This document shows positions 1 to 64,000 of a DNA stretch of 64,000 nucleotides, piece after piece. Origin of the DNA: an uncultured Clostridia bacterium (GTDB lineage Bacteria; Bacillota; Clostridia; Christensenellales; Borkfalkiaceae). The notes below the pieces were generated by a model. The model worked only from the letters and a program-made list of their open reading frames with translations. It had not been told where the DNA came from and searched no databases. The stretch spans positions 62,001 to 126,000 of the forward strand of contig CANRIK010000018.1 in assembly GCA_947630705.1 (NCBI GenBank), given 5' to 3'. How positions within the stretch are numbered: the first letter of the stretch is position 1; the number at the start of each line of letters is the position of its first letter. A program made the translations under genes and the position numbers.

Positions 1-309
1 ACTTATTTGGATACTTGCTATTTTGATAGAGCTCTTGCGGATTTTAAAAAAATAATTCAAGCGTTAAATCAACAGAATTTAGATCCTAAACGTTGCGCAT
101 ATATTGTTTTTGCTGGGCAAATCGCAGGTAGGGAGAATACTTTTTTAAATTATGAAGCTGAATTTTGGGATGAAACGAAAATAGTTCCTAAAAGGTATTT
201 CTTTTTGAAAGGTATACGGAATTCATTAAAACCACTATATAAGATTAAACATGAATTGGATTTTGAAACTATTAAAGCTTTTGTTGATTTTATATTAACT
301 TTGCTTTGA
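1..309 (+). CDS. C-terminal fragment of an unrecognised protein
   Basis: The reading frame is open from the first base of the window (codons before a TTG at 7 are also open), so this is most likely the 3' end of a gene that begins outside. About 100 residues are visible. They are rich in Lys, Phe, Tyr and Ile, with no membrane segment and no motif I recognise. Base composition is strikingly AT-rich, like the methyltransferase gene that follows and unlike the rest of the window. By position it could be the restriction endonuclease partner of that methyltransferase, but nothing in the visible residues proves this. A promoter for the next gene lies just after its stop, so the two need not be co-transcribed. 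Confidence 0.5.
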   Translation, partial: TYLDTCYFDRALADFKKIIQALNQQNLDPKRCAYIVFAGQIAGRENTFLNYEAEFWDETKIVPKRYFFLKGIRNSLKPLYKIKHELDFETIKAFVDFILTLL

Positions 310-323
310 TTAGACAAAAATAG

Positions 324-352
324 TTGACTAGATATAAAAATTTCTGTATAAT
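324..352 (+). promoter_or_regulatory. Sigma-A promoter of the DNA methyltransferase gene
   Basis: TTGACT at 324-329, a 17-base spacer and TATAAT at 347-352. The methyltransferase ATG at 380 follows after a short leader containing GAGG at 371-374. Confidence 0.75.
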
Positions 353-379
353 ATAAGTAACAATTTGTGTGAGGCAAAA

Positions 380-1213
380 ATGTCAAAAGAGACTTGCCAA
401 TTAAGTTTTTTTGATCCAAATTTGTGCAATAGGGAAAATATTGTTGATCAACCGGATATTTTTGATGGTTGTGGTATTAAATTGGTGCATTGCGATATGT
501 TTGCTCAAAATGGTTTAGCAAAAATTGCAGATAATTTAATTGATGCAATAATTACTGACTTTCCATATGGAACTTTAAACAAAAGAAATAAATGGGATAA
601 GGTTATTGATTATAAAAAATTTTGGGAAGAGGTAAACCGTATCAATAAAATCAATGCTCCTATAATTTCTACTGCACAAATGCCATTTACAGCATATTTA
701 ATCGGTACAAATTATTCTGATTTTAAATATAGCATAGTATGGGAGAAATCGAAAGCAACAGGATATTTGAATGCAAAGAAACAACCGCTACGAGCACATG
801 AAGATATTGTGGTTTTTTACAAAAAGCAATGTACTTATAATCCCCAAATGACAGATGGTGAGCCTTATAATAAGGGGTGTGCCGTTAGAGACACTATGGC
901 ATATGGAGAACAAAAGAAAGCTGTTTTAGTTAAAAATGAAACGGGCTTACGATATCCGCGTTCTGTACAATATTTTGTGACGGCAGAGAGTGAGGGGAAA
1001 TTACATCCTACACAAAAACCCGTTGCACTTTTAGAATGGCTAGTTAAAACTTATACTAATGTGAATGATATTGTTTTAGATCCTTGTATGGGCTCTGCAA
1101 CTACTGCAATAGCATGTATTAAGACTGGTCGCAGATTTATTGGATTTGAACTTAATGATGAATATTTTCAAATAGCTAAAATGAGAGTAAAAAATTTTTT
1201 AGCTTTAAATTGA
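380..1213 (+). CDS. DNA methyltransferase (N4/N6, DNA_methylase family)
   Basis: A site-specific DNA amino-methyltransferase of 277 residues that transfers a methyl group from S-adenosylmethionine to adenine N6 or cytosine N4. The catalytic motif IV appears early as Thr-Asp-Phe-Pro-Tyr-Gly. The usual form is DPPY, and DLPYG occurs in related phage and plasmid enzymes. It is followed by the N-K-W-D segment typical of this subgroup. The AdoMet-binding motif I is near the C-terminus as DPCMGSATTA, followed by a G-R-R-F-I-G-F-E-L block. This IV-then-I order is the beta arrangement. The start is the ATG at 380, preceded by GAGG; a TTG at 365 is also in frame but has no ribosome site. The gene is much more AT-rich than the chromosome around it, which suggests horizontal acquisition. 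Target sequence is unknown. Methyltransferase identity is secure; a restriction partner is not shown. Confidence 0.88.
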   Translation: MSKETCQLSFFDPNLCNRENIVDQPDIFDGCGIKLVHCDMFAQNGLAKIADNLIDAIITDFPYGTLNKRNKWDKVIDYKKFWEEVNRINKINAPIISTAQMPFTAYLIGTNYSDFKYSIVWEKSKATGYLNAKKQPLRAHEDIVVFYKKQCTYNPQMTDGEPYNKGCAVRDTMAYGEQKKAVLVKNETGLRYPRSVQYFVTAESEGKLHPTQKPVALLEWLVKTYTNVNDIVLDPCMGSATTAIACIKTGRRFIGFELNDEYFQIAKMRVKNFLALN

Positions 1214-1256
1214 TTCATTAATATGGCTATAAATACAAAGGAATTTTTTATTAATT

Positions 1257-1301
1257 ACGATAAGAGCGCGACCTTGTATATCAAGGTCGCGCTCTTATCG
1301 T
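1257..1301 (+). terminator. Long near-perfect hairpin after the methyltransferase
   Basis: A 20-bp uninterrupted stem (arms 1257-1276 and 1282-1301) around a five-base TATAT loop. The stem core is GC-rich. It lacks a strong T-run on either side, so it is not a textbook intrinsic terminator, although it sits where the methyltransferase transcript should end. It may also mark the edge of an inserted segment, because base composition changes here. Confidence 0.55.
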
Positions 1302-1305
1302 TAAA

Positions 1306-1336
1306 AATAGAGGCGGACAATTTCGTCCGCCTTTTC
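1306..1336 (-). terminator. Intrinsic terminator of rpsT
   Basis: Stem 1311-1318 with 1325-1332 (AGGCGGAC and its complement). On the minus strand the hairpin is followed by a T-rich stretch (complement of 1301-1308). It also has a short T-run on the plus strand and could work in both directions. Confidence 0.75.
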
Positions 1337-1356
1337 TGTTAATTGATTAATTGAAT

Positions 1357-1620
1357 TCAGGCCATAGCATTGAGCTTTTTTGCCAAACCGGATTTTTTGT
1401 TCGCGGCTGTGTTCTTCTTTATGACACCCTTCGAAACCGCACCGTCTATAACGGAGCAGGTGTGGGGGAATAAAGACGTGGCAGTCTCTTTATCGCCGTT
1501 CTGAATAGCCGTAAGAAGTTTTTTGACCTCGGTCTTCATTTCAGACTTCAAGGCCTTGTTTCTTTCCGTTTTCTTATCGGTTACAAGCACGCGCTTTTTG
1601 GCAGATTTTATATTAGGCAT
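1357..1620 (-). CDS. rpsT: 30S ribosomal protein S20
   Basis: Small-subunit ribosomal protein that binds 16S rRNA early in assembly. It has 87 residues, the usual bacterial length, is strongly basic, and begins with the family signature M-P-N-I-K-S-A-K-K-R followed by a long helical region. The ATG at 1620 is preceded on the minus strand by AAAGGAG at good spacing. It stands alone, with its own promoter upstream (1664-1692) and its own terminator downstream. Identification is firm. Confidence 0.97.
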   Translation of the reverse strand: MPNIKSAKKRVLVTDKKTERNKALKSEMKTEVKKLLTAIQNGDKETATSLFPHTCSVIDGAVSKGVIKKNTAANKKSGLAKKLNAMA

Positions 1621-1663
1621 CAGATATCTCCTTTAATACCGTATTCTCTTAAACTACTGTGTA

Positions 1664-1692
1664 ATTTTATCATAAAAAATATTTATTGTAAA
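1664..1692 (-). promoter_or_regulatory. Sigma-A promoter of rpsT
   Basis: Read on the minus strand: TTTACA (1692-1687), a 17-base spacer and TAAAAT (1669-1664), about 45 bases before the rpsT start. Confidence 0.6.
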
Positions 1693-1756
1693 CTGTTTTT
1701 AATTCGCTTTTACTATTTTTTTTAATATATTTTACCTTTATACAATATTAATAATA

Positions 1757-2509
1757 ATGATGAATAGTGATTTCTCCAAAACCAAAACCGCTTGTTTTTT
1801 CGACAGCGGTATAGGCGGCTTGCCCCTAATGTATAAATGCTACGAATTGCGCAGTGATTTCGATTTTGCGTATTTTGCCGACAATTATAACGTTCCGTAC
1901 GGAAACAAAACTCATAAAGAAATCTCCGATAGGGTGAGTCTTATATTCGAAAAAATGGCGTTGTTGGAGCCGACGGTAGCTGTGGTGGCTTGTAACACTG
2001 TTACTGCGGAGTGCATAGAGGATTTAAGGCGTAAATATTCTTTCCCGATAATCGGAATTCAGCCGGCGGTAAAACCGGCAGCCGAAAGGTCGGCAAAATG
2101 CGTCGTTCTCGCAACACAGGCTACTGCCGACAGCCATTCCCTGCAAAAACTTATCGGGGAATACGGCGGCGGACATACCGAAGCGGTGGCATGCAAAAAT
2201 CTCGCCGAATACATAGAAAACAATATTTTCAATCTGAATAAAGAGGAAATTTTCGGTTTGTTACCCAAAATTTCATGCGACGGCATTGTGTTGGGTTGCA
2301 CGCATTACAGCTATATTGCCGATATTGTCGCCGATTTTTACGGTTGTCCGGTATACGACGGCACAGACGGAACGGCTGACAGATTTTGTAAAATATTAGG
2401 GAAACCTGACCACCAGAGAAAACAGGGCAAAGAAGCGGCGTTTTATGGCGGAAATTGTTTAAAAAACTCAAAAATCTTCGAATATTTGAAAGAAAATCAA
2501 AGAAATTGA
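1757..2509 (+). CDS. murI: Glutamate racemase
   Basis: Converts L-glutamate to D-glutamate for the peptidoglycan stem peptide, in the cytoplasm. The 250 residues show the full signature set: FFDSGIGGL with Asp16, YFAD, PYGNK, ACNTVTA containing catalytic Cys79, a GIQPAVKPA block, and LGCTHY containing catalytic Cys181. Both cysteines of the two-base mechanism are present. Two adjacent ATG codons (1757 and 1760) could start the protein; neither has a clear Shine-Dalgarno sequence. It lies between divergent rpsT and the mraZ promoter, so it supplies a precursor for the Mur ligases encoded just downstream but is probably transcribed separately from them. Confidence 0.95.
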   Translation: MMNSDFSKTKTACFFDSGIGGLPLMYKCYELRSDFDFAYFADNYNVPYGNKTHKEISDRVSLIFEKMALLEPTVAVVACNTVTAECIEDLRRKYSFPIIGIQPAVKPAAERSAKCVVLATQATADSHSLQKLIGEYGGGHTEAVACKNLAEYIENNIFNLNKEEIFGLLPKISCDGIVLGCTHYSYIADIVADFYGCPVYDGTDGTADRFCKILGKPDHQRKQGKEAAFYGGNCLKNSKIFEYLKENQRN

Positions 2510-2525
2510 AAGTTGTAAAAGGTCA

Positions 2526-2595
2526 AAAGTGGTTTAAAATTAAAAAAATATAAAATTTTTTACCCAAAGTGGTTGACAGTGGTCAACTTGGGTGT
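2526..2595 (+). promoter_or_regulatory. MraZ-box repeats (autoregulatory operator)
   Basis: Ten-base direct repeats of the AAAGTGGT type: AAAGTGGTTT at 2526, AAAGTGGTTG at 2566, ACAGTGGTCA at 2576 and a degenerate ACTTGGGTGT at 2586. The last three are tandem with 10-bp phasing and overlap the -35 and spacer of the mraZ promoter. The distal copy lies exactly 40 bp upstream. MraZ is known to bind phased GTGG-type repeats before its own gene, so this is very likely its operator. Confidence 0.75.
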
Positions 2596-2601
2596 TATAA
2601 T
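2573..2601 (+). promoter_or_regulatory. Consensus sigma-A promoter of the mraZ/dcw operon
   Basis: TTGACA at 2573-2578, exactly 17 bases, then TATAAT at 2596-2601: a perfect consensus. It is embedded in the MraZ repeats, so a bound MraZ would occlude RNA polymerase. Confidence 0.9.
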
Positions 2602-2630
2602 CTTATTACAGTTTGCAATCGGAAAAAAGC

Positions 2631-3113
2631 ATGAGCATTTTAACAGGAGCGTACAACCATTCGGTTGACGGTAAAAACAGAATAAGAATACCGGCCAAGC
2701 TCCGCAGTGATTTGGGTATAGATTTTTCGGAGACCGAGGACAAGGAGAATAAAGATAAAAGATTCAGCCTTGTATTTCATACGGGAACCGACGGCTGTAT
2801 AGCCGTATATACCCAAGAAGCGGTCGATAAAATATTTGCTCCTTTTGCCGATATCAAAATGTCGGACTTTGAAAAATACAGAGCGGTAAGAAGATATTTA
2901 AATACTTTCGAAACCGTAGAGAGCGACCCTCAGGGCCGACTGGTTGTACCCCCGAAGTTCAGACAACACGCAAAAATCAAAAAAGATATCGTTATCTGCG
3001 GAACGGTCGATCACATAGAAATTTGGGCAAAAGAAGTTTACGACGAATACTTCGGCATAAACGATATGAGTGTGGCGGACGTAAACGAACTCGTAAAGAT
3101 TCTTGACCTTTAA
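2631..3113 (+). CDS. mraZ: Transcriptional regulator MraZ
   Basis: DNA-binding protein that heads the division and cell-wall operon and regulates it. From the ATG at 2631 it has 160 residues and contains two SpoVT/AbrB-like MraZ half domains: one around D-G-K-N-R-I-R-I-P-A-K-L-R near the N-terminus and a second around D-P-Q-G-R-L-V-V-P-P-K-F-R. The chosen start gives the standard MSILTGAYNHSVD beginning; a TTG at 2613 is in frame but would lie almost at the transcription start. The first domain carries a charged insertion (about residues 29-45, E/D/K-rich) that is longer than usual. Phased target repeats lie directly upstream. It is followed after three bases by rsmH. Confidence 0.95.
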   Translation: MSILTGAYNHSVDGKNRIRIPAKLRSDLGIDFSETEDKENKDKRFSLVFHTGTDGCIAVYTQEAVDKIFAPFADIKMSDFEKYRAVRRYLNTFETVESDPQGRLVVPPKFRQHAKIKKDIVICGTVDHIEIWAKEVYDEYFGINDMSVADVNELVKILDL

Positions 3114-3116
3114 AAT

Positions 3117-4058
3117 ATGAAAGAATTTGCGCATATACCCGTAATGCTTGAAGAGTGTATGCTGGGACTTAATTTAAAGAGCGGCGGCGTATATTTCGAC
3201 GGCACAGTAGGAGCGGCGGGACATTCGTATGAAATATTAAAGCGTTCGGCTCCCGACGGAAAACTCATCGCGACGGATCTTGACGACGAAGCGATAGCGG
3301 CGGCTACTGCAAGACTCGCACCCTTTAAAGGCAGATTTGAAATTTACAAGTCGAACTATAAGAACTATGAGCAAGTACTTGCCGAAGCGGAAATCGACAG
3401 TTTAGACGGAATATTGTTGGATTTCGGAGTGTCAAGTCACCAGCTTGACGACGCGGAACGCGGATTCAGTTATATGAAACCGGAAGCTCCGCTGGACATG
3501 AGAATGGACCAACAGCAATCGCTGACCGCGGAATACATAGTAAACAATTACTCGCAAACCGAGCTCGCAAGGATATTGAGGGAATTCGGCGAAGAAAAAT
3601 TTGCCTCGGCAATAGCCGCAAATATCGTTAAAGCAAGGACGGTAGAGGCTATAAAAACAAGCGGCCGACTGGCAAAAATAATCGAATCCGCTATACCGGC
3701 TAAATTCCGTCAGAACGGACCTCCGGCAAGAAAAAGTTTTCAAGCCATAAGGATAGCCGTAAACGGAGAATTATCAGGACTCTACGAATGCGTTTTAGGC
3801 TTGACCCGAAGGCTGAAAAAAGGCGGACGTATTGCAATAATTACTTTTCATTCTCTTGAAGACAGAATAGTTAAACAGGCTTTCAGAATGTTGGAGTGCG
3901 ACTGTATCTGTGACAAAAGTTTACCTGTTTGCGTCTGCGGCAAAAAGAAAGAAATCGAAATTATAACCAAAAAGCCGATTGAGGCGAGCGTCCTCGAAAT
4001 GGCGCAAAATCCGCGCGCGAGGAGCGCGAAACTGCGAATAGCGGAAAAAATAATCTAA
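3117..4058 (+). CDS. rsmH: 16S rRNA (cytosine1402-N4)-methyltransferase
   Basis: Methylates the N4 of C1402 in the decoding centre of 16S rRNA using S-adenosylmethionine. The 313 residues match the family length. The N-terminal H-I-P-V-M-L-E-E block is followed by the AdoMet-binding motif F-D-G-T-V-G-A-A-G-H-S (about 28-37). Further conserved blocks are D-G-I-L-L-D-F-G-V-S-S-H-Q-L-D, R-G-F-S-Y and F-Q-A-I-R-I-A-V-N-G-E-L. The C-terminal F-H-S-L-E-D-R-I-V-K signature precedes the Lys/Arg-rich tail N-P-R-A-R-S-A-K-L-R. It starts three bases after mraZ and is translated from the same mRNA. Confidence 0.97.
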   Translation: MKEFAHIPVMLEECMLGLNLKSGGVYFDGTVGAAGHSYEILKRSAPDGKLIATDLDDEAIAAATARLAPFKGRFEIYKSNYKNYEQVLAEAEIDSLDGILLDFGVSSHQLDDAERGFSYMKPEAPLDMRMDQQQSLTAEYIVNNYSQTELARILREFGEEKFASAIAANIVKARTVEAIKTSGRLAKIIESAIPAKFRQNGPPARKSFQAIRIAVNGELSGLYECVLGLTRRLKKGGRIAIITFHSLEDRIVKQAFRMLECDCICDKSLPVCVCGKKKEIEIITKKPIEASVLEMAQNPRARSAKLRIAEKII

Positions 4059-4077
4059 TTTGCGATAAGGAGAAAAT

Positions 4078-4809
4078 ATGGCAGTCGCAACCCCGATTTT
4101 AGAAAAAAGAATTGAAGATACGGCCGAAAAGAATTGCGAAAATACCGAAGTAATGTCGGCGGACGAATTACACAATTCCAAAATCAGACGGATTTATGCT
4201 CAACTTATAAATCCTGAAACCAAAATGAGCGATATAAGACCTGCGGAGCCGGTACAGGATTATGCACCCACTCGCGTCGAGAATTACGAACAGACAATAT
4301 CCGCGCCGCAATCACAGGAACAGCAGGTTTATCTTGTAGATAACGCACGTGCCGACGCAGACATATTCCGCGCCGACAGCGCTATAAATAGAAGAGTAGA
4401 GGAAGTTGCGGAGGCGGAGCCTCAAACCGCTATGCAACAAGCCGTAAGCGAAGAGGAAAATGAAGATTTGATGCCTTCGCGCACGACTATGCAGTATTCT
4501 ACCGATTCAAAGAAAGACATTGAAGAGGGCACAATTTCAAACAGAGACGCGGCAAAGCGTATAAGTTTGACAAAACGCGATAAAGTAATTATCGCCGTAG
4601 TTGTTTCCGTAATAATTGCACTGTTTGTACTTATAATAGTCAACTCGGCAATCATTTCAAGCGTAAACAACGATTTGGGCTCTCTTCAAAGTTCTTTGAA
4701 TAATGCGCGCAACGCATATCAGAGAGTTACGCAAGAAGCAAACGAATACAGAGCAAATTTCGATGTAACTTTGCAAACTCTCGCCGATAATCTGGGAATG
4801 GTCAGATAA
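4078..4809 (+). CDS. ftsL: FtsL-like division protein with a long cytoplasmic tail
   Basis: A single-pass membrane protein in the ftsL position between rsmH and ftsI. Sequence similarity alone would not identify it. Of 243 residues, the first 165 or so are acidic, Gln/Glu-rich and probably disordered. A basic stretch K-R-I-S-L-T-K-R-D-K leads into one hydrophobic segment (about 170-193), followed by a short extracytoplasmic helix (195-230) with heptad-like spacing. FtsL proteins are small bitopic coiled-coil proteins that join FtsB and DivIB/FtsQ to activate FtsW and FtsI. The TM-plus-coil end fits, but the N-terminal tail is far longer than the usual 30-60 residues. The start has a strong AAGGAG. 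The name rests on position and topology. Confidence 0.65.
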   Translation: MAVATPILEKRIEDTAEKNCENTEVMSADELHNSKIRRIYAQLINPETKMSDIRPAEPVQDYAPTRVENYEQTISAPQSQEQQVYLVDNARADADIFRADSAINRRVEEVAEAEPQTAMQQAVSEEENEDLMPSRTTMQYSTDSKKDIEEGTISNRDAAKRISLTKRDKVIIAVVVSVIIALFVLIIVNSAIISSVNNDLGSLQSSLNNARNAYQRVTQEANEYRANFDVTLQTLADNLGMVR

Positions 4810-4815
4810 GGAGAA

Positions 4816-6567
4816 TTGATTATAAAACTAAATAAAACTGGATTTTCCGTTACGGTTTTACAAAAGAGGTTATTGTCTTTGTGTTTGACAATAACCTTTA
4901 TTTTTTGTCTGATTGCGGCAAGACTCATATACGTACAGCTGTGTTGGAGCAATGAATTGAAGTTGCGCGCCACAGATCAGTGGAACAGAGAAATTCCCAT
5001 AATTGCCGCGCGCGGAAATATTCTTGACAGAAACGGAGTCGTTCTTGCCGGAAATCAGTCTACATTCAGTGTGTTTTTGCGCCCGAATGCGGTTAAAAAC
5101 GCAGAATATACGGCCACAGTTCTGGGCGGAATTTTCAACGTGGACGCAAACGAAATTCTCAATAAAATACGGGGCGGAAAAATTTCCGAAATTACCGTAG
5201 CTCGTCAGACCTCGAAACAAGCGGTTGAAAAACTCGTGTCTTACGGTTTGGACGGCGTTTATTATGCGCGTGATAATTCCAGAAATTATTCTTATGACGA
5301 TGCGCTCTGTCAGGTTCTCGGTTTTACCGCGTCCGACGGCTCGGGAATAGCCGGTGTCGAAAAGTTTTACGATAACGTTTTGTCGGGTAAGAACGGAGAA
5401 ATTTCTTATACCACCGATATAGTGGGTATAGAAACCGAAAATCCGACCGTAATATACAGCGAAGCGTCAGCCGGCGACAGTATAAAATTGACCGTTGATA
5501 TAGACATTCAGTTGGCCGCCGAAGAAGCCATGAAATCGGTGTACGTCTCTTCGCAGGCGAAAGCCGTCTCTTGTGTTGTTCTGAATCCGCAGAATTTCGA
5601 CATTCTTTCGCTTGTAAATTATCCTTCATATGATTTGAACGATGTTCCGCGCGACGATACCGATAGATTAAACGCTCTGACAAGGAATTCCGTGATAAGC
5701 GATATTTACGAGCCCGGCTCAACGTTTAAGGTCATAACCGCCGCCGCGAATATAGAAGAGTATCTGCTCGGTAATACAAATGCGTTTTCCAATTCTTACA
5801 TATTCAACAGCAGCCGCACCAGAACGGTGGACGGCACAAAGATCAAGTGCTGGTCAAACCACGAAAACGGAAAGCATACCAACCAAACTCTTTCGATGGC
5901 GTTGAATAACAGCTGTAACCCTTGTTTTACAGATATTGCTCTCTCTTTGGGTAGCCAAACATTTTACAAGTATCTTCAAAACTTCGGCTTCGGGAACGTC
6001 ACGGGCATAGACTTTAACGGTGAAGCGCTCGGCATGCTTGTTCCGCAAACTGCCGTCCGAGATTGCGATCTTGCAAGAATAGGTTTCGGGCAGACTGTTG
6101 CCGTCACGGGTATTCAGCTCGCATGCGCGGTGGCCTCCGCTGTAAACGGCGGAAACTATTATGTTCCGAGACTTTTGAAAAGTATTGTTTCGGCGGACGG
6201 GAAGTCGGTTGCCGAAAATAAACCGGTCTTGAAAAATAAAGTCATAAGCGACGAAGCCTCGCATATTCTTGCCGAAATGCTTGAAGGCGTAGTCAAAGAG
6301 GGCAGCGGCACGCACGCATACATAGAGGGCTATCGCGTGGGAGGAAAGACCGGAACCGCGCAAAAATACGAAGACGGTCATGTGGCGCAGGGCAAATACG
6401 TGTCGTCATTTACGGGATTTTTTCCGGCGAATGACCCTCAATATCTTGCTCTCGTTATTGTTGATGAACCGCAGGGTACATATTACGGCAGTACTGTTGC
6501 GGCTCCCGTTGCAAAACAGATATTCGAAGACATAATCAGAATAAAAAATATACAGCCATTTGTATAA
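4816..6567 (+). CDS. ftsI: Peptidoglycan transpeptidase, class B PBP (FtsI/PBP2B-like)
   Basis: Cross-links septal peptidoglycan on the outer face of the membrane, working with FtsW. The 583 residues contain an N-terminal anchor (about 19-41), a dimerisation domain beginning R-G-N-I-L-D-R-N-G, and a transpeptidase domain. Catalytic motifs are Ser302-T-F-Lys305, Ser366-C-Asn368 and Lys511-Thr-Gly. There is no C-terminal PASTA domain, unlike SpoVD and many division PBPs of Firmicutes. The start is uncertain. The TTG at 4816 is only two bases from the AAGGAG (4808-4813), and no ATG or GTG lies nearby in frame. ATT at 4819 or ATA at 4822 would have better spacing. It follows ftsL by six bases and precedes murE. 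Confidence 0.93.
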   Translation: MIIKLNKTGFSVTVLQKRLLSLCLTITFIFCLIAARLIYVQLCWSNELKLRATDQWNREIPIIAARGNILDRNGVVLAGNQSTFSVFLRPNAVKNAEYTATVLGGIFNVDANEILNKIRGGKISEITVARQTSKQAVEKLVSYGLDGVYYARDNSRNYSYDDALCQVLGFTASDGSGIAGVEKFYDNVLSGKNGEISYTTDIVGIETENPTVIYSEASAGDSIKLTVDIDIQLAAEEAMKSVYVSSQAKAVSCVVLNPQNFDILSLVNYPSYDLNDVPRDDTDRLNALTRNSVISDIYEPGSTFKVITAAANIEEYLLGNTNAFSNSYIFNSSRTRTVDGTKIKCWSNHENGKHTNQTLSMALNNSCNPCFTDIALSLGSQTFYKYLQNFGFGNVTGIDFNGEALGMLVPQTAVRDCDLARIGFGQTVAVTGIQLACAVASAVNGGNYYVPRLLKSIVSADGKSVAENKPVLKNKVISDEASHILAEMLEGVVKEGSGTHAYIEGYRVGGKTGTAQKYEDGHVAQGKYVSSFTGFFPANDPQYLALVIVDEPQGTYYGSTVAAPVAKQIFEDIIRIKNIQPFV

Positions 6568-6577
6568 AGGTGATTAA

Positions 6578-8017
6578 ATGAAACTTTCCGACATAATATC
6601 GAAACTTGAAATCAAGGAAATATCGGGCAATATCGATATGGAAATAGGCGGCATATCTACCGACAGCCGCACCATTAAAAAGGGCGATTTGTTTATATGC
6701 TATACGGGAAGAAATTTTGATTCCCATAAACGCATAGCCGAAATATCCTCTTCCGGCGCAGTTGCCGTAGTATGCGAACACAGACTTGAAACCGACTTGA
6801 CGCAGATAATAGTGGAGGACGGCAGAGCGCAGATTGCAAAAATCGCCCGAATATTCTATGGCTTTGCCGATAAAAATTTGAAAGTAATAGCGGTGACGGG
6901 AACGAACGGCAAAACCACAACTACATATATGCTTGCGGAAATCTTTAAGGCAAACGGGAATAAGGTGGGAGTTATAGGGACTCTCGGCATAGCTTACGGA
7001 GATAAATTTATCTCTCCCGAACTCACTACGCCCGATCCGCTGTATCTTCATTCCGTTCTTTCCGACATGTCGTTAAACGGCGTGCAGTATGTGTTCATGG
7101 AGGTTTCCGCACATGCGCTGTATTTTAATAAATTGGACGGAATACATTTCGAAGTGGGTATTTTTACAAACTGTACGCAGGATCATCTCGATTTCTTCGG
7201 GAGTATGAAGGACTATGCAAACTGCAAGAAGTCCATGTTTGAAAAGGGTAGGTGTTCCTATGCGGTCGTAAATTCAGACGACGAGTTGGGCATAGAGATA
7301 TTGAAGTCGGCGGATAACGCCGTAAGTTACGGAATCGGCAATCCGGCGGATGTCTTTGCGATAGATATTTGCGAAAAGATAGACGGAACAACCTTTGTCA
7401 TTAATTTGTTTGACGAACTGTATGAAATAAAACTTTCAATGCTCGCTTTGCATAACGTATATAACGCCATGGCTGCGGCGGCTTGCGCAAAGATTCTTGG
7501 CGTTAAAACTTCCGTAATAGCAGAGGGATTGATTAATCTCAAAAAAGTTTCTGGAAGGCTCGAAAGAGTGGCAAACTACAACGGAGCCGATATATTCGTT
7601 GATTTTGCACATACTCCCGACGGTCTTGAAAAATCACTGCAATCTTTAAAAAAACTCTGTAAAGGCAAACTCTATTGTCTGTTCGGGTGCGGAGGCAACC
7701 GCGACAGAACGAAGAGACCCATTATGGGTGCGGTTGCCGCAAAATATGCCGATTTTTGCATAATCACTTCCGACAATCCTCGCTACGAAGAACCTTTCGA
7801 CATTATTTCCGAAATAGTCGAAGGAATAAAACCTTTCGGAGCAAAATATGTGACTGTTACCGAAAGAGACGTCGCTACGGAATATGCCGTGCGCCTGCTT
7901 GAAAAGGGCGATATTCTGCTCGTTGCGGGGAAAGGAGGAGAGCATTATCAGGATATTATGGGTATAAAACACAGCTATGACGACAATACAGTTATAAAAC
8001 AAATAATCGGCGACTAA
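6578..8017 (+). CDS. murE: UDP-MurNAc-tripeptide synthetase (meso-DAP type)
   Basis: ATP-dependent ligase that adds the third residue to UDP-MurNAc-L-Ala-D-Glu in the cytoplasm. It has 479 residues with the three Mur-ligase domains: an N-terminal UMP-binding domain with S-T-D-S-R, a central ATPase with P-loop G-T-N-G-K-T-T-T (from 108) and the T-T-P-D-P substrate loop, and a C-terminal domain. The C-terminal Asp399-Asn-Pro-Arg402 motif contacts meso-diaminopimelate and separates DAP-adding from lysine-adding MurE. The wall should therefore contain meso-DAP. It ends directly against the mraY start with no spacer. A murF gene would normally come next but is absent. Confidence 0.97.
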   Translation: MKLSDIISKLEIKEISGNIDMEIGGISTDSRTIKKGDLFICYTGRNFDSHKRIAEISSSGAVAVVCEHRLETDLTQIIVEDGRAQIAKIARIFYGFADKNLKVIAVTGTNGKTTTTYMLAEIFKANGNKVGVIGTLGIAYGDKFISPELTTPDPLYLHSVLSDMSLNGVQYVFMEVSAHALYFNKLDGIHFEVGIFTNCTQDHLDFFGSMKDYANCKKSMFEKGRCSYAVVNSDDELGIEILKSADNAVSYGIGNPADVFAIDICEKIDGTTFVINLFDELYEIKLSMLALHNVYNAMAAAACAKILGVKTSVIAEGLINLKKVSGRLERVANYNGADIFVDFAHTPDGLEKSLQSLKKLCKGKLYCLFGCGGNRDRTKRPIMGAVAAKYADFCIITSDNPRYEEPFDIISEIVEGIKPFGAKYVTVTERDVATEYAVRLLEKGDILLVAGKGGEHYQDIMGIKHSYDDNTVIKQIIGD

Positions 8018-8962
8018 ATGAAAATTATACTTTTAAGCGCGCTCGGTGCGTTTGCGGCGTCGGCGCTGCTTTTATTGTTGATTCTTCCGCTTTTAAAAAA
8101 ACTTAAAGCCGGACAGTATATTCTCGGATATGTCAAAGAACATAAATCCAAAAGCGGAACTCCGACTATGGGAGGGCTTGCTTTTGTTACGGCGATAATA
8201 ATTACGGGTCTGTGCACTTGCGGCATATCCGACGGAAAAGTAAATCTGACGCTCGCCGTAACGGCAGGTTTTACGATAGTCGGATTTCTGGACGATTTCC
8301 TCAAAATTTACCGTAAAGAAAACGAGGGATTAAAACCGTATCAAAAAATATTGTTTCAATTTGCCATCGCAACAGTTGCGGCGGTCTATTGCTATATAAA
8401 TCATATTACGAGCGTCTCTATACCTTTTGCGGGCAATTTGAAAATCGATTTGGATTGGGGAATAATTCCTCTTGTAATATTTATTTTTATAGCTACCGTT
8501 AATTGCGTAAATCTCACTGACGGTCTTGACGGGCTCGCCGGAGGGACAAGCATAGCTTATCTAATGATTTTCGGCGTAATTTTGCTTGCGCAGGAGTCGG
8601 ATCTGGCGTCGTTGAGCTTCATTGCGGTCGGCGCATTGTCTGCGTTTTTGATATTCAACACTAATAAGGCTTCGATATTTATGGGGGATACCGGTTCTCT
8701 CGCCTTGGGCGGACTGATATCGTGCTTATCCGTTCTTTCCGGCAATTCTCTCTATATTCCGATTGTCGGAATAATGTTTGTGGTTTCGGGCATATCCGTA
8801 ATAGTACAAGTAATATACTATAAACGGACAAGGAAGCGCATATTTCTGATGGCGCCTTTTCATCATCATTTGCAGATGAAAGGATTCACCGAAAGTAAAA
8901 TCGCCTATGCGTATTTTATTATCACCGCTCTTGCCGGAATAATCTGTCTCTTGTTTTTGTGA
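8018..8962 (+). CDS. mraY: Phospho-MurNAc-pentapeptide transferase
   Basis: Integral membrane enzyme that moves phospho-MurNAc-pentapeptide from UDP to undecaprenyl phosphate to make lipid I. It has 314 residues and about ten hydrophobic segments. Family motifs are H-K-S-K-S-G-T-P-T-M-G-G, the Asp pair in F-L-D-D-F-L-K, N-L-T-D-G-L-D-G-L-A-G-G, F-M-G-D-T-G-S-L-A-L-G-G and the C-terminal A-P-F-H-H-H-L-Q. All aspartates used for Mg2+ and catalysis are present. The ATG abuts the murE stop, so the two are translationally coupled. Confidence 0.97.
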   Translation: MKIILLSALGAFAASALLLLLILPLLKKLKAGQYILGYVKEHKSKSGTPTMGGLAFVTAIIITGLCTCGISDGKVNLTLAVTAGFTIVGFLDDFLKIYRKENEGLKPYQKILFQFAIATVAAVYCYINHITSVSIPFAGNLKIDLDWGIIPLVIFIFIATVNCVNLTDGLDGLAGGTSIAYLMIFGVILLAQESDLASLSFIAVGALSAFLIFNTNKASIFMGDTGSLALGGLISCLSVLSGNSLYIPIVGIMFVVSGISVIVQVIYYKRTRKRIFLMAPFHHHLQMKGFTESKIAYAYFIITALAGIICLLFL

Positions 8963-8968
8963 GGTAAA

Positions 8969-10321
8969 ATGTATTTTAAAAATCAAAAATTTTTAGTGGC
9001 CGGACTATCAAAATCGGGTGAAAGCAGCGCGCGTTTTCTTCTTGAAAGAGGCGCACAGGTATATCTTTACGACGACGTAATAAGCGATAAAGTCTCCACC
9101 GTAAGTTTGAAACTTGAACAGTTGGGCGCAAGAGTAATAACGGCCGACGAATGCGAAACGGCGGCAGTTAATTGCGACGTTCTAGTATTGAGCCCGGGTA
9201 TACCAATCGATACCGCGCTTCCTATTGCTTTCAGAAAACAGGGGAAAGCAATAATAGGCGAGGAAGAGCTCGGCGCGCTCTTTTTGCGCGCTACGGCGAT
9301 TGCCGTGACAGGAACCAACGGCAAAACCACTACGGTATCCATGCTTAACGATGTCTTGCAGGCGTCGGGAAAACATTCGGTAGCATGCGGCAATATAGGT
9401 AATCCTTTGGTAAAAGAAGTTGAAAATTTATCTTTCGACGACTTTGCCGTGATTGAAATTTCATCTTTCCAGCTTGAAACGCTTTCAAGTTTGCGTCCAC
9501 ACATAGCCATTATAACCAATGTGTCCGAAGATCATTTAAACAGACACTACAATATGGAAAATTACATATATCTTAAATCCAAATTGCTTCGCAACCTTCG
9601 CGAAAGCGAGTATGCGGTTCTCAACTATGACGACGTTATTGTGCGCGGTTTTGCAAATAATTGCAAAGGGAGAGTGATTTATTTTTCGGTTCAATCCAAG
9701 GTTGACGGAGCCTATTTTGAAAACGGAGCGCTGTATTATCGAGGCGAGAAATATTTCGATATAGCGGAAATGACTCTCGGCGGAACGCACAATATATATA
9801 ACGCTCTTGCGTGTGTTGCCGCCGCGGGCATACTCGGCCTTGACAAGGCGGCGGTGGCAAACGCTATTTGCGCCTTTAAGGGCGTCAGACACAGAGTGGA
9901 GAAAATTCGTGAAGTGGGAGGAGTTACATACATAGACGACAGCAAGGGCACTAATATAGACGCGACCGTCAAGGCGGCGCAGACCATGAAAGCGCCTACT
10001 ATAATTCTTCTCGGCGGAAAAGACAAAGGCTACGATTATTCTCCGCTTTTCGAAAAATTAAATTCCACGACTGTAATACACGCCGTAATTTACGGCGAAA
10101 ACAGATTCAAAATGATGAATGCGGCCATAAAAACGGGATTTTTAAGCGTTTCGCTGTGCTCGGAATTTTCCACTGCAATTAAACTCGCGGCCTATATTGC
10201 AAAACCCGGAGAGAATGTTCTTTTAAGCCCCGCAAGTTCCTCTTTCGACAGCTTTGCAAATTATGAAGAGCGCGGAGACGTATTCAGAAAGTTGGTGGAA
10301 AGCATAGATGAAACCATTTGA
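8969..10321 (+). CDS. murD: UDP-MurNAc-L-alanine:D-glutamate ligase
   Basis: Adds D-glutamate (made by MurI, encoded at 1757) to UDP-MurNAc-L-alanine. The 450 residues show an N-terminal Rossmann-like UMP-binding domain beginning with G-L-S-K-S-G, a central ATPase with V-T-G-T-N-G-K-T-T-T (about 112-121), E-I-S-S-F-Q-L-E, the N-V-S-E-D-H-L-N-R-H block, and a C-terminal domain with G-V-R-H-R-V-E, Y-I-D-D-S-K-G-T-N and L-L-G-G-K-D-K. These are the usual MurD features. Its last 14 bases overlap ftsW, and GAGG before the ATG provides the ribosome site. Confidence 0.96.
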   Translation: MYFKNQKFLVAGLSKSGESSARFLLERGAQVYLYDDVISDKVSTVSLKLEQLGARVITADECETAAVNCDVLVLSPGIPIDTALPIAFRKQGKAIIGEEELGALFLRATAIAVTGTNGKTTTVSMLNDVLQASGKHSVACGNIGNPLVKEVENLSFDDFAVIEISSFQLETLSSLRPHIAIITNVSEDHLNRHYNMENYIYLKSKLLRNLRESEYAVLNYDDVIVRGFANNCKGRVIYFSVQSKVDGAYFENGALYYRGEKYFDIAEMTLGGTHNIYNALACVAAAGILGLDKAAVANAICAFKGVRHRVEKIREVGGVTYIDDSKGTNIDATVKAAQTMKAPTIILLGGKDKGYDYSPLFEKLNSTTVIHAVIYGENRFKMMNAAIKTGFLSVSLCSEFSTAIKLAAYIAKPGENVLLSPASSSFDSFANYEERGDVFRKLVESIDETI

Positions 10322-11405
10322 CAGGAGTAAAAAAGCGGGAGATATCCCGCTTTTAATTTGTGTGTTCCTCATGGCGTGCTTCGGCTGTCTCATGATATAT
10401 TCCGCAAGCTATTATACTGCGGAAGTACAGTTCGGAGATAAGTTTTACTTTGTAAAAAAGCAGGCGGTAGGGCTGATAATCGGAACGGCCGCCATGATAG
10501 GAATGGCTTTTCTGCCCTATCGCAAATTGATAAAGTTAAAATATCCTGCAATTATTGTCTCCGTAATACTGCTTGTTTTGGTATTTGTGCCGGGTATCGG
10601 CGTAACAAATTACGGAGCTACGCGTTGGATAGGCTTTGGCGGAATTACTCTGCAACCGTCCGAAATCGCCAAATATTCTTTTGCGCTTTTCGCGGCGGCA
10701 TACTTTGCAAAAAATTATACGAAAGTCAAAACCGTGCGAGGCGTTCTGCCTGTTCTGGCCGTCGGATTGGGCTTTTGCCTGCTTATAATTATAGAACCGA
10801 ACATGTCGATTACGATGTGCGTCGGACTGCTCATGCTCGGAGTTATATATTTAAGCGGTACCAATCTCAAAACCTTTCTCATTATCATAATCCCCTGTGC
10901 CGTTGCGGTGCCGCTTTTGATTATTCTCGAACCCTATCGTTTGCAGAGATTATCGGCGTTCATTGACCCGTGGGCTTCTCCGAAAGGCGACGGCTATCAG
11001 CTCATTCAGTCGCTGTATGCCTTGGGCAACGGCGGACTATTCGGAACCGGACTGTTCAATTCCACTCAAAAATACAGATTTTTGCCGTTTGCGGAAAGCG
11101 ACTTCATTATGGCGATAATGGGTGAAGAGTTGGGCTTTATCGGGCTCATGCTGTTTTTTGCGGTATGCGGTTTTATAATTTTCCGAGGAATTAAAATAGC
11201 AAAAAATTGCAATGACCGCTTCGGTTTTCTGCTTGCATCGGGATTTACTCTTGTATACGGCATACAGACGGCCATTAACGCGCTTGTCGTCAGCGGAGCG
11301 ATACCTCCGACGGGGCTTCCGCTTCCGCTGATTTCCAGCGGAAACACGTCGCTTATAATAACCATGGCTTCGATGGGAGTACTTTACAATATATCGCGGA
11401 ATTAA
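10308..11405 (+). CDS. ftsW: Septal SEDS glycosyltransferase FtsW
   Basis: Polymerises lipid II into glycan strands at the division site with its partner FtsI. It has 365 residues and about ten membrane segments. Conserved SEDS features are Y-G-A-T-R-W-I and Q-P-S-E-I-A-K in the first half, the D-P-W...G-D-G-Y-Q-L-I-Q-S block, the E-S-D-F-I-M-A-I-M-G-E-E loop containing the essential Asp, and P-P-T-G-L-P-L-P-L-I-S-S-G-N-T-S near the end. Position after murD supports FtsW over RodA. Its start lies inside murD, 14 bases before that stop. Confidence 0.94.
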   Translation: MKPFDRSKKAGDIPLLICVFLMACFGCLMIYSASYYTAEVQFGDKFYFVKKQAVGLIIGTAAMIGMAFLPYRKLIKLKYPAIIVSVILLVLVFVPGIGVTNYGATRWIGFGGITLQPSEIAKYSFALFAAAYFAKNYTKVKTVRGVLPVLAVGLGFCLLIIIEPNMSITMCVGLLMLGVIYLSGTNLKTFLIIIIPCAVAVPLLIILEPYRLQRLSAFIDPWASPKGDGYQLIQSLYALGNGGLFGTGLFNSTQKYRFLPFAESDFIMAIMGEELGFIGLMLFFAVCGFIIFRGIKIAKNCNDRFGFLLASGFTLVYGIQTAINALVVSGAIPPTGLPLPLISSGNTSLIITMASMGVLYNISRN

Positions 11406-11461
11406 CAAGGCGAAAGTCGTCCGCCATATAATAGAGTATATTTTACTACTCGGAGTCAAAA

Positions 11462-12718
11462 ATGGAAAAATACGTTATAAATGGAGGAAACAAGCTATAC
11501 GGAAGAGTCAAAATTCAATCGGCCAAAAATTCTGTGCTTCCTATACTTGCCGCTGCCGTACTGACCGACGGAAAAGTTAGAATTCTCAATGTTCCGCATA
11601 TTACCGATGTGGGGAACATGGTAAAAATACTTATACGTCTCGGCTGTAAAGCCGAATATTCCGGCGAGGATATATTGATTGACAGTTCGTCGGCAAACTG
11701 TTTTGAAATTCCCAGCGGACTTGCTCATGAATTGCGCTCTTCGATTTTTCTTCTCGGCTCGCTTATTTCCAGATTCAGAATGGCAAAAATCGCCTTCCCG
11801 GGCGGTTGCGATATAGGTTTGAGACCGGTTGATCTGCACCTCAACGGCCTCAAAAGATTGGGTGTGGAAATAACCGAAAAAAACGGATACATATTGTGCA
11901 AATGCGAAAAACTTACGGGCAACGAAATAATGCTCGATTGCCCGAGCGTGGGCGCGACGGAGAACATAATGCTTGCGGCGGTCAAGGCCGAGGGCGCGAC
12001 GGTTATAAAAAATGCGGCTCGCGAGCCTGAAATCGAAGATTTGCAAAAATTTTTGAATGCCATAGGCGCAAAAGTGAGCGGCGCCGGCAGCGGAACGGTC
12101 GTTATCGAAGGAGTTAAAAATCTCGGTTCGACGGATTTTCAGCCGATGAACGACAGAATCGAAGCCGGCACTTTTCTCGTAGCGGCGGCCATGTGCGGAG
12201 GAGAAGTGGAGCTCGAACGCACTTCTTCCGAAAATATCAGTTCGCTTTTACATAAATTAAGGGAAAACGGTTGCAATATCCATACAAAAAATGATAAAAT
12301 AGTATTGGAAAGATCCAGAAGGCTTATGTCGGTAAAGTCTGTTGAAACGCAGCCCTACCCGGGATTTCCCACGGACTTGCAAGCGCAGATAACCGCCCTG
12401 TTGTGTATATGTAAGGGTCAGTCGATAGTGACGGAGAATCTATTTGAAACACGATTCAAATATGTTCCCGAACTGCGAAAAATGGGCGCCGACATAACCG
12501 TTATAAACCGCAGTGCATTTGTGCGAGGAGTGGAACGTTTCAAAGGTGCAACTGTGATTGCGCACGACCTTCGCGGCGGAGCGGCGCTTGTTCTCGCTGG
12601 GCTCGCCGCAGAGGGCAGAAGCGAAGTTCTGGATATAAGTCATATAGACAGGGGGTACGGCTCTTTCGAATACAAACTCCGCGCTATCGGCGGAGATATC
12701 GCGAGAGTCGCCATATAA
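11462..12718 (+). CDS. murA: UDP-GlcNAc 1-carboxyvinyltransferase
   Basis: First committed step of peptidoglycan synthesis: transfers enolpyruvate from PEP to UDP-GlcNAc. The 418 residues have the EPSP-synthase-type inside-out barrel. Lys22-Asn23 bind substrate. The catalytic Cys116 lies in P-G-G-C-D-I-G-L-R-P, so the classical fosfomycin target is intact. The conserved aspartate lies in G-F-P-T-D-L-Q-A-Q. murA in the slot normally filled by murG, between ftsW and ftsQ, is seen in some Clostridia. The 56-base gap before it shows no clear promoter. Confidence 0.95.
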   Translation: MEKYVINGGNKLYGRVKIQSAKNSVLPILAAAVLTDGKVRILNVPHITDVGNMVKILIRLGCKAEYSGEDILIDSSSANCFEIPSGLAHELRSSIFLLGSLISRFRMAKIAFPGGCDIGLRPVDLHLNGLKRLGVEITEKNGYILCKCEKLTGNEIMLDCPSVGATENIMLAAVKAEGATVIKNAAREPEIEDLQKFLNAIGAKVSGAGSGTVVIEGVKNLGSTDFQPMNDRIEAGTFLVAAAMCGGEVELERTSSENISSLLHKLRENGCNIHTKNDKIVLERSRRLMSVKSVETQPYPGFPTDLQAQITALLCICKGQSIVTENLFETRFKYVPELRKMGADITVINRSAFVRGVERFKGATVIAHDLRGGAALVLAGLAAEGRSEVLDISHIDRGYGSFEYKLRAIGGDIARVAI

Positions 12719-12721
12719 GTT

Positions 12722-13513
12722 ATGAAATACATAAGAAAAATTGCAGTTCTCTTGATTGCCGTAATTTTCTTGGCCGCGTTGATAATCGGTCTGGGAGTAA
12801 TTTTTTCGGTAAGAAACGTGAATGTTTCCGTCGAGAGCTATTCTTTCGGAGAGTGGGACGAGATGGACGACGATGGGAAGCAATCCGCATCGGAAGAGAT
12901 TGAACATTTCAGAGAAAAAGTGCTGAACGATTACAGAGGAACGCTTTTGGGCTTTGTAGACGAAAAGAGTCTTGCCGAAAGTTTTGCCGATACAAAATAT
13001 ATACTTGAAAGTTTCGAAAAGGTCTATCCGTGCACGCTCGATATAGTGGTAAAGGAAAGGCGCGAGGTCTTTTCCATGAAAACTACGGGTGGGCTATACA
13101 ACACATACGACAGCTTCGGTACGTTAATGAGAGAAGCAATTACGGAAGACGAAGCGTTCAACAATATCGACAGAGCTCCAAACGTTTTGGTTAAGATAGA
13201 CAATGCAGACGATATAGTGCTTATCGCTCAATTAGCGTCGGTCTTTGCGGATAAATTTTCCTCGTTGCGGCCGGTGGTGGAGGAAATGGAAATTCACTCC
13301 GAAACGGATGATTTGATTTTCAGATTCCGCTGCGGTCTGGATTTGAGGATTTCCGGTTATGAGAACCTCACGCAGATGAAAATGTCGGCCGCATACGAAA
13401 AATTTTCTTCTTTGAAGGACGAGGATAAACTTTCCGGTACCATTGTCGTCACCGTAGACAGAAACGGCGAGATAGTTGCCGAACGTTTTCCCGATAACGG
13501 CTTCATATCGTAA
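12722..13513 (+). CDS. ftsQ: DivIB/FtsQ-like division protein
   Basis: Bitopic division protein of 263 residues. It has a short basic N-terminus, one membrane segment (about 8-29), a POTRA-like region, and the family-typical stretch Y-P-C-T-L-D-I-V-V-K-E-R-R that precedes the beta domain. FtsQ/DivIB bridges FtsL/FtsB to the rest of the divisome outside the membrane. Overall identity to characterised proteins is low, so the call leans on topology, this motif and the place between murA and ftsA-ftsZ. It is the last gene before a strong terminator. Confidence 0.82.
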   Translation: MKYIRKIAVLLIAVIFLAALIIGLGVIFSVRNVNVSVESYSFGEWDEMDDDGKQSASEEIEHFREKVLNDYRGTLLGFVDEKSLAESFADTKYILESFEKVYPCTLDIVVKERREVFSMKTTGGLYNTYDSFGTLMREAITEDEAFNNIDRAPNVLVKIDNADDIVLIAQLASVFADKFSSLRPVVEEMEIHSETDDLIFRFRCGLDLRISGYENLTQMKMSAAYEKFSSLKDEDKLSGTIVVTVDRNGEIVAERFPDNGFIS

Positions 13514-13568
13514 ATATGGCAAATCCTTCCATAATGCTTTAATTGCGGCATATTCCCGTGTTAATCAT

Positions 13569-13601
13569 AAAAAAAGCGACTCAATGCAGTCGCTTTTTTT
13601 T
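13569..13601 (+). terminator. Intrinsic terminator ending the mraZ-ftsQ operon
   Basis: Stem AGCGACT (13575-13581) with AGTCGCT (13588-13594), extended by A:T pairs and followed by a run of eight Ts. It separates the first division operon from ftsA-ftsZ. Confidence 0.9.
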
Positions 13602-13610
13602 ATCATACGG

Positions 13611-13639
13611 TTGACTTTTATATGAGGGTATTATATAAT
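13611..13639 (+). promoter_or_regulatory. Sigma-A promoter of ftsA-ftsZ
   Basis: TTGACT at 13611-13616, 17 bases, TATAAT at 13634-13639, directly after the terminator of the upstream operon. Confidence 0.85.
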
Positions 13640-13678
13640 TAATTATATAATAAAGTTTTAAAAGGCGTATTTAGACTT

Positions 13679-14800
13679 ATGCGTAAAAATTATGTTGCCG
13701 TACTTGATATCCGTTCTTCCGAAATCACTTCGGTTGTCGGTGAGAGAGGGGTAAACAATACTTTTATAATCAAGAGTAAATATACCTGCTCTTACGACGG
13801 ATATGCCGAAGGCGAACTTCTTGACGTCGAATCGTTTGTTTCGGCAGTTTCGGAGATGGTACGTAATACAATCGGTTCCGCAAGCGGTATAAAGACTTTT
13901 TATGTAGGGGTGCCGGGTGAATTTTTAAAACTTGTCAATACGGACAACGTTCTTTCATTCCATTCCGCAAAAAAAATTCACAGATCCGATTTGCAGACCT
14001 TATGTCGCATGTGCACGCCGCCGGAAGAGGACAAGTGGAGAACCATAAGGCACAGCTGTCTGTACTATGTTCTTTCCGACAAGCGCAAGGTTATAGATCC
14101 TCTCGGCGCTGTAAGCGACAGCCTCCACGGAAAATTCTGTTTTATAAAGTGCGCGAACGTTTTCATCGATTGTCTGATGCGCGCTTTCAGGAAGTTCGGC
14201 GAAATTCAGAATATCAATTTAATACCCACGAATTTTGCGGAAGCAATGTATCTCGTGGAACCGGAAAACCGCGACGAATGCGCAGTGCTATTCGACCTCG
14301 GATACATATCTTCGACTTACAGCATAATTTGCGGAAACGGCTTGCTTTTCAGCGAATCGTTCTCCGTCGGAATAGGGCATGTGGTATTTTATCTGATGAG
14401 CGAACTCGATATTCCCTATGAAGTTGCGTCAACATTCCTATCGACCGTCAATTTGAACGCAAAGGAAAAATTGAGCAGTGTGGAAGAGTGTATATACGAG
14501 GGCAAGACGTACAGTTTCTCGACTGTGACTTTGCGCGATAAGATTCGTGAGGGACTCGACGGCATATGCGAAACCATTGAGGAATGTCGCGAAAGTTTTA
14601 CGGGCAAAAACATTGACGGCAAGCCGCTGCTTATTACGGGCGAAGGCGTCAAAACCATAAGAGGAGCCATAGACCATATCTCCGGAAGATTGGTCAAAGG
14701 AGTTGAGGTTACAGCTCCGAAAGTTCCATATTACGACCAGCCGGGCTTTTCCTCGCTTTTCAGTCTTCTCGATATGGCGTTGAAAGATGCCGCAAAATAA
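13679..14800 (+). CDS. ftsA: Divergent FtsA-like actin-fold protein
   Basis: Cytoplasmic actin-family protein just before ftsZ; FtsA tethers FtsZ filaments to the membrane. The 373 residues begin with the phosphate-1-like V-A-V-L-D-I-R-S-S-E. They contain a recognisable 1C (SHS2) region around 95-190 with the D-P-L-G-A segment, then the second subdomain. The phosphate-2 motif, normally D-x-G-G-G-T-T-D, reads D-L-G-Y-I-S-S-T, so ATP contacts look degraded. L-I-T-G-E-G-V-K corresponds to the adenosine motif. It is shorter than typical FtsA (about 410-430) and ends in a hydrophobic-amphipathic tail after P-G-F-S-S-L-F that may be the membrane-targeting helix. Ribosome site is weak (AAAGG). Function is inferred from position and fold. 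Confidence 0.78.
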   Translation: MRKNYVAVLDIRSSEITSVVGERGVNNTFIIKSKYTCSYDGYAEGELLDVESFVSAVSEMVRNTIGSASGIKTFYVGVPGEFLKLVNTDNVLSFHSAKKIHRSDLQTLCRMCTPPEEDKWRTIRHSCLYYVLSDKRKVIDPLGAVSDSLHGKFCFIKCANVFIDCLMRAFRKFGEIQNINLIPTNFAEAMYLVEPENRDECAVLFDLGYISSTYSIICGNGLLFSESFSVGIGHVVFYLMSELDIPYEVASTFLSTVNLNAKEKLSSVEECIYEGKTYSFSTVTLRDKIREGLDGICETIEECRESFTGKNIDGKPLLITGEGVKTIRGAIDHISGRLVKGVEVTAPKVPYYDQPGFSSLFSLLDMALKDAAK

Positions 14801-14850
14801 TATGAATAATCTATTTAAGTATATTTTTACTGTTTTAACGGAGGTTAAAA

Positions 14851-16254
14851 ATGTTTAACGATTTCGGCGGATACAATCCCAACCCCAATCTCAATCCAAA
14901 TTCCAATCCCACGCCCTCGGTTCCGAATGAGACGGGCGCGGTTCTCGGAAGAGCGAGAATAAAAGTTATAGGAGTAGGCGGCGCAGGCAACAATGCGGTA
15001 AACAGGATGCTTGAAGCCGGAATAAACAGCGCGGAGTACTATGTCGTCAATACCGACAGTCAGATTCTCGCGTTGTCTCTATGCAATAATAAAATACAGA
15101 TTGGCAGCAATCTTACGAAAGGTTTGGGAGCCGGAGCCGACCCCGACGTGGGCAGAGCGGCCGCGGAAGAGAGCAAGGAAGCTCTTACGGAAGCAATCAA
15201 AGATACCGACCTTTTGTTTATTACCGCCGGAATGGGCGGAGGCACGGGAACCGGCGCGGCGCCGGTCATCGCCAAGATTGCGAGAGATATGAAAATTTTA
15301 ACCGTAGCGGTGGTAACCGAACCTTTCAGCTTTGAGGGCAGAAAGCGTATGGAAAATACCGCGAAAGGTCTTGACAATCTTAAAAAGTATGTCGATACTT
15401 TGATCGTTATACCCAACGACAAAATAAGAACGGTCGTTGCAAAGAATACGCCGATGACGGAAGCGCTGCGCGTTGCAGACGAAATTCTCAAACAGGGCAT
15501 AAGAGGAATTGCCGAACTTATTGTCAATCCTTCGCTCATCAACCTTGATTTTGCCGATGTAAGAACCATACTCAAAGATAAGGGAATAGCTCATCTCGGC
15601 GTGGGCGTGGCAAAAGGCGACAACAGAATTATAGAGGCCGTGAGAGTAGCGGTCAGCTGTCCTTTGCTTGAAACAACTATCGAGGGCGCTCGCGGCGTGA
15701 TTTTGAACGTCTGCGGCGGACAGGATTTGACTTTCGACGAAGTAAACGACGCCGCCGAGCTTGTCAGAAGCGTTGTCGATGCTTCCGCAAACATTATTTT
15801 CGGAGCCAGAATCGATCCCAATGTGCATGACGAGGTGGAGATAACCGTAATTGCGACAGGTTTCCCCGGGTTTGACAATAAGCAAAACGAGGAGCAGCAG
15901 AGAGCATACAAGAGCGGTATTCTTTATGAGCCGACGAGCTATAACGCTCCCAGCAGACCTTCGGTTAAAGAGCCTGTATATCCTACGCGTCAAAATGTTC
16001 CGCCTCAGCCTCCCGTAAATCAAACCTACGGATATCCGCAACCTGTTCAACAGCCATATAATCCGCAGTCCGTTCAGACTCAACCGCAGGGCGGCTATAA
16101 CTATACACAGAATCCACAGCCTACGCAGCAGTCTGTTCAACAGCCCATAAAACAGAACGAGGAGGATGAGGGCGAAATCGAGCGCACTCCCGAAAAAAAG
16201 ATTCCTAAATTCATTCAAAGACTTAAATTCGGGAATAACGGCAATAATAATTGA
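14851..16254 (+). CDS. ftsZ: Cell division GTPase FtsZ
   Basis: Tubulin-like GTPase that forms the division ring. Of 467 residues, the core (about 33-345) contains G-V-G-G-A-G-N-N-A, the tubulin signature G-G-G-T-G-T-G (129-135), the nucleotide-contact region P-F-S-F-E-G-R and the catalytic T7 loop around N-L-D-F-A-D-V. A short Asn-Pro repeat precedes the core. A Gln/Pro/Tyr-rich linker of about 80 residues follows. The end is a basic conserved peptide, I-P-K-F-I-Q-R-L-K-F, which binds FtsA and other tethers. A GGAGG ribosome site sits nine bases before the ATG, suggesting strong translation. Transcribed with ftsA. Confidence 0.98.
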   Translation: MFNDFGGYNPNPNLNPNSNPTPSVPNETGAVLGRARIKVIGVGGAGNNAVNRMLEAGINSAEYYVVNTDSQILALSLCNNKIQIGSNLTKGLGAGADPDVGRAAAEESKEALTEAIKDTDLLFITAGMGGGTGTGAAPVIAKIARDMKILTVAVVTEPFSFEGRKRMENTAKGLDNLKKYVDTLIVIPNDKIRTVVAKNTPMTEALRVADEILKQGIRGIAELIVNPSLINLDFADVRTILKDKGIAHLGVGVAKGDNRIIEAVRVAVSCPLLETTIEGARGVILNVCGGQDLTFDEVNDAAELVRSVVDASANIIFGARIDPNVHDEVEITVIATGFPGFDNKQNEEQQRAYKSGILYEPTSYNAPSRPSVKEPVYPTRQNVPPQPPVNQTYGYPQPVQQPYNPQSVQTQPQGGYNYTQNPQPTQQSVQQPIKQNEEDEGEIERTPEKKIPKFIQRLKFGNNGNNN

Positions 16255-16258
16255 AATT

Positions 16259-16287
16259 AAACGGCGGCTTGTCCGCCGTTAATTTTT
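16259..16287 (+). terminator. Intrinsic terminator of ftsA-ftsZ
   Basis: Stem AACGGCGG (16260-16267) with CCGCCGTT (16273-16280), loop CTTGT, then AATTTTT. Confidence 0.88.
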
Positions 16288-16320
16288 ATATAAATAATCG
16301 TTAATTTTTATACGAAGCAA

Positions 16321-16356
16321 AAAGAGAGGCGTGTTATAAAACACGCCTCTCTTTTT
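16321..16356 (-). terminator. Intrinsic terminator of spoVG
   Basis: A 15-bp perfect stem (16321-16335 with 16340-16354) with an ATAA loop. A-rich left and T-rich right flanks make it work in either direction; it lies just after the spoVG stop on the minus strand. Confidence 0.88.
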
Positions 16357-16399
16357 ACAAATTCAGTATTATTTAACTGACTGAAAAATCTAAAATGAC

Positions 16400-16663
16400 T
16401 TATTTTTTAAGTTCATCAAAGTAAGCCGAAAGGATTGCTTGTTTCAAAATTTCTCGGGTCTCGGTGTTCAGGGGATGCGCAATATCCTTATATTCGCCAT
16501 CATTAGTTTTCCTGCTCGGCATCGCAATAAACGCGCCCTCGGCAGACTCTATCACCTTGATGTCATGAACCACGAAGCATTCGTCGATAGTGACAGAAGC
16601 CACAGCTTTAAGTTTATTGTCCTCCTTGTTAACTAATCTGATTCGTACATCTGAGATTTTCAT
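16400..16663 (-). CDS. spoVG: SpoVG family regulator
   Basis: Small nucleic-acid-binding protein of 87 residues with the family start [10 protein letters not shown] and the conserved [10 protein letters not shown]...F-I-A-M-P-S-R-K block, then A-H-P-L-N in the C-terminal part. SpoVG binds DNA and RNA and is found in both sporulating and non-sporulating Firmicutes, where it affects septation and envelope genes. Here it stands alone between ftsZ and murC on the opposite strand, with its own promoter and terminator. Its presence does not by itself show that the organism sporulates. Confidence 0.95.
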
Positions 16664-16677
16664 AATACACCTACCAG

Positions 16678-16706
16678 ATTATACTTTCATTATGTACATT
16701 GTACAA
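16678..16706 (-). promoter_or_regulatory. spoVG promoter with overlapping TGTACA repeat
   Basis: Read on the minus strand: TTGTAC (16706-16701), 17 bases, TATAAT (16683-16678). The -35 overlaps TGTACA-T-TGTACA (16693-16705), a symmetric element that could be an operator. Confidence 0.65.
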
Positions 16707-16810
16707 TAAAACATAATTAATTTCAATACCTTATAATAAAAATTTTTATTGTTTTTATAAAATTCTTGCTGTTTTGTGCTATTTTTAGTCGAAAAATAGT
16801 AAAATTTAAT

Positions 16811-18136
16811 ATGTTAAACAAAATACTTGACGGCTTTTACAGTTTTTATTTTATCGGCATAGGCGGCGTAAGCATGAGTTCGCTTGCCAAGTATCTTTTA
16901 AACAGCGGCAAAACAGTATCGGGAAGCGACGTTTCGGAAAGTGCGGCCGTAGCCGAATTGAGAAGTTCCGGCGTCAAAGTGGAAATTGGAGAATATAAAG
17001 AAAATATTTCGAATTATGACGTAATAGTATATACAGACGCTGTTCACGACAACGATACGCAGTTGCAAAAAGCGCGCAGTTTCGGTAAAAAAATAATGTC
17101 TCGCGGACAATTATTGTATGAAATAAGCAAGAATTTTAAAACTGTCATAGCAATTTCGGGATGTCACGGAAAGACGACGTGTACGTCCATGATCGCACAT
17201 ATTTTCAAAGCCGCCGACAGAGATTTTTGCGCGCATATCGGCGGAAACGATTTGACTTTTTCCAATTTATATTTTGGAGGAGACGACTATTTTATAACAG
17301 AAGCGTGCGAATACAAAAAGAATTTTCTGCTTTTAAAGCCTGACGTGGCGGTCGTGCTGAATTATCGTCCGGACCATCTCGAATGTTACGAAAGCGAGGA
17401 CGAATTGAAGAAATGCTATCTGGATTTCGCTTCATGCGCATCTGTGAAGATAGGGCTTTACAGAGATATTCTGTTCGACGGACTGACCTTCGGTTACGAT
17501 AAAAACGCAGACTATTCGGCACATTTGATCAGTGCTACGGACGGTAAATATTCCTTTACCGTGTTCGAGGGCGAATATGAACTCGGCAGAGTCACGCTGA
17601 ACGTTTACGGTAAGCATAATATTCTTAATGCCCTCGCCGCAGTTGCGGTTGCCAGAAGCATGAGTATTCCATTCAGACATATCGAACGCGGACTGTCGCA
17701 ATTTAAAGGAGTAAAGAGAAGATTCGAGAGGCTGGGAGACATTAACGGCGCAGAAGTTATTGCCGATTATGCGCATCATCCGGATGAAATTCTTGCGTCG
17801 ATACGTACAGCCAAGCGTTTGACCGAAGGACGGCTGTACATTGTTTTTCAGCCGCACACTTACTCGCGCACAAAACTGCTGTTCAAACAGTTTGTAAGAG
17901 TTCTCGCCGCACAGCGAGATTTGCTTATCTATCGCACTTATGCGGCAAGGGAATATTACGATGACGCCGGAAGCGCTTTGACGCTCTCTCAAAAAATAAA
18001 AAAATCCCGATACGGCGAAGACGTTCGGGATATATTAAGTTTTATTTCAGATGCGAGAAAGGGAGATATAATTCTCTTTCTCGGAGCCGGCGATATATAC
18101 GACATCGCCGAAAAATTAGTTAAAAATCAATATTGA
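16811..18136 (+). CDS. murC: UDP-N-acetylmuramate:L-alanine ligase
   Basis: Adds L-alanine to UDP-MurNAc, the first Mur ligase step. From the ATG at 16811 it has 441 residues. The N-terminal F-I-G-I-G-G-V-S-M-S UDP-binding loop, the central P-loop, E-A-C-E-Y-K (substrate), N-Y-R-P-D-H-L-E, and D-Y-A-H-H-P-D-E and Q-P-H-T-Y-S-R-T in the C-terminal domain are all diagnostic of MurC. The P-loop reads G-C-H-G-K-T-T, with Cys in place of the usual Thr. An in-frame ATG 45 bases upstream would add a non-conserved hydrophobic stretch and is rejected. Its last 17 bases overlap the 3' end of the gene on the other strand. Confidence 0.95.
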   Translation: MLNKILDGFYSFYFIGIGGVSMSSLAKYLLNSGKTVSGSDVSESAAVAELRSSGVKVEIGEYKENISNYDVIVYTDAVHDNDTQLQKARSFGKKIMSRGQLLYEISKNFKTVIAISGCHGKTTCTSMIAHIFKAADRDFCAHIGGNDLTFSNLYFGGDDYFITEACEYKKNFLLLKPDVAVVLNYRPDHLECYESEDELKKCYLDFASCASVKIGLYRDILFDGLTFGYDKNADYSAHLISATDGKYSFTVFEGEYELGRVTLNVYGKHNILNALAAVAVARSMSIPFRHIERGLSQFKGVKRRFERLGDINGAEVIADYAHHPDEILASIRTAKRLTEGRLYIVFQPHTYSRTKLLFKQFVRVLAAQRDLLIYRTYAAREYYDDAGSALTLSQKIKKSRYGEDVRDILSFISDARKGDIILFLGAGDIYDIAEKLVKNQY

Positions 18137-19289
18137 CTCCTTTGATTTGCGCGGCTGCGGCAAGGTCTATGAACTGTTTTGCCCGTCTCGGCGAACGTCC
18201 GCCTTTGGAAATGGCCCAACGCTCCGCAAGAAAACAGAGCTCCTCGTCGCCGAGCGTTATTTTTTTATCGGAGGCAAGCTGTCTTACAATGGAGAGATAT
18301 TCGTTTTTACCTACCGATGAAAACATTACGGTAAGGCCGAATCTGTCGGACAGGGACAACTGTTCCTGCAATAAATCATTGGCATGCACGTCGTTTTCCC
18401 TGTCGATAAACTTTTCTTTTACTATGTGCCTTCTGTTGGAGGTGGCGACTATCATGCTGTTTTTATAGACGGCGGAACTGCCTTCGATACTTGTTTTCAA
18501 AGAGGAGAGCCTTTCGTCGCAGTCGTCGATAGTAAGGTCGTCTATGAAAATCAAAAATTTCATCGGGAACAGAGCCGCAAGTCTGCGTATTTCTGGGATT
18601 TGCGACAAATTTTTTCTGCCGACTTCTATAAGTCTTAATTTTCTGTCCGAATATTTTTTCAACATGGCGCGAACTGTGGAAGATTTACCGGTGCCCATGT
18701 CGCCGTATAACAACATATCGGAGTATGGCAGACCGTCGATAAAGCTCTCTATATTGTCCGAAATCAGCTGTTTTTCCGATGTGTAGTCTTTCAGATTATA
18801 GATTGAAATATCGTCGCCGTTTCCGGAGGGTATAAGGTCTCCGTTTTCATAGACAAAGGCGTTGTATTTCAAAAATCTTCCGTATCCGACATTGACATAT
18901 AGATTGCTCCATTTATTTAATGCCTCTTCGGGCGATTTGCAGAATAAGAAATTTTTTACGTTGCACTTAAAATATTCGCACGAATCGAAAGTTTTTAAAG
19001 AATCGCTGATTATAGATAAGTCGCGCAGATATGCGTTTTTAATATAACGTGACGGAGCTATTCCCGATGCAAAACTTTTAGAGAGAATATTTTCGTCATA
19101 TAAAATCATATTTTCGGTATAAGCGGCGAAATCGGGATCGGCGCCGTCGGAACCGCATTTTTCGTAAAAAGCATGTATAAACGCGGCAAATTTTTCTTCG
19201 GCACCGTCGTCGCACGCCGCAAATAGCGAAAAAATTTCGTCGTTTAAAATGTTTCTCAATACCGTAAGATTCGTCAAAATATTTTGCAT
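18120..19289 (-). CDS. DUF815 family AAA-type ATPase
   Basis: A 389-residue ATPase of the DUF815 family, which is widespread in Bacillota but has no settled role. The first 180 residues are a variable, mostly helical region. The P-loop is G-D-M-G-T-G-K-S (about 196-203), followed by L-R-L-I-E-V and Walker B as F-L-I-F-I-D-D-L. Then come a sensor-like V-A-T-S-N-R-R-H, the family block L-S-L-S-D-R-F-G-L-T and a C-terminal lid with S-P-R-R-A-K-Q-F-I-D. It has its own promoter and is transcribed alone, convergent with murC (17-bp overlap of the two 3' ends). Family membership is clear; substrate is unknown. Confidence 0.9.
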   Translation of the reverse strand: MQNILTNLTVLRNILNDEIFSLFAACDDGAEEKFAAFIHAFYEKCGSDGADPDFAAYTENMILYDENILSKSFASGIAPSRYIKNAYLRDLSIISDSLKTFDSCEYFKCNVKNFLFCKSPEEALNKWSNLYVNVGYGRFLKYNAFVYENGDLIPSGNGDDISIYNLKDYTSEKQLISDNIESFIDGLPYSDMLLYGDMGTGKSSTVRAMLKKYSDRKLRLIEVGRKNLSQIPEIRRLAALFPMKFLIFIDDLTIDDCDERLSSLKTSIEGSSAVYKNSMIVATSNRRHIVKEKFIDRENDVHANDLLQEQLSLSDRFGLTVMFSSVGKNEYLSIVRQLASDKKITLGDEELCFLAERWAISKGGRSPRRAKQFIDLAAAAQIKGVNIDF

Positions 19290-19315
19290 GTAGCACCTGT
19301 GAATATTTTTTGAAT

Positions 19316-19344
19316 ATTATAATCTTTTTTGGTTGTTTATGCAA
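19316..19344 (-). promoter_or_regulatory. Promoter of the DUF815 ATPase gene
   Basis: On the minus strand: TTGCAT (19344-19339), 17 bases, TATAAT (19321-19316), about 27 bases before the start codon. Confidence 0.7.
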
Positions 19345-19375
19345 ATTTTTTACATAATTTTTTAAAAAAATTTGA

Positions 19376-20473
<1,098 letters not shown>

Positions 20474-20496
20474 TTGATTCAGAATAAATTTTATAT

Positions 20497-20528
20497 CGGG
20501 CGCACCGTTAAGGTGCGCCCGTCTTTTA
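20497..20528 (+). terminator. Intrinsic terminator of ilvC
   Basis: Ten-bp GC-rich stem (20497-20506 with 20512-20521), loop GTTAA, followed by TCTTTT. Confidence 0.9.
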
Positions 20529-20531
20529 TGG

Positions 20532-20559
20532 TTTTATATATAAATATTTATATATAAAA
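20532..20559. repeat. 28-bp perfect AT-only palindrome upstream of ftsK
   Basis: Positions 20532-20559 form an uninterrupted inverted repeat made entirely of A and T, centred between 20545 and 20546. It lies between the ilvC terminator and the ftsK promoter. It could be an operator or a cruciform-prone site; no function is shown. Confidence 0.6.
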
Positions 20560-20583
20560 ATTTCTTTAATACGCTCCATTTTG

Positions 20584-20612
20584 TTGAGATTTTTTTTAAT
20601 AAATGATATAAT
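20584..20612 (+). promoter_or_regulatory. Sigma-A promoter of the ftsK-recA operon
   Basis: TTGAGA at 20584-20589, 17 bases, TATAAT at 20607-20612, about 48 bases before the GTG start of ftsK. Confidence 0.75.
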
Positions 20613-20660
20613 TTAAATTGAATTGTTATATTATTTACTTTAATTTGTCGGAGTTAAAAA

Positions 20661-23600
20661 GTGTCGGATAAAAATAACAGCAAAACTAATAAAAAATCAT
20701 ATATTTTCACACGGGAAACGCTCGGAATGGCTTTGTTGCTGTTCTGCGCTCTGACGTTATTCATTCTTTTTACGAGAGATTGGGCGCTGAATACGGTCGG
20801 GGTCGAAATTTGCAGATTTATGTACGGATCTTTCGGTTACGGGTCTTATATCGTTCTCGGTCTTTTGGCGTATCTCGGCGTATGGCTTGTGTTTGAAAAA
20901 TCCGTTAAAATCAAGCCTTCCGTTTTATTGTCCTCGTGTGCATGCCTTTTGGTTTTCTTTTTGCTGTTCCATTCCGTGACCACAAGAGATTATGCGATGA
21001 ACGGTTACGGCGCATATCTTTCCGATTGCTATAACAATGCGGCTTCCGGTTGGGCGTTTTATACATTCGGCGGAGCAGTTTCCGGCTTGATCGTATATCC
21101 TGTCGCGAAGTTGACAACCTTTGTCGGCGCATATGTCATTTTTTCGATATTGTTCTTGCTGTTGGCGTTTTTAGTAGTATATACGGCGACGGACGGAAAG
21201 ATTATTCCCGTTATCGTGGGGCTGTTCTCACGTAAGAGCGTAGCCAATTCCGAAGTTTCGGTCTCCGGCGCTACGTTTGAAACGGAGAGACCAGAGTCCG
21301 CGGTCGGAAACGTTTCCGAAATTTCCGCGGTGGGAGAGGATAATTCCGCAGTTCCCGTATATGACGCGCCAATGAATGTCGCCTCGCCCGAACAAAAGCA
21401 TGTAGAACCTCAACAAGAGGCACCGTACGCGGATAATAACGTCGATCAGTCAAGCGACGATTCCGACGACAGATATTCCCGTCGTAATCTCGGCAGGAAG
21501 ATATTGTTTGAAAACGGCGAATTTGCGGCGGAGAGTTACCGGCGCAATCTGATTTTCAACGAAGATTCGTATTTTAATCATCCCGTTGCCAATAAGGACG
21601 ATTATTTGAAAAGTTTCGAATTTCATCCCCAACGCAATGAGACCTCGGAAAGCAATAAAAGCTATACGGAAAGTTACAGAGATGAAGTCATTGAAAAACC
21701 TGTTCCGGAAGCGCCCTCGAATTATATTTACGGTGAGGCGCCCGTCAAGGACTTCGGCAATGAAATAAATGAAGCAAAAAAGCCCGACGGGTCCGACTCG
21801 GTGGTAGACGTCCGTGATTCCCGTTTCGGTGGGGATTATGCAGAACGTTCAATAGAGAACGAAGTTAAGGCAGAGCGAGAAATCGTTCCGCCAACGGCGT
21901 ATTCGGAAAATACGGAAATCCGTCAGCCGGAAATCGAACAGCCTGTCGAACGTGCTCGTTTTACACCCACGCCGGAAGAACATACCGATTCGGTCAGGTT
22001 TACTCCCGAACAGTCCGAACGTCAAATAGACGATTCCGCCCGTCGCGAGCCCGTTGAGAACGAACCGCCCAGACAGGAGTCAGAGAGAAGTATTATCTCT
22101 TCGCTTTTCGGCGGCGAGTCCGTCAGAGGCGAGCGCGGTCGGGTTGAAGAAACGGGCAGAGCGGAAGAACACGGGCAGCAGGAGGAAGAGCGCAGTAAGC
22201 AAAATTTGTTCGATAACGACGAAATGGATCTCGGCGAAGATGTTTTCGGCGTTTCTTCTCGCGGAGGCGTATCCGACGGCGGAAGGAATATTACGGACGA
22301 CAGAACATCGGAAGAACCCGAAAAACGCGGCGATCGCGGATTTTCGGTTGATAGGAATGAACGTCCCGTCTCCCGTGAAAGAGGGGTGGGGTTTGCTTTC
22401 TCTGCCCCCGACAGAAAAGATAATGCGGAACTGCCGAAGGAAGAACCCAAGCCCGTGGAAAAACCCAAGCATGTATGGAAGAAGTATGTTCGGCCTACGC
22501 TGGATCTTCTTGATGATTATCCGGAAAACAATAACGTCAATGCCGGCGAGATAGAGGATAATAAGCGTATCATAGTCGAGATACTTGAAAACTTCAAAAT
22601 CGAGAGCGAGGTTACAAACGTTACGGTAAGTCCGGCCATAACACGTTACGACGTCATGATAGCCGATAAAACAAAGACAAAGACGGCTTTAAGCTATCGT
22701 GACGATATTGCCCTTGCTTTAATGAAAAAGAATGTAAACACATATCTTAACTATCTTAAAGGTGCCATTTCGATAGAAGTGCCGAACAGCAAGCGCTCGA
22801 TTGTCGGATTGAAATCCATGCTCGTGAGTCCGCAGTTTATAAACTGTAAGCCCAATTCGCTCACTTTCGGACTTGGAAAAAACATAGACGGCGAAGTTGT
22901 TTGTCCGGATATAACCAAAATGCCGCACCTACTTGTGGCCGGTACTACGGGCAGCGGTAAAAGTATTTGTTTGAGTACGCTTTTAATAAGTCTCCTCTAT
23001 AAATACGGTCCAGAAGAACTCAGACTTATTCTCGTGGACCCCAAGCAGGCGGAATTTATTCCTTACAATAAATTGCCTCATTTAATGATAAACGAAATTC
23101 TTTACGACGTTGATAAAGTAATAAAGGCTCTCAACTGGGCAATAAAAGAAATGGAGCGCAGATACACTCTGTTCAAGGAAATGACCGAAAACGGCGTAGC
23201 GACTAAAACTCTTGACGAGTACAACTCGCACCTTCCCGAAGGAGAGGAGAGGTTGCCCAAAATCGTCATTATTCTCGATGAGTTTGCCGACTTGATGATG
23301 CAGGCCAAAAAGGATATCGAGAGCCGCATAATCAGATTGGCTCAAAAATCCCGTGCCTGCGGTATTCACCTGATTCTTGCGACACAGAGACCTTCCGTAG
23401 ACTGCATAACGGGTTTGATTAAATCGAACTTGCCTTCGAGAATAGGATTTAAGGTAAACTCGTTTGCCGATTCAAGCACAATATTCGATGTCGGCGGCGC
23501 GGAGAAATTGCTTGGCATGGGCGATCTTTATTATCGTTCGGTCGATAATCCAGAGCTCATGCGCGTGCAGGGCTGTTTTGTAGACACGCACGAAGTTCAG

Positions 23601-23963
23601 AAGGTAACCGATTTTGTAAGAGCTAATAACGAAACTTATTTTGATCAGGACGTTTCCGAATTTATAAACAAAGTGGAGGAGCCCGAAGTTTCCGCTTCTA
23701 TGAGCGACGAGGGCGGCGACGAAGGCGGTGACGCAAAAATCGACGATACGTTCATAAAGGCTTTGAAGTTCTGCGTAACTTCGAATCAGGCTTCTGTATC
23801 CATGATACAGCGCAGGTTCCCCGTGGGTTATATTAAGGCATGCAAAATCATCGACTGGATGGAGAATATGAATTATATAACTCAATCCGAAGGCTCGAAG
23901 CCGAGAAAAGTTCTTATGTCGAAGGAGGAATTTTTGAATACCTACGGAGACATAGATGATTGA
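20661..23963 (+). CDS. ftsK: DNA translocase FtsK/SpoIIIE
   Basis: Membrane-anchored motor that pumps chromosomal DNA through the closing septum. It has 1100 residues. Four or more membrane segments lie in about 15-185. A very long, acidic, Pro/Glu/Arg-rich linker covers about 190-615. The alpha/beta motor follows, with Walker A G-T-T-G-S-G-K-S (about 760) and Walker B I-I-L-D-E-F-A-D-L (about 872). A C-terminal gamma winged helix (about 1030-1095, with R-R-F-P-V-G-Y-I-K-A) reads polarity sequences. The start is a GTG preceded by CGGAG. It heads an operon with rimO, pgsA, cinA and recA, and its end overlaps rimO by 8 bases. Sequence alone does not separate the division form from the sporulation form. 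Confidence 0.96.
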   Translation: MSDKNNSKTNKKSYIFTRETLGMALLLFCALTLFILFTRDWALNTVGVEICRFMYGSFGYGSYIVLGLLAYLGVWLVFEKSVKIKPSVLLSSCACLLVFFLLFHSVTTRDYAMNGYGAYLSDCYNNAASGWAFYTFGGAVSGLIVYPVAKLTTFVGAYVIFSILFLLLAFLVVYTATDGKIIPVIVGLFSRKSVANSEVSVSGATFETERPESAVGNVSEISAVGEDNSAVPVYDAPMNVASPEQKHVEPQQEAPYADNNVDQSSDDSDDRYSRRNLGRKILFENGEFAAESYRRNLIFNEDSYFNHPVANKDDYLKSFEFHPQRNETSESNKSYTESYRDEVIEKPVPEAPSNYIYGEAPVKDFGNEINEAKKPDGSDSVVDVRDSRFGGDYAERSIENEVKAEREIVPPTAYSENTEIRQPEIEQPVERARFTPTPEEHTDSVRFTPEQSERQIDDSARREPVENEPPRQESERSIISSLFGGESVRGERGRVEETGRAEEHGQQEEERSKQNLFDNDEMDLGEDVFGVSSRGGVSDGGRNITDDRTSEEPEKRGDRGFSVDRNERPVSRERGVGFAFSAPDRKDNAELPKEEPKPVEKPKHVWKKYVRPTLDLLDDYPENNNVNAGEIEDNKRIIVEILENFKIESEVTNVTVSPAITRYDVMIADKTKTKTALSYRDDIALALMKKNVNTYLNYLKGAISIEVPNSKRSIVGLKSMLVSPQFINCKPNSLTFGLGKNIDGEVVCPDITKMPHLLVAGTTGSGKSICLSTLLISLLYKYGPEELRLILVDPKQAEFIPYNKLPHLMINEILYDVDKVIKALNWAIKEMERRYTLFKEMTENGVATKTLDEYNSHLPEGEERLPKIVIILDEFADLMMQAKKDIESRIIRLAQKSRACGIHLILATQRPSVDCITGLIKSNLPSRIGFKVNSFADSSTIFDVGGAEKLLGMGDLYYRSVDNPELMRVQGCFVDTHEVQKVTDFVRANNETYFDQDVSEFINKVEEPEVSASMSDEGGDEGGDAKIDDTFIKALKFCVTSNQASVSMIQRRFPVGYIKACKIIDWMENMNYITQSEGSKPRKVLMSKEEFLNTYGDIDD

Positions 23964-25287
23964 TTTTACTGAAAAAAAATTCGGCGTAATATCTTTGGGG
24001 TGCGATAAAAACAGAGTCGATACCGAAAAACTTCTTGCAATTATACGCGACAAAGGTTGTACGATAACAGACGATATTTCCGCCGCGCAAATACTCGTAG
24101 TGAATACATGCGCGTTTTTGAACGAATCGCGAAAGGAGGCGGTGGAAACTGTTCTTGAATGTTCGGTTTACAAGAGCCAAAACCTTGAAAAATTGGTGGT
24201 TTGCGGCTGTTTGCCTCAAAAATTTATTTCGCAGACCTTTAACGGCCTTGTCGAAGCGGACGTATTTCTCGGCACGGACGACTATGCAAACTTTTTTCCG
24301 GCGCTTGAAAAGGCATATATGGGAGAGCGAGTTAATTTCGTCGGCTCCGGAGGTGTGGTGAGCACAAAAAGAGTGCTTTCGACTCCGGCCCACTATGCAT
24401 ATTTGAAAATTGCCGACGGATGCGATAATCATTGTACTTACTGTCTCATACCGAAGATACGCGGCAGGTACAGAAGCGTTCCTATCGAAGAATTGCTTGA
24501 AGAGGCGTCAGGCCTCGGCGACGTTGCGGAATTGATTTTGGTCGCGCAGGACGTCACACGCTACGGTATAGATATTTACGGTCAAAAAAAATTAAGAGAA
24601 ATTTTACAAAAGCTGACAGCTCTTGTCAACATTAATAGTGTAAGATTATTGTACTGTTATCCGGACATGCTCGACGACGACTTGATTGAAGAAATTCGCG
24701 ACAATCCGAAAATAGTAAAGTATCTCGATATTCCCCTTCAACACAGCGAAAATCGCATTTTAAAATTGATGAACAGATCGGGGAGCAGGGAAGATTATCT
24801 GTCTCTTATAGAAAAATTACGGAAAAATATTCAGGGAATCGCGATTCGTTCGACATTTATTTCGGGATTTCCAACCGAAACCGAAGAGGAATTCGAAAAT
24901 TTAAAGACCTTTTTAAGAGAGGCAAGGCTCGATAACTGCGGCTTTTTCGCGTATTCGAGAGAACCGGAAACCGCGGCGTATAAATTAAAAGGGCAGTTGA
25001 ATTATTCGGTCAGGAAGTCGAGAGTTAAACAGCTTTATGCGGTTCAGAAAGAGATCAGTTTATCCAAATTGCAGAGTTGTATAGGAAAAAAGTTTAAAGT
25101 TTTGTGCGACGGGATAGACTATGAAAGAGAATGTTTTGTCGGCAGAACGTATTTTCAGGCGCCCGATATAGACGGCAAAGTCTATTTCAATGCAAGATTT
25201 GCATCGCAGGGCGAGTATACAGAAGTTTTGATTGAAAATACCGATGGATACGATTTATTCGGGAGGACAGAGGATTTTAACGCATGA
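23956..25287 (+). CDS. rimO: Ribosomal protein S12 methylthiotransferase
   Basis: Radical-SAM methylthiotransferase that modifies an aspartate of ribosomal protein S12. The 443 residues comprise an N-terminal UPF0004 domain with S-L-G-C-D-K-N-R-V-D and V-N-T-C-A-F binding one Fe-S cluster, and a radical-SAM core with Cys156-x3-Cys160-x2-Cys163. The core is followed by I-P-L-Q-H and F-I-S-G-F-P-T-E-T. A C-terminal TRAM domain ends in G-Y-D-L-F-G, the RimO rather than MiaB ending. The true MiaB is encoded separately at 49702. It overlaps ftsK by 8 bases and pgsA by 4. Confidence 0.95.
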   Translation: MIDFTEKKFGVISLGCDKNRVDTEKLLAIIRDKGCTITDDISAAQILVVNTCAFLNESRKEAVETVLECSVYKSQNLEKLVVCGCLPQKFISQTFNGLVEADVFLGTDDYANFFPALEKAYMGERVNFVGSGGVVSTKRVLSTPAHYAYLKIADGCDNHCTYCLIPKIRGRYRSVPIEELLEEASGLGDVAELILVAQDVTRYGIDIYGQKKLREILQKLTALVNINSVRLLYCYPDMLDDDLIEEIRDNPKIVKYLDIPLQHSENRILKLMNRSGSREDYLSLIEKLRKNIQGIAIRSTFISGFPTETEEEFENLKTFLREARLDNCGFFAYSREPETAAYKLKGQLNYSVRKSRVKQLYAVQKEISLSKLQSCIGKKFKVLCDGIDYERECFVGRTYFQAPDIDGKVYFNARFASQGEYTEVLIENTDGYDLFGRTEDFNA

Positions 25288-25931
25288 ATAACGAAACCGA
25301 GAGCGGATTTTATAAATTTGCCAAGGGCAAAGGTGTGATGAATCTACCTAATAAGCTGACGATAAGCAGAATGGTGATGATTCCGATTTTTATAGTATTT
25401 TTCTATGTCCAATTTGTCGGTCACTATTTTGTGGCTCTCGCCGTATTTGCGATTGCCAGCCTTACGGACTTGCTCGACGGTAAAATTGCCAGAAAATATA
25501 ATTTAATAACCAATTTGGGAAAATTCCTCGACCCGATTGCCGATAAAGTGTTGGTTTTGTCTGCACTTGTGGTGTTGCTAACCGTTCCGTGGATTTTTAC
25601 TGCATGGCTCGGCGAATGGGCGATTATAGCGGCCGGTTGCGGAGTTGCCGTTATACTTGCACGCGAAATTATTGTCAGCGGTTTCCGCATGGTTGCGGCA
25701 AGTTCGGGGGCGGTCATAGCCGCGGATATTTTCGGAAAATTCAAAACCACCGCCCAAGATATTTCAATAGTTGTTTTGCTTATAGGCGCCGGAGTGTGTG
25801 AACTTACTGATAATATAGCCGGCAAAATTATACTGTATATAGGTCTTGCCTTTTTTGCGATAGCGGTAGTCCTTACGATAATTTCCGGAATCAATTATTT
25901 AGTCAAAAATAAAGAAGTTTTAAAATCATGA
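25284..25931 (+). CDS. pgsA: CDP-diacylglycerol-glycerol-3-phosphate phosphatidyltransferase
   Basis: Membrane enzyme that makes phosphatidylglycerophosphate, the precursor of phosphatidylglycerol. It has 215 residues and about six hydrophobic helices. The CDP-alcohol phosphotransferase signature D-x2-D-G-x2-A-R-x8-G-x3-D-x3-D is complete, beginning at D-L-L-D-G-K-I-A-R. The ATG at 25284 overlaps the rimO stop in an ATGA arrangement; another ATG at 25338 would give the more usual N-terminus (M-N-L-P-N-K-L-T). The pgsA-cinA-recA order is a standard Firmicutes neighbourhood, which supports PgsA over other members of the family. Confidence 0.93.
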   Translation: MNNETESGFYKFAKGKGVMNLPNKLTISRMVMIPIFIVFFYVQFVGHYFVALAVFAIASLTDLLDGKIARKYNLITNLGKFLDPIADKVLVLSALVVLLTVPWIFTAWLGEWAIIAAGCGVAVILAREIIVSGFRMVAASSGAVIAADIFGKFKTTAQDISIVVLLIGAGVCELTDNIAGKIILYIGLAFFAIAVVLTIISGINYLVKNKEVLKS

Positions 25932-27004
25932 ATCAAAAGAAATGTCTCGTTGTATTCAGAAACAAAAAACTCAAAATTTTTGATAGAGAGAATAAGTGCG
26001 TCTCCGATTTTGCTTCAAAGGGAATTTATTTTGACAGAATTGTCTATTCGGCGTTTGACGATACCGAGGAAATAACTCGCTGTTTGAATGAGATTCATGG
26101 CGCTTATTCGGATATTGTAATTCTCTGTCCATATGTTATGTACGATTCCGTTAAAAGTTTTTGTGAGAAATTTATAGACGGACAGTTTGATAATTTCGAC
26201 GTTCTTACGGACGGACGAACGGGAGTTTATCTCATTTCCTCCGATACGGATTCGAGACTGAAAGAAAGCGACGTTGCCTCGATTATTTCAAAGAGAGACA
26301 ATATAAGTCATAACAGCGCGTACATTAAAACCGTAGGAGTAGAGCCGACTGCGCTTGTTTCTGCGATTTCAAAGGCCAAAGAAATTTGTCCGGAATGCGA
26401 TTTTAATGTCAGCGACAGCTATTCCGATTGCACAATAGAAATCGTTTACAGCGACGAAGTCTTGAAGTCGGATTTTGACAATATGTGGAGAACGCTTATA
26501 GGTGAGCTTAACGAGCATATTTATGCTTTGGAAAACATTTCGCTCGGCGAAAGGCTTTTTCAGCTCTTACAGCTTCGCAGAATGAAAATTTCTGTTGCCG
26601 AGTCCTTTACGGGCGGTGGAGTGGCAAAAAGACTTGTGGAAGTGCCCGGGATAAGCGAAGTTTATTTTGAAGGTCTCAATACTTATTCAAATGAGTCCAA
26701 AATGAAGCGGCTGGGAGTAGACGAACTTATTTTAAAACAGTACGGAGCAGTTTCGGAGCAGACGGCGTACGGCATGGCGGAGGGGCTTTTAAAGACCGGC
26801 GATTGCAATATTGCCGTGGCCACTACCGGAATAGCCGGTCCGAAGTCGGATAATACGTTTAAACCTGTCGGACTTGTGTACATTGCTGTCGGAACGGAAG
26901 AGTCCGTTTCTGTCTATAAATACGAACTGAACGGCGGAAGAAAGAAAATTACGGAGACTGCTATAAATCTTGCGCTGTTCCATACATTTAAAAAGTTAAA
27001 ATAA
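25928..27004 (+). CDS. cinA: CinA-like protein with degenerate N-terminal domain
   Basis: Competence/damage-inducible protein of 358 residues, sitting before recA as in many Firmicutes. The C-terminal 160 residues (about 205-358) are a clear CinA amidohydrolase domain: S-V-A-E-S-F-T-G-G, the V-P-G-I-S block, T-Y-S-N-E-S-K, and T-T-G-I-A-G-P. This domain deamidates NMN in related enzymes. A KH-like middle segment begins near K-T-V-G-V-E-P. The first 110 residues occupy the place of the molybdopterin-binding (MoCF) domain but lack its G-T-E-L-L-L-G and T-G-G-L-G-P-T motifs. The ADP-ribose pyrophosphatase activity attributed to that domain is therefore doubtful. It overlaps pgsA by 4 bases. Confidence 0.88.
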   Translation: MNQKKCLVVFRNKKLKIFDRENKCVSDFASKGIYFDRIVYSAFDDTEEITRCLNEIHGAYSDIVILCPYVMYDSVKSFCEKFIDGQFDNFDVLTDGRTGVYLISSDTDSRLKESDVASIISKRDNISHNSAYIKTVGVEPTALVSAISKAKEICPECDFNVSDSYSDCTIEIVYSDEVLKSDFDNMWRTLIGELNEHIYALENISLGERLFQLLQLRRMKISVAESFTGGGVAKRLVEVPGISEVYFEGLNTYSNESKMKRLGVDELILKQYGAVSEQTAYGMAEGLLKTGDCNIAVATTGIAGPKSDNTFKPVGLVYIAVGTEESVSVYKYELNGGRKKITETAINLALFHTFKKLK

Positions 27005-27019
27005 TTTAGGAGATTCATA

Positions 27020-28027
27020 ATGAACGAAGAAAAACTTAAAGCACTGAACTCGACAATAGCAATGATTGAGAAACAGTACGGTAAGGGCTCGATAATGAGG
27101 CTCGGCGATACCAATGTCAATACCGAGATAGAAGTTATTCCTACCGGATGCCTTTCGCTTGACCTTGCACTCGGTGTGGGCGGAGTTCCTCGCGGAAGGA
27201 TAGTGGAAATTTTCGGACCCGAATCTTCGGGCAAAACTACCGTTGCATTGCACATTATTGCCGAAACTCAAAAAATGGGCGGCGTAGCGGCATTTATAGA
27301 CGCAGAGCATGCGCTCGACGCACAGTACGCTCATGCGCTGGGAGTCGATACCAACGAACTCTATCTTTCACAGCCCGACACAGGCGAACAGGCGCTCGAT
27401 ATTTGTGAATCTCTCGTTCGTTCAAGCGCCGTTGACGTTATAGTTGTCGACTCGGTGGCCGCGCTTACTCCGAAAGCCGAAATCGAAGGAGATATGGGCG
27501 ATACGCATGTCGGCTTGCTTGCAAGACTTATGTCGCAGGCTTTGCGTAAACTTACGGCTATTACGAACCGTTCAAAGACATGCGTTATTTTCATCAATCA
27601 GTTGCGTGAAAAAGTTGGAATCATGTTCGGCAATCCCGAAACTACGCCTGGTGGTAAAGCTCTTAAATACTTCGCCTCGATTCGCCTTGACATACGTAAA
27701 GCCGACGCGCTTAAAAACGAGGGCGAGATAGTCGGCAACAGGGCAAAATGCAAGGTTGTTAAAAATAAAGTGGCGCCTCCGTTCAAAGTTGCGGAGTTCG
27801 ATATAATTTACGGCGAGGGCATTTCGCAGGAAGGGTGCCTCATTGATTTGGGACTTGAATATGGCATACTTACCAAGAGCGGTTCGTGGTTCAATTACAA
27901 TGATGACAAAATAGCCCAAGGCAGAGAAAAAATGCGCGATTATATAAAGGCTAACCCCACATTTAAAGCAGAAATCGATAAAAAGATAAGAGAAGCGCAT
28001 AAGGCTTCATTGCAGAAGAATGATTGA
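27020..28027 (+). CDS. recA: Recombinase RecA
   Basis: ATP-dependent strand-exchange protein and co-protease for LexA. The 335 residues begin with the helical polymerisation segment and the [11 protein letters not shown] block. The P-loop is G-P-E-S-S-G-K-T-T (about 67-75), followed by [10 protein letters not shown] and [10 protein letters not shown]. The DNA-binding loop L2 lies around [20 protein letters not shown]. The C-terminal tail is short and not strongly acidic. No LexA box is obvious directly before it, and it is the last gene of the ftsK operon. RNase Y follows, as in most Firmicutes. Confidence 0.98.
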
Positions 28028-28050
28028 TTTTATGCAAAGAAAAATGTATG

Positions 28051-28079
28051 AAAAAAGGCGGCGTCTGCCGCCTTTTTTT
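28051..28079 (+). terminator. Intrinsic terminator of the ftsK-recA operon
   Basis: Stem AAAAAAGGCGGC (28051-28062) with GCCGCCTTTTTT (28067-28078), loop GTCT. Confidence 0.92.
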
Positions 28080-28109
28080 GTTATATGGAAATATATTTAT
28101 TATATTAAA

Positions 28110-28138
28110 TTGACTTTTTGCATTATAGGGTGTAAAAT
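28110..28138 (+). promoter_or_regulatory. Sigma-A promoter of rny
   Basis: TTGACT at 28110-28115, 17 bases, TAAAAT at 28133-28138. The leader is about 65 bases. Confidence 0.75.
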
Positions 28139-28208
28139 AATTAATGGATATAAACTTGCTCTGAAAAGAGTACCGTATATATTTAATTTTATCTATCAGG
28201 AGGCTTAA

Positions 28209-29828
28209 ATGAACTACTTGGCATTAAGCAGCCTGTTTCTTGATGTCAACGACGGCGTATTTATCGGTGTGACCATTGGTCTTGCGGTCGGATTGCTTGC
28301 GCTTGCCGTTGCAGGTTTTTTTGTCGGTTATATTTTAAGAAAGAAGCAAATCGACAAGAGATTGGGCGAAGTTGAGCAGCGTGCTTCAAAAATGATTGAG
28401 GACGCTTCGCTTGAATGTAAGGCTTTAAAAAAAGAGGCATTATTAGAGGCTAAGGAACAGGGACTGCAACTTAAAAACGAAATCGAAAAAGAAAACAGAG
28501 AAAAACGGGCTGAACTTCAAAAACAGGAGCAGAGGCTCGTGCAGAAAGAAGATATCCTCGATAAAGAAAAAGAATCTCTTCTGAAACAAACCAATACGCT
28601 TGAACAGCAAAAACGCGAACTTGCAAACCGCGAAGCCGAAATCAAAAAGACCCAAGAAAAAGTAACTCATCAGCATCAACTGATGATTGAAGAACTTGAA
28701 AAGGTTGCGCAGCTTACAAAGGACGAGGCGAAAAAACTCTTAACCGAAGAAATTCTCGACGAAACGCGGCACGACGTCGCTCTTCAAGTCAGAAATATCG
28801 AACAGACGGCAAAGGACGAAGCCACAACCGAGGCAAAGAAAATCATTTCGTTGGCAATCCAACGCTGTGCGGCCGACCATGCATCCGAAATTACGGTATC
28901 GGTCGTGCCTCTGCCCAGTGAAGATATGAAGGCAAGGTTGATAGGCAGAGAGGGAAGAAATATTCGTGCAATCGAAAATGCAACGGGTATTGAATTGATA
29001 ATTGACGATACTCCCGAAGTTGTAATATTGTCGGGATTTGACCCCGTAAGGCGCGAAATCGCACGGCTTTCGCTTGAAAAACTTATATCGGACGGCAGAA
29101 TACATCCTGCGAGAATTGAGGAGACCGTCGAAAAAGTCAAAAAAGAGATGGATGTCGAAATCAAACAGGCCGGTGAGAGCGCAATGTTCGAGGTCGGCAT
29201 ATTTGGTTTACATCCCGAAATCATAAAATTGTTGGGCAGACTTAAATACAGAACCAGCTATGGCCAGAATGTATATAAACATTCCATAGAAGTAGCTCAA
29301 CTTGCCGGACTTATGGCGCAAGAACTCGGACTTGACGTGAATCTTGCAAAGCGTGCCGGACTTCTTCACGATATTGGCAAGGCAGTAGACCACGAGCAGG
29401 AAGGTACGCATATTCAGCTGGGTGCGGATATTGCAAAAAAATACAGAGAAAGCAATAACGTTATCAATGCGATTGCCGCCCATCACGGCGATGTCGAACC
29501 CAAAACGGTAGAGGCCGTGCTTGTAGCTGCGGCTGACGCAATCTCCGGCGCAAGGCCGGGCGCAAGACGCGAAACCGGCACTAACTATGTTAAGAGGCTT
29601 GAAAAGCTCGAAGCGCTTGCAAGCAGTTTCAACGGCGTTGATAAGAGCTATGCTATACAAGCAGGAAGAGAAGTGCGCGTAATCGTTAAACCCGAACAAA
29701 TTGACGATGCGCAGGCTACATTCCTTGCAAAAGATATTGCAAAGAAAATCGAGAGCGAACTCGAATACCCCGGGCAAATCAAAGTAAATGTAATTCGCGA
29801 GTTCCGTGCGAGCGAATTCGCAAAATAA
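28209..29828 (+). CDS. rny: Ribonuclease Y
   Basis: Membrane-anchored endoribonuclease that starts mRNA decay and processes riboswitch and operon transcripts in Firmicutes. The 539 residues have the full architecture. An N-terminal membrane segment (about 18-41) is followed by a long Glu/Lys/Gln-rich coiled coil (about 45-190). A KH RNA-binding domain comes next ([11 protein letters not shown]), then an HD domain with the catalytic His387-Asp388 in L-L-H-D-I-G-K. The C-terminus has A-S-E-F-A-K. AGGAGG before the ATG indicates strong translation. It has its own promoter and terminator and lies after recA. Confidence 0.98.
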
Positions 29829-29836
29829 CAGTTATA

Positions 29837-29872
29837 AAAAAACCTTCTGCGGAATTCCGCAGAAGGTTTTTT
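29837..29872 (+). terminator. Bidirectional terminator between rny and the flavodoxin gene
   Basis: Perfect stem 29841-29852 with 29857-29868 around AATT, flanked by As on the left and Ts on the right. It can end transcripts from both convergent genes. Confidence 0.92.
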
Positions 29873-29885
29873 ATTATATTATTAA

Positions 29886-30350
29886 TTACAAATTTGTGGA
29901 TTTATATTTTTCCAGCACTTGTTCTATAAATTTTTGCGCCGCATCGAAATCGTCTGTATCTGGATGACCCTTGCCGATTCCTCCGACAAGAGCAAATATG
30001 AACCACTTGCAAAGACCTTTACAAGCAAACGACCCTAAAACATTCTTGCAATTCTCATTAAGATACGCGACAAGGCTATCATTGTATTTGCTTTTGCCTG
30101 TGCCACTCGTTGAGAAAAGGAAGACGTTTTTGAGGTCTTCAAGATATTTATCGATCAATTTAACAATTCTACCGCTGAATTTGCCGGCATAAATACCGCT
30201 GCCGAAACCGACTATATCATAATCGCGGACGTTGTATTTGTCCGCATTTTCAACGTCTGTAATCGTTATGGGGGCTGCCTCTGCCATGGCCTCGGCTATT
30301 TTCATCGTGTTCTGGCGATGGGTGGAATTAATTATAACGAGAATTTTCAT
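29886..30350 (-). CDS. Flavodoxin-like protein
   Basis: A 154-residue flavodoxin-fold protein, probably FMN-binding and cytoplasmic. The phosphate-binding loop after the first strand reads S-T-H-R-Q-N-T (about 9-15), close to the flavodoxin T/S-x-T/H-x-N-T pattern. F-G-S-G-I-Y-A-G and F-S-T-S-G-T-G follow at the isoalloxazine loops, and G-H-P-D-T-D-D near the C-terminus is common in this subgroup. It may carry electrons or act as a small NAD(P)H-dependent oxidoreductase; the partner is unknown. Its start lies two bases after the stop of the upstream PadR-type gene, so the two are co-transcribed and the flavodoxin is probably under that regulator's control. Confidence 0.85.
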   Translation of the reverse strand: MKILVIINSTHRQNTMKIAEAMAEAAPITITDVENADKYNVRDYDIVGFGSGIYAGKFSGRIVKLIDKYLEDLKNVFLFSTSGTGKSKYNDSLVAYLNENCKNVLGSFACKGLCKWFIFALVGGIGKGHPDTDDFDAAQKFIEQVLEKYKSTNL

Positions 30351-30351
30351 A

Positions 30352-31860
30352 TTATTTACTGAAAAGATAGAATAGGAGTCCGAAAAGCGGTATATTCAAC
30401 GCTATGAAACAGGGGATAACAATCTTTGCCATTATATCTCCTGCGGAAGCAAAGTTGACATTGAGCAACAGTGAGAATACAAATATCATCAAAATTGCTA
30501 TAACTGCTATTATAATGCAGGCCGACAGATAAATCAAAGTTGTCGGTTTTCGTGAACTTTTACCGATATCTGTATAGCAAAGTACTCCGAAAATCAGAAC
30601 TTCCGCACATGCGATAGCGAATATTACAAACGGATATGCAAGTGATACGCCCAATTCATTTCTGAAAATAATGCAAAGAGCAAATTCCAAAAGCATTACA
30701 ATGCCGATAATAAGTGCGCATTTGAACATTGTTGTGCCGCGGTTATATTTCTTCTTTCGATTGCCAACGGAATAATCGGAGGCATTAGGTAAAGAATTTG
30801 TATTGCCGGACGATTTGGCCGTTGCATCGTCAACTCTGACTTTCTCAACGATAATGCCGTTTGAAGGTTGAGCCGGCAGAGCTTCAACAGACTTTGGCTG
30901 AACTTGCGGCCGAGATTGATATTGAGGCGTGGGAGAGGGGTCGCGCAGGGTACTTGTGAATAAATTATTGATCAAGTTTCTGTAATCTCTCTCTGTCTCG
31001 GGACGATTGTTATAAATGAGTTTATCCGTGTCCATGCTGTCTGCATAAGGAGTTTTCGAAGTTTCGTCGCGTGAGGGTTCGGAAATAAGACGCATATAGT
31101 TTTCATGAAGAATCTGTCTCTCTTCTGCGGTCATTTCGGAGAGTTCCTGTTCTTCGACGGAAATTTCTTTGACCTGCTCGAGAGGAATTTCATTTTGGAC
31201 AGGTTCGGATTGTTCGGTTTCAGTGTTTAAATTTTCGGTTTGCTGTTCTTTTTCCGCGTCGGTTATAACTACGGGAGTCGCGTCTTCACGCTTAATTTCA
31301 ACAACCTGTTCTTTCTCCGGCTCCTCGTAATTTACTATTCTGCCTTCGTCCGATTCGTCATCGTCATCGGTATCTTTTACCGTACGTATCCTGCTCGTAG
31401 TGCTCTTTAAAAGTTTAAAGTCAACGGGAGAGGGAGCCGGTTGGCTGAAATCGAAATTTTTATCAGAAATGAGGTTGTCGATAACCGTTCTCGAATATTC
31501 CCATTCCGCCTGATTGCGTTCGGTAACTTCTCGGCCGCTATCCGTGAGGGTATAATACTTGCGGCGTCCGCCCTGCGAAACTTCGTCGGTTTTCCAGTAA
31601 GCGTTTATGTAACCTTGGCTCTCCAAACGTTTAAGGGCGCTGTAAAGAGTAGGTTGCTTTAAGGAATATTGCCCCTTGCTTTTTGACTCTATTTCCTCAA
31701 TAATTTCATATCCGTATTTATCGCGCTCGTACAGTGTACGCAAAATTATTGTATTTATATGTCCGCGAATAAGATCGGCGCTTATGCCGCCGTTTTTGGA
31801 TTCGGATGCGTTGCCGGAATCTTCATTCTCATTTTCGGGTTCGATGTTTTCTTCTTCCAA
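30352..31860 (-). CDS. PadR-type regulator with four-helix membrane anchor
   Basis: An unusual 502-residue protein. After an acidic start, residues 30-115 are a PadR winged-helix domain: T-I-I-L-R-T-L-Y-E-R-D-K-Y-G-Y-E-I, then Q-P-T-L-Y-S-A-L-K-R-L-E-S-Q-G, and G-G-R-R-K-Y-Y-T-L-T-D-S-G. PadR proteins are normally soluble repressors of 110-180 residues. Here a disordered, Glu/Gln/Pro-rich stretch (about 130-370) follows, then four hydrophobic helices (about 375-399, 405-432, 440-470, 476-501) ending the protein. This predicts a membrane-tethered DNA-binding protein, perhaps sensing envelope state. GGAGG lies eight bases before the ATG. Its promoter contains a palindrome suited to autorepression. 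Confidence 0.88.
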   Translation of the reverse strand: MEEENIEPENENEDSGNASESKNGGISADLIRGHINTIILRTLYERDKYGYEIIEEIESKSKGQYSLKQPTLYSALKRLESQGYINAYWKTDEVSQGGRRKYYTLTDSGREVTERNQAEWEYSRTVIDNLISDKNFDFSQPAPSPVDFKLLKSTTSRIRTVKDTDDDDESDEGRIVNYEEPEKEQVVEIKREDATPVVITDAEKEQQTENLNTETEQSEPVQNEIPLEQVKEISVEEQELSEMTAEERQILHENYMRLISEPSRDETSKTPYADSMDTDKLIYNNRPETERDYRNLINNLFTSTLRDPSPTPQYQSRPQVQPKSVEALPAQPSNGIIVEKVRVDDATAKSSGNTNSLPNASDYSVGNRKKKYNRGTTMFKCALIIGIVMLLEFALCIIFRNELGVSLAYPFVIFAIACAEVLIFGVLCYTDIGKSSRKPTTLIYLSACIIIAVIAILMIFVFSLLLNVNFASAGDIMAKIVIPCFIALNIPLFGLLFYLFSK

Positions 31861-31885
31861 AGTTTTTTCCTCCGTACTTTACATT

Positions 31886-31914
31886 ATTATATCATAACAT
31901 GATAATCATGTCAA
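31886..31914 (-). promoter_or_regulatory. Consensus promoter of the padR-flavodoxin operon
   Basis: On the minus strand: TTGACA (31914-31909), exactly 17 bases, TATAAT (31891-31886), a perfect sigma-A consensus about 26 bases before the ATG. Confidence 0.88.
31897..31911. promoter_or_regulatory. Palindromic operator candidate for the PadR protein
   Basis: ACATGATAATCATGT is a perfect 7-1-7 palindrome. It covers part of the -35 and much of the spacer of the padR promoter. PadR repressors commonly bind ATGT/ACAT-type inverted repeats in their own promoters, so autorepression is the likely role. Confidence 0.65.
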
Positions 31915-31975
31915 TATTTTAGCAAAATAAAAAGTACTATGTCACACATAATTTATTGTTTTTTATGTTGTTTAA

Positions 31976-32004
31976 TAGACTTTTGGCAGTCAAAGTGATA
32001 GAAT
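31976..32004 (+). promoter_or_regulatory. Possible promoter of the thioesterase gene
   Basis: TAGACT at 31976-31981, 17 bases, TAGAAT at 31999-32004. Each hexamer is one base from the forms used elsewhere in the window. Confidence 0.4.
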
Positions 32005-32034
32005 AAATTAAAATATATTTGCAGGTGGTCAATT

Positions 32035-32766
32035 TTGTACAGGCATATCAAAAAATACGAAATTAGGTATACAGATACCGACGCTTACGACATTTTAAAA
32101 CCTTCGTCGCTCTTATCGTTTCAAGAGGAATCCGCCGGATTTTCCGCGGACGAGCTCGGCTTCGGTTATAAGGATATTTCTCCCGTAAACCTCGGATTTA
32201 TAATTGTGAACAATTATATTGAGCTTTTTCGTCCGATAAAATTGGGCGATGAGCTCGAACTTCATACATGGCCTTTACGTCCGAGGCATTTCATCTTTTT
32301 GAGAGATTATGAGTTTTATTCGTCGGGAGAGAAGGTCGGAGTGGCGACTACAAGATGGTGTATGATTGATACGAAAACTTTTTCGGTAGCGCCTACGGCG
32401 AAGTTTTTTGCTCCCGATTCTTTTGACGGTTACAATACTGAAAGGAGCGTTGAATTTAATAGCTGGAAGATTCCTTCCGCAGACGTCGATAGACCCGTCT
32501 ATTCCAAGAAAATCGCTTATTCGGATTACGACCATTATTTTCATGTAAACAATACCAAATATGCGGATTTTCTTTTAGATGTATTATCGGCAGAGGGGTT
32601 GAAAGACAGATATATTTCCAAATTGCAGATCACCTATGTAAAACAATGCAAATTAGGCGAAACAATAGATTTTTTCAGGAAGGACGATGGCGACTTTATT
32701 CTTGTTGAGGGCAGAGTCGGAGACGAGATTAGAGTACAATTCAGGGTAAAGACAGATGCTGTATGA
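32035..32766 (+). CDS. Acyl-ACP thioesterase (FatA/FatB-like)
   Basis: Releases fatty acids from acyl carrier protein in the cytoplasm. The 243 residues form two hotdog repeats, as in bacterial acyl-ACP thioesterases. The N-terminal repeat starts R-Y-T-D-T-D and contains L-G-F-I-I-V-N-N-Y-I-E-L-F-R-P-I. The second has S-D-Y-D-H-Y-F-H-V-N-N-T-K-Y, matching the catalytic D-x-N/D-x-H-V-N-N region of the plant enzymes. The start is a TTG at 32035, with CAGGTGG placed 7-8 bases before it; no ATG would preserve the first strand. Its 3' end overlaps the next gene by 11 bases. Confidence 0.87.
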   Translation: MYRHIKKYEIRYTDTDAYDILKPSSLLSFQEESAGFSADELGFGYKDISPVNLGFIIVNNYIELFRPIKLGDELELHTWPLRPRHFIFLRDYEFYSSGEKVGVATTRWCMIDTKTFSVAPTAKFFAPDSFDGYNTERSVEFNSWKIPSADVDRPVYSKKIAYSDYDHYFHVNNTKYADFLLDVLSAEGLKDRYISKLQITYVKQCKLGETIDFFRKDDGDFILVEGRVGDEIRVQFRVKTDAV

Positions 32767-33394
32767 TTATGATATAATACGTTCTCATCGCAAAAGCATA
32801 TCAATTTCAGTTTCGAACGACAATAAAATTACCGTTCGCTGCCCGTGGGGACTTTCCGCCAAAGAAATAAACAAATATCTCGACAGCAAATCGGATTGGC
32901 TTGAAAAAGTAGTGCGTCGAAACGCCGCTCGCCTTGCAGCAAACGACGATATTTTAGAGTTTAAAAAAGTTTATTGGAACGGTAAAAAAATGCCGCTCGT
33001 AATTTCGGATAAAAACGAAATAACTCCGGAAGCCGTATATGTCAAAAAAATCGACGATATCGAAAAAGTATACAAAAAGTATTGCTTTGAGGGTTTTTTA
33101 AGAACGGTAGAGGAGCTTTCCGAACTTACCATGCTTAAACCGGCTTCCGTAGGCGTAAGAAGTTATAAAGGACGTTGGGGATGTTGCGATTCGAAAAATA
33201 ACCTGATGTTCAATTATATGCTCTTTATGCTGCCGTCCGAAGTTCAACGGTACGTCATTATCCATGAACTTTGCCATATTTTGTGCCATAATCATTCGCG
33301 CGCGTTCTGGAAACTCGTTTCGGATTACGAGCCTGATTATGTAAGATTGAAAAAAGAACTTTCAAAGTATGATTTTCTGACTTCGTTATATTGA
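32756..33394 (+). CDS. YgjP-like zinc metalloprotease (DUF45)
   Basis: A 212-residue M48-type putative metallopeptidase of the YgjP/DUF45 family. The N-terminal half has the family features R-S-H-R-K-S-I-S-I-S and V-R-C-P. The C-terminal half has the R-W-G-C-C-D block and then H-E-L-C-H with a third ligand in N-H-S-R-A-F-W. These form the zinc site H-E-x2-H...H-S-x2-F-W. The native substrate is not known for this family. The start (ATG 32756) lies within the end of the thioesterase gene, so the two are translationally coupled. The first 110 bases after its stop are AT-rich with no terminator that I can see. Confidence 0.88.
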   Translation: MLYDYDIIRSHRKSISISVSNDNKITVRCPWGLSAKEINKYLDSKSDWLEKVVRRNAARLAANDDILEFKKVYWNGKKMPLVISDKNEITPEAVYVKKIDDIEKVYKKYCFEGFLRTVEELSELTMLKPASVGVRSYKGRWGCCDSKNNLMFNYMLFMLPSEVQRYVIIHELCHILCHNHSRAFWKLVSDYEPDYVRLKKELSKYDFLTSLY

Positions 33395-33462
33395 TTGCAA
33401 AAATCATAAATATTCATTTTAGGTCAAATTAATTACAAATTTATACATAATAGGTTAAATTA

Positions 33463-33477
33463 TAAATTTTTATTCAA
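33463..33477 (+). promoter_or_regulatory. Possible ARG box (ArgR site)
   Basis: A-A-A-T-T-T-T-T-A-T-T-C-A-A within 33463-33477 resembles the reverse of the Bacillus ARG-box consensus. It lies about 42 bases before the argG -35. The match is imperfect and the region is AT-rich, so chance is possible. Confidence 0.25.
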
Positions 33478-33518
33478 AATCAAATTTAAAAATTAATTTA
33501 AAAACAGATAATAATCGC

Positions 33519-33547
33519 TTGACTGAAATCGGTTCATGATATATAAT
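33519..33547 (+). promoter_or_regulatory. Sigma-A promoter of the arginine operon
   Basis: TTGACT at 33519-33524, 17 bases, TATAAT at 33542-33547, about 57 bases before argG. The 216-base gap between 33395 and 33610 holds this promoter, a possible ARG box and otherwise only AT-rich sequence. Confidence 0.85.
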
Positions 33548-33610
33548 TGCATAAGGTTTGAAAAACTGCATGTCGGAAACCTCAAAAATAAATAATTTAC
33601 AGGTAATTTA

Positions 33611-34831
33611 ATGGAAAAGAAGATTAAAAAAGTAGTTCTTGCTTATTCCGGCGGCCTCGACACGTCGATAATTATTCCTTGGCTCAAAGAAAATTACGAC
33701 GGTTGCGAAGTTATAGCTGTGTCGGGCGACGTAGGACAGACGACCGAGTTGGAAGGTCTTGAAGAAAAAGCGAAGAAAACCGGCGCTTCAAAATTATACA
33801 TACTCGACTTGAAGAAGGAGTTTATCGAGGATTACATTTATCCTACGATGAAAGCCGGAGCCGTATATGAAAACAAATATCTTTTGGGAACGTCGTTTGC
33901 TCGCCCCGTAATTGCAAAAAGAATAGTTGAAATTGCAAAAAAAGAGGGAGCAGACGCCATCTGTCACGGTTGTACGGGAAAGGGCAACGATCAGGTGCGT
34001 TTCGAACTCACAATCAAGGCTTTCGCTCCCGAAATGAAGATTATTGCTCCTTGGAGAATCTGGGATATTAAGAGTCGCGACGAAGAGATAGATTATGCGG
34101 AAGCTCACAATATTCCTTTAAAGATAAACAGAGAGACCAATTATTCCAAGGATAAGAATTTGTGGCATCTTTCACATGAGGGTCTTGACCTCGAAAATCC
34201 TGCAAATGAACCCGATTACGATAAGATTCTCGAACTCGGCGTGTCGCCTTGGAAGGCTCCCGATAAACCGACCTATATAACCATTCATTTTGAAAAGGGA
34301 ATTCCCACGGCTATTGACGGAAAGAACATGGATAGCGTTTCGTTGATTGAAAAGCTGAACGAAGTCGGCGGCAAAAACGGCGTCGGACTTGTGGACTTGG
34401 TGGAAAACAGACTTGTCGGAATGAAGAGCAGGGGAGTATATGAAACCCCGGGCGGCACCATTTTATATGCCGCGCACGAACTCCTTGAATCGATATGTCT
34501 TGATAAGGCTACACAGCATTACAAGCAGTTTATCGGCATTAAATACGGTGAACTTGTCTACGACGGTCAGTGGTTCACGCCTCTGCGCGAAGCGCTTGAC
34601 GCTTTCGTTGACAAGACGCAGGAAACTGTAACCGGCGATGTAAAACTTAAAATTTACAAAGGCAACATAATCAATGCCGGAATTACTTCGCCCTATTCTC
34701 TTTACAGCGAAGATATAGCTACTTTCGGTGAGGATAACTGCTATAATCAGTTGGATTCGCAGGGATTTATAAATCTTTTCGGGCTGCCGATAAAAGTCAA
34801 AGCTCTTCTCGACAGCAAAAAGTTAAAATAA
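33611..34831 (+). CDS. argG: Argininosuccinate synthase
   Basis: Condenses citrulline and aspartate using ATP. The 406 residues carry the PP-loop A-Y-S-G-G-L-D-T-S (about 10-18), the A-R-P-V-I-A-K region, [13 protein letters not shown] and G-V-Y-E-T-P-G-G. It is the first gene of the arginine operon and ends directly against argC. The partner argininosuccinate lyase (argH) is not in the window, although it often follows argG. Confidence 0.97.
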
Positions 34832-35764
34832 ATGTATAATGTTTTTATTGACGGCAAGGACGGTACTACCGGACTTCAAATATATGAGAGATTGGGTAAG
34901 CGAAAAGACGTAAATCTGATCACTCTGCCGGAGGACAAGCGTAAAGACGAAAAATACAGAGCCGAATGTTTGAATTCGTCGGACATAAGTTTTTTGTGTC
35001 TGCCGGACGAGGCGGCAAAGCAAGCCGTTTCGCTGGTAAAAAATCCCGAAGTGCGAATTATCGACGCTTCGACTGCGCATAGAACAAATCCCGAATGGGT
35101 ATACGGCTTCCCCGAAATCTCGGCGAAAAGAAGAGAGGAAATAGCCGGAACCAAACGTCTTGCCAATCCGGGTTGCTATGCTACGGGATTTATTTCGATT
35201 GTTGCGCCCCTTGTAAAGAAAGGTCTTGTTTCGCCCGATTATCCGTTCGTTGCTCAGGGAATTTCCGGCTATTCGGGAGCGGGTAAAAAAGCAATCGCAA
35301 TTTATGAAAGCGAGCAGAGGGACGCCGAATTCGATTCACCTCGGCATTATGCGCTGGGGCTTGCACATAAACATTTGCCTGAAATGGTAAAAGAGTGCGG
35401 ATTGAATCATCGCCCGATATTTACTCCCGTAATCTGTGATTTTTATTGCGGAATGACCGTTACAGTACCGCTTTATATCGCATTAATGAACAAAAAGGCC
35501 GATTATAATAGCGTAAGAGAGTTTTTTACAGAGTACTATGCCAGACAGAACTATGTAAAAGTAGCCCGTAAAGAAGAGATTCCGCTCTTTTTGGCGGCAA
35601 ACAGTTTGGCCGGTACTAATTATTTAAAAATTTTTATAAACGGCAATGACGAGCAGATATTTATATCGGCGGTTCTCGATAACCTCGGCAAAGGCGCTTC
35701 GGGTGCGGCAGTGCAGAATATGAATATTATGCTCGGACTTGACGAAAGAGTTTCGTTGGATTAA
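34832..35764 (+). CDS. argC: N-acetyl-gamma-glutamyl-phosphate reductase (type 2)
   Basis: NADPH-dependent reduction of N-acetylglutamyl phosphate to the semialdehyde. At 310 residues it is the shorter type 2 form; type 1 has about 345. The N-terminal F-I-D-G-K-D-G-T-T-G-L-Q binds cofactor, F-L-C-L-P-D-E-A-A follows, and the catalytic cysteine is in A-N-P-G-C-Y-A-T-G. Q-G-I-S-G-Y-S-G-A-G-K and L-A-H-K-H-L-P-E are further type 2 landmarks. Its ATG abuts the argG stop. Confidence 0.96.
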   Translation: MYNVFIDGKDGTTGLQIYERLGKRKDVNLITLPEDKRKDEKYRAECLNSSDISFLCLPDEAAKQAVSLVKNPEVRIIDASTAHRTNPEWVYGFPEISAKRREEIAGTKRLANPGCYATGFISIVAPLVKKGLVSPDYPFVAQGISGYSGAGKKAIAIYESEQRDAEFDSPRHYALGLAHKHLPEMVKECGLNHRPIFTPVICDFYCGMTVTVPLYIALMNKKADYNSVREFFTEYYARQNYVKVARKEEIPLFLAANSLAGTNYLKIFINGNDEQIFISAVLDNLGKGASGAAVQNMNIMLGLDERVSLD

Positions 35765-35765
35765 A

Positions 35766-36983
35766 ATGAGTTTGATTGAAATTGACGGCGGAGTCTGCGC
35801 GCCTATCGGATTTAAAGCCGGCGGCGTTCATTGCGGAATCCGCAAAAATAAAACCAAAAAAGACTTTGCGTTGATTATCAGCGAGGTGAAGGCTTCTGCT
35901 GCCGGCGTGTATACGAGCAATCTTGTGAAGGGCGCGCCGGTTGTGGTGACAAAACAGCATCTCTTTGACGGATATGCGCAAGCAATAGTATGCAACAGCG
36001 GCAATGCAAATACATGCAATGCCGACGGTATTCAGATAGCCGAAGGTATGTGTTCGCTCGTCGAAAGAGTCAGCGGCATAAGATCGGAAGACGTTATTGT
36101 GGCGTCCACGGGCGTAATCGGTCAGAAACTCGATATAGGTCCTATGGCCGATTGCATCGATAAATTGTACGAATCGCTCGGCAATAACAGTAAAGACGCC
36201 AATGAAGCCATTATGACTACCGATACCGTTCCCAAGTCCGTTGCCGTTCAATTCATTTTGGGAGACAAAGTGTGTCGTATCGGCGCCATCGCAAAGGGTA
36301 TAGGAATGGTATGTCCCAATATGGCTACCAATCTGATATTTCTGACCAGCGATGTTGCTATTTCGCCTGAAATGTTGCAGTCCGCGCTCTCCGAGGACGT
36401 CGGTTCTTCTTTCAACATGATAAGCGTAGACGGAGATCAGTCCACCAACGATACGTGCTGCATACTTTCCAACGGCCTTGCGGAAAACGAAAAAATCGTG
36501 AGTGCAGACGGCAATTATAAAGTTTTTAAAAGAGCTTTGCATTATTGCACCGTCAAATTGTCTAAAATGATAGCCAAAGACGGGGAAGGCGCCACAAAGT
36601 TGATAGAATGTAACGTCAAGGGTGCAAAGAGCGTTAAAATGGCAAAGACAGTCGCTAAGACCATAATCAAATCCTCTCTTGTAAAGGCGGCAATGTTCGG
36701 TGCGGATGCCAACTGGGGAAGAGTTCTCTGTGCAATAGGTTATTCCGGGGAGAAAATCGACCCTTTCAAAATAGACGTTGATTTCAAGTCGAAGAAGGGT
36801 ATTCTTCCCGTTTGCAGACAAGGTTACGGAGTGGATTTTTCAGAGGATTTTGCAAAAGTCGTTCTTTCGGAAGACGAGATAAAGATAAACGTAAATCTTA
36901 ATCTCGGAGCAAGTTCCGCCGTAGCGTGGGGTTGCGATCTTACTTACGATTACGTAAAGATTAACGGAGATTACAGAACATAA
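35766..36983 (+). CDS. argJ: Bifunctional ornithine/glutamate N-acetyltransferase
   Basis: Transfers acetyl groups from N-acetylornithine to glutamate, giving the recycling version of arginine synthesis; some ArgJ enzymes also use acetyl-CoA. From the ATG at 35766 it has 405 residues. The proenzyme is self-cleaved between Ala187 and Thr188 in C-P-N-M-A-T-N-L, the new N-terminal Thr being the nucleophile. T-T-D-T-V-P-K and D-G-D-Q-S-T-N-D-T are further conserved blocks. The final A-W-G-C-D-L-T-Y-D-Y-V is characteristic. Only one base separates it from argC. An in-frame start 27 bases upstream lies inside argC and is less likely. Confidence 0.96.
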   Translation: MSLIEIDGGVCAPIGFKAGGVHCGIRKNKTKKDFALIISEVKASAAGVYTSNLVKGAPVVVTKQHLFDGYAQAIVCNSGNANTCNADGIQIAEGMCSLVERVSGIRSEDVIVASTGVIGQKLDIGPMADCIDKLYESLGNNSKDANEAIMTTDTVPKSVAVQFILGDKVCRIGAIAKGIGMVCPNMATNLIFLTSDVAISPEMLQSALSEDVGSSFNMISVDGDQSTNDTCCILSNGLAENEKIVSADGNYKVFKRALHYCTVKLSKMIAKDGEGATKLIECNVKGAKSVKMAKTVAKTIIKSSLVKAAMFGADANWGRVLCAIGYSGEKIDPFKIDVDFKSKKGILPVCRQGYGVDFSEDFAKVVLSEDEIKINVNLNLGASSAVAWGCDLTYDYVKINGDYRT

Positions 36984-36986
36984 AAG

Positions 36987-37835
36987 ATGGATAAGCAGGA
37001 GCAGGCGGCCTTTCTTATTGAGGCTATGCCTTATATTAAAAAGTATTTTAATAAAATTCTCGTTGTAAAATACGGCGGCAACGCCATGATAGACGAAAAT
37101 CTTAAAAGTTCTGTCATGCGCGATTTGGTCGTTTTGAATTTGCTCGGGATAAAAGTTGTGCTTGTCCATGGCGGCGGACCCGAAATAACCGCTACGATTG
37201 AAAAAATGGGCAAGGAGTCCGTATTTGTGAACGGTTTGAGGTATACGGACGAAGAGACCGCCGAAATTGTGCGCATGGTGCTTGCCGGAAAAGTAAACAA
37301 AGCTCTCGTTGACTTGTTGGAGAGGAACGGCGGCAGTGCCGTAGGACTTTGCGGACAAGACGGTCATATGCTTAAATGCGAAAAGATGGACGAAAACCTC
37401 GGTTTTGTCGGAAACGTTGTCTCGATAGATACAAAGATTGTCACCGATTTGCTTGATTTGGGTTATATCCCCGTAATTTCTACGGTCGGATACGACGACG
37501 AGGGCAATATATATAATGTAAACGCGGACACTGCGGCGGCAGCCATTGCCGGAGCTTTGAACGCCGAAAGTCTCATTCTCATGACAGACATAAAGGGGTT
37601 GCTTGAAAATAAAGACGATCCGTCGAGTCTGATTAAAAAAGTTTACGTTTCCGATATTCCGGCTTTGGTAAAACAGGGAATCATATCCGGAGGAATGATT
37701 CCGAAAATCGAATGTTGTAAAGAGGCAATCCGTCGCGGAGTGAAAAAGGTGTTTATAACCGACGGACGCGTGGCTCATTCCATTTTGGTTGAAATATTAT
37801 CCGAACAAGGCAGTGGAACAATGTTCCTCAATTGA
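36987..37835 (+). CDS. argB: Acetylglutamate kinase
   Basis: Phosphorylates N-acetylglutamate, the usual arginine-controlled step. The 282 residues of amino-acid-kinase fold show K-Y-G-G-N-A-M, V-H-G-G-G-P-E-I, the D-T-A-A-A-A-I-A block, M-T-D-I-K-G-L and S-G-G-M-I-P-K. The N-terminal helix (about 1-20) before the kinase core resembles that used for hexamer formation and arginine inhibition in feedback-sensitive forms, but this is inference. A T-rich hairpin follows its stop before argD. Confidence 0.96.
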   Translation: MDKQEQAAFLIEAMPYIKKYFNKILVVKYGGNAMIDENLKSSVMRDLVVLNLLGIKVVLVHGGGPEITATIEKMGKESVFVNGLRYTDEETAEIVRMVLAGKVNKALVDLLERNGGSAVGLCGQDGHMLKCEKMDENLGFVGNVVSIDTKIVTDLLDLGYIPVISTVGYDDEGNIYNVNADTAAAAIAGALNAESLILMTDIKGLLENKDDPSSLIKKVYVSDIPALVKQGIISGGMIPKIECCKEAIRRGVKKVFITDGRVAHSILVEILSEQGSGTMFLN

Positions 37836-37865
37836 CTGATTTATTTTTAAATCAGTCTTTCTTTT
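37834..37865 (+). terminator. Terminator-like hairpin between argB and argD
   Basis: Ten-bp stem GACTGATTTA (37834-37843) with its complement (37848-37857), TTTT loop, then TTTCTTTT. The stem is AT-rich, so termination is probably partial and would lower expression of argD and the genes after it. Confidence 0.6.
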
Positions 37866-37881
37866 AATAAAAGGAGAATTC

Positions 37882-39048
37882 ATGAATAAGTCTGAAATAA
37901 TAAAGGACGACAAAAATTTTATTGCCAATACTTATGCGCGATTCGATATTGTTGTTAAAGAGGGACACGGAAGCAAAATAATCGACTCCGAGGGAAAGGA
38001 ATATATAGACTGCGCTACGGGCATTGGCGTAAATATATTCGGTATAAACGACGAAGAATGGAAAAAAGCCGTAATCGAGCAAATAAATAAAGTTCAGCAT
38101 GTATGCAATTTGTACTATGCACAGCCGCAGACCGAGCTTGCCAAACTTTTATGCGAAAAGACAGGCGCAAAGAAGGTGTTTTTCGGGAACAGCGGAGCGG
38201 AGGCAAACGAGTGCGCCATAAAAACGGCAAGAAAATATTCCAACGATAAATACGGCGACGGAAGATATGAAATTATAACCTTAAAGGATTCGTTTCACGG
38301 CAGAACGATTGCCACGCTCACCGCAACGGGTCAAGATGCTTTTCACCGTCATTTTGCTCCTTTTTTGGAGGGATTCAGATATGCGGAACCGAGTATGGAG
38401 GGGATACTCTCCTGTTACACCGATAAAACATGCGCCGTAATGGTGGAAGTCATTCAGGGAGAAAGCGGCGTAAACGTTCTCGAAAGTAAATTTTTGAAAA
38501 ATCTCGAAACATTCTGCAAAGAAAGAGATATACTTCTTATCTGCGATGAAGTGCAATGCGGCAACGGCAGAACGGGTCATCTGTATGCATACGAGGCGTT
38601 CGGCATTCATCCGGATATAGTAACGACCGCAAAGGGTCTTGGCGGCGGATTGCCGATAGGCGCGTGCATGCTCTTTGAAAAATGCGAACGGACGCTCGGG
38701 TTCGGCGATCACGGAACGACCTTCGGCGGCAATCCCGTAGCTTGTGCCGGCGGCGCAAGCATAATTAGACGGATAGACAAAAATCTTTTGCTGGAAGTTC
38801 AGGGCAAGGGCGCCTATTTTATGGAAAACATTTCGAAAATCTCCAAAGTGAAGGGAGTAAGCGGAATGGGACTTATGATAGGCATAGATACCGATAAACC
38901 GGCGCGTGAGGTCGCAGAGCAATGCCTTAAAAAGGGATTGATAGTCCTTACGGCGCACAAGAAGGTAAGACTTTTGCCCCCTCTCAATATAACTAAAAAT
39001 GAAATTGACGAAGCTCTCGCAATTTTGAATGAGGTGATATCGCAATGA
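37882..39048 (+). CDS. argD: Acetylornithine aminotransferase
   Basis: PLP-dependent transamination of N-acetylglutamate semialdehyde to N-acetylornithine. The 388 residues belong to class III aminotransferases, with N-S-G-A-E-A-N-E for cofactor phosphate, the S-F-H-G-R-T block, C-D-E-V-Q-C-G-N-G-R-T-G and the PLP lysine in T-T-A-K-G-L-G-G-G. AAAGGAG lies at good spacing before the ATG. Overlaps argF by 4 bases. Some ArgD enzymes also serve as succinyl-DAP aminotransferase in lysine synthesis, which cannot be judged here. Confidence 0.95.
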   Translation: MNKSEIIKDDKNFIANTYARFDIVVKEGHGSKIIDSEGKEYIDCATGIGVNIFGINDEEWKKAVIEQINKVQHVCNLYYAQPQTELAKLLCEKTGAKKVFFGNSGAEANECAIKTARKYSNDKYGDGRYEIITLKDSFHGRTIATLTATGQDAFHRHFAPFLEGFRYAEPSMEGILSCYTDKTCAVMVEVIQGESGVNVLESKFLKNLETFCKERDILLICDEVQCGNGRTGHLYAYEAFGIHPDIVTTAKGLGGGLPIGACMLFEKCERTLGFGDHGTTFGGNPVACAGGASIIRRIDKNLLLEVQGKGAYFMENISKISKVKGVSGMGLMIGIDTDKPAREVAEQCLKKGLIVLTAHKKVRLLPPLNITKNEIDEALAILNEVISQ

Positions 39049-39950
39049 AACATTTACTCAAATTACAGGATTTGACAAGAGAAGAAATACTGTCTATTCT
39101 GAATCTTGCCGACCAGCTCAAATACGAGCGCAATCACGGCATAATCAACGACAGTTTAAAAGGTAAAAAACTGGGTATGATTTTCCAGAAGTCTTCCACA
39201 CGTACGAGAGTATCTTTTGAAACGGGTATTTATGAATTGGGCGGCTACGGAATGTTCTTATCCAGTCATGATTTACAGATCGGCAGAGGCGAGCCGGTCG
39301 AAGATACGGCTCGCGTGCTTTCGCGCTATCTCGACGGAATAATGATCAGAACGTTTGCGCAAAAAGAAGTGGAAGATCTTGCAAAATACGGCTCGATTCC
39401 GGTAATAAACGGATTGACGGACTATGCGCATCCCTGTCAGGTTCTTGCAGACCTTATGACTATTCGCGAATATAAAGGCAGTTTCAAAGATCTGAAACTC
39501 ACTTATGTGGGCGACGGCAACAATATGGCCAACAGCTTGATAGTCGGAGCCGTCAAACTCGATATGGAAATCAATATAGCTTGTCCGGAAGGTTATGAAC
39601 CCGATGCGCAGATTGTCAAGTGGGCTCACGAAAACGGCAACTTGACGATAACTCGCAGCGTAGAAGATGCTATAAGAGCTGCCGATGTGCTGTATACCGA
39701 CGTATGGGCTTCCATGGGTATGGAGAACGAAAAGGTTAAGCGCGAACATGATTTTGTCGGTTACCAGATAAACTCTTCCAACATTAAGAACGCCAAGAGC
39801 GACGTTATGGTTATGCATTGTCTGCCGGCTCACCGCGGAGAGGAGATAACAGCGGAAGTCTTTGAAGCGCATGCAAATGAAATTTTCGACGAGGCGGAAA
39901 ACAGATTGCATGCACAGAAGGCCGTAATGGTCAAATTGATGAAAAAATAA
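39045..39950 (+). CDS. argF: Ornithine carbamoyltransferase
   Basis: Makes citrulline from ornithine and carbamoyl phosphate, the latter supplied by the carAB products encoded next. The 301 residues show the carbamoyl-phosphate signature S-S-T-R-T-R-V-S-F, H-P-C-Q-V-L-A-D, D-G-N-N-M-A-N-S and the ornithine-binding H-C-L-P-A-H-R-G. These motifs distinguish it from aspartate carbamoyltransferase. ATG overlaps the argD stop by four bases. Confidence 0.97.
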   Translation: MKHLLKLQDLTREEILSILNLADQLKYERNHGIINDSLKGKKLGMIFQKSSTRTRVSFETGIYELGGYGMFLSSHDLQIGRGEPVEDTARVLSRYLDGIMIRTFAQKEVEDLAKYGSIPVINGLTDYAHPCQVLADLMTIREYKGSFKDLKLTYVGDGNNMANSLIVGAVKLDMEINIACPEGYEPDAQIVKWAHENGNLTITRSVEDAIRAADVLYTDVWASMGMENEKVKREHDFVGYQINSSNIKNAKSDVMVMHCLPAHRGEEITAEVFEAHANEIFDEAENRLHAQKAVMVKLMKK

Positions 39951-39960
39951 GGGTTTTTAT

Positions 39961-41034
39961 ATGAAAAAGGAAAAAGCATATTTAACACTTAAAAACGGCA
40001 AACAATTTGTCGGTTACAGATTCGGCGCAAAAGGCGAAATGGTAGGCGAACTTGTTTTTACCACAGGTATGACCGGATATATCGAAACTCTTACCGACCC
40101 CAGCTACTACGGGCAGATAGTGACGCAGACTTTTCCGCTTATAGGCAACTACGGAATGATTACGCCCGATTGCGAATCCAAAAAACCGTGGGTTTCCGCC
40201 TATATAGTCCGCGAACAGTGCGTGGAACCCTCCAATTTCAGGAGCGAAGGCACGCTTGATAAATTTTTGAAAGAGCATAACGTAATCGGTCTGTACGGCA
40301 TAGATACGCGCGAGCTCACAAAAATAGTCAGAGAGGCCGGCGTAATGAACGCGGCAATCACTTCAAAACCGCTTGTCGATTTTAGCGATGTCGATAAATT
40401 TATAATAAAAGACGCGGTAAAGAGCGTTACCTGCAATCAGGTTGAATATTACGGTGATCCAAACGGACTTAAAGTTGTCGTATGGGATTTCGGCGCGAAG
40501 GAAAATATAGTTAGGGAGCTCGTAAAAAGAGGTTGTTACTGCATAAAAGTACCGTCGTTTTATACGGCGGAACAGATAATGGATATAGGTCCGGACGGTT
40601 TAATGCTCACAAACGGCCCCGGCGACCCCTCCGAAAACGTGGAAATTATAGAAAACATTAAAAAGCTCGCCGGAAAACTTCCGATATTCGGAATTTGTTT
40701 GGGGCATCAGTTGTTTGCTCTTGCAATGGGCGGCAAGACCAAAAAGATGAAATACGGACATAGGGGAGCCAATCAGCCTGTAAAAAATCTCGAAACCGGC
40801 AGAGTGTACATTTCAAGCCAGAATCACGGTTATGAGGTTATATCTTCGAGCGTTCCGAACGGGAAGCTCACTTACGTCAATGCAAACGATAACACGTGCG
40901 AAGGATTTGATTATCCAGAGCTCAACGCATATACCGTGCAGTTCCACCCCGAGGCGTGCGGCGGACCGCACGACGCGTCGTTCCTTTTTGATAAATTTAT
41001 TTCAAATATAAAGGAGAGCAAGCGCAATGCCTAA
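39961..41034 (+). CDS. carA: Carbamoyl-phosphate synthase small (glutaminase) subunit
   Basis: Hydrolyses glutamine and passes ammonia to CarB. The 357 residues have the CarA-specific N-terminal domain (F-T-T-G-M-T-G-Y-I-E-T-L-T-D-P-S) and a class I glutamine amidotransferase domain. The nucleophile Cys246 lies in G-I-C-L-G-H-Q, and the catalytic His-x-Glu in Q-F-H-P-E. N-G-P-G-D-P-S is also present. Its end overlaps carB by 8 bases. Location after argF suggests that this synthetase is tuned to arginine demand, although it would also serve pyrimidines. Confidence 0.97.
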   Translation: MKKEKAYLTLKNGKQFVGYRFGAKGEMVGELVFTTGMTGYIETLTDPSYYGQIVTQTFPLIGNYGMITPDCESKKPWVSAYIVREQCVEPSNFRSEGTLDKFLKEHNVIGLYGIDTRELTKIVREAGVMNAAITSKPLVDFSDVDKFIIKDAVKSVTCNQVEYYGDPNGLKVVVWDFGAKENIVRELVKRGCYCIKVPSFYTAEQIMDIGPDGLMLTNGPGDPSENVEIIENIKKLAGKLPIFGICLGHQLFALAMGGKTKKMKYGHRGANQPVKNLETGRVYISSQNHGYEVISSSVPNGKLTYVNANDNTCEGFDYPELNAYTVQFHPEACGGPHDASFLFDKFISNIKESKRNA

Positions 41035-44000
41035 AAAAGAGGACATAAAAAAAGTACTTGTAATTGGTTCGGGCCCGATAGTTATCGGACAGGCGGCAGA
41101 ATTCGATTATGCCGGAGCGCAGGCGTGTCGAGTGCTCAAAGACGCCGGAATCAACGTTGTTTTATGCAATTCGAATCCCGCGACGATAATGACGGACAGC
41201 GCACTTGCGGACGAAATTTATCTTGAACCTCTTACGGTCGATACGTTAAAGAGAATAATAATCAAAGAGCGACCCGACAGCTTGCTTGCTTCGCTCGGCG
41301 GTCAGACCGGACTGACTCTCGGCTGTCAGTTGGCAAAATCCGGATTCCTTGACGAATACGGCGTCAAATTGATAGGCGTAAATCTCGAATCCATAGACAG
41401 GGCGGAAGACCGCGAGCTGTTCAAAGAGACCATGCAAAAAATCAATCAGCCCGTTGTTCCGTCCGATATAGCTTATTCCGTTGACGAGTGCGTTGCGATA
41501 GCCGAAAAAATAGGATATCCCGTAATCGTCCGTCCGGCATATACGCTCGGCGGCGCGGGCGGCGGCGTCGCAAAAGACGAAGAAGAGTTGAGGTTGATAT
41601 CGCATAACGGGTTAATGCTCTCGCCAATTACTCAGGTTTTGATTGAGAAGTATATAGGCGGTTGGAAAGAAATAGAATTCGAAGTTTTGCGCGACAGCGT
41701 CGGAAATGTGCTTACGGTATGCTCTATGGAGAATTTCGATCCCGTAGGTATTCACACGGGAGATTCCATAGTTATTGCACCGGCGGTCACTCTTTCCGAT
41801 AAAGAATATCAGATGCTTCGTACCGCTTCGCTTAATATAATTTCCGAACTTAAAATAGAGGGAGGATGTAATTGCCAATTTGCGTTGAATCCCGATTCTT
41901 TTGAATATTCGGTAATAGAAGTAAACCCGAGAGTTTCGCGTTCTTCGGCGCTCGCGTCCAAAGCGACCGGATATCCCATTGCAAAAGTAGCGACAAAAAT
42001 TGCTCTCGGATACACTCTCGATGAAATTAAAAACGACGTTACCGGAAAGACGTACGCCTGCTTCGAGCCTACGCTCGACTATGTGGTTGTAAAACTTCCG
42101 AAGTGGCCGTTCGATAAATTTTTATACGCAAAGCGCAATCTCGGGACGAGAATGAAGGCTACGGGCGAAGTTATGGCAATAGGCACAGGATTTGAAATGG
42201 CCATAATGAAAGCCGTGCGCGGAGCCGAAATTTCGGTGGGTACATTGAATATGCCCAAAATTGCCGAATTGTCAGATGACGAAATATATGAAAAACTTCA
42301 TGAATTGACTGACGAAAGGCTGTTCGTCGTTTATCAGGCAATCAAGCGCGGCATTTCGATTGACGAGATATATAAGATTACGAAAATAGACGAGTGGTTC
42401 TTATATAAACTGAAAAATCTTGCCGATTATGAAAATGAAATTATCGGTAAGCCCATTACCAGAGAACAGTATATCCGAGGTAAGAAACTCGGATATCCAG
42501 ATACGGAGCTCAAAAAACTCTCTGGCAATAATTTGCCCATGCACCGCAACGCTGTATTTAAAATGGTTGATACATGCGGAGCCGAATTTGCCGCTCAAAC
42601 TCCGTATTTCTATTCGACATACGACGAAAAGGAGCACGACGAAGCAAAACCTTTTGTCGCTCAAAGCAAGAAAAAGAGAATCATTGTTATCGGCTCCGGC
42701 CCTATAAGAATAGGTCAGGGAATTGAATTTGATTATTCTTCCGTTCACTGCGTTTGGGCATTGAAGCGTTTGGGTTATGAAGTGATAATAATCAACAACA
42801 ACCCCGAAACTGTTTCAACCGACTTCGACACTGCGGACAGGCTCTACTTTGAGGCTTTGACGCCCGAAGACGTGCAGAACGTAATAGATATGGAAAAGCC
42901 TTACGGCGTCGTTATAACGTTCGGCGGACAGACGGCAATAAAATTATGCGGATATCTCGATAAAAAGGGAGTAAAAATACTCGGCACTCCGGCAGACAGC
43001 GTAGACCTTGCGGAAGATAGGGAGAGATTTGACGAACTTCTCGAACAGTTTGATATAGCTCGTCCGAAGGGACTTACGGTTATGAGCAAGGAAGAAGCGG
43101 TACACGCCGCCGAGACCTTGGGCTATCCCGTACTTTTGAGGCCTTCCTATGTCATAGGCGGTCAGAATATGACAATCGCCTTTACTCAAAACGATATCGA
43201 AAGATATATGGATGTCATTCTTGCGCAGAAGATTGAAAATCCCGTGCTCTGCGATAAATATCTCATGGGTACGGAACTTGAAGTTGACGCGATTTCAGAC
43301 GGAGTGGACGTTCTTATCCCGGGCATAATGCAACATATCGAGCGTGCCGGCGTACATAGCGGAGACTCGATAGCGGTATATCCTCCTTACAATTTGAGCG
43401 ACGCAATGTTAAAAAAGGTTGTAGATATATCCGAAAAACTTGCCATAGCTCTGAAAACAAAAGGACTTATAAACATTCAGTATCTAATATATCATAACCA
43501 GCTCTATGTAATTGAGGTAAATCCGAGAGCGTCGAGAACTATTCCGTATATTTCAAAAGTTACGGGCGTGCCGATGGTTGACCTTGCCACGAAAATTCTG
43601 ATGGGAGCAAAACTGAAAAAATTGGGCTACGGAACAGGTTTGTATCCGACTTCTCCGTATGTGGCCGTTAAGGTTCCGGTATTTTCTTTTGAAAAACTTA
43701 ATGACGTAAACTCGCAGTTGGGACCCGAAATGAAATCTACCGGAGAAGTGCTCGGCATCGGTAAGACCATAGAGGAAGCGCTTTTCAAGGGTCTTGTTTC
43801 GGCAGGCTTCAATATGAAACATCCCGATAAACAGCATCCTTCCGGCATTTATTTCACTATTAACGATCAGGATAAATTTGAAATAGTTAATATAGTCAAG
43901 AAGTTTGCGGATTTGGGGCTTACTTTATATGCGACAAAGGGAACGGCCAACGTTATAAGAAGTTTGGGTCTGGAATGTACGGAAGTTGCAAGACTTTCTA

Positions 44001-45070
44001 CCAACGACGAGATTTTCAAACTTATGGACGCAGGTAAAATCGACTATATAGTGTATACCGGAAAAACAGATATTGAGTCGATAACCAACTACATGAGCCT
44101 GCATCACCATGCGATTTTACTTGGAATAACCGTTCTCACGTCTCTTGATACAACAAATGCTCTTGCCGACGTCATTGCCGGCAGGTATAATCAGTTCAAT
44201 ACCGAACTTGTAGATATCAACAACCTCCGAACGGAAAAGCTGAAACTTAAATTTTGCAAGATGCACAGCTGCGGCAACGATTATATATTCTTCAATAATA
44301 TGGATAATACAATTACTTGCCCCGAGTCGCTTGCGATCAATTTCTCCGACAGGCATTATGCGATAGGAGGCGACGGGATAGTCATGATGGAAAGGTCGGG
44401 AGTAGCCGACGCAAAAGTTCGCGTATTCAATCGCGACGGCAGCGACGGCGGACTTGCCGCAAATCCCGTCAGATGCGTAGCAAAATATCTTTTCGATAAT
44501 AATCTTGCGCCGGAGAACATTAAAGTCGAAACTTGTAACGGTGTCAAAGAATTGAACGTAAGTTCATTCAACGGCAAGGCAAGTTCAGTATCGGTAAATC
44601 TCGGTAAACCGATATTGAGAAGACAGGAAGAAATTCAAACAGCCGGAATCACCGACATAATAAGCGGTCAGTTGCAGAACATGTATTCGGTGACCGAAGT
44701 AAATCTCGGTAACGATCATCTTGTAATTTTCTGCGATAAAGTCGAAGACGTCGATTTGGAGGAACTTGGCCAAAAACTTTGCGATGCCGGATATATAAAG
44801 GACGGAACATACGTCGAGTGCGTCAGAATAGTAAATAACGTTACATTAAAAATGAGGGTATGGGAGAAGCGCAACGGCGAAACGCTTGCATGCGGTACCG
44901 CTGCGGCGGCCGCTTCGGTTGCGGCTGTCGAAAACGGCCATTGTCTGTATGACGCATTGATTACCGTCAAACTGAAAGGCGGAGATTTATTTGTGAACTA
45001 TATCAGCGACGGCAATGTAATTCTTGACGGACCCGTTAAACTTTCATTTGAGGGATTGATTGAAATCTGA
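41027..45070 (+). CDS. carB: CarB fused to a DapF-like domain
   Basis: One 1347-residue reading frame with two complete parts. Residues 1 to about 1070 are carbamoyl-phosphate synthase large subunit: two ATP-grasp halves, each starting with an I-G-S-G-P-I block (Y-A-L-G-G-A-G-G-G-type loops included), and the C-terminal MGS-like allosteric domain. Residues about 1074-1347 are a full-length diaminopimelate epimerase fold, beginning K-F-C-K-M-H-S-C-G-N-D and ending with the second cysteine loop E-T-L-A-Cys1289-G-T. The first catalytic cysteine loop, normally M-C-G-N-G, reads L-Ala1144-A-N-P. Other ligand residues differ: Tyr1262 where Asn is expected, and Lys1281 for Arg. There is no internal start or ribosome site before the DapF part. 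CarB activity is likely; DAP epimerase activity is doubtful. Confidence 0.93.
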   Translation: MPKKEDIKKVLVIGSGPIVIGQAAEFDYAGAQACRVLKDAGINVVLCNSNPATIMTDSALADEIYLEPLTVDTLKRIIIKERPDSLLASLGGQTGLTLGCQLAKSGFLDEYGVKLIGVNLESIDRAEDRELFKETMQKINQPVVPSDIAYSVDECVAIAEKIGYPVIVRPAYTLGGAGGGVAKDEEELRLISHNGLMLSPITQVLIEKYIGGWKEIEFEVLRDSVGNVLTVCSMENFDPVGIHTGDSIVIAPAVTLSDKEYQMLRTASLNIISELKIEGGCNCQFALNPDSFEYSVIEVNPRVSRSSALASKATGYPIAKVATKIALGYTLDEIKNDVTGKTYACFEPTLDYVVVKLPKWPFDKFLYAKRNLGTRMKATGEVMAIGTGFEMAIMKAVRGAEISVGTLNMPKIAELSDDEIYEKLHELTDERLFVVYQAIKRGISIDEIYKITKIDEWFLYKLKNLADYENEIIGKPITREQYIRGKKLGYPDTELKKLSGNNLPMHRNAVFKMVDTCGAEFAAQTPYFYSTYDEKEHDEAKPFVAQSKKKRIIVIGSGPIRIGQGIEFDYSSVHCVWALKRLGYEVIIINNNPETVSTDFDTADRLYFEALTPEDVQNVIDMEKPYGVVITFGGQTAIKLCGYLDKKGVKILGTPADSVDLAEDRERFDELLEQFDIARPKGLTVMSKEEAVHAAETLGYPVLLRPSYVIGGQNMTIAFTQNDIERYMDVILAQKIENPVLCDKYLMGTELEVDAISDGVDVLIPGIMQHIERAGVHSGDSIAVYPPYNLSDAMLKKVVDISEKLAIALKTKGLINIQYLIYHNQLYVIEVNPRASRTIPYISKVTGVPMVDLATKILMGAKLKKLGYGTGLYPTSPYVAVKVPVFSFEKLNDVNSQLGPEMKSTGEVLGIGKTIEEALFKGLVSAGFNMKHPDKQHPSGIYFTINDQDKFEIVNIVKKFADLGLTLYATKGTANVIRSLGLECTEVARLSTNDEIFKLMDAGKIDYIVYTGKTDIESITNYMSLHHHAILLGITVLTSLDTTNALADVIAGRYNQFNTELVDINNLRTEKLKLKFCKMHSCGNDYIFFNNMDNTITCPESLAINFSDRHYAIGGDGIVMMERSGVADAKVRVFNRDGSDGGLAANPVRCVAKYLFDNNLAPENIKVETCNGVKELNVSSFNGKASSVSVNLGKPILRRQEEIQTAGITDIISGQLQNMYSVTEVNLGNDHLVIFCDKVEDVDLEELGQKLCDAGYIKDGTYVECVRIVNNVTLKMRVWEKRNGETLACGTAAAAASVAAVENGHCLYDALITVKLKGGDLFVNYISDGNVILDGPVKLSFEGLIEI

Positions 45071-46197
45071 TGATTTATCTTGACAATGCGGCCACAACAA
45101 AGCCGGACGAAGAGTGCATTAAAAGAGCCGAAGAATTTCTTCATAACAGTTATTTTAACCCTTCCGCATTATATGCGGAAGGTTATAATATACAGCTGTC
45201 ATTGCGTCGGGCCAAAACCGGAATACTGTCAACTATTTCCATGAGCGATGATTTTGACTTGATCTTTACTTCATGCGGAACGGAAGCCGACAATCAGGCC
45301 ATATTTTGCGGAGGGAAAAGAGGCAACATCGTTACGACCTACGGCGAACATTCGGCTGTATTTGCGGCGGCGAAAGAGCTATCGACTCGCGGCGTCGAAG
45401 TCCGATTTGCGCCTTTAAATAGCGACGGCAGCGCAGACATCGAAAAACTTATTGAGCTTGTTGACGATAAGACGTCTCTTGTCTCCGTAATACACGTCAA
45501 TAATGAAACGGGCGCGATAAACGATATCGCCTCCATTGCCGCATGCATAAAGAGGAAGAATCCTCGGACTTTGTTTCATTCCGACGGTGTTCAGGCTTAC
45601 GGCAAAATACCTTTTATGCTTACAAAAGATATAGATTTATATTCTGTGAGCGCGCATAAAATAGGCGGAGTAAAAGGTTGCGGAGCGCTGTTCAAAAAGA
45701 GAAATCTGGCTTTGAAGCCATATATTTACGGCGGCGGTCAGGAACAGGGATTGAGAAGCGGTACGGAGAATGTGTTCGGAATCAAAAACTTTGAGTTTGC
45801 CGCTGTCAAAAAATACTGTAAAATCGAGGAAAACCATAAAAAAATCCGCCTACTGAACGATTTGCTCTGGGAAAGATTAGATAAATCTTTATTTACGAGA
45901 ATTTCTCCCGAGAATAACTCGCCTTATATCCTTACGGTCGGAGCGGACGGACTTCGCGGCGAAACCATTATGCATGAAGCTGACGACGCAGGTCTGATTT
46001 TAGGTACGGGGTCTGCATGTTCGTCCAATGAGAAGAAACGGCGTTCGCGCGTAATACTTGCCTGCGGAATATCCGAAAGTCTTGCGGACGGAATTTTAAG
46101 GATCAGTTTTTCATCGGAAAATACAGTTGAAGAAACCGAAAGCGCAGCCGAAATTTTGAATAGAATTGTCAAAAACAGAAAAGAGAAAATGGCATAA
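45070..46197 (+). CDS. Cysteine desulfurase (NifS/IscS family)
   Basis: PLP enzyme that takes sulfur from cysteine as a protein-bound persulfide. The 375 residues have Y-L-D-N-A-A-T-T, the histidine in Y-G-E-H-S-A, H-V-N-N-E-T-G, the PLP lysine Lys197 in S-A-H-K-I-G-G, and the persulfide Cys317 in G-S-A-C-S-S. Pairing with thiI immediately downstream suggests it feeds sulfur to tRNA 4-thiouridine or thiazole synthesis rather than general Fe-S assembly. The start overlaps the carB stop by one base, tying a sulfur-transfer pair to the arginine operon. Confidence 0.94.
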   Translation: MIYLDNAATTKPDEECIKRAEEFLHNSYFNPSALYAEGYNIQLSLRRAKTGILSTISMSDDFDLIFTSCGTEADNQAIFCGGKRGNIVTTYGEHSAVFAAAKELSTRGVEVRFAPLNSDGSADIEKLIELVDDKTSLVSVIHVNNETGAINDIASIAACIKRKNPRTLFHSDGVQAYGKIPFMLTKDIDLYSVSAHKIGGVKGCGALFKKRNLALKPYIYGGGQEQGLRSGTENVFGIKNFEFAAVKKYCKIEENHKKIRLLNDLLWERLDKSLFTRISPENNSPYILTVGADGLRGETIMHEADDAGLILGTGSACSSNEKKRRSRVILACGISESLADGILRISFSSENTVEETESAAEILNRIVKNRKEKMA

Positions 46198-46198
46198 T

Positions 46199-47353
46199 AT
46201 GGAAAAAGTTATCATAATCCGATATTCCGAAATACATCTGAAAGGCAAGAACAGAGGATATTTTGAACGTGTTTTCGGGATAAATATCGAAAAATCTCTT
46301 AAAGGAATAAAACATGAAGTCCGCCGCAGAAGCGGCAGATATCTTATTGAATGTTTTGAAGAAAATCAAACGGAAATGATTCTTCAAAAGCTCAATAAGG
46401 TTTTCGGAATTCATTCATACAGCGTCGCGCTTAAAGTTCCTACGCAAATGGATAGGATATTCGAAGCAGCGAAGAGCGTATGTCGCGATTGTGGCTCTTT
46501 TAAAGTTGAAACTCACAGGGCAGATAAAACATTTCATCTCAATTCAATGGAAATAAGCGCAGAAATAGGGGGCAGACTTCTTTCTGCGAATAAAAATCTT
46601 AAAGTAGACGTCCATAATCCGCAATTTGTTATTGATATAGATGTAAGAGAAGACGGAACGACTTTGGTTTTCGGCAATTACTATAAAGGCGCCGGAGGCA
46701 TGCCCGTAGGAACGGCTGGGAAGGGGCTTTTACTGTTATCTGGCGGTATAGACAGCCCCGTGGCCGGACACATGATAGCCAAAAGAGGTATGAATATCGA
46801 ATGTATTCATTTTCATAGTTATCCGTACACCAATTTGCAGGCTCGCGACAAGGTAATCGAACTTGCAAAAGTTCTTTCGGAATATTCCTGCGGCATTAAA
46901 CTTCATATCATATCGGTAACTCATATTCAGGAAGAGATCCATAAAAACTGTAACGCAGAATATATGGTTACGCTTTTAAGACGTTTCATGATGAGAATTG
47001 CCGAAAAGGTTGCTATTAAGATAGGCGCACAGTGCATTATAACGGGGGAGAGCCTCGGACAGGTGGCAAGCCAGACTATCGAAGGCATTACGGCGTCAAA
47101 CTCCGTAATAGAGAAGTTACCTATATTGAGACCTTTGTGCGGTTTTGACAAGGATGAAATAATAGAGCGCAGCAGAAATATAGGCGCATTTGATATCTCG
47201 ATACAGCCGTATGAGGATTGCTGCACGGTCTTTCTTCCGAAACATCCCGTTATCAAACCGGATTTGAAAACGATTGAAGAAGAAGAGGCAAAAATTGACG
47301 TAGAAAAATTAATTTCCGAGGCTTTGAACTCACGCGAAACCTTAAATTTCTAA
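46199..47353 (+). CDS. thiI: tRNA 4-thiouridine synthase ThiI
   Basis: Adenylates U8 of tRNA and inserts sulfur; in many bacteria also takes part in thiamine thiazole formation. From the ATG at 46199 it has 384 residues: a ferredoxin-like and THUMP region (about 1-165), then the PP-loop L-L-S-G-G-I-D-S-P (about 178-186). G-E-S-L-G-Q-V-A-S-Q-T and R-P-L-C-G-F-D-K-D-E are also diagnostic. It lacks the C-terminal rhodanese domain of the enterobacterial protein, as is usual in Firmicutes, and so relies on the upstream desulfurase. One base separates it from that gene. Confidence 0.95.
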   Translation: MEKVIIIRYSEIHLKGKNRGYFERVFGINIEKSLKGIKHEVRRRSGRYLIECFEENQTEMILQKLNKVFGIHSYSVALKVPTQMDRIFEAAKSVCRDCGSFKVETHRADKTFHLNSMEISAEIGGRLLSANKNLKVDVHNPQFVIDIDVREDGTTLVFGNYYKGAGGMPVGTAGKGLLLLSGGIDSPVAGHMIAKRGMNIECIHFHSYPYTNLQARDKVIELAKVLSEYSCGIKLHIISVTHIQEEIHKNCNAEYMVTLLRRFMMRIAEKVAIKIGAQCIITGESLGQVASQTIEGITASNSVIEKLPILRPLCGFDKDEIIERSRNIGAFDISIQPYEDCCTVFLPKHPVIKPDLKTIEEEEAKIDVEKLISEALNSRETLNF

Positions 47354-47358
47354 AATAT

Positions 47359-47388
47359 AAAGCGCGCTTTTAAGTTGGCGCGCTTTTT
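47359..47388 (+). terminator. Terminator after thiI
   Basis: Stem AAAGCGCGC (47359-47367) with GCGCGCTTT (47378-47386), ten-base loop, then TT. It overlaps the last codon of the convergent PBP gene and may serve both. Confidence 0.8.
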
Positions 47389-49609
47389 AAATTTCATACC
47401 AATTTCCGTTGATTATTTCAGGCAGTTTAGTTTGCGGAGATTTACTTTTTTCGCCGATATTGACCGACGGCAGAGTAATTTCATCGCCAAACAGCTTTTC
47501 ATTTTGATATATATAATAAGGACAAACGGTATAGGTATAAACTCCGTTTTCCGGTTTATCTTCTATTAAATTTTGCCATTTATTGTCATAAATTACCACT
47601 GATTTGCCATTTTGGATGCGTTTTATTATATATGAATAGTACTTTGTCTGACGTAATTCGATTTTTACAGTATTGTTTTTGACTGAAATTTTCGGGCTTA
47701 CGATTTCAGGATGGACGAATCTTGTCGAGACGGTTGTCGGGACATTGATATCGAGCGTTTTTACCTTCAAAATGTTTAACAGCGGAGAAAATTTATCGGC
47801 AATTTCAATCTTATTGTTTTCATAATAAAGTTCCGCGTCCAAATCTATAATTTTCGTGCCTTTATCCGTTTCCAGCTTTTTGGGCTTATGGGTTTGATAT
47901 ATTTTTTCGAATATTTTTTTTGAAATTTCGCAGCAGTGCGTTCCGCCGGAAATATTTGTTCTTGCATAATTTTTGTCGCCCAGCCAGACTCCGACGCAGT
48001 GTTCAGACGTGTAATTGACGCAGTAGGCGTCGGTATTTCCTTTTTCGTTTCCGCAAGTTCCCGTTTTTGAGGCTATATCATAGTCGAAATTGCGCAACAT
48101 TTTTGCTGTTCCCGTCTTTGTCGTTTCAAGCAGGATTTGATTAATCAATGACGCTGTTCCGTCCGAAAATACTTTGCTGTACGTTTTTTTATTTTCATAG
48201 ATAGTTTTGTTTTCTTTTGTAACTATTTTGTTTATAAAATTTGAATTTGCATAATATCCGGAATTCGAAAATTGAGCATAGCAATCGGCAATTTGTTTTA
48301 AAGTGAGTCCTTGTTCCATACCGCCTAATGCAAGAGACAGATTTTTTTCTCCGTCTTTCAATTCGATTCCCATCTTTTTTAGATATTTTTCCGATTTTTC
48401 TATCGTCAATGAATTAAGCGTTTTGACTGCCGGCACATTGTAACTTTTCGAAATGCTTTCAGTGACGGTAACGTATCCGTGAAATTTATTGTCGCTGTTC
48501 GATGGTCTATATCCGTTGTAGTCAATTTCTTCATCAAGGACTTTTGTGTAGGGGCTTACTATTTTTTCCTCTATGGCCGGTCCGTAAACTGCGAGCGGTT
48601 TTATGGTTGAGCCGGGCTGTCTTTTGACTTCGCCGACAGTGCTTTTATATGCTGATACTTCGCCCGATTTGGTGGTAATTATCACTGCATTGTCGCATGG
48701 ATAGTCTAAATTTTCAATCAGATTCTGCAATTCGGGCTGTAAATTTGTGTAAATTTTAATGCATGTACTCAAATTGTAAAATTCCGGATCGATTTTATCC
48801 AATTCCTCGAATGTTGCATTGATATAGTCTCCATAGGCATATGAATTTTTTTGTTTTGCGACGTTTAATGGCATGGAGCAGTAATCTTTGTACGCTCTCT
48901 CTGACAGATAATCGCAGTCGCGCATGCTTTTGAGGACAATATTTCTTCTCGCTATACTTTTTTCGGGATATCTGAAAGGGGAGTAGTTATTCGGAGAAAT
49001 TATCAAACCTGCCAAAATTGCGCTTTCATCTACCGTAAGCTCCGCAGCTTTTTTATCGAAATAGAATTCCGAAGCGCTTTCTATACCGTAACAGTTGTGT
49101 CCGAAGTAAATGGTGTTCAGATACATTTCAAGTATTTGTTCTTTTGAGTATTTTTTTTCAAGTTTTCTTGTCAACTTGATTTCTTTAAGTTTTCTCGAAA
49201 TAGTCTTGTCTCCCGAAAGATGCGTATTTTTTATAAGCTGTTGACTTATAGTTGATGCGCCTTCTTTGAATGAACGGGACATAACGTTTCGGTAAGCCGC
49301 CTTAATCATACGTTTATAATTAAGACCTTTATGTTGGAAAAAAGTTCTGTCCTCGGAGGAGATAAAGGCTTGAATTGTATGCTGTTGAAGGTCCTCGAAT
49401 TCGACGTTCTTGCGTTTATTGGTTAAATATGTGCTTGCAATTTCGTTGCCGTTCGCGTCGTAAAGCGTTATATTCTGATCGCCGGACAGTAACTTTTTTT
49501 CGTCGAGGTAGGCGTCGTTTGTCATGACCAAATAGAAGATCATAAACGATAAAATTAAAACAAGCAGACTTATAAGAATGAACGTTGTTATTTTCAGAAA
49601 TTTGGTCAT
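47387..49609 (-). CDS. Class A penicillin-binding protein (bifunctional)
   Basis: Glycosyltransferase-transpeptidase that builds and cross-links peptidoglycan outside the membrane. The 740 residues hold an N-terminal anchor (about 7-29) and a GT51 domain with catalytic Glu86 in S-S-E-D-R-T-F-F, plus E-G-A-S-T-I-S-Q-Q-L. The transpeptidase domain has Ser334-T-I-Lys337, Ser389-Y-Asn391 and Lys515-Thr-Gly-Thr. A C-terminal beta-rich extension of about 120 residues follows. All active-site motifs are intact. It is transcribed alone on the minus strand. I see no good ribosome site or promoter in the 92-base divergent gap shared with miaB. Confidence 0.95.
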   Translation of the reverse strand: MTKFLKITTFILISLLVLILSFMIFYLVMTNDAYLDEKKLLSGDQNITLYDANGNEIASTYLTNKRKNVEFEDLQQHTIQAFISSEDRTFFQHKGLNYKRMIKAAYRNVMSRSFKEGASTISQQLIKNTHLSGDKTISRKLKEIKLTRKLEKKYSKEQILEMYLNTIYFGHNCYGIESASEFYFDKKAAELTVDESAILAGLIISPNNYSPFRYPEKSIARRNIVLKSMRDCDYLSERAYKDYCSMPLNVAKQKNSYAYGDYINATFEELDKIDPEFYNLSTCIKIYTNLQPELQNLIENLDYPCDNAVIITTKSGEVSAYKSTVGEVKRQPGSTIKPLAVYGPAIEEKIVSPYTKVLDEEIDYNGYRPSNSDNKFHGYVTVTESISKSYNVPAVKTLNSLTIEKSEKYLKKMGIELKDGEKNLSLALGGMEQGLTLKQIADCYAQFSNSGYYANSNFINKIVTKENKTIYENKKTYSKVFSDGTASLINQILLETTKTGTAKMLRNFDYDIASKTGTCGNEKGNTDAYCVNYTSEHCVGVWLGDKNYARTNISGGTHCCEISKKIFEKIYQTHKPKKLETDKGTKIIDLDAELYYENNKIEIADKFSPLLNILKVKTLDINVPTTVSTRFVHPEIVSPKISVKNNTVKIELRQTKYYSYIIKRIQNGKSVVIYDNKWQNLIEDKPENGVYTYTVCPYYIYQNEKLFGDEITLPSVNIGEKSKSPQTKLPEIINGNWYEI

Positions 49610-49652
49610 TATAAATAGTATTTATAAAATTGAATAAATCTTGCTTATTTAT

Positions 49653-49681
49653 TTGAAAAAAATTAATTAAAATTGTATAAT
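49653..49681 (+). promoter_or_regulatory. Sigma-A promoter of the miaB-mutSL operon
   Basis: TTGAAA at 49653-49658, 17 bases, TATAAT at 49676-49681. The expected start site (near 49688) is only about 14 bases before the miaB ATG. Confidence 0.75.
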
Positions 49682-49701
49682 TGATTTGATTGAATGTTAT
49701 T

Positions 49702-51021
49702 ATGGAAAAGTATTATCATATTACAACTTACGGCTGTCAGATGAATGTACATGAATCTGAAAAAATAGCCGGTATTTTATCCGATCTCGGCTATATTGCC
49801 TGCGATGACATGGAAAGCGCCGATATCGTGGTTTTTAACACCTGCTGTATTCGCGAAAATGCCGAAAATCATGCGTACGGCAATATCGGCATGCTCAAAA
49901 AACTCAAAGCCGTAAAAAAAGATATGATTATCGCAGTAGGCGGTTGTCTGCCTCAACAAATAGGTAAAGCCGACCTGTTACATAAAAAATTTCCCTATGT
50001 GGATATCATTTTCGGAACTCACAACCTGAATAAATTAAAGGAATATATTTTAAAAAAACAACAGCAGAAAAAGGCAGTAATTCAGATTGAAGAGAGCGAA
50101 GGCGCGATATGCGAAGAGGACAGGCCTCTCCGCACAAGTTATCCCAACGCTTGGATAAATATTACATACGGGTGCAATAATTTTTGCAGCTACTGCATTG
50201 TGCCCTATGTTCGCGGACGGGAGAGGAGCCGCCGTTCCGAGCACATATTTGCCGAAGCCAAATCATTGATTGCGGACGGTTATAAAGAAATTACGCTTCT
50301 CGGACAAAACGTAAATTCCTACGGGAACGGCACGGACGACTTGACATTTCCTCAACTCCTCGAAAAAATTGCAAATTTAGACGGAAAATTCCGTTTGAGA
50401 TTTATGACGAGCCATCCTAAAGACTTTTCAGAAGAACTTTCAAAGGTCATTGCCCGAAACGATAAAATCTGCAATAACGTTCATTTGCCCGTTCAAAGCG
50501 GTTCCGATTCGGTTCTGAAAGCGATGAACAGGCGGTATACAAGGAAAGATTATCTTGAAAAAATCGAACTCCTTAAAAAACATGTTCCCGATTGTGCAAT
50601 AACTACCGACCTTATCGTCGGATTCCCCAATGAAACGGAACAGGATTTTCTCGATACCATGAGTCTTGTTAAAGAGGTAGGTTTTTCATCGGCGTTCACA
50701 TTTGTCTATTCGAGACGCGACGGCACTGTCGCGGCAAAAATGGACGGGCAGATTCCGGAAGAGGTATCAAAAGACAGGATAATGCGGCTCGTCGAACTTG
50801 TAAACGAAAATACTCGATCTCAATCTTTGAAGTATGTCGGAAAAACCGTCGAAATTTTGTGCGAGGACTATGACAAAAAGAAAGATATGTATTTGGGCAG
50901 AGACGAGTACGGCAGAATGGCGTATTTCAAGAGCGATAAAAACGTTATAGGCGAGTTTATCAAAGTAAAAATTAATTCGGCAAACGGCATTTCGCTTGTC
51001 GGAGACATTATTAAAGGGTAG
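49702..51021 (+). CDS. miaB: tRNA-2-methylthio-N6-isopentenyladenosine synthase
   Basis: Radical-SAM methylthiotransferase acting on i6A37 of tRNA, after MiaA (encoded at 55579 in the same operon). From the ATG at 49702 it has 439 residues: UPF0004 domain with T-Y-G-C-Q-M-N and N-T-C-C-I-R-E, radical-SAM cysteines 158, 162 and 165 in Y-G-C-N-N-F-C-S-Y-C, then H-L-P-V-Q-S-G-S and a C-terminal TRAM domain. Q-M-N and V-Q-S-G-S mark MiaB rather than RimO. No Shine-Dalgarno is visible, and the predicted leader is very short. A TTG at 49690 is also in frame. Confidence 0.95.
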   Translation: MEKYYHITTYGCQMNVHESEKIAGILSDLGYIACDDMESADIVVFNTCCIRENAENHAYGNIGMLKKLKAVKKDMIIAVGGCLPQQIGKADLLHKKFPYVDIIFGTHNLNKLKEYILKKQQQKKAVIQIEESEGAICEEDRPLRTSYPNAWINITYGCNNFCSYCIVPYVRGRERSRRSEHIFAEAKSLIADGYKEITLLGQNVNSYGNGTDDLTFPQLLEKIANLDGKFRLRFMTSHPKDFSEELSKVIARNDKICNNVHLPVQSGSDSVLKAMNRRYTRKDYLEKIELLKKHVPDCAITTDLIVGFPNETEQDFLDTMSLVKEVGFSSAFTFVYSRRDGTVAAKMDGQIPEEVSKDRIMRLVELVNENTRSQSLKYVGKTVEILCEDYDKKKDMYLGRDEYGRMAYFKSDKNVIGEFIKVKINSANGISLVGDIIKG

Positions 51022-51025
51022 AATT

Positions 51026-53602
51026 ATGGCATTTACACCAATGATGCAGCAATACTTGTCAATTAAGGAAAAGTATAAGGATTGTATAGTTTTATATCGT
51101 CTCGGAGATTTTTACGAGATGTTTTTCGACGATGCGGTAAAGGCCTCGAAAATTCTTGACCTCACCTTGACTGGAAAGGATTGCGGACTTGAAAACAGAG
51201 CGCCCATGTGCGGCGTTCCATATCATGCGGTAGACTCTTATATAGCAAAACTTGTCGAAACCGGAGAAAAGGTGGCCATTTGCGAACAGCTCGAAGATCC
51301 GGCAAAGGCAAATGGAATGGTCGCAAGAGATGTTGTTCGCGTCGTTACTGCCGGTACGCTTATTTCGGACACGGGCTTGAACGAAAAGACAAATAATTAT
51401 ATTTGTTGTGCTTATAAAGAAGATGACTGTGTGGCGTTGGCTTGGGCGGACATAACGACAGGTGCGCTTTCCGCTACGGAATTTGTAAACGGCGGCTTCG
51501 AAAAATGCATAAACCAGATGGTTAAACTCGAAGTAAAAGAAATAATTTGCAATGACGAAATGTTGTTTGCTTCAAAAACTCTGCGCGAGGTGGCTGTGGG
51601 CGCCTTGCCTCATTTTTCGAGCTATCCTATGTGGGCATTCGGATATCAGGCTGCGGAGCGCACGCTTATGGAGCAGTTTGGCGTGAAATCTCTGTCTTCT
51701 TTCTCCGTTTCCGGAAGAAAGAATGTTATACAGGCTTTGGGAGCCTTGATAGAGTATTTGAAAGATACTCAAAAACATGCTCTCAAAAATATAGATAACG
51801 TCAACTATATTCAGTTTGAAAATTACTTGCAGCTTGATTTGACCGCGCTTCGGAATCTTGAAATTACCAAAACTCTCAACGACGGCAAAAAATACGGCTC
51901 GCTTTTATGGCTCTTGGATAAGACCGGTACGGCAATGGGAGCGAGGTTGCTCAAAAATGAAATTATGTATCCCTTGGGCAACAAAAATGATATAAATTAT
52001 CGTCTCGACGGAGTTTCGGAACTTTACGAGGCTACCGTTGTGCGCCTTGCAATTCAGGATATTTTTAAATCCGTCAAGGATATCGAACGTATCGCAGGAA
52101 AAATAAGCAACGGGAATATTATGCCGAAAGATTGCTTGAATCTTTTGGTTTCGCTCTCCGTAATACCGAATTTGAAGTTTCAATTATCGGGGTTTACTTC
52201 CGAAATAATCAAAAATATCTGCGACGGGCTTTGCGATGTTTCTTCACTTACGCAGTTGCTTGATAAAGCAATCGCGTCTCCCGCGCCGAATACATTGAAA
52301 GACGGCGAATATATTAAGACCGGTTACAATGCTCAATTAGACGAACTGCGCAACATAAAAAAAGAAGGCAAAAATATTCTTCTTGCCATGGAATCCCGTG
52401 AACGCGACGCGACGGGCATAAGAACTCTGCGAATTCATTATAATAGAGTTTTCGGTTATTACATAGAAGTCACCAAGTCCTTTAAAGATAAGGTTCCTTT
52501 GAATTATCAACGCAGACAAACTCTCACAAACTCCGAAAGGTACACTACCGACGAACTCAAAGAGTTGGAGGGGAAGATTGTTTCAAGCGAGGAACGAGCT
52601 CTTAAATTGGAGGCACAGCTGTATGAAGACATAAAGGCCGTGCTCGCCGAAAATATAGATAATTTGAAGAGTATAGCCTCGGCCGTAGCGCTTTTGGATA
52701 TGATTGCGGCGTTTGCAGAAGTTGCCAAAACAAATAAATATGTGCGTCCTGAAATAGTTGACGGGAATTTACCGCTTATCATAAAAGAGGGCAGACATCC
52801 CGTTGTAGAAGTGATTTCAAAGGAACGATTCATATCGAACGACGTTTTGCTCGACGAAGACAATAACAGGACCATGATAATAACAGGTCCCAACATGGCG
52901 GGTAAAAGCACTTTCATGCGCCAGACGGCTTTAATAGCGATAATGGCTCATCTCGGCTCATTCGTTCCGGCGAAATCTGCGCAAATTCCTCTCATAGACA
53001 GAGTATTTACGAGGGTAGGCGCAAGCGATAATCTTATCTCCGATCAAAGCACTTTCATGGTTGAAATGATTGAGGTCGCGACTATTATCAATAATGCGAC
53101 GAAAAACAGCCTTTTGATTCTCGACGAGGTGGGAAGAGGCACCAGCACATACGATGGTTTGAGCATTGCGTGGGCGGTTATTGAGTATCTTACCCAAAAA
53201 ATAGGCGCAAAGACAATGTTTGCAACTCATTATCACGAATTAACGGAGCTTGAAACGAGTCTTGAAGGCGTCAAGAATTATAAAATTGCGGTCAAAGAGC
53301 TGGATGGAAATATAATCTTTTTGCGGAAAATCATGAGAGGCGGAGCTAATCGCAGTTTCGGTATAGAAGTTGCGTCTCTCGCCGGAGTTCCCACTTCCGT
53401 TACCGGCAGGGCAAAGGAAATTCTTAAAATGGTTGAAAGCGGAGACAAATCCCACATAGAGGAACAAAAGGAGCCCACGGAGGAAAATATCAGCGAGGTA
53501 GAGCGCATTTTAAAGGATATAGATATGAATAACCTCAGTCCAATGCAGGCGTTTATGTTGGTCGGCGACTTGGTTGAAAAGGTGAAAGATGAAAAGAATT
53601 AA
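51026..53602 (+). CDS. mutS: DNA mismatch repair protein MutS
   Basis: Recognises base mismatches and small loops. From the ATG at 51026 it has 858 residues: the mismatch-binding domain with Phe29-Tyr-Glu31 in G-D-F-Y-E-M-F, connector, core and clamp domains, then the ATPase with Walker A G-P-N-M-A-G-K-S (about 621-628), D-E-V-G-R-G-T-S-T-Y-D-G and T-H-Y-H-E-L. The C-terminal end (M-N-N-L-S-P-M-Q-A) keeps the tetramerisation-type helix. The F-x-E motif separates it from MutS2. It overlaps mutL by 14 bases. An in-frame start 30 bases upstream lies inside miaB. Confidence 0.97.
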   Translation: MAFTPMMQQYLSIKEKYKDCIVLYRLGDFYEMFFDDAVKASKILDLTLTGKDCGLENRAPMCGVPYHAVDSYIAKLVETGEKVAICEQLEDPAKANGMVARDVVRVVTAGTLISDTGLNEKTNNYICCAYKEDDCVALAWADITTGALSATEFVNGGFEKCINQMVKLEVKEIICNDEMLFASKTLREVAVGALPHFSSYPMWAFGYQAAERTLMEQFGVKSLSSFSVSGRKNVIQALGALIEYLKDTQKHALKNIDNVNYIQFENYLQLDLTALRNLEITKTLNDGKKYGSLLWLLDKTGTAMGARLLKNEIMYPLGNKNDINYRLDGVSELYEATVVRLAIQDIFKSVKDIERIAGKISNGNIMPKDCLNLLVSLSVIPNLKFQLSGFTSEIIKNICDGLCDVSSLTQLLDKAIASPAPNTLKDGEYIKTGYNAQLDELRNIKKEGKNILLAMESRERDATGIRTLRIHYNRVFGYYIEVTKSFKDKVPLNYQRRQTLTNSERYTTDELKELEGKIVSSEERALKLEAQLYEDIKAVLAENIDNLKSIASAVALLDMIAAFAEVAKTNKYVRPEIVDGNLPLIIKEGRHPVVEVISKERFISNDVLLDEDNNRTMIITGPNMAGKSTFMRQTALIAIMAHLGSFVPAKSAQIPLIDRVFTRVGASDNLISDQSTFMVEMIEVATIINNATKNSLLILDEVGRGTSTYDGLSIAWAVIEYLTQKIGAKTMFATHYHELTELETSLEGVKNYKIAVKELDGNIIFLRKIMRGGANRSFGIEVASLAGVPTSVTGRAKEILKMVESGDKSHIEEQKEPTEENISEVERILKDIDMNNLSPMQAFMLVGDLVEKVKDEKN

Positions 53603-55577
53603 TATTCTGACAAAGACCGTCTATAACAGAATTGCCGCGGGAGAAGTTGTCGAAAGGCCGTATTCCGTGGTTAAAGAACTGGTTGAAAACAGTCTTGATT
53701 CCGGAGCGACCGATATCGAGATTTATATTGAAAAGGGCGGAAAGCAGTTGATTAGAGTTGCAGACAACGGTATGGGAATTTTCAAGGATGACCTTCCGGC
53801 GGCGTTTATGCCTCATGCGACAAGTAAAATTTCTTGCGTGGACGACCTCGAACATATCAAAACTCTCGGATTTCGCGGAGAGGCTCTTGCAAGCATATCT
53901 GCAATCTCGAAAACCGAAATAATTTCGGTCACCGTAGGCAATCCGGCTTACAGCATAAAATGTGACGGCGGAGTCGTTGGCGAAGTCGTTCCGGCGGCTC
54001 TGGAAAAAGGCACGGTAATCAGTGTTTATGACCTTTTCTTTAATACTCCCGTACGTGCTAAATTTCTTAAAACCGATAAGAAAGAGGAAACGGATATAAC
54101 CAATTTCGTTTCAAGATTTATTTTGGCGAATCCCGAAGTCCGCTTTAAATATTACGCCGACGGTAAAATCGTATTGCAATCTTTCGGCGGAGGCCTTGAA
54201 GAGGCTATCGCTCAGGTTTATGGTGCGAAGGTAATACCGCAATGTATTAAAATCGACGCTTTAAAAGACGGAATCAGACTTCACGGCTTTATAGGCAACC
54301 AAAATTTTTTCAAGCCCAACAAAAGCTATCAATCGATTTTTTTAAACGGCAGATATATTGTCAATTATACGATTGCTACCGCTATTTCAAATGCCTATTC
54401 AAGTTATGCGATGAAGCGGCAATTTCCTTTTTACATATTGAATGTTGAAGTTCCCAACGATATCGTGGACGTCAATGTTCATCCGAATAAAGCCGATGTA
54501 AGGTTTATAGATAATAACCTTATTTTCGGCGTTGTATACAAAGTTATTTCGTCTGTGCTCGACGGAACGGCAGCGGCGGCAGAGTTCGTTGTGGGCGGCG
54601 GCAGAGTGCCCGAAATCAAATCCACGATAGGCGATAAATCCGACGCTAACAAAGTGTATACGGAAAACAAAGCGTCAGAGGAACTTATTGAAAAATATAT
54701 GCCGGCAAAGTCAACGGGCTTTCCGGAAGACAGAATCAAAAAACCCGATAAAGAAGAGAGCGCTACCGAAAGTGACGAGGCTTCCGATTACTCCGAAAGA
54801 AAATATTTCAATCCGGAAACCGATTTGCCGTTGAATGAATTTTACGGGGCTGAGAATCAACTCAAAAAATTACATAAATTAGAACTTGACGGCGATACGT
54901 CCGGAGTATCGGATGCGTCTCTTTCGACTGATAATCCGTATCGCATTCAGGAACAGGAGATTGAAAAGCGATATTTCGAGAGAAAACAGGCGAGAATAGA
55001 TTACGATACATGCACCTATTGCGGTTCGGTTTTCAATACTTATTTAATATACGAATATCAGGATAAAATCTATTTAATCGACCAACATGCCGCGCACGAA
55101 AGGCTTATTTACGACAGATATATCAAAAATGTTCGGGATCGAGGCATAATAAGGCAGCCGCTTTTGATTCCGTATGTGTTCGACGTAAACGTTGCCGAAG
55201 CGCATTTTTTGGATAAAAGCATGAAAAAATTGGCCGATCTCGGCTTTGTCGTAACCTCCTTCGGAGGCAATGTTTATCGCGTTGATGAAATTCCGTCCGA
55301 TCTGTGCGATATAAGTTTGGAGGACTTTTTCGACGACATTCTCGCCGATATCGATAGTTTGAATGAAATAAGACTTGAAGATATATTTAAGGATAAAATC
55401 GCAACCGCAGCTTGTAAACATGCCATAAAAGGCGGAATGAAACTTACGCAGCAGGAAGTTGACACACTGATGAAGATGTTGGAGGGCAATATGGGCTTGA
55501 AATGTCCTCATGGCAGACCTGTTTGCGTAACGATGACAAAACGAGATATCGAAAAAATGTTCAAAAGGATTGTTTGA
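53589..55577 (+). CDS. mutL: DNA mismatch repair protein MutL (endonuclease type)
   Basis: Couples mismatch recognition to strand nicking. It has 662 residues. The GHKL ATPase has I-A-A-G-E-V-V, D-N-G-M-G-I, A-T-S-K-I and G-F-R-G-E-A-L. A charged linker (about 340-455) leads to the C-terminal endonuclease domain: D-Q-H-A-x2-E-x4 (with Asp where the last Glu is usual), A-C-K-H-A-I-K and C-P-H-G-R-P. The endonuclease motifs fit bacteria that lack MutH. Translation overlaps with the mutS end, so the two are made together. Confidence 0.96.
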   Translation: MKRINILTKTVYNRIAAGEVVERPYSVVKELVENSLDSGATDIEIYIEKGGKQLIRVADNGMGIFKDDLPAAFMPHATSKISCVDDLEHIKTLGFRGEALASISAISKTEIISVTVGNPAYSIKCDGGVVGEVVPAALEKGTVISVYDLFFNTPVRAKFLKTDKKEETDITNFVSRFILANPEVRFKYYADGKIVLQSFGGGLEEAIAQVYGAKVIPQCIKIDALKDGIRLHGFIGNQNFFKPNKSYQSIFLNGRYIVNYTIATAISNAYSSYAMKRQFPFYILNVEVPNDIVDVNVHPNKADVRFIDNNLIFGVVYKVISSVLDGTAAAAEFVVGGGRVPEIKSTIGDKSDANKVYTENKASEELIEKYMPAKSTGFPEDRIKKPDKEESATESDEASDYSERKYFNPETDLPLNEFYGAENQLKKLHKLELDGDTSGVSDASLSTDNPYRIQEQEIEKRYFERKQARIDYDTCTYCGSVFNTYLIYEYQDKIYLIDQHAAHERLIYDRYIKNVRDRGIIRQPLLIPYVFDVNVAEAHFLDKSMKKLADLGFVVTSFGGNVYRVDEIPSDLCDISLEDFFDDILADIDSLNEIRLEDIFKDKIATAACKHAIKGGMKLTQQEVDTLMKMLEGNMGLKCPHGRPVCVTMTKRDIEKMFKRIV

Positions 55578-55578
55578 T

Positions 55579-56490
55579 TTGGGCAAACTTCTTATAATAT
55601 GCGGAACAACCGCTTCCGGTAAAACAAGCCTTGCGGTTCAATGTGCTCAAAAATTGAATACCGAAATAATTTCCGCGGATTCTCAACTTGTTTACAGAGG
55701 TTTGAATATAGGCACTGCAAAGCCCGATTTAAGCGAAAGACGGGGAATTGTTCATCATATGATAGACATTGTTGACCCGATTCGCGAGTTCAGCGTGGTC
55801 GATTATCGCAACGCCGCGTTGCCGATAGTCGAAAGGCTTCTTAAAGAGGGCAAAACGCCCGTTCTATGCGGAGGCACGGCTTTTTATATCAATTCATTGA
55901 TTTTCGATTTTGCCTACGGCAATACGGGAGAAGATAAAGAGATTCGTCAAAAATATTATAATATTCTCGAAAGCAAAGGTAAGGATTACCTGTATTCATT
56001 ATTAATGGAGAGGGATAGCGAAACGGCGCAAAAGCTACATTATAACGATTATAAGCGAGTTATTCGCGCTCTTGAAATATATGAAACGAGCGGAATAAAA
56101 AAATCCGAGCAGTGCGACGCCATGACGCCAAAATACGACTATCTTGCGGTGGCGATAAATTATCCGAGAGAAGAGTTATATAGAAGAATAGACGAGCGAG
56201 TAGACAGAATGTTCGAGCTCGGTCTGGTTGAAGAGGTTAAAAACCTACTTTCAAGCGGCGTTGACGAAAATTGCCGCTGTATGCAGGCAATAGGCTATAA
56301 AGAAGTGGTTTGTTGCCTTAAAAACGGCGATAATCAAAGTACTATGCGTGACATAATCAAGTTAAATACCCATCATTATGCAAAAAGGCAGATAACGTTT
56401 TTTAAAAAATTCCCGAACATTGTATGGTTAAAGCCCGAAGAGGCGAACGCCGATAGAGTATTGGAGTTATTGTATGACAGCAATAGATGA
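55579..56490 (+). CDS. miaA: tRNA dimethylallyltransferase MiaA
   Basis: Adds an isopentenyl group to A37 of tRNAs reading UNN codons; the product is the substrate of MiaB. About 303 residues with the P-loop C-G-T-T-A-S-G-K-T-S, then I-I-S-A-D-S-Q-L-V-Y, D-P-I-R-E-F-S-V-V-D-Y, and L-C-G-G-T-A-F-Y-I. The start is a TTG. The one at 55579 sits about ten bases after AAAGGA in the end of mutL, while the TTG at 55570 is too close to it. The last 17 bases overlap the next gene. hfq, often found after miaA, is not here. Confidence 0.94.
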   Translation: MGKLLIICGTTASGKTSLAVQCAQKLNTEIISADSQLVYRGLNIGTAKPDLSERRGIVHHMIDIVDPIREFSVVDYRNAALPIVERLLKEGKTPVLCGGTAFYINSLIFDFAYGNTGEDKEIRQKYYNILESKGKDYLYSLLMERDSETAQKLHYNDYKRVIRALEIYETSGIKKSEQCDAMTPKYDYLAVAINYPREELYRRIDERVDRMFELGLVEEVKNLLSSGVDENCRCMQAIGYKEVVCCLKNGDNQSTMRDIIKLNTHHYAKRQITFFKKFPNIVWLKPEEANADRVLELLYDSNR

Positions 56491-57697
56491 ATTTATAAAG
56501 AGGTGCGAAGAGAAGTCTCACGATAAATATCGCCTTATCGAAGATATTGCCTATTTCAATCAAATTAAGGTATTGAAAGCGTTTGAAAAATGCCGCGTCG
56601 CCACACGGCATTTTAACGGCACAAGCGGTTACGGCTACGATGACGAGGGCAGGGATACTCTCGGTAAATTATATGCGTATTCTTTTGGAGCGGATGCCGG
56701 AATAGTATCTCCTCATCTCGTATCGGGAACTCACTCGCTAACGGTTGCATTGTTCGGACTTCTTCGCCCGGACGATACTCTTTTGTGCGTCAGCGGCATG
56801 CCGTACGATACTATCAGAGGAGTTATATACGGTGACAATAACGGTTCATTAAAAGATTTTGGCGTTAATTTTGAATATTGCGAGCTAAAAAACGATAAAT
56901 TTGACTTTAATTCAATAAAAAATAAACTTAACAACAAGGTCAAAGTGGTTTATATACAGCGGTCGCGCGGTTATGAACTCCGTGACGCCTTTTCGTGCGA
57001 AGAAATAGGTGAAGTCTGCGAATTTGTTCGTTCCTTGGGCTTTGAAGGCTGCATTTTTGTCGATAATTGTTATGGAGAATTTGTTGAAAAGTCGGAACCT
57101 ACTGACGTCGGCGCCGATATTATTGTAGGTTCACTTATAAAAAATGCCGGCGGCGGACTTGCGCCGACCGGCGGATATATAGTAGGCAAGCAAAAATATA
57201 TCGATATGATTGGTAAAAGACTGACAGCGCCGTCCATTGGACTTGAAGTCGGTTCATATTTAGGTGGATATCAGTATTTCTATCAAGGTCTGTTTATGGC
57301 TCCGCATATAGTTGCTCAGGCGCTGAAAACCTCTATATTAATAGGTCAGGCAATGTGCGATCTCGGCTTCGAGAATTATCCCAAAATAGATAAAATTCCG
57401 CATGATATTACTCGCGCCATAAAGTTTGACAGCGCCGAGAACATGGTAAATTTTATACGTGAAGTGCAGTATGCTTCGCCGGTGGACAGCTATGTGACAT
57501 GCGAGCCGTGGGATATGCCGGGCTATGACGACAAAATAATTATGGCGGCCGGCACATTTGTTTCGGGAGCCTCGATAGAGCTTTCAGCCGACGGCCCCGT
57601 AAAACCGCCCTATATCGCATATTTTCAGGGCGGACTTACCTACGAGCACGGCAAATACGCTTTGGAACGAATTTTAAATAAGATTATCAAGCATTAA
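56474..57697 (+). CDS. PLP enzyme, methionine gamma-lyase/aluminium-resistance family
   Basis: A 407-residue fold-type I PLP enzyme of the family annotated as methionine gamma-lyase-like or aluminium-resistance protein (Pfam Met_gamma_lyase). It has the family start with a long helix, G-Y-G-Y-D-D-E-G-R-D-T-L, S-G-T-H-S-L cofactor contacts, V-D-N-C-Y-G-E-F with the PLP aspartate, and the Schiff-base Lys223 in G-S-L-I-K-N-A-G-G-G. The glycine-rich A-P-T-G-G-Y-I follows. Its true substrate is not established, despite the family name. It is the last gene of the miaB-mutSL-miaA operon, a common clostridial arrangement. Confidence 0.9.
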   Translation: MTAIDEFIKRCEEKSHDKYRLIEDIAYFNQIKVLKAFEKCRVATRHFNGTSGYGYDDEGRDTLGKLYAYSFGADAGIVSPHLVSGTHSLTVALFGLLRPDDTLLCVSGMPYDTIRGVIYGDNNGSLKDFGVNFEYCELKNDKFDFNSIKNKLNNKVKVVYIQRSRGYELRDAFSCEEIGEVCEFVRSLGFEGCIFVDNCYGEFVEKSEPTDVGADIIVGSLIKNAGGGLAPTGGYIVGKQKYIDMIGKRLTAPSIGLEVGSYLGGYQYFYQGLFMAPHIVAQALKTSILIGQAMCDLGFENYPKIDKIPHDITRAIKFDSAENMVNFIREVQYASPVDSYVTCEPWDMPGYDDKIIMAAGTFVSGASIELSADGPVKPPYIAYFQGGLTYEHGKYALERILNKIIKH

Positions 57698-57719
57698 TCC
57701 GTATAAATATCAAAAGTTC

Positions 57720-57751
57720 AGCGAGCGCAAATTTGTATGCGCTCGCTTTTA
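57720..57751 (+). terminator. Intrinsic terminator of the miaB operon
   Basis: Stem AGCGAGCGCA (57720-57729) with TGCGCTCGCT (57738-57747), eight-base loop, followed by TTTATATT. Confidence 0.9.
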
Positions 57752-57783
57752 TATTACTTTTTTATACAATTTATTTCAAAATA

Positions 57784-57812
57784 TTGCAAAAATATACACC
57801 GTGTGATAAAAT
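57784..57812 (+). promoter_or_regulatory. Promoter of the pectate-lyase-like gene
   Basis: TTGCAA at 57784-57789, 17 bases, TAAAAT at 57807-57812. Confidence 0.6.
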
Positions 57813-57842
57813 TTATTTAAAATATGTTCAATGGTGACACAA

Positions 57843-60596
57843 ATGAAAGTTTTCAAATCAATTTGTTCCTCTTTGATTGCAACGGCTTTGATTTTTACTA
57901 TTGGCGTGTCGGCAGTTTTGCAGACAGGGTGTATAGATACCGACTCTGCGAATAATGTTACGCAAAACAATAGTACGTCTGCCGAACAAAAATTTAAATT
58001 GAACTTTATATTGAACGGCGGTTGGTTTGTCGGTGAGGCAATCAGTGAGTTTGTGGCCAATACATTGGTAATTCTTCCGACAAATCTGGAACGCGAAGGC
58101 TATATATTTATCGGATGGTTTGATAATGAAGATTTTTCAGGCAAGGCATATACGGAGATTGCCGCGAATTATGCGCGTTCCGATAAGACTTTTTGGGCGA
58201 AGTGGGAGAAGATTGAACCCGTTACCTATTCGGTATTTCTACATTTGAACGGTGGGAATTTCGCAAACGGCGATAACGACATTAAAAGTTATAAAGAGGG
58301 TGATGAAATTAATTTGCCAAAACCTGTCAAGCAAGGATTTATATTTGACGGTTGGTATGATAATGATAAATTCAGCGGAAGCGCGGTCGATAAGATTAGT
58401 TCGGACGACAGGGGCAATAAGAATTTTTATGCAAAATGGATAGCCGACTCTGTCGCCGATCAGCCTACAAAGAAATATTTTAACGTCACGTTCGATATGA
58501 ATTATCCCGAAGCAGATGAATCGACGGTAATTACGGTAGAGTCAGGCCAAACAGTTGTGGAACCCGTAGTTAATAAAAGATTGGGGTATAGATTTATAGG
58601 TTGGTATACAGAAGAATCAGGCGGCGAGGAGTTTAACTTTACACAGGGTATAACTTGCAGTTTTACATTATATGCTCATTGGGAGCGCGAAACCTATGAA
58701 GTAACTTTCGAATTGGACGGCGGAAAAATAAACAACGGATATTTTGATTCATACACTTTCGGAGAGTCAAAGCCTCTGCCGACTGACGTTACAAAGGATG
58801 ACTTCGTGTTTGACGGCTGGTATTTAGATTCGGATTGTTCGGGGAATAAAATAACGGAGATTTCCGCAGATTCTACCGGAAATAAAACTTTTTATGCGAG
58901 TTGGAAAGAGGATACGGCGCAATCGCAGGACCCCGATCAATTAAGTGTTTTGGACTTCGGAGGCTATGAAGAGGGCGCGTTTATCACTCTTAATTTGTTA
59001 AGGAATAAAAATGTCGGTGATTATACGGTAAAATACAGACCTTATGACGGAGTTTCGGCTTACGTTAATATTGACGACGAGTTGGTGAGAGTCGTTGACG
59101 GCTCCGTGCGAGCGGATATTCTTGGTTTAACTACTGGTGACGGCGTAGACGGTAAATATGAAATATGTGTCGAAGTTGACGGCAAAAGCATTACGGAAAT
59201 TGTACAAGTTTCGGCATACGATCGTTCCGGTTATGCTCATTTTAATGAATTGAATATAGGCGGCTATAACGCCAACGGCACGTTGAAAGATAAAGCGGTT
59301 GTAATTTATGTCAATGAAGACACGAAAAATACAGTAACAGAAACTGTGGGCAACAGTGTTTTACAGGGAATTGCAAATATACTTTCCGGTTTGGAAAAGT
59401 TTGGAGAGCGTCCTGTCGTAGTAAGAATTTTGGGAACGGTTGGCGCGGCGACATGGAATGAAATAAATTACGATAAAGACGGCAATTTCGGCGACGGAAC
59501 AGACTATAATAACGATAACAAATTGCCAGCAGAAAAGGTAAAGGGCAGAAACGGTTTGCAATTGCCCAATGACCATAAAGATATAACTCAGGAAGAATTG
59601 ATTTCAGGCAATTATAATTCATTGAATACAAGCGAATATTCCGAACTTTTAGGTCTTGACAGCAAGATTATTTGGGATGACAAAAATAAAGAGTATGATT
59701 CCGCTTGGAACAACTGTATTATCAAAAATGCGAATAACGTTACTATCGAAGGCGTCGGAACGGATGCGCGCATATTTCAATGGGGCTTGACGTGGAAGAA
59801 TTGTAATTCCATCGAGGTAAGAAATATCACTTTTGAAGATTATACGGAAGACGCATGCAGTTTCGAGGGCTCCGACGTCGACTCGTCGCTTGTCACAGAT
59901 CTGGAATCATATACTTCCAAAATGTTATGGTTGCATAACAATACGCTTTTACAGGGCAAAAATTATTGGGATGTCTCTGCCGAGCAGGACAAACATGAGG
60001 GTGACGGCGCTACCGATTTCAAGAAGAACGCTTACATCACTTTGTCATATAATCATTATTTTGAAAACCATAAAACAGGACTGATAGGCGACGGCGACGA
60101 GCAAAAAACGGCATGCGTAACTTTCCATCATAATTGGTATGAAAATTGCAACAGTCGGCTTCCTATGGCGAAGCAGGCCAATATGCATATGTACAATAAT
60201 TATTATGAAGGTTCTACCGGAACCAACATGTCGTTACGCGCAGGAGCGTACGCTTTTATTGAAAACTGTTATTTTTGTAATGTCAATAAGCCGATTGAAA
60301 CCCAAGAGGGAGACGGTAAAAAGGGAGTGGCAAAAATTTATAACTGTATTTTCGAAGGCAATAACATATCGAGCGATTATTTGAATAAAACAGTTTTTAT
60401 AGTCGATAAAAGGAATCAGACAGTCAATAACGACAATATTTTCAATAAAAATTTCGATACAGATATAAATTATTTTTATTACGACGAAGTGGAAGAGGAA
60501 ACCATAGTGGATTTCGGATTTGATATGTTGCCGACGGAGATGGTGAAAACGGTTATTCCGCTTGTTTCGGGTGCAAGAAAAACTGTTCGACAATAA
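57843..60596 (+). CDS. Secreted pectate-lyase-like protein with InlB repeats
   Basis: A large exported protein (917 residues from the ATG at 57843, which has GGTGA before it; an ATG at 57831 is also in frame). It begins with a signal peptide: basic K-V-F-K, a hydrophobic core, and a likely cut after V-S-A at 24. The nearby L-Q-T-G-C is not a proper lipobox. Four InlB-type repeats (nucleotides about 57990-58915) each contain an L-N-G-G-type strand, a G-Y-x-F-x-G-W turn and a closing F-Y-A-x-W. The C-terminal half is a right-handed beta helix of the PL1 type, with D-G-A-T-D, I-T-L-S-Y-N-H-Y-F, H-K-T-G-L-I-G, and H-H-N-W-Y-E-N-C-N-S-R-L-P-M-A-K bearing the expected catalytic Arg. It probably degrades pectin-like polymers at the cell surface. 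No sorting motif is seen. Confidence 0.85.
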   Translation: MKVFKSICSSLIATALIFTIGVSAVLQTGCIDTDSANNVTQNNSTSAEQKFKLNFILNGGWFVGEAISEFVANTLVILPTNLEREGYIFIGWFDNEDFSGKAYTEIAANYARSDKTFWAKWEKIEPVTYSVFLHLNGGNFANGDNDIKSYKEGDEINLPKPVKQGFIFDGWYDNDKFSGSAVDKISSDDRGNKNFYAKWIADSVADQPTKKYFNVTFDMNYPEADESTVITVESGQTVVEPVVNKRLGYRFIGWYTEESGGEEFNFTQGITCSFTLYAHWERETYEVTFELDGGKINNGYFDSYTFGESKPLPTDVTKDDFVFDGWYLDSDCSGNKITEISADSTGNKTFYASWKEDTAQSQDPDQLSVLDFGGYEEGAFITLNLLRNKNVGDYTVKYRPYDGVSAYVNIDDELVRVVDGSVRADILGLTTGDGVDGKYEICVEVDGKSITEIVQVSAYDRSGYAHFNELNIGGYNANGTLKDKAVVIYVNEDTKNTVTETVGNSVLQGIANILSGLEKFGERPVVVRILGTVGAATWNEINYDKDGNFGDGTDYNNDNKLPAEKVKGRNGLQLPNDHKDITQEELISGNYNSLNTSEYSELLGLDSKIIWDDKNKEYDSAWNNCIIKNANNVTIEGVGTDARIFQWGLTWKNCNSIEVRNITFEDYTEDACSFEGSDVDSSLVTDLESYTSKMLWLHNNTLLQGKNYWDVSAEQDKHEGDGATDFKKNAYITLSYNHYFENHKTGLIGDGDEQKTACVTFHHNWYENCNSRLPMAKQANMHMYNNYYEGSTGTNMSLRAGAYAFIENCYFCNVNKPIETQEGDGKKGVAKIYNCIFEGNNISSDYLNKTVFIVDKRNQTVNNDNIFNKNFDTDINYFYYDEVEEETIVDFGFDMLPTEMVKTVIPLVSGARKTVRQ

Positions 60597-60602
60597 TGTT
60601 TT

Positions 60603-60634
60603 AAAAGAGCTTGCGTTAAGGCAAGCTCTTTTGT
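60603..60634 (+). terminator. Intrinsic terminator after the pectate-lyase-like gene
   Basis: Perfect 12-bp stem (60603-60614 with 60621-60632), loop GTTAAG, T-rich right arm. Confidence 0.9.
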
Positions 60635-60644
60635 ATGAATAATA

Positions 60645-60673
60645 TTGCAAATTTGTTCCGACGGTGGTATAAT
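60645..60673 (+). promoter_or_regulatory. Sigma-A promoter of uvrC
   Basis: TTGCAA at 60645-60650, 17 bases, TATAAT at 60668-60673. The predicted leader before the uvrC ATG is about nine bases. Confidence 0.75.
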
Positions 60674-60688
60674 ATACAATAGGTGTTT

Positions 60689-62500
60689 ATGGATGTAATC
60701 AAGGAAAAACTTAAACTGCTCCCCGAAAATTCGGGAGTATATATTATGCTTGACCGTTATGGTAACGTAATTTACGTGGGAAAAGCGAGGATATTGAAAA
60801 ACAGAGTCCGTCAATATTTCCATAACTCGCCCAAACCGGAAAAAGTAACCAAAATGGTTGAAAACATAGCGGATTTTAACTATATAATTACATCTTCCGA
60901 AATAGACGCTCTTGCGCTTGAAAACAACCTTATCAAAAAGTATAAGCCCAAATACAATATCTTATTGAAAGACGATAAAACATATCCCTATATCAAAGTG
61001 GATATGCGGGAAAAGTTTCCCAATTTTTATATTACCAGAAAAATTAAAAAGGACGGCTGTAAATATTTCGGCCCGTTCATGGGCGGAATTAATTGTAAGG
61101 ACATTCTCGATATTCTGCAACTGACTTTTTGCGTTAGATTGTGTCATACCGAGATCACTTCAAAGCCGAAACGCGAATGTCTTAACTATCATATAGGCAG
61201 GTGCACCGCGCCGTGCGCAGCAAAGACGACGGCAGAGGATTACTCCGCGCAAGTTAAAAAAGCGTTGGATTTTCTTGAAGGAAATCTGCATGAAGCGGAG
61301 GAACTTTTGAAGTCAAAAATGTTTTCTGCCGCCAATGATGAGAATTTCGAACTTGCGCTCGATTACAAGAATAAACTCGAAATGCTTTCAAAGCTGGAAG
61401 CCAAACGTATAACGTCGCTGAATAAAGCGATTGACGCGGATATAATTGCATATGCAACAAATAATCTGTATTCGGCAGTAAACGTGCTTGTCACTCGCAA
61501 AGGGATTATGCAAGGAGGCAGCAGTTTTGCCCTCGACGAGGCGCATATGTCCGACGCGGAAGCTCTGACAAGTTTTATTGCTCAATACTATACCCATCAC
61601 GAAGTTCCGCCGGAACTCATTGTCGAAGAATTTTGCGAAAAAGAGCTGTTACAGAGTTATTTCAAAGAAAAGTTTGACAGAAACGTAGAAATAACAATAA
61701 CCAAGCAGGGAGACAAACTGAAACTCCTTAAAATGGCGAAGCAGAATGCTTTTGAGTATCTTGAAAAATCGGTCGATAAAATCCGTCACAAAGACGACAT
61801 GACGATCAATGCCTGCAAAAGACTTCAAGAGCTGTTGAATTTGAGTAGATACCCGAAAAGAATGGAATGTTATGACATTTCTAATATAAGCGGAGTAGAT
61901 AAAGTGGGTTCAATGGTCGTTTTTATAGACGGCGAGGCGGACAGAAACAGTTACAGACGATTTAAAATAAAGACCGTAGAGGGCGCTAACGATTTTGCTT
62001 CCTTGCAAGAAGTTCTTACAAGACGATTGGACAAACTTGGCACGGAAGAAGAGGAAAAATTCCCGAAACCCGATTTGATTATAATAGACGGCGGTAAGGG
62101 ACAGCTGTCTGCCGTAAAAGAAATTTTTGACGATAAAGGAGTTGAGGGAATCGACTTGATTTCACTCGCAAAACGAGAAGAGGAAATCTTTACTTTATAT
62201 TCCGATGAAAGCGTTAAAATTTCACATAGAGATTATTCTCTTAAAATGTTACAGCGAATAAGAGACGAAGCGCATCGCTTTGCAATAACTTATTTCCGCA
62301 ACATTCATTCGAAGCGAAATTTGAGCTCTGTGCTGTCGGAAATCGAAGGCGTAGGCAAGGTGAGAAGAATGGCTTTGCTTGATAAATTCGGAAATTTGGA
62401 TAAAATTATCAATGCGAGCGTCAATGAGTTATCCTCATGCGAGGGGATAAGCCTATCGCTGGCACAGAAAATTAAGGATTATCTCGATAATAACATATGA
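60689..62500 (+). CDS. uvrC: Excinuclease ABC subunit C
   Basis: Makes both incisions in nucleotide-excision repair with UvrA and UvrB. From the ATG at 60689 it has 603 residues. The N-terminal GIY-YIG nuclease has G-V-Y-I-M-L-D and V-I-Y-V-G-K-A-R. A cysteine cluster near C-L-N-Y-H-I-G-R-C-T-A-P-C precedes the UVR domain (A-L-D-Y-K-N-K-L) that binds UvrB. The RNase-H-like C-terminal nuclease has E-C-Y-D-I-S-N-I-S-G and I-I-D-G-G-K-G-Q-L. Tandem helix-hairpin-helix motifs end the protein. A GTG at 60683 is an alternative start. It overlaps the next gene by four bases. Confidence 0.96.
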   Translation: MDVIKEKLKLLPENSGVYIMLDRYGNVIYVGKARILKNRVRQYFHNSPKPEKVTKMVENIADFNYIITSSEIDALALENNLIKKYKPKYNILLKDDKTYPYIKVDMREKFPNFYITRKIKKDGCKYFGPFMGGINCKDILDILQLTFCVRLCHTEITSKPKRECLNYHIGRCTAPCAAKTTAEDYSAQVKKALDFLEGNLHEAEELLKSKMFSAANDENFELALDYKNKLEMLSKLEAKRITSLNKAIDADIIAYATNNLYSAVNVLVTRKGIMQGGSSFALDEAHMSDAEALTSFIAQYYTHHEVPPELIVEEFCEKELLQSYFKEKFDRNVEITITKQGDKLKLLKMAKQNAFEYLEKSVDKIRHKDDMTINACKRLQELLNLSRYPKRMECYDISNISGVDKVGSMVVFIDGEADRNSYRRFKIKTVEGANDFASLQEVLTRRLDKLGTEEEEKFPKPDLIIIDGGKGQLSAVKEIFDDKGVEGIDLISLAKREEEIFTLYSDESVKISHRDYSLKMLQRIRDEAHRFAITYFRNIHSKRNLSSVLSEIEGVGKVRRMALLDKFGNLDKIINASVNELSSCEGISLSLAQKIKDYLDNNI

Positions 62501-63318
62501 AAATAAATTACGGACTTATAGTTTCCGATTTTGACGGAACGCTTATAGACGACAGGCAGCGTATTTTGCCGGAAGTCAGAACCGAGATAGAGAGATACGT
62601 ATCTTCCGGCGGAATATTTGCCGTATGTACAGGAAGAATGTTGAGTTCAATATTGCCGCAAGTTCGGGCACTCGGCCTCAAAGGGCTTGTTATAGGGTAT
62701 CAGGGTACAGTCATAGCGGATATAACTACGGGCAAAATAATTAAATGCGGCGGAATGGAATATTGCGACGTTGTTGACGTCTGCAAATGTCTTGAAGAAC
62801 TCGGATACGACATAAATGTCTACTGCGACGAAAAGATTTATACCACGTATTCGGAGGATAATCCGTATCTCAATAAATATGAAGAGATAATAGGCGTTAA
62901 AGCAGTGCACGTATGCGGCAAAATGTCCGATTACGTATATGAGCATAAAATGTATTGCCAGAAGGTTTTAAGCATTGTCAGCGAGACTAAAAGAGAGGAA
63001 TTATATACAGAACTTTCAAATAGAATAGGTGACCGTTTCGACGTAACTTGCAGCGCGACCGTTCTGGTGGAGATTTCGCCCATTGGAGATAATAAGGGGG
63101 AGGCTTTGAAGTTTCTTGCCAACCACTACAATATACCGATTGAAAAGACTATTGCAGTCGGAGATAATTTGAACGATCTTTCAATGATAACGGCAGCCGG
63201 TTTAGGCATTGCAGTGGGCAATGCCGCGGCACCGTTAAAAAACGCCGCAAAATTTATATCTGTTTCAAATAATGACGGAGCTTTGGCTCAAATTATCAAA
63301 AAATTTGGATTTGCATAG
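62497..63318 (+). CDS. Cof-type HAD-IIB phosphatase
   Basis: A 273-residue haloacid-dehalogenase phosphatase of the Cof/YidA group. Motif I is Asp11-F-Asp13-G-T-L, motif II C-T-G-R, motif III the lysine in G-D-N-K-G-E-A-L, and motif IV G-D-N-L-N-D. The type IIB cap lies between motifs II and III (about 85-190). Such enzymes hydrolyse sugar phosphates, flavin mononucleotide or similar small phosphates; the substrate here cannot be told from sequence. Co-transcribed with uvrC through a four-base overlap, without an obvious functional link. Confidence 0.92.
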   Translation: MKINYGLIVSDFDGTLIDDRQRILPEVRTEIERYVSSGGIFAVCTGRMLSSILPQVRALGLKGLVIGYQGTVIADITTGKIIKCGGMEYCDVVDVCKCLEELGYDINVYCDEKIYTTYSEDNPYLNKYEEIIGVKAVHVCGKMSDYVYEHKMYCQKVLSIVSETKREELYTELSNRIGDRFDVTCSATVLVEISPIGDNKGEALKFLANHYNIPIEKTIAVGDNLNDLSMITAAGLGIAVGNAAAPLKNAAKFISVSNNDGALAQIIKKFGFA

Positions 63319-63322
63319 TATT

Positions 63323-64000
63323 ATGTGTGAAATATTGGCTCCGGCTGGGGGCATGGACAGCGCATTGGCGGCGATTAATTCAGGCGCCGACGCCATATAT
63401 TTGGGACTTTCGCAGTTTTCGGCAAGGAGCGCTGCGGAAAATTTTGATTTGCAAAGTTTTAAAGAGCTTTCCTGTCATGCGCATGCCCTCGGAGTAAAAG
63501 TGTATGTGGCAATGAATACCCTTGTTAAGGACGACGAGCTGGAAAAATTCTTATCCACATTAATCGACGTATGGAATGAGGGTGCGGACGCCGTTATCCT
63601 TTCGGATTTATTTTTGGGCAAATATGTTCATAAATATTATCCCGAAATAAAATTGCATCTGTCTACGCAAGCCGGCATATGCAATGTATACGGGGCTGAA
63701 ATTGCCAAAAAGTACGGGTTCAGTCGGGTTATTTTGGCTCGCGAGACTCCTATTGAAGAAATTCGGCTTATTTCAGGCATAATCGAAACAGAGGTTTTTG
63801 TTCAGGGCGCGCTCTGTACATGTTTTTCTGGGCAATGTTATATGTCCGCTTTTGCCGGCGGCAACAGCGGAAACAGGGGAAAATGCAAACAGCCTTGCAG
63901 GAAGTTATATTCTATTGACAGAGATGGGTTTGACAAACCGGCATACAGACTGTCTCTCTCTGACCTTTCAGTGGGGAATTCCATAAACGAATTATTTTCG
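63323..64000 (+). CDS. Peptidase U32 family protein (5' part)
   Basis: The frame from the ATG at 63323 stays open to the window edge, giving 226 residues and no stop. It begins E-I-L-A-P-A-G-G, followed by A-I-N-S-G-A-D-A-I-Y-L-G, then V-Y-V-A-M-N-T-L and H-L-S-T-Q-A. The U32 signature E-V-F-V-Q-G-A-L-C...S-G-Q-C-Y-M-S and the cluster cysteines in R-G-K-C-K-Q-P-C-R are present. Many members of this family are rRNA or tRNA hydroxylation and prephenate-dependent modification factors (RlhA, TrhP) rather than proteases. The subfamily cannot be fixed without the C-terminus. It starts four bases after the HAD gene stop. Confidence 0.9.
   Translation, partial: MCEILAPAGGMDSALAAINSGADAIYLGLSQFSARSAAENFDLQSFKELSCHAHALGVKVYVAMNTLVKDDELEKFLSTLIDVWNEGADAVILSDLFLGKYVHKYYPEIKLHLSTQAGICNVYGAEIAKKYGFSRVILARETPIEEIRLISGIIETEVFVQGALCTCFSGQCYMSAFAGGNSGNRGKCKQPCRKLYSIDRDGFDKPAYRLSLSDLSVGNSINELFS

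Follow-up and report, generated by a model that had tools for sequence, protein, structure and literature searches.

The DAP epimerase DapF (TIGR00652, PF01678) depends on two catalytic cysteines, located in the motifs M-C-G-N and A-C-G-T, and closes on DAP like a clam according to the available text of PMC5296763 and PMC12039745. For C. glutamicum DapF with bound DAP, the accessible part of the former source describes a catalytic sub-site formed by Glu212, Gly84, Asn85, Gly222 and Thr223 and a recognition sub-site formed by Asn74, Asn159, Asn194 and Arg213, and the variants C83A, N194A and R213A are each reported there to be almost inactive (PMC5296763). The E. coli variant DapF(C73&217A) is inactive and still binds and stimulates RppH in the available text of PMC4227774, and a DapF can thus influence a partner even after its catalysis is abolished. 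PddB, a diaminobutyrate racemase, is a DapF relative that acts on another substrate with altered Asn64, Asn157, Asn190 and Arg209 and works with two cysteines, as described in the accessible portion of PMC8225329. Residue numbers for DapF are given below in the H. influenzae numbering used in that portion and were transferred by alignment columns.

The window, which is the whole stretch of 64,000 nucleotides from an uncultured Clostridia bacterium (Borkfalkiaceae) that was analysed, encodes a complete CarB, including the C-terminal MGS domain. Unlike CarB as represented by TIGR01369, this protein carries an additional C-terminal DapF-like domain of about 275 residues. The domain shares with DapF the fold, the length, the second catalytic cysteine (Cys217) and the equivalents of Asn11, Asn64, Asn75, Asn157, Glu208, Gly218 and Thr219, but it has Ala in place of both the first cysteine and Gly74, Tyr for Asn190 and Lys for Arg209, and it is fused to CarB. 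As in the E. coli DapF-RppH system, at least in the part of PMC4227774 that is available, a DapF is predicted to control another enzyme without needing epimerase activity; there, however, a working enzyme acts on a separate partner, whereas here the connection is covalent and a catalytic residue is missing. The DapF-RppH complex 6d13 is among the structures matched by the domain in both the sequence and the Foldseek searches. The altered distal recognition residues are a further likeness to PddB, which differs in having two cysteines and in being no part of CarB (PMC8225329, accessible portion). No published description of the fusion was found among open-licence PMC papers. On balance, the tail is likely a pseudoenzyme derived from DapF that is retained on CarB in an accessory and perhaps ligand-responsive capacity, a role inferred from the comparisons below. 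The analysis adds four findings: the genome has a free DapF, the fusion is found across the class, it has been inactivated repeatedly where another DAP route exists, and the dead domain is under selection.

The fusion gene, its active site and the source of meso-DAP

The features of the locus are as follows.

33611..39950, + strand: arginine cluster argG-argC-argJ-argB-argD-argF, directly upstream of carA-carB
39961..41034, + strand: carA, overlapping the start of carB by 8 nt
41027..45070, + strand: carB-dapF fusion gene, 1347 aa, one intact frame
41027..44170, + strand: CarB part, residues 1-1048, including an MGS-like domain at residues 952-1037
44231..45067, + strand: C-terminal DapF-like putative pseudoenzyme domain, from profile and structure matches, with the TIGR00652 match at residues 1075-1344
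44447..44467, + strand: degenerate first catalytic loop G-G-L-A-A-N-P, residues 1141-1147
44810..44821, + strand: Y-V-E-C, with Tyr1262 replacing Asn190 and a new Cys1265 replacing an otherwise invariant Phe
44864..44869, + strand: Glu1280, equivalent to Glu208 and kept, and Lys1281 replacing Arg209
44891..44893, + strand: Cys1289, the second catalytic cysteine, kept

The fusion is the final gene of the cluster argG-argC-argJ-argB-argD-argF-carA-carB. Downstream, at 45070-47353, lie a cysteine desulfurase gene, whose start overlaps the carB stop, and then ThiI. The whole fusion protein reaches 1404.8 bits against the CarB profile TIGR01369 (cut-off 1027), and the tail domain alone reaches 195 bits against the DapF profile TIGR00652 (cut-off 114.65). 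Since the fusion is the only CarB above the family cut-off in a profile search of the genome, it presumably feeds both arginine and pyrimidines. The tail aligns unambiguously to DapF, with 17 distinct PDB sequences matched and B. anthracis DapF as the best of them (2otn, E 9.3e-49). The predicted fold is likewise that of DapF: Foldseek gave 2otn_A as the best match (E 1.7e-28) for an AlphaFold model of moderate quality, with a mean pLDDT of 76 and low values in parts of the domain's N-terminal half.

The initial annotation had described the loop L-A1144-A-N-P, Tyr1262, Lys1281 and a kept Cys1289, and every one of these residue numbers was reproduced in the intact 1347-aa frame. The codons are GCC for Ala1144 (nt 44456), GCA for Ala1145, TAC for Tyr1262 (nt 44810), AAG for Lys1281 (nt 44867) and TGC for Cys1289 (nt 44891). 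Ala1144 occupies the position of the catalytic Cys73 and Ala1145 that of Gly74, and Asn1146 keeps Asn75. Only the second of the two catalytic cysteines is left, and two members of the distal recognition sub-site (Asn64 and Asn157) are kept, with Tyr1262 and Lys1281 standing in place of the other two. All three positions at which a single mutation to alanine nearly abolishes the activity of C. glutamicum DapF differ here, being Ala, Tyr and Lys. The expectation that the domain should be unable to run the two-base reaction holds as far as alignment can tell, with the equivalents of the cysteine, Asn190 and Arg209 changed and the C. glutamicum mutants near-inactive, and the domain is very probably not a working DAP epimerase.

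Column counts over the fused domains and 117 active DapF rows revealed no replacement cysteine aligned with the lost first base, and the alignment with characterised DapF, which had been proposed as a check, placed no other cysteine at the first catalytic position. Two cysteines considered as substitute bases were ruled out: the one in V-R-C is present in 117/117 active DapF rows too, and the one in S-C-G-N-D occurs in 47/117 active rows beside both catalytic cysteines. In the same genus, the Phe three residues after Asn190 has been replaced by Cys in 26 of 27 domains. This cysteine, Cys1265 in the window (44819-44821), is found in none of the 62 other cysteine-lost domains and in none of the 117 active rows. 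Together with the replacement of Asn190 by an aromatic residue, this means that the aromatic residue has effectively shifted to the Asn190 position.

The altered loop is a trait of the lineage. Alanine stands at the first-cysteine position in all 27 same-genus domains scored and Cys1289 is kept in all of them; the fused pieces of two further genomes of the genus (G019, G020) are cut by contig ends and lie outside this set. Among the separately listed named loci, two (L064 and L065) have Ser instead of Ala. Across the fused domains, the position is encoded by several different Ala, Ser, Gly and Cys codons, which argues against a sequencing slip. A sequencing error or a single-strain pseudogene was rejected on the basis of the 27 alanines and the varied codons, and the earlier statement that the change is not a one-base error is upheld by these points and by the intact frame. 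Three same-genus genomes (G009, G018, G196) contain a free DapF but gave neither a CarB over the cut-off nor a fused domain; they may be arginine/pyrimidine auxotrophs or may have assembly gaps.

From a MurE with the meso-DAP signature at 6578, it had further been concluded that meso-DAP must come from elsewhere. The motif D-N-P-R, the meso-DAP mark of MurE, was found there, and the genome (G000) indeed holds a second, canonical and free DapF with M-C-G-N-G and A-C-G-T at G000:C1:89696-90529. Its gene belongs to a row dapF-pyrG-dapL (G000:C1:86626-90529, locus L098), in which dapF lies 1.9 kb from dapL and the DapL scores 500 bits. With pyrG, which encodes CTP synthase, this row again mixes DAP and pyrimidine genes. 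The suggested genome search for a second dapF, ddh and dapL thus returned the free dapF and dapL. Of the proposed alternative sources, another DapF is present, whereas Ddh gave no match in a profile search of the genome and was rejected as its source of meso-DAP.

Spread of the fusion and repeated loss of the catalytic cysteine

The 44 named loci with a relative of the domain are all Clostridia, Clostridiales or Eubacterium records, including two of Candidatus Coproplasma. An order-wide sample of 297 genomes contains the fused form in at least 94, with a few frames stopping at contig ends, and many further families show the fusion among 393 genomes sampled across the class (40 of those were fetched). 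On quick trees, the fused and free labels change 2 times in the smaller one, from which four free rows with a wrong or short extracted frame were dropped, and 4 times in the larger one, where 2 of the changes are forced. Given so few changes, the fusion arose once or a few times. Two free-standing DapF-like proteins, L105 (G025) and L104 (G035), are apparently without the normal pair of catalytic cysteines.

The loss of cysteines was mapped on a quick, unrooted tree of 203 rows with the 14 active-site columns left out. This tree was built without eight long-branch or incomplete rows (L097, L102-L105, L233, L293, L296) and without short rows and named loci, except for L067, L068 and L074. In the best of the quick trees, the lost domains fall into 7 clades, and its well-supported branches force at least 5 changes. 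The largest clade comprises 74 rows from many families, including the genus of this bacterium, and mostly shows a change from Cys to Ala. The small clades consist of two rows in which the second cysteine is lost, six M-S-G-N rows, three single rows and six V-S/A-G-N rows. The catalytic cysteine has therefore been lost repeatedly, and nearly always it is the first one. Although the trees are unrooted, the direction is taken as loss and not gain because both cysteines are normal in DapF at large.

These losses mostly coincide with another source of DAP. The sampled genomes provided 152 fused domains, of which 151 were scored (L296 is unscored and named loci are not counted): 62 keep both cysteines and 89 are without at least one. 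In TIGR00652 searches, a free DapF accompanies 76/89 cysteine-lost domains compared to 4/62 intact ones, and the fused domain is the only DapF in 58 of the 62 intact cases. Among the 61 free rows, six with a wrong frame or no cysteine pair were placed outside the active set. Fisher's test gives p 1e-23 for free DapF against cysteine state, a value that ignores relatedness; a phylogenetically controlled paired test gave 1.9 pairs the same way and 0.1 the opposite way, with only 5 usable pairs, at which significance is unreachable. By clade, a free DapF or Ddh is present in 17/17 rows of the six small clades and in most rows of the 74-row clade, where three named loci are outside the test and G001, G007, G267, G609 and G454 are exceptions.

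Eight of the 13 lost domains without a free DapF come from genomes with Ddh (G223, G258, G317, G204, G058, G362, G463, G414). No Ddh was found in G001, G007, G267 and G609, and G454 was outside the Ddh search. A contig begins shortly before dapL in both G007 and G267 (dapL at positions 92 and 2008); with the gene order of the present genome, all or most of dapF would fall beyond the contig end, and it may therefore be missing from these assemblies. G001 (87 % complete) and G609 are the two exceptions outside these explanations. The fused domain of G609 (L293, G609:C34:118810-119634) has a very degenerate site in which the first cysteine is kept and the second lost. The Ddh search covered 34 of the 58 intact domains that have no free DapF beside them, and placed 12 in genomes with Ddh and 22 in genomes without. 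Since 12 domains are intact beside Ddh and 4 beside a free DapF, a second route permits the loss of the cysteine without compelling it.

Surviving site residues and selection on the dead domain

The pattern of surviving residues differs between this genus and its relatives. Outside the genus, Cys73 is kept in 5 % of the 62 lost domains, Asn11, Asn64, Gly74, Asn75, Asn157, Asn190, Glu208, Arg209 and Gly218 in 90-98 %, Thr219 in 89 % and Cys217 in 79 %, the second cysteine being absent from 13 of the 62. The eleven site residues other than Cys73 are retained at 93 % on average, compared to 88 % for other positions conserved in active DapF. Judged from this contrast, it is mostly the chemistry that would be gone in these domains outside the genus, and the predicted substrate site that is retained. 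Within the genus (27 rows), Asn11, Asn64, Asn75, Cys217 and Gly218 are kept in 100 % and Asn157 in 89 %, whereas Asn190 is kept in 4 %, Arg209 in 11 % and Gly74 in 0 %, with Asn190 changed to Tyr or Phe and Arg209 mostly to Lys. The site average is 0.69, against 0.72 for other conserved positions. Because the recognition sub-site is largely gone and the site average is no better than that of the other positions, DAP sensing is disfavoured in this genus, which we read from its residues as a second stage in which DAP recognition would be lost or changed.

The dead domain is under purifying selection. Its dN/dS ranges from 0.024 to 0.113 in 9 close pairs, some of which share members, compared to 0.004-0.030 for CarB residues 1-930 in the same pairs, so the domain evolves faster than CarB; far pairs were saturated and left out. 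Both copies are present in 20 genomes of the genus, and over the resulting 190 pairs the mean amino-acid difference is 0.338 for the dead domain and 0.293 for the free DapF, which corresponds to a factor of 1.15, and the dead domain is the less diverged copy in 36/190 pairs. For two other genera of the family (g19 and g21, 8 genomes), the values are 0.239 for the dead domain and 0.360 for the free DapF. The C-terminus is complete in all 89 lost domains, a count in which shortened domains are under-represented, as domain matches were used to collect the set. Such conservation would not be expected of a useless tail, in which a stop codon would do no harm. A residue essential for catalysis has thus been lost while the remainder of the domain is under selection, and the pseudoenzyme option named in the initial annotation is well supported by both.

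Proposed origin, role and meaning

An active DapF would have become the tail of CarB, most simply when a stop codon was lost in a carB-dapF gene row, which is the probable origin. In G355:C57 and G543:C68, carB and dapF are adjacent with one stop codon between them, which is likely the arrangement before the fusion. An unfused carB-dapF-dapL row also occurs at G283:C4:41605-46741, with a fused, cysteine-lost carB-dapF on another contig of the same genome, and G125 has an unfused carB adjoining dapL as well as an intact fusion. In lineages with a free DapF or Ddh, the fused copy has repeatedly lost a catalytic cysteine, and presumably two-base epimerisation with it, and selection has kept the dead domain as part of carbamoyl-phosphate synthase. 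The order of events would accordingly run from fusion through cysteine loss to remodelling of the site. That the dead domain has been kept repeatedly where another DAP route exists suggests that it now helps or regulates its host enzyme.

We consider it quite probable that the domain is kept for a role other than epimerisation. The most likely mode would be that of a ligand-responsive accessory domain behind the allosteric MGS domain, making use of the clam-shell closure of DapF, and an alternative action at this place would be to hold the oligomer together. Relatives with a retained substrate site may respond to DAP itself. With the distal recognition half remodelled in this genus, the ligand here would probably be another amino acid, or the role may now be structural. 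Ligand sensing as the retained role is plausible, with the chances somewhat against it.

Several other explanations compete with the accessory pseudoenzyme. A purely structural role, in which the domain, descended from the dimeric DapF, has become part of the CarB fold or of its oligomer and cannot be removed, without any sensing of a ligand, is possible but rather unlikely. It would suit the remodelled distal pocket of this genus, the lack of C-terminal shortening in the lost domains, with the under-count mentioned above, and the fused state of CarB in 6/6 family-f1 genomes with a CarB over the cut-off. Outside the genus, however, the loss is focused on one residue, and a structural domain has no obvious reason to keep the ligand contacts better than other conserved positions. 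It is improbable that a different enzyme has evolved, a racemase or lyase for another amino acid in which Cys1289 works alone or with Cys1265. The equivalents of Cys217, Asn11, Asn64 and Asn75 in all 27 same-genus rows, the restriction of Cys1265 to this genus and the precedent of PddB with its altered recognition residues would fit such an activity, but PddB has both cysteines, and the second one is missing in a fifth of the lost domains outside the genus (13/62).

Two further explanations are weaker still. A neutral remnant on its way out would fit the pace at which the domain evolves, which exceeds that of CarB and slightly exceeds that of the free DapF beside it; the dN/dS values of the close pairs, the lower divergence of the dead copy in g19 and g21, the spread of the 74-row clade across many families and the lack of early ends make this very improbable. 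That the domain is still a DAP epimerase with another residue as its first base is hardly credible: it passes the DapF family cut-off, but no replacement cysteine aligns, two further contacts are altered, a canonical DapF is present in the genome, and C. glutamicum DapF tolerates the C83A change so poorly in the available text of PMC5296763.

For the accessory pseudoenzyme, the relatives display possible stages on the way from an enzyme: separate neighbouring genes, an active-looking fusion as the only DapF, a fusion minus one cysteine with the substrate site kept, and this genus with a remodelled site. Such a series allows one to test whether catalysis is dropped while binding stays for regulation. 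It also implies a warning for annotation, as these proteins score above the DapF cut-off and the fused domain could be mistaken for the DAP epimerase of the cell. Should the domain sense an amino acid, carbamoyl-phosphate synthase would have a new allosteric input. A more specific version, which we hold to be doubtful, is that CarB gained a DAP sensor several times by the killing of a fused DAP epimerase, and that the sensor has been re-tuned to another amino acid in this genus. If true, DAP, as a precursor of the cell wall and of lysine, would act directly on carbamoyl-phosphate synthase, and the making of peptidoglycan and lysine would be coupled to the supply of arginine and pyrimidines.
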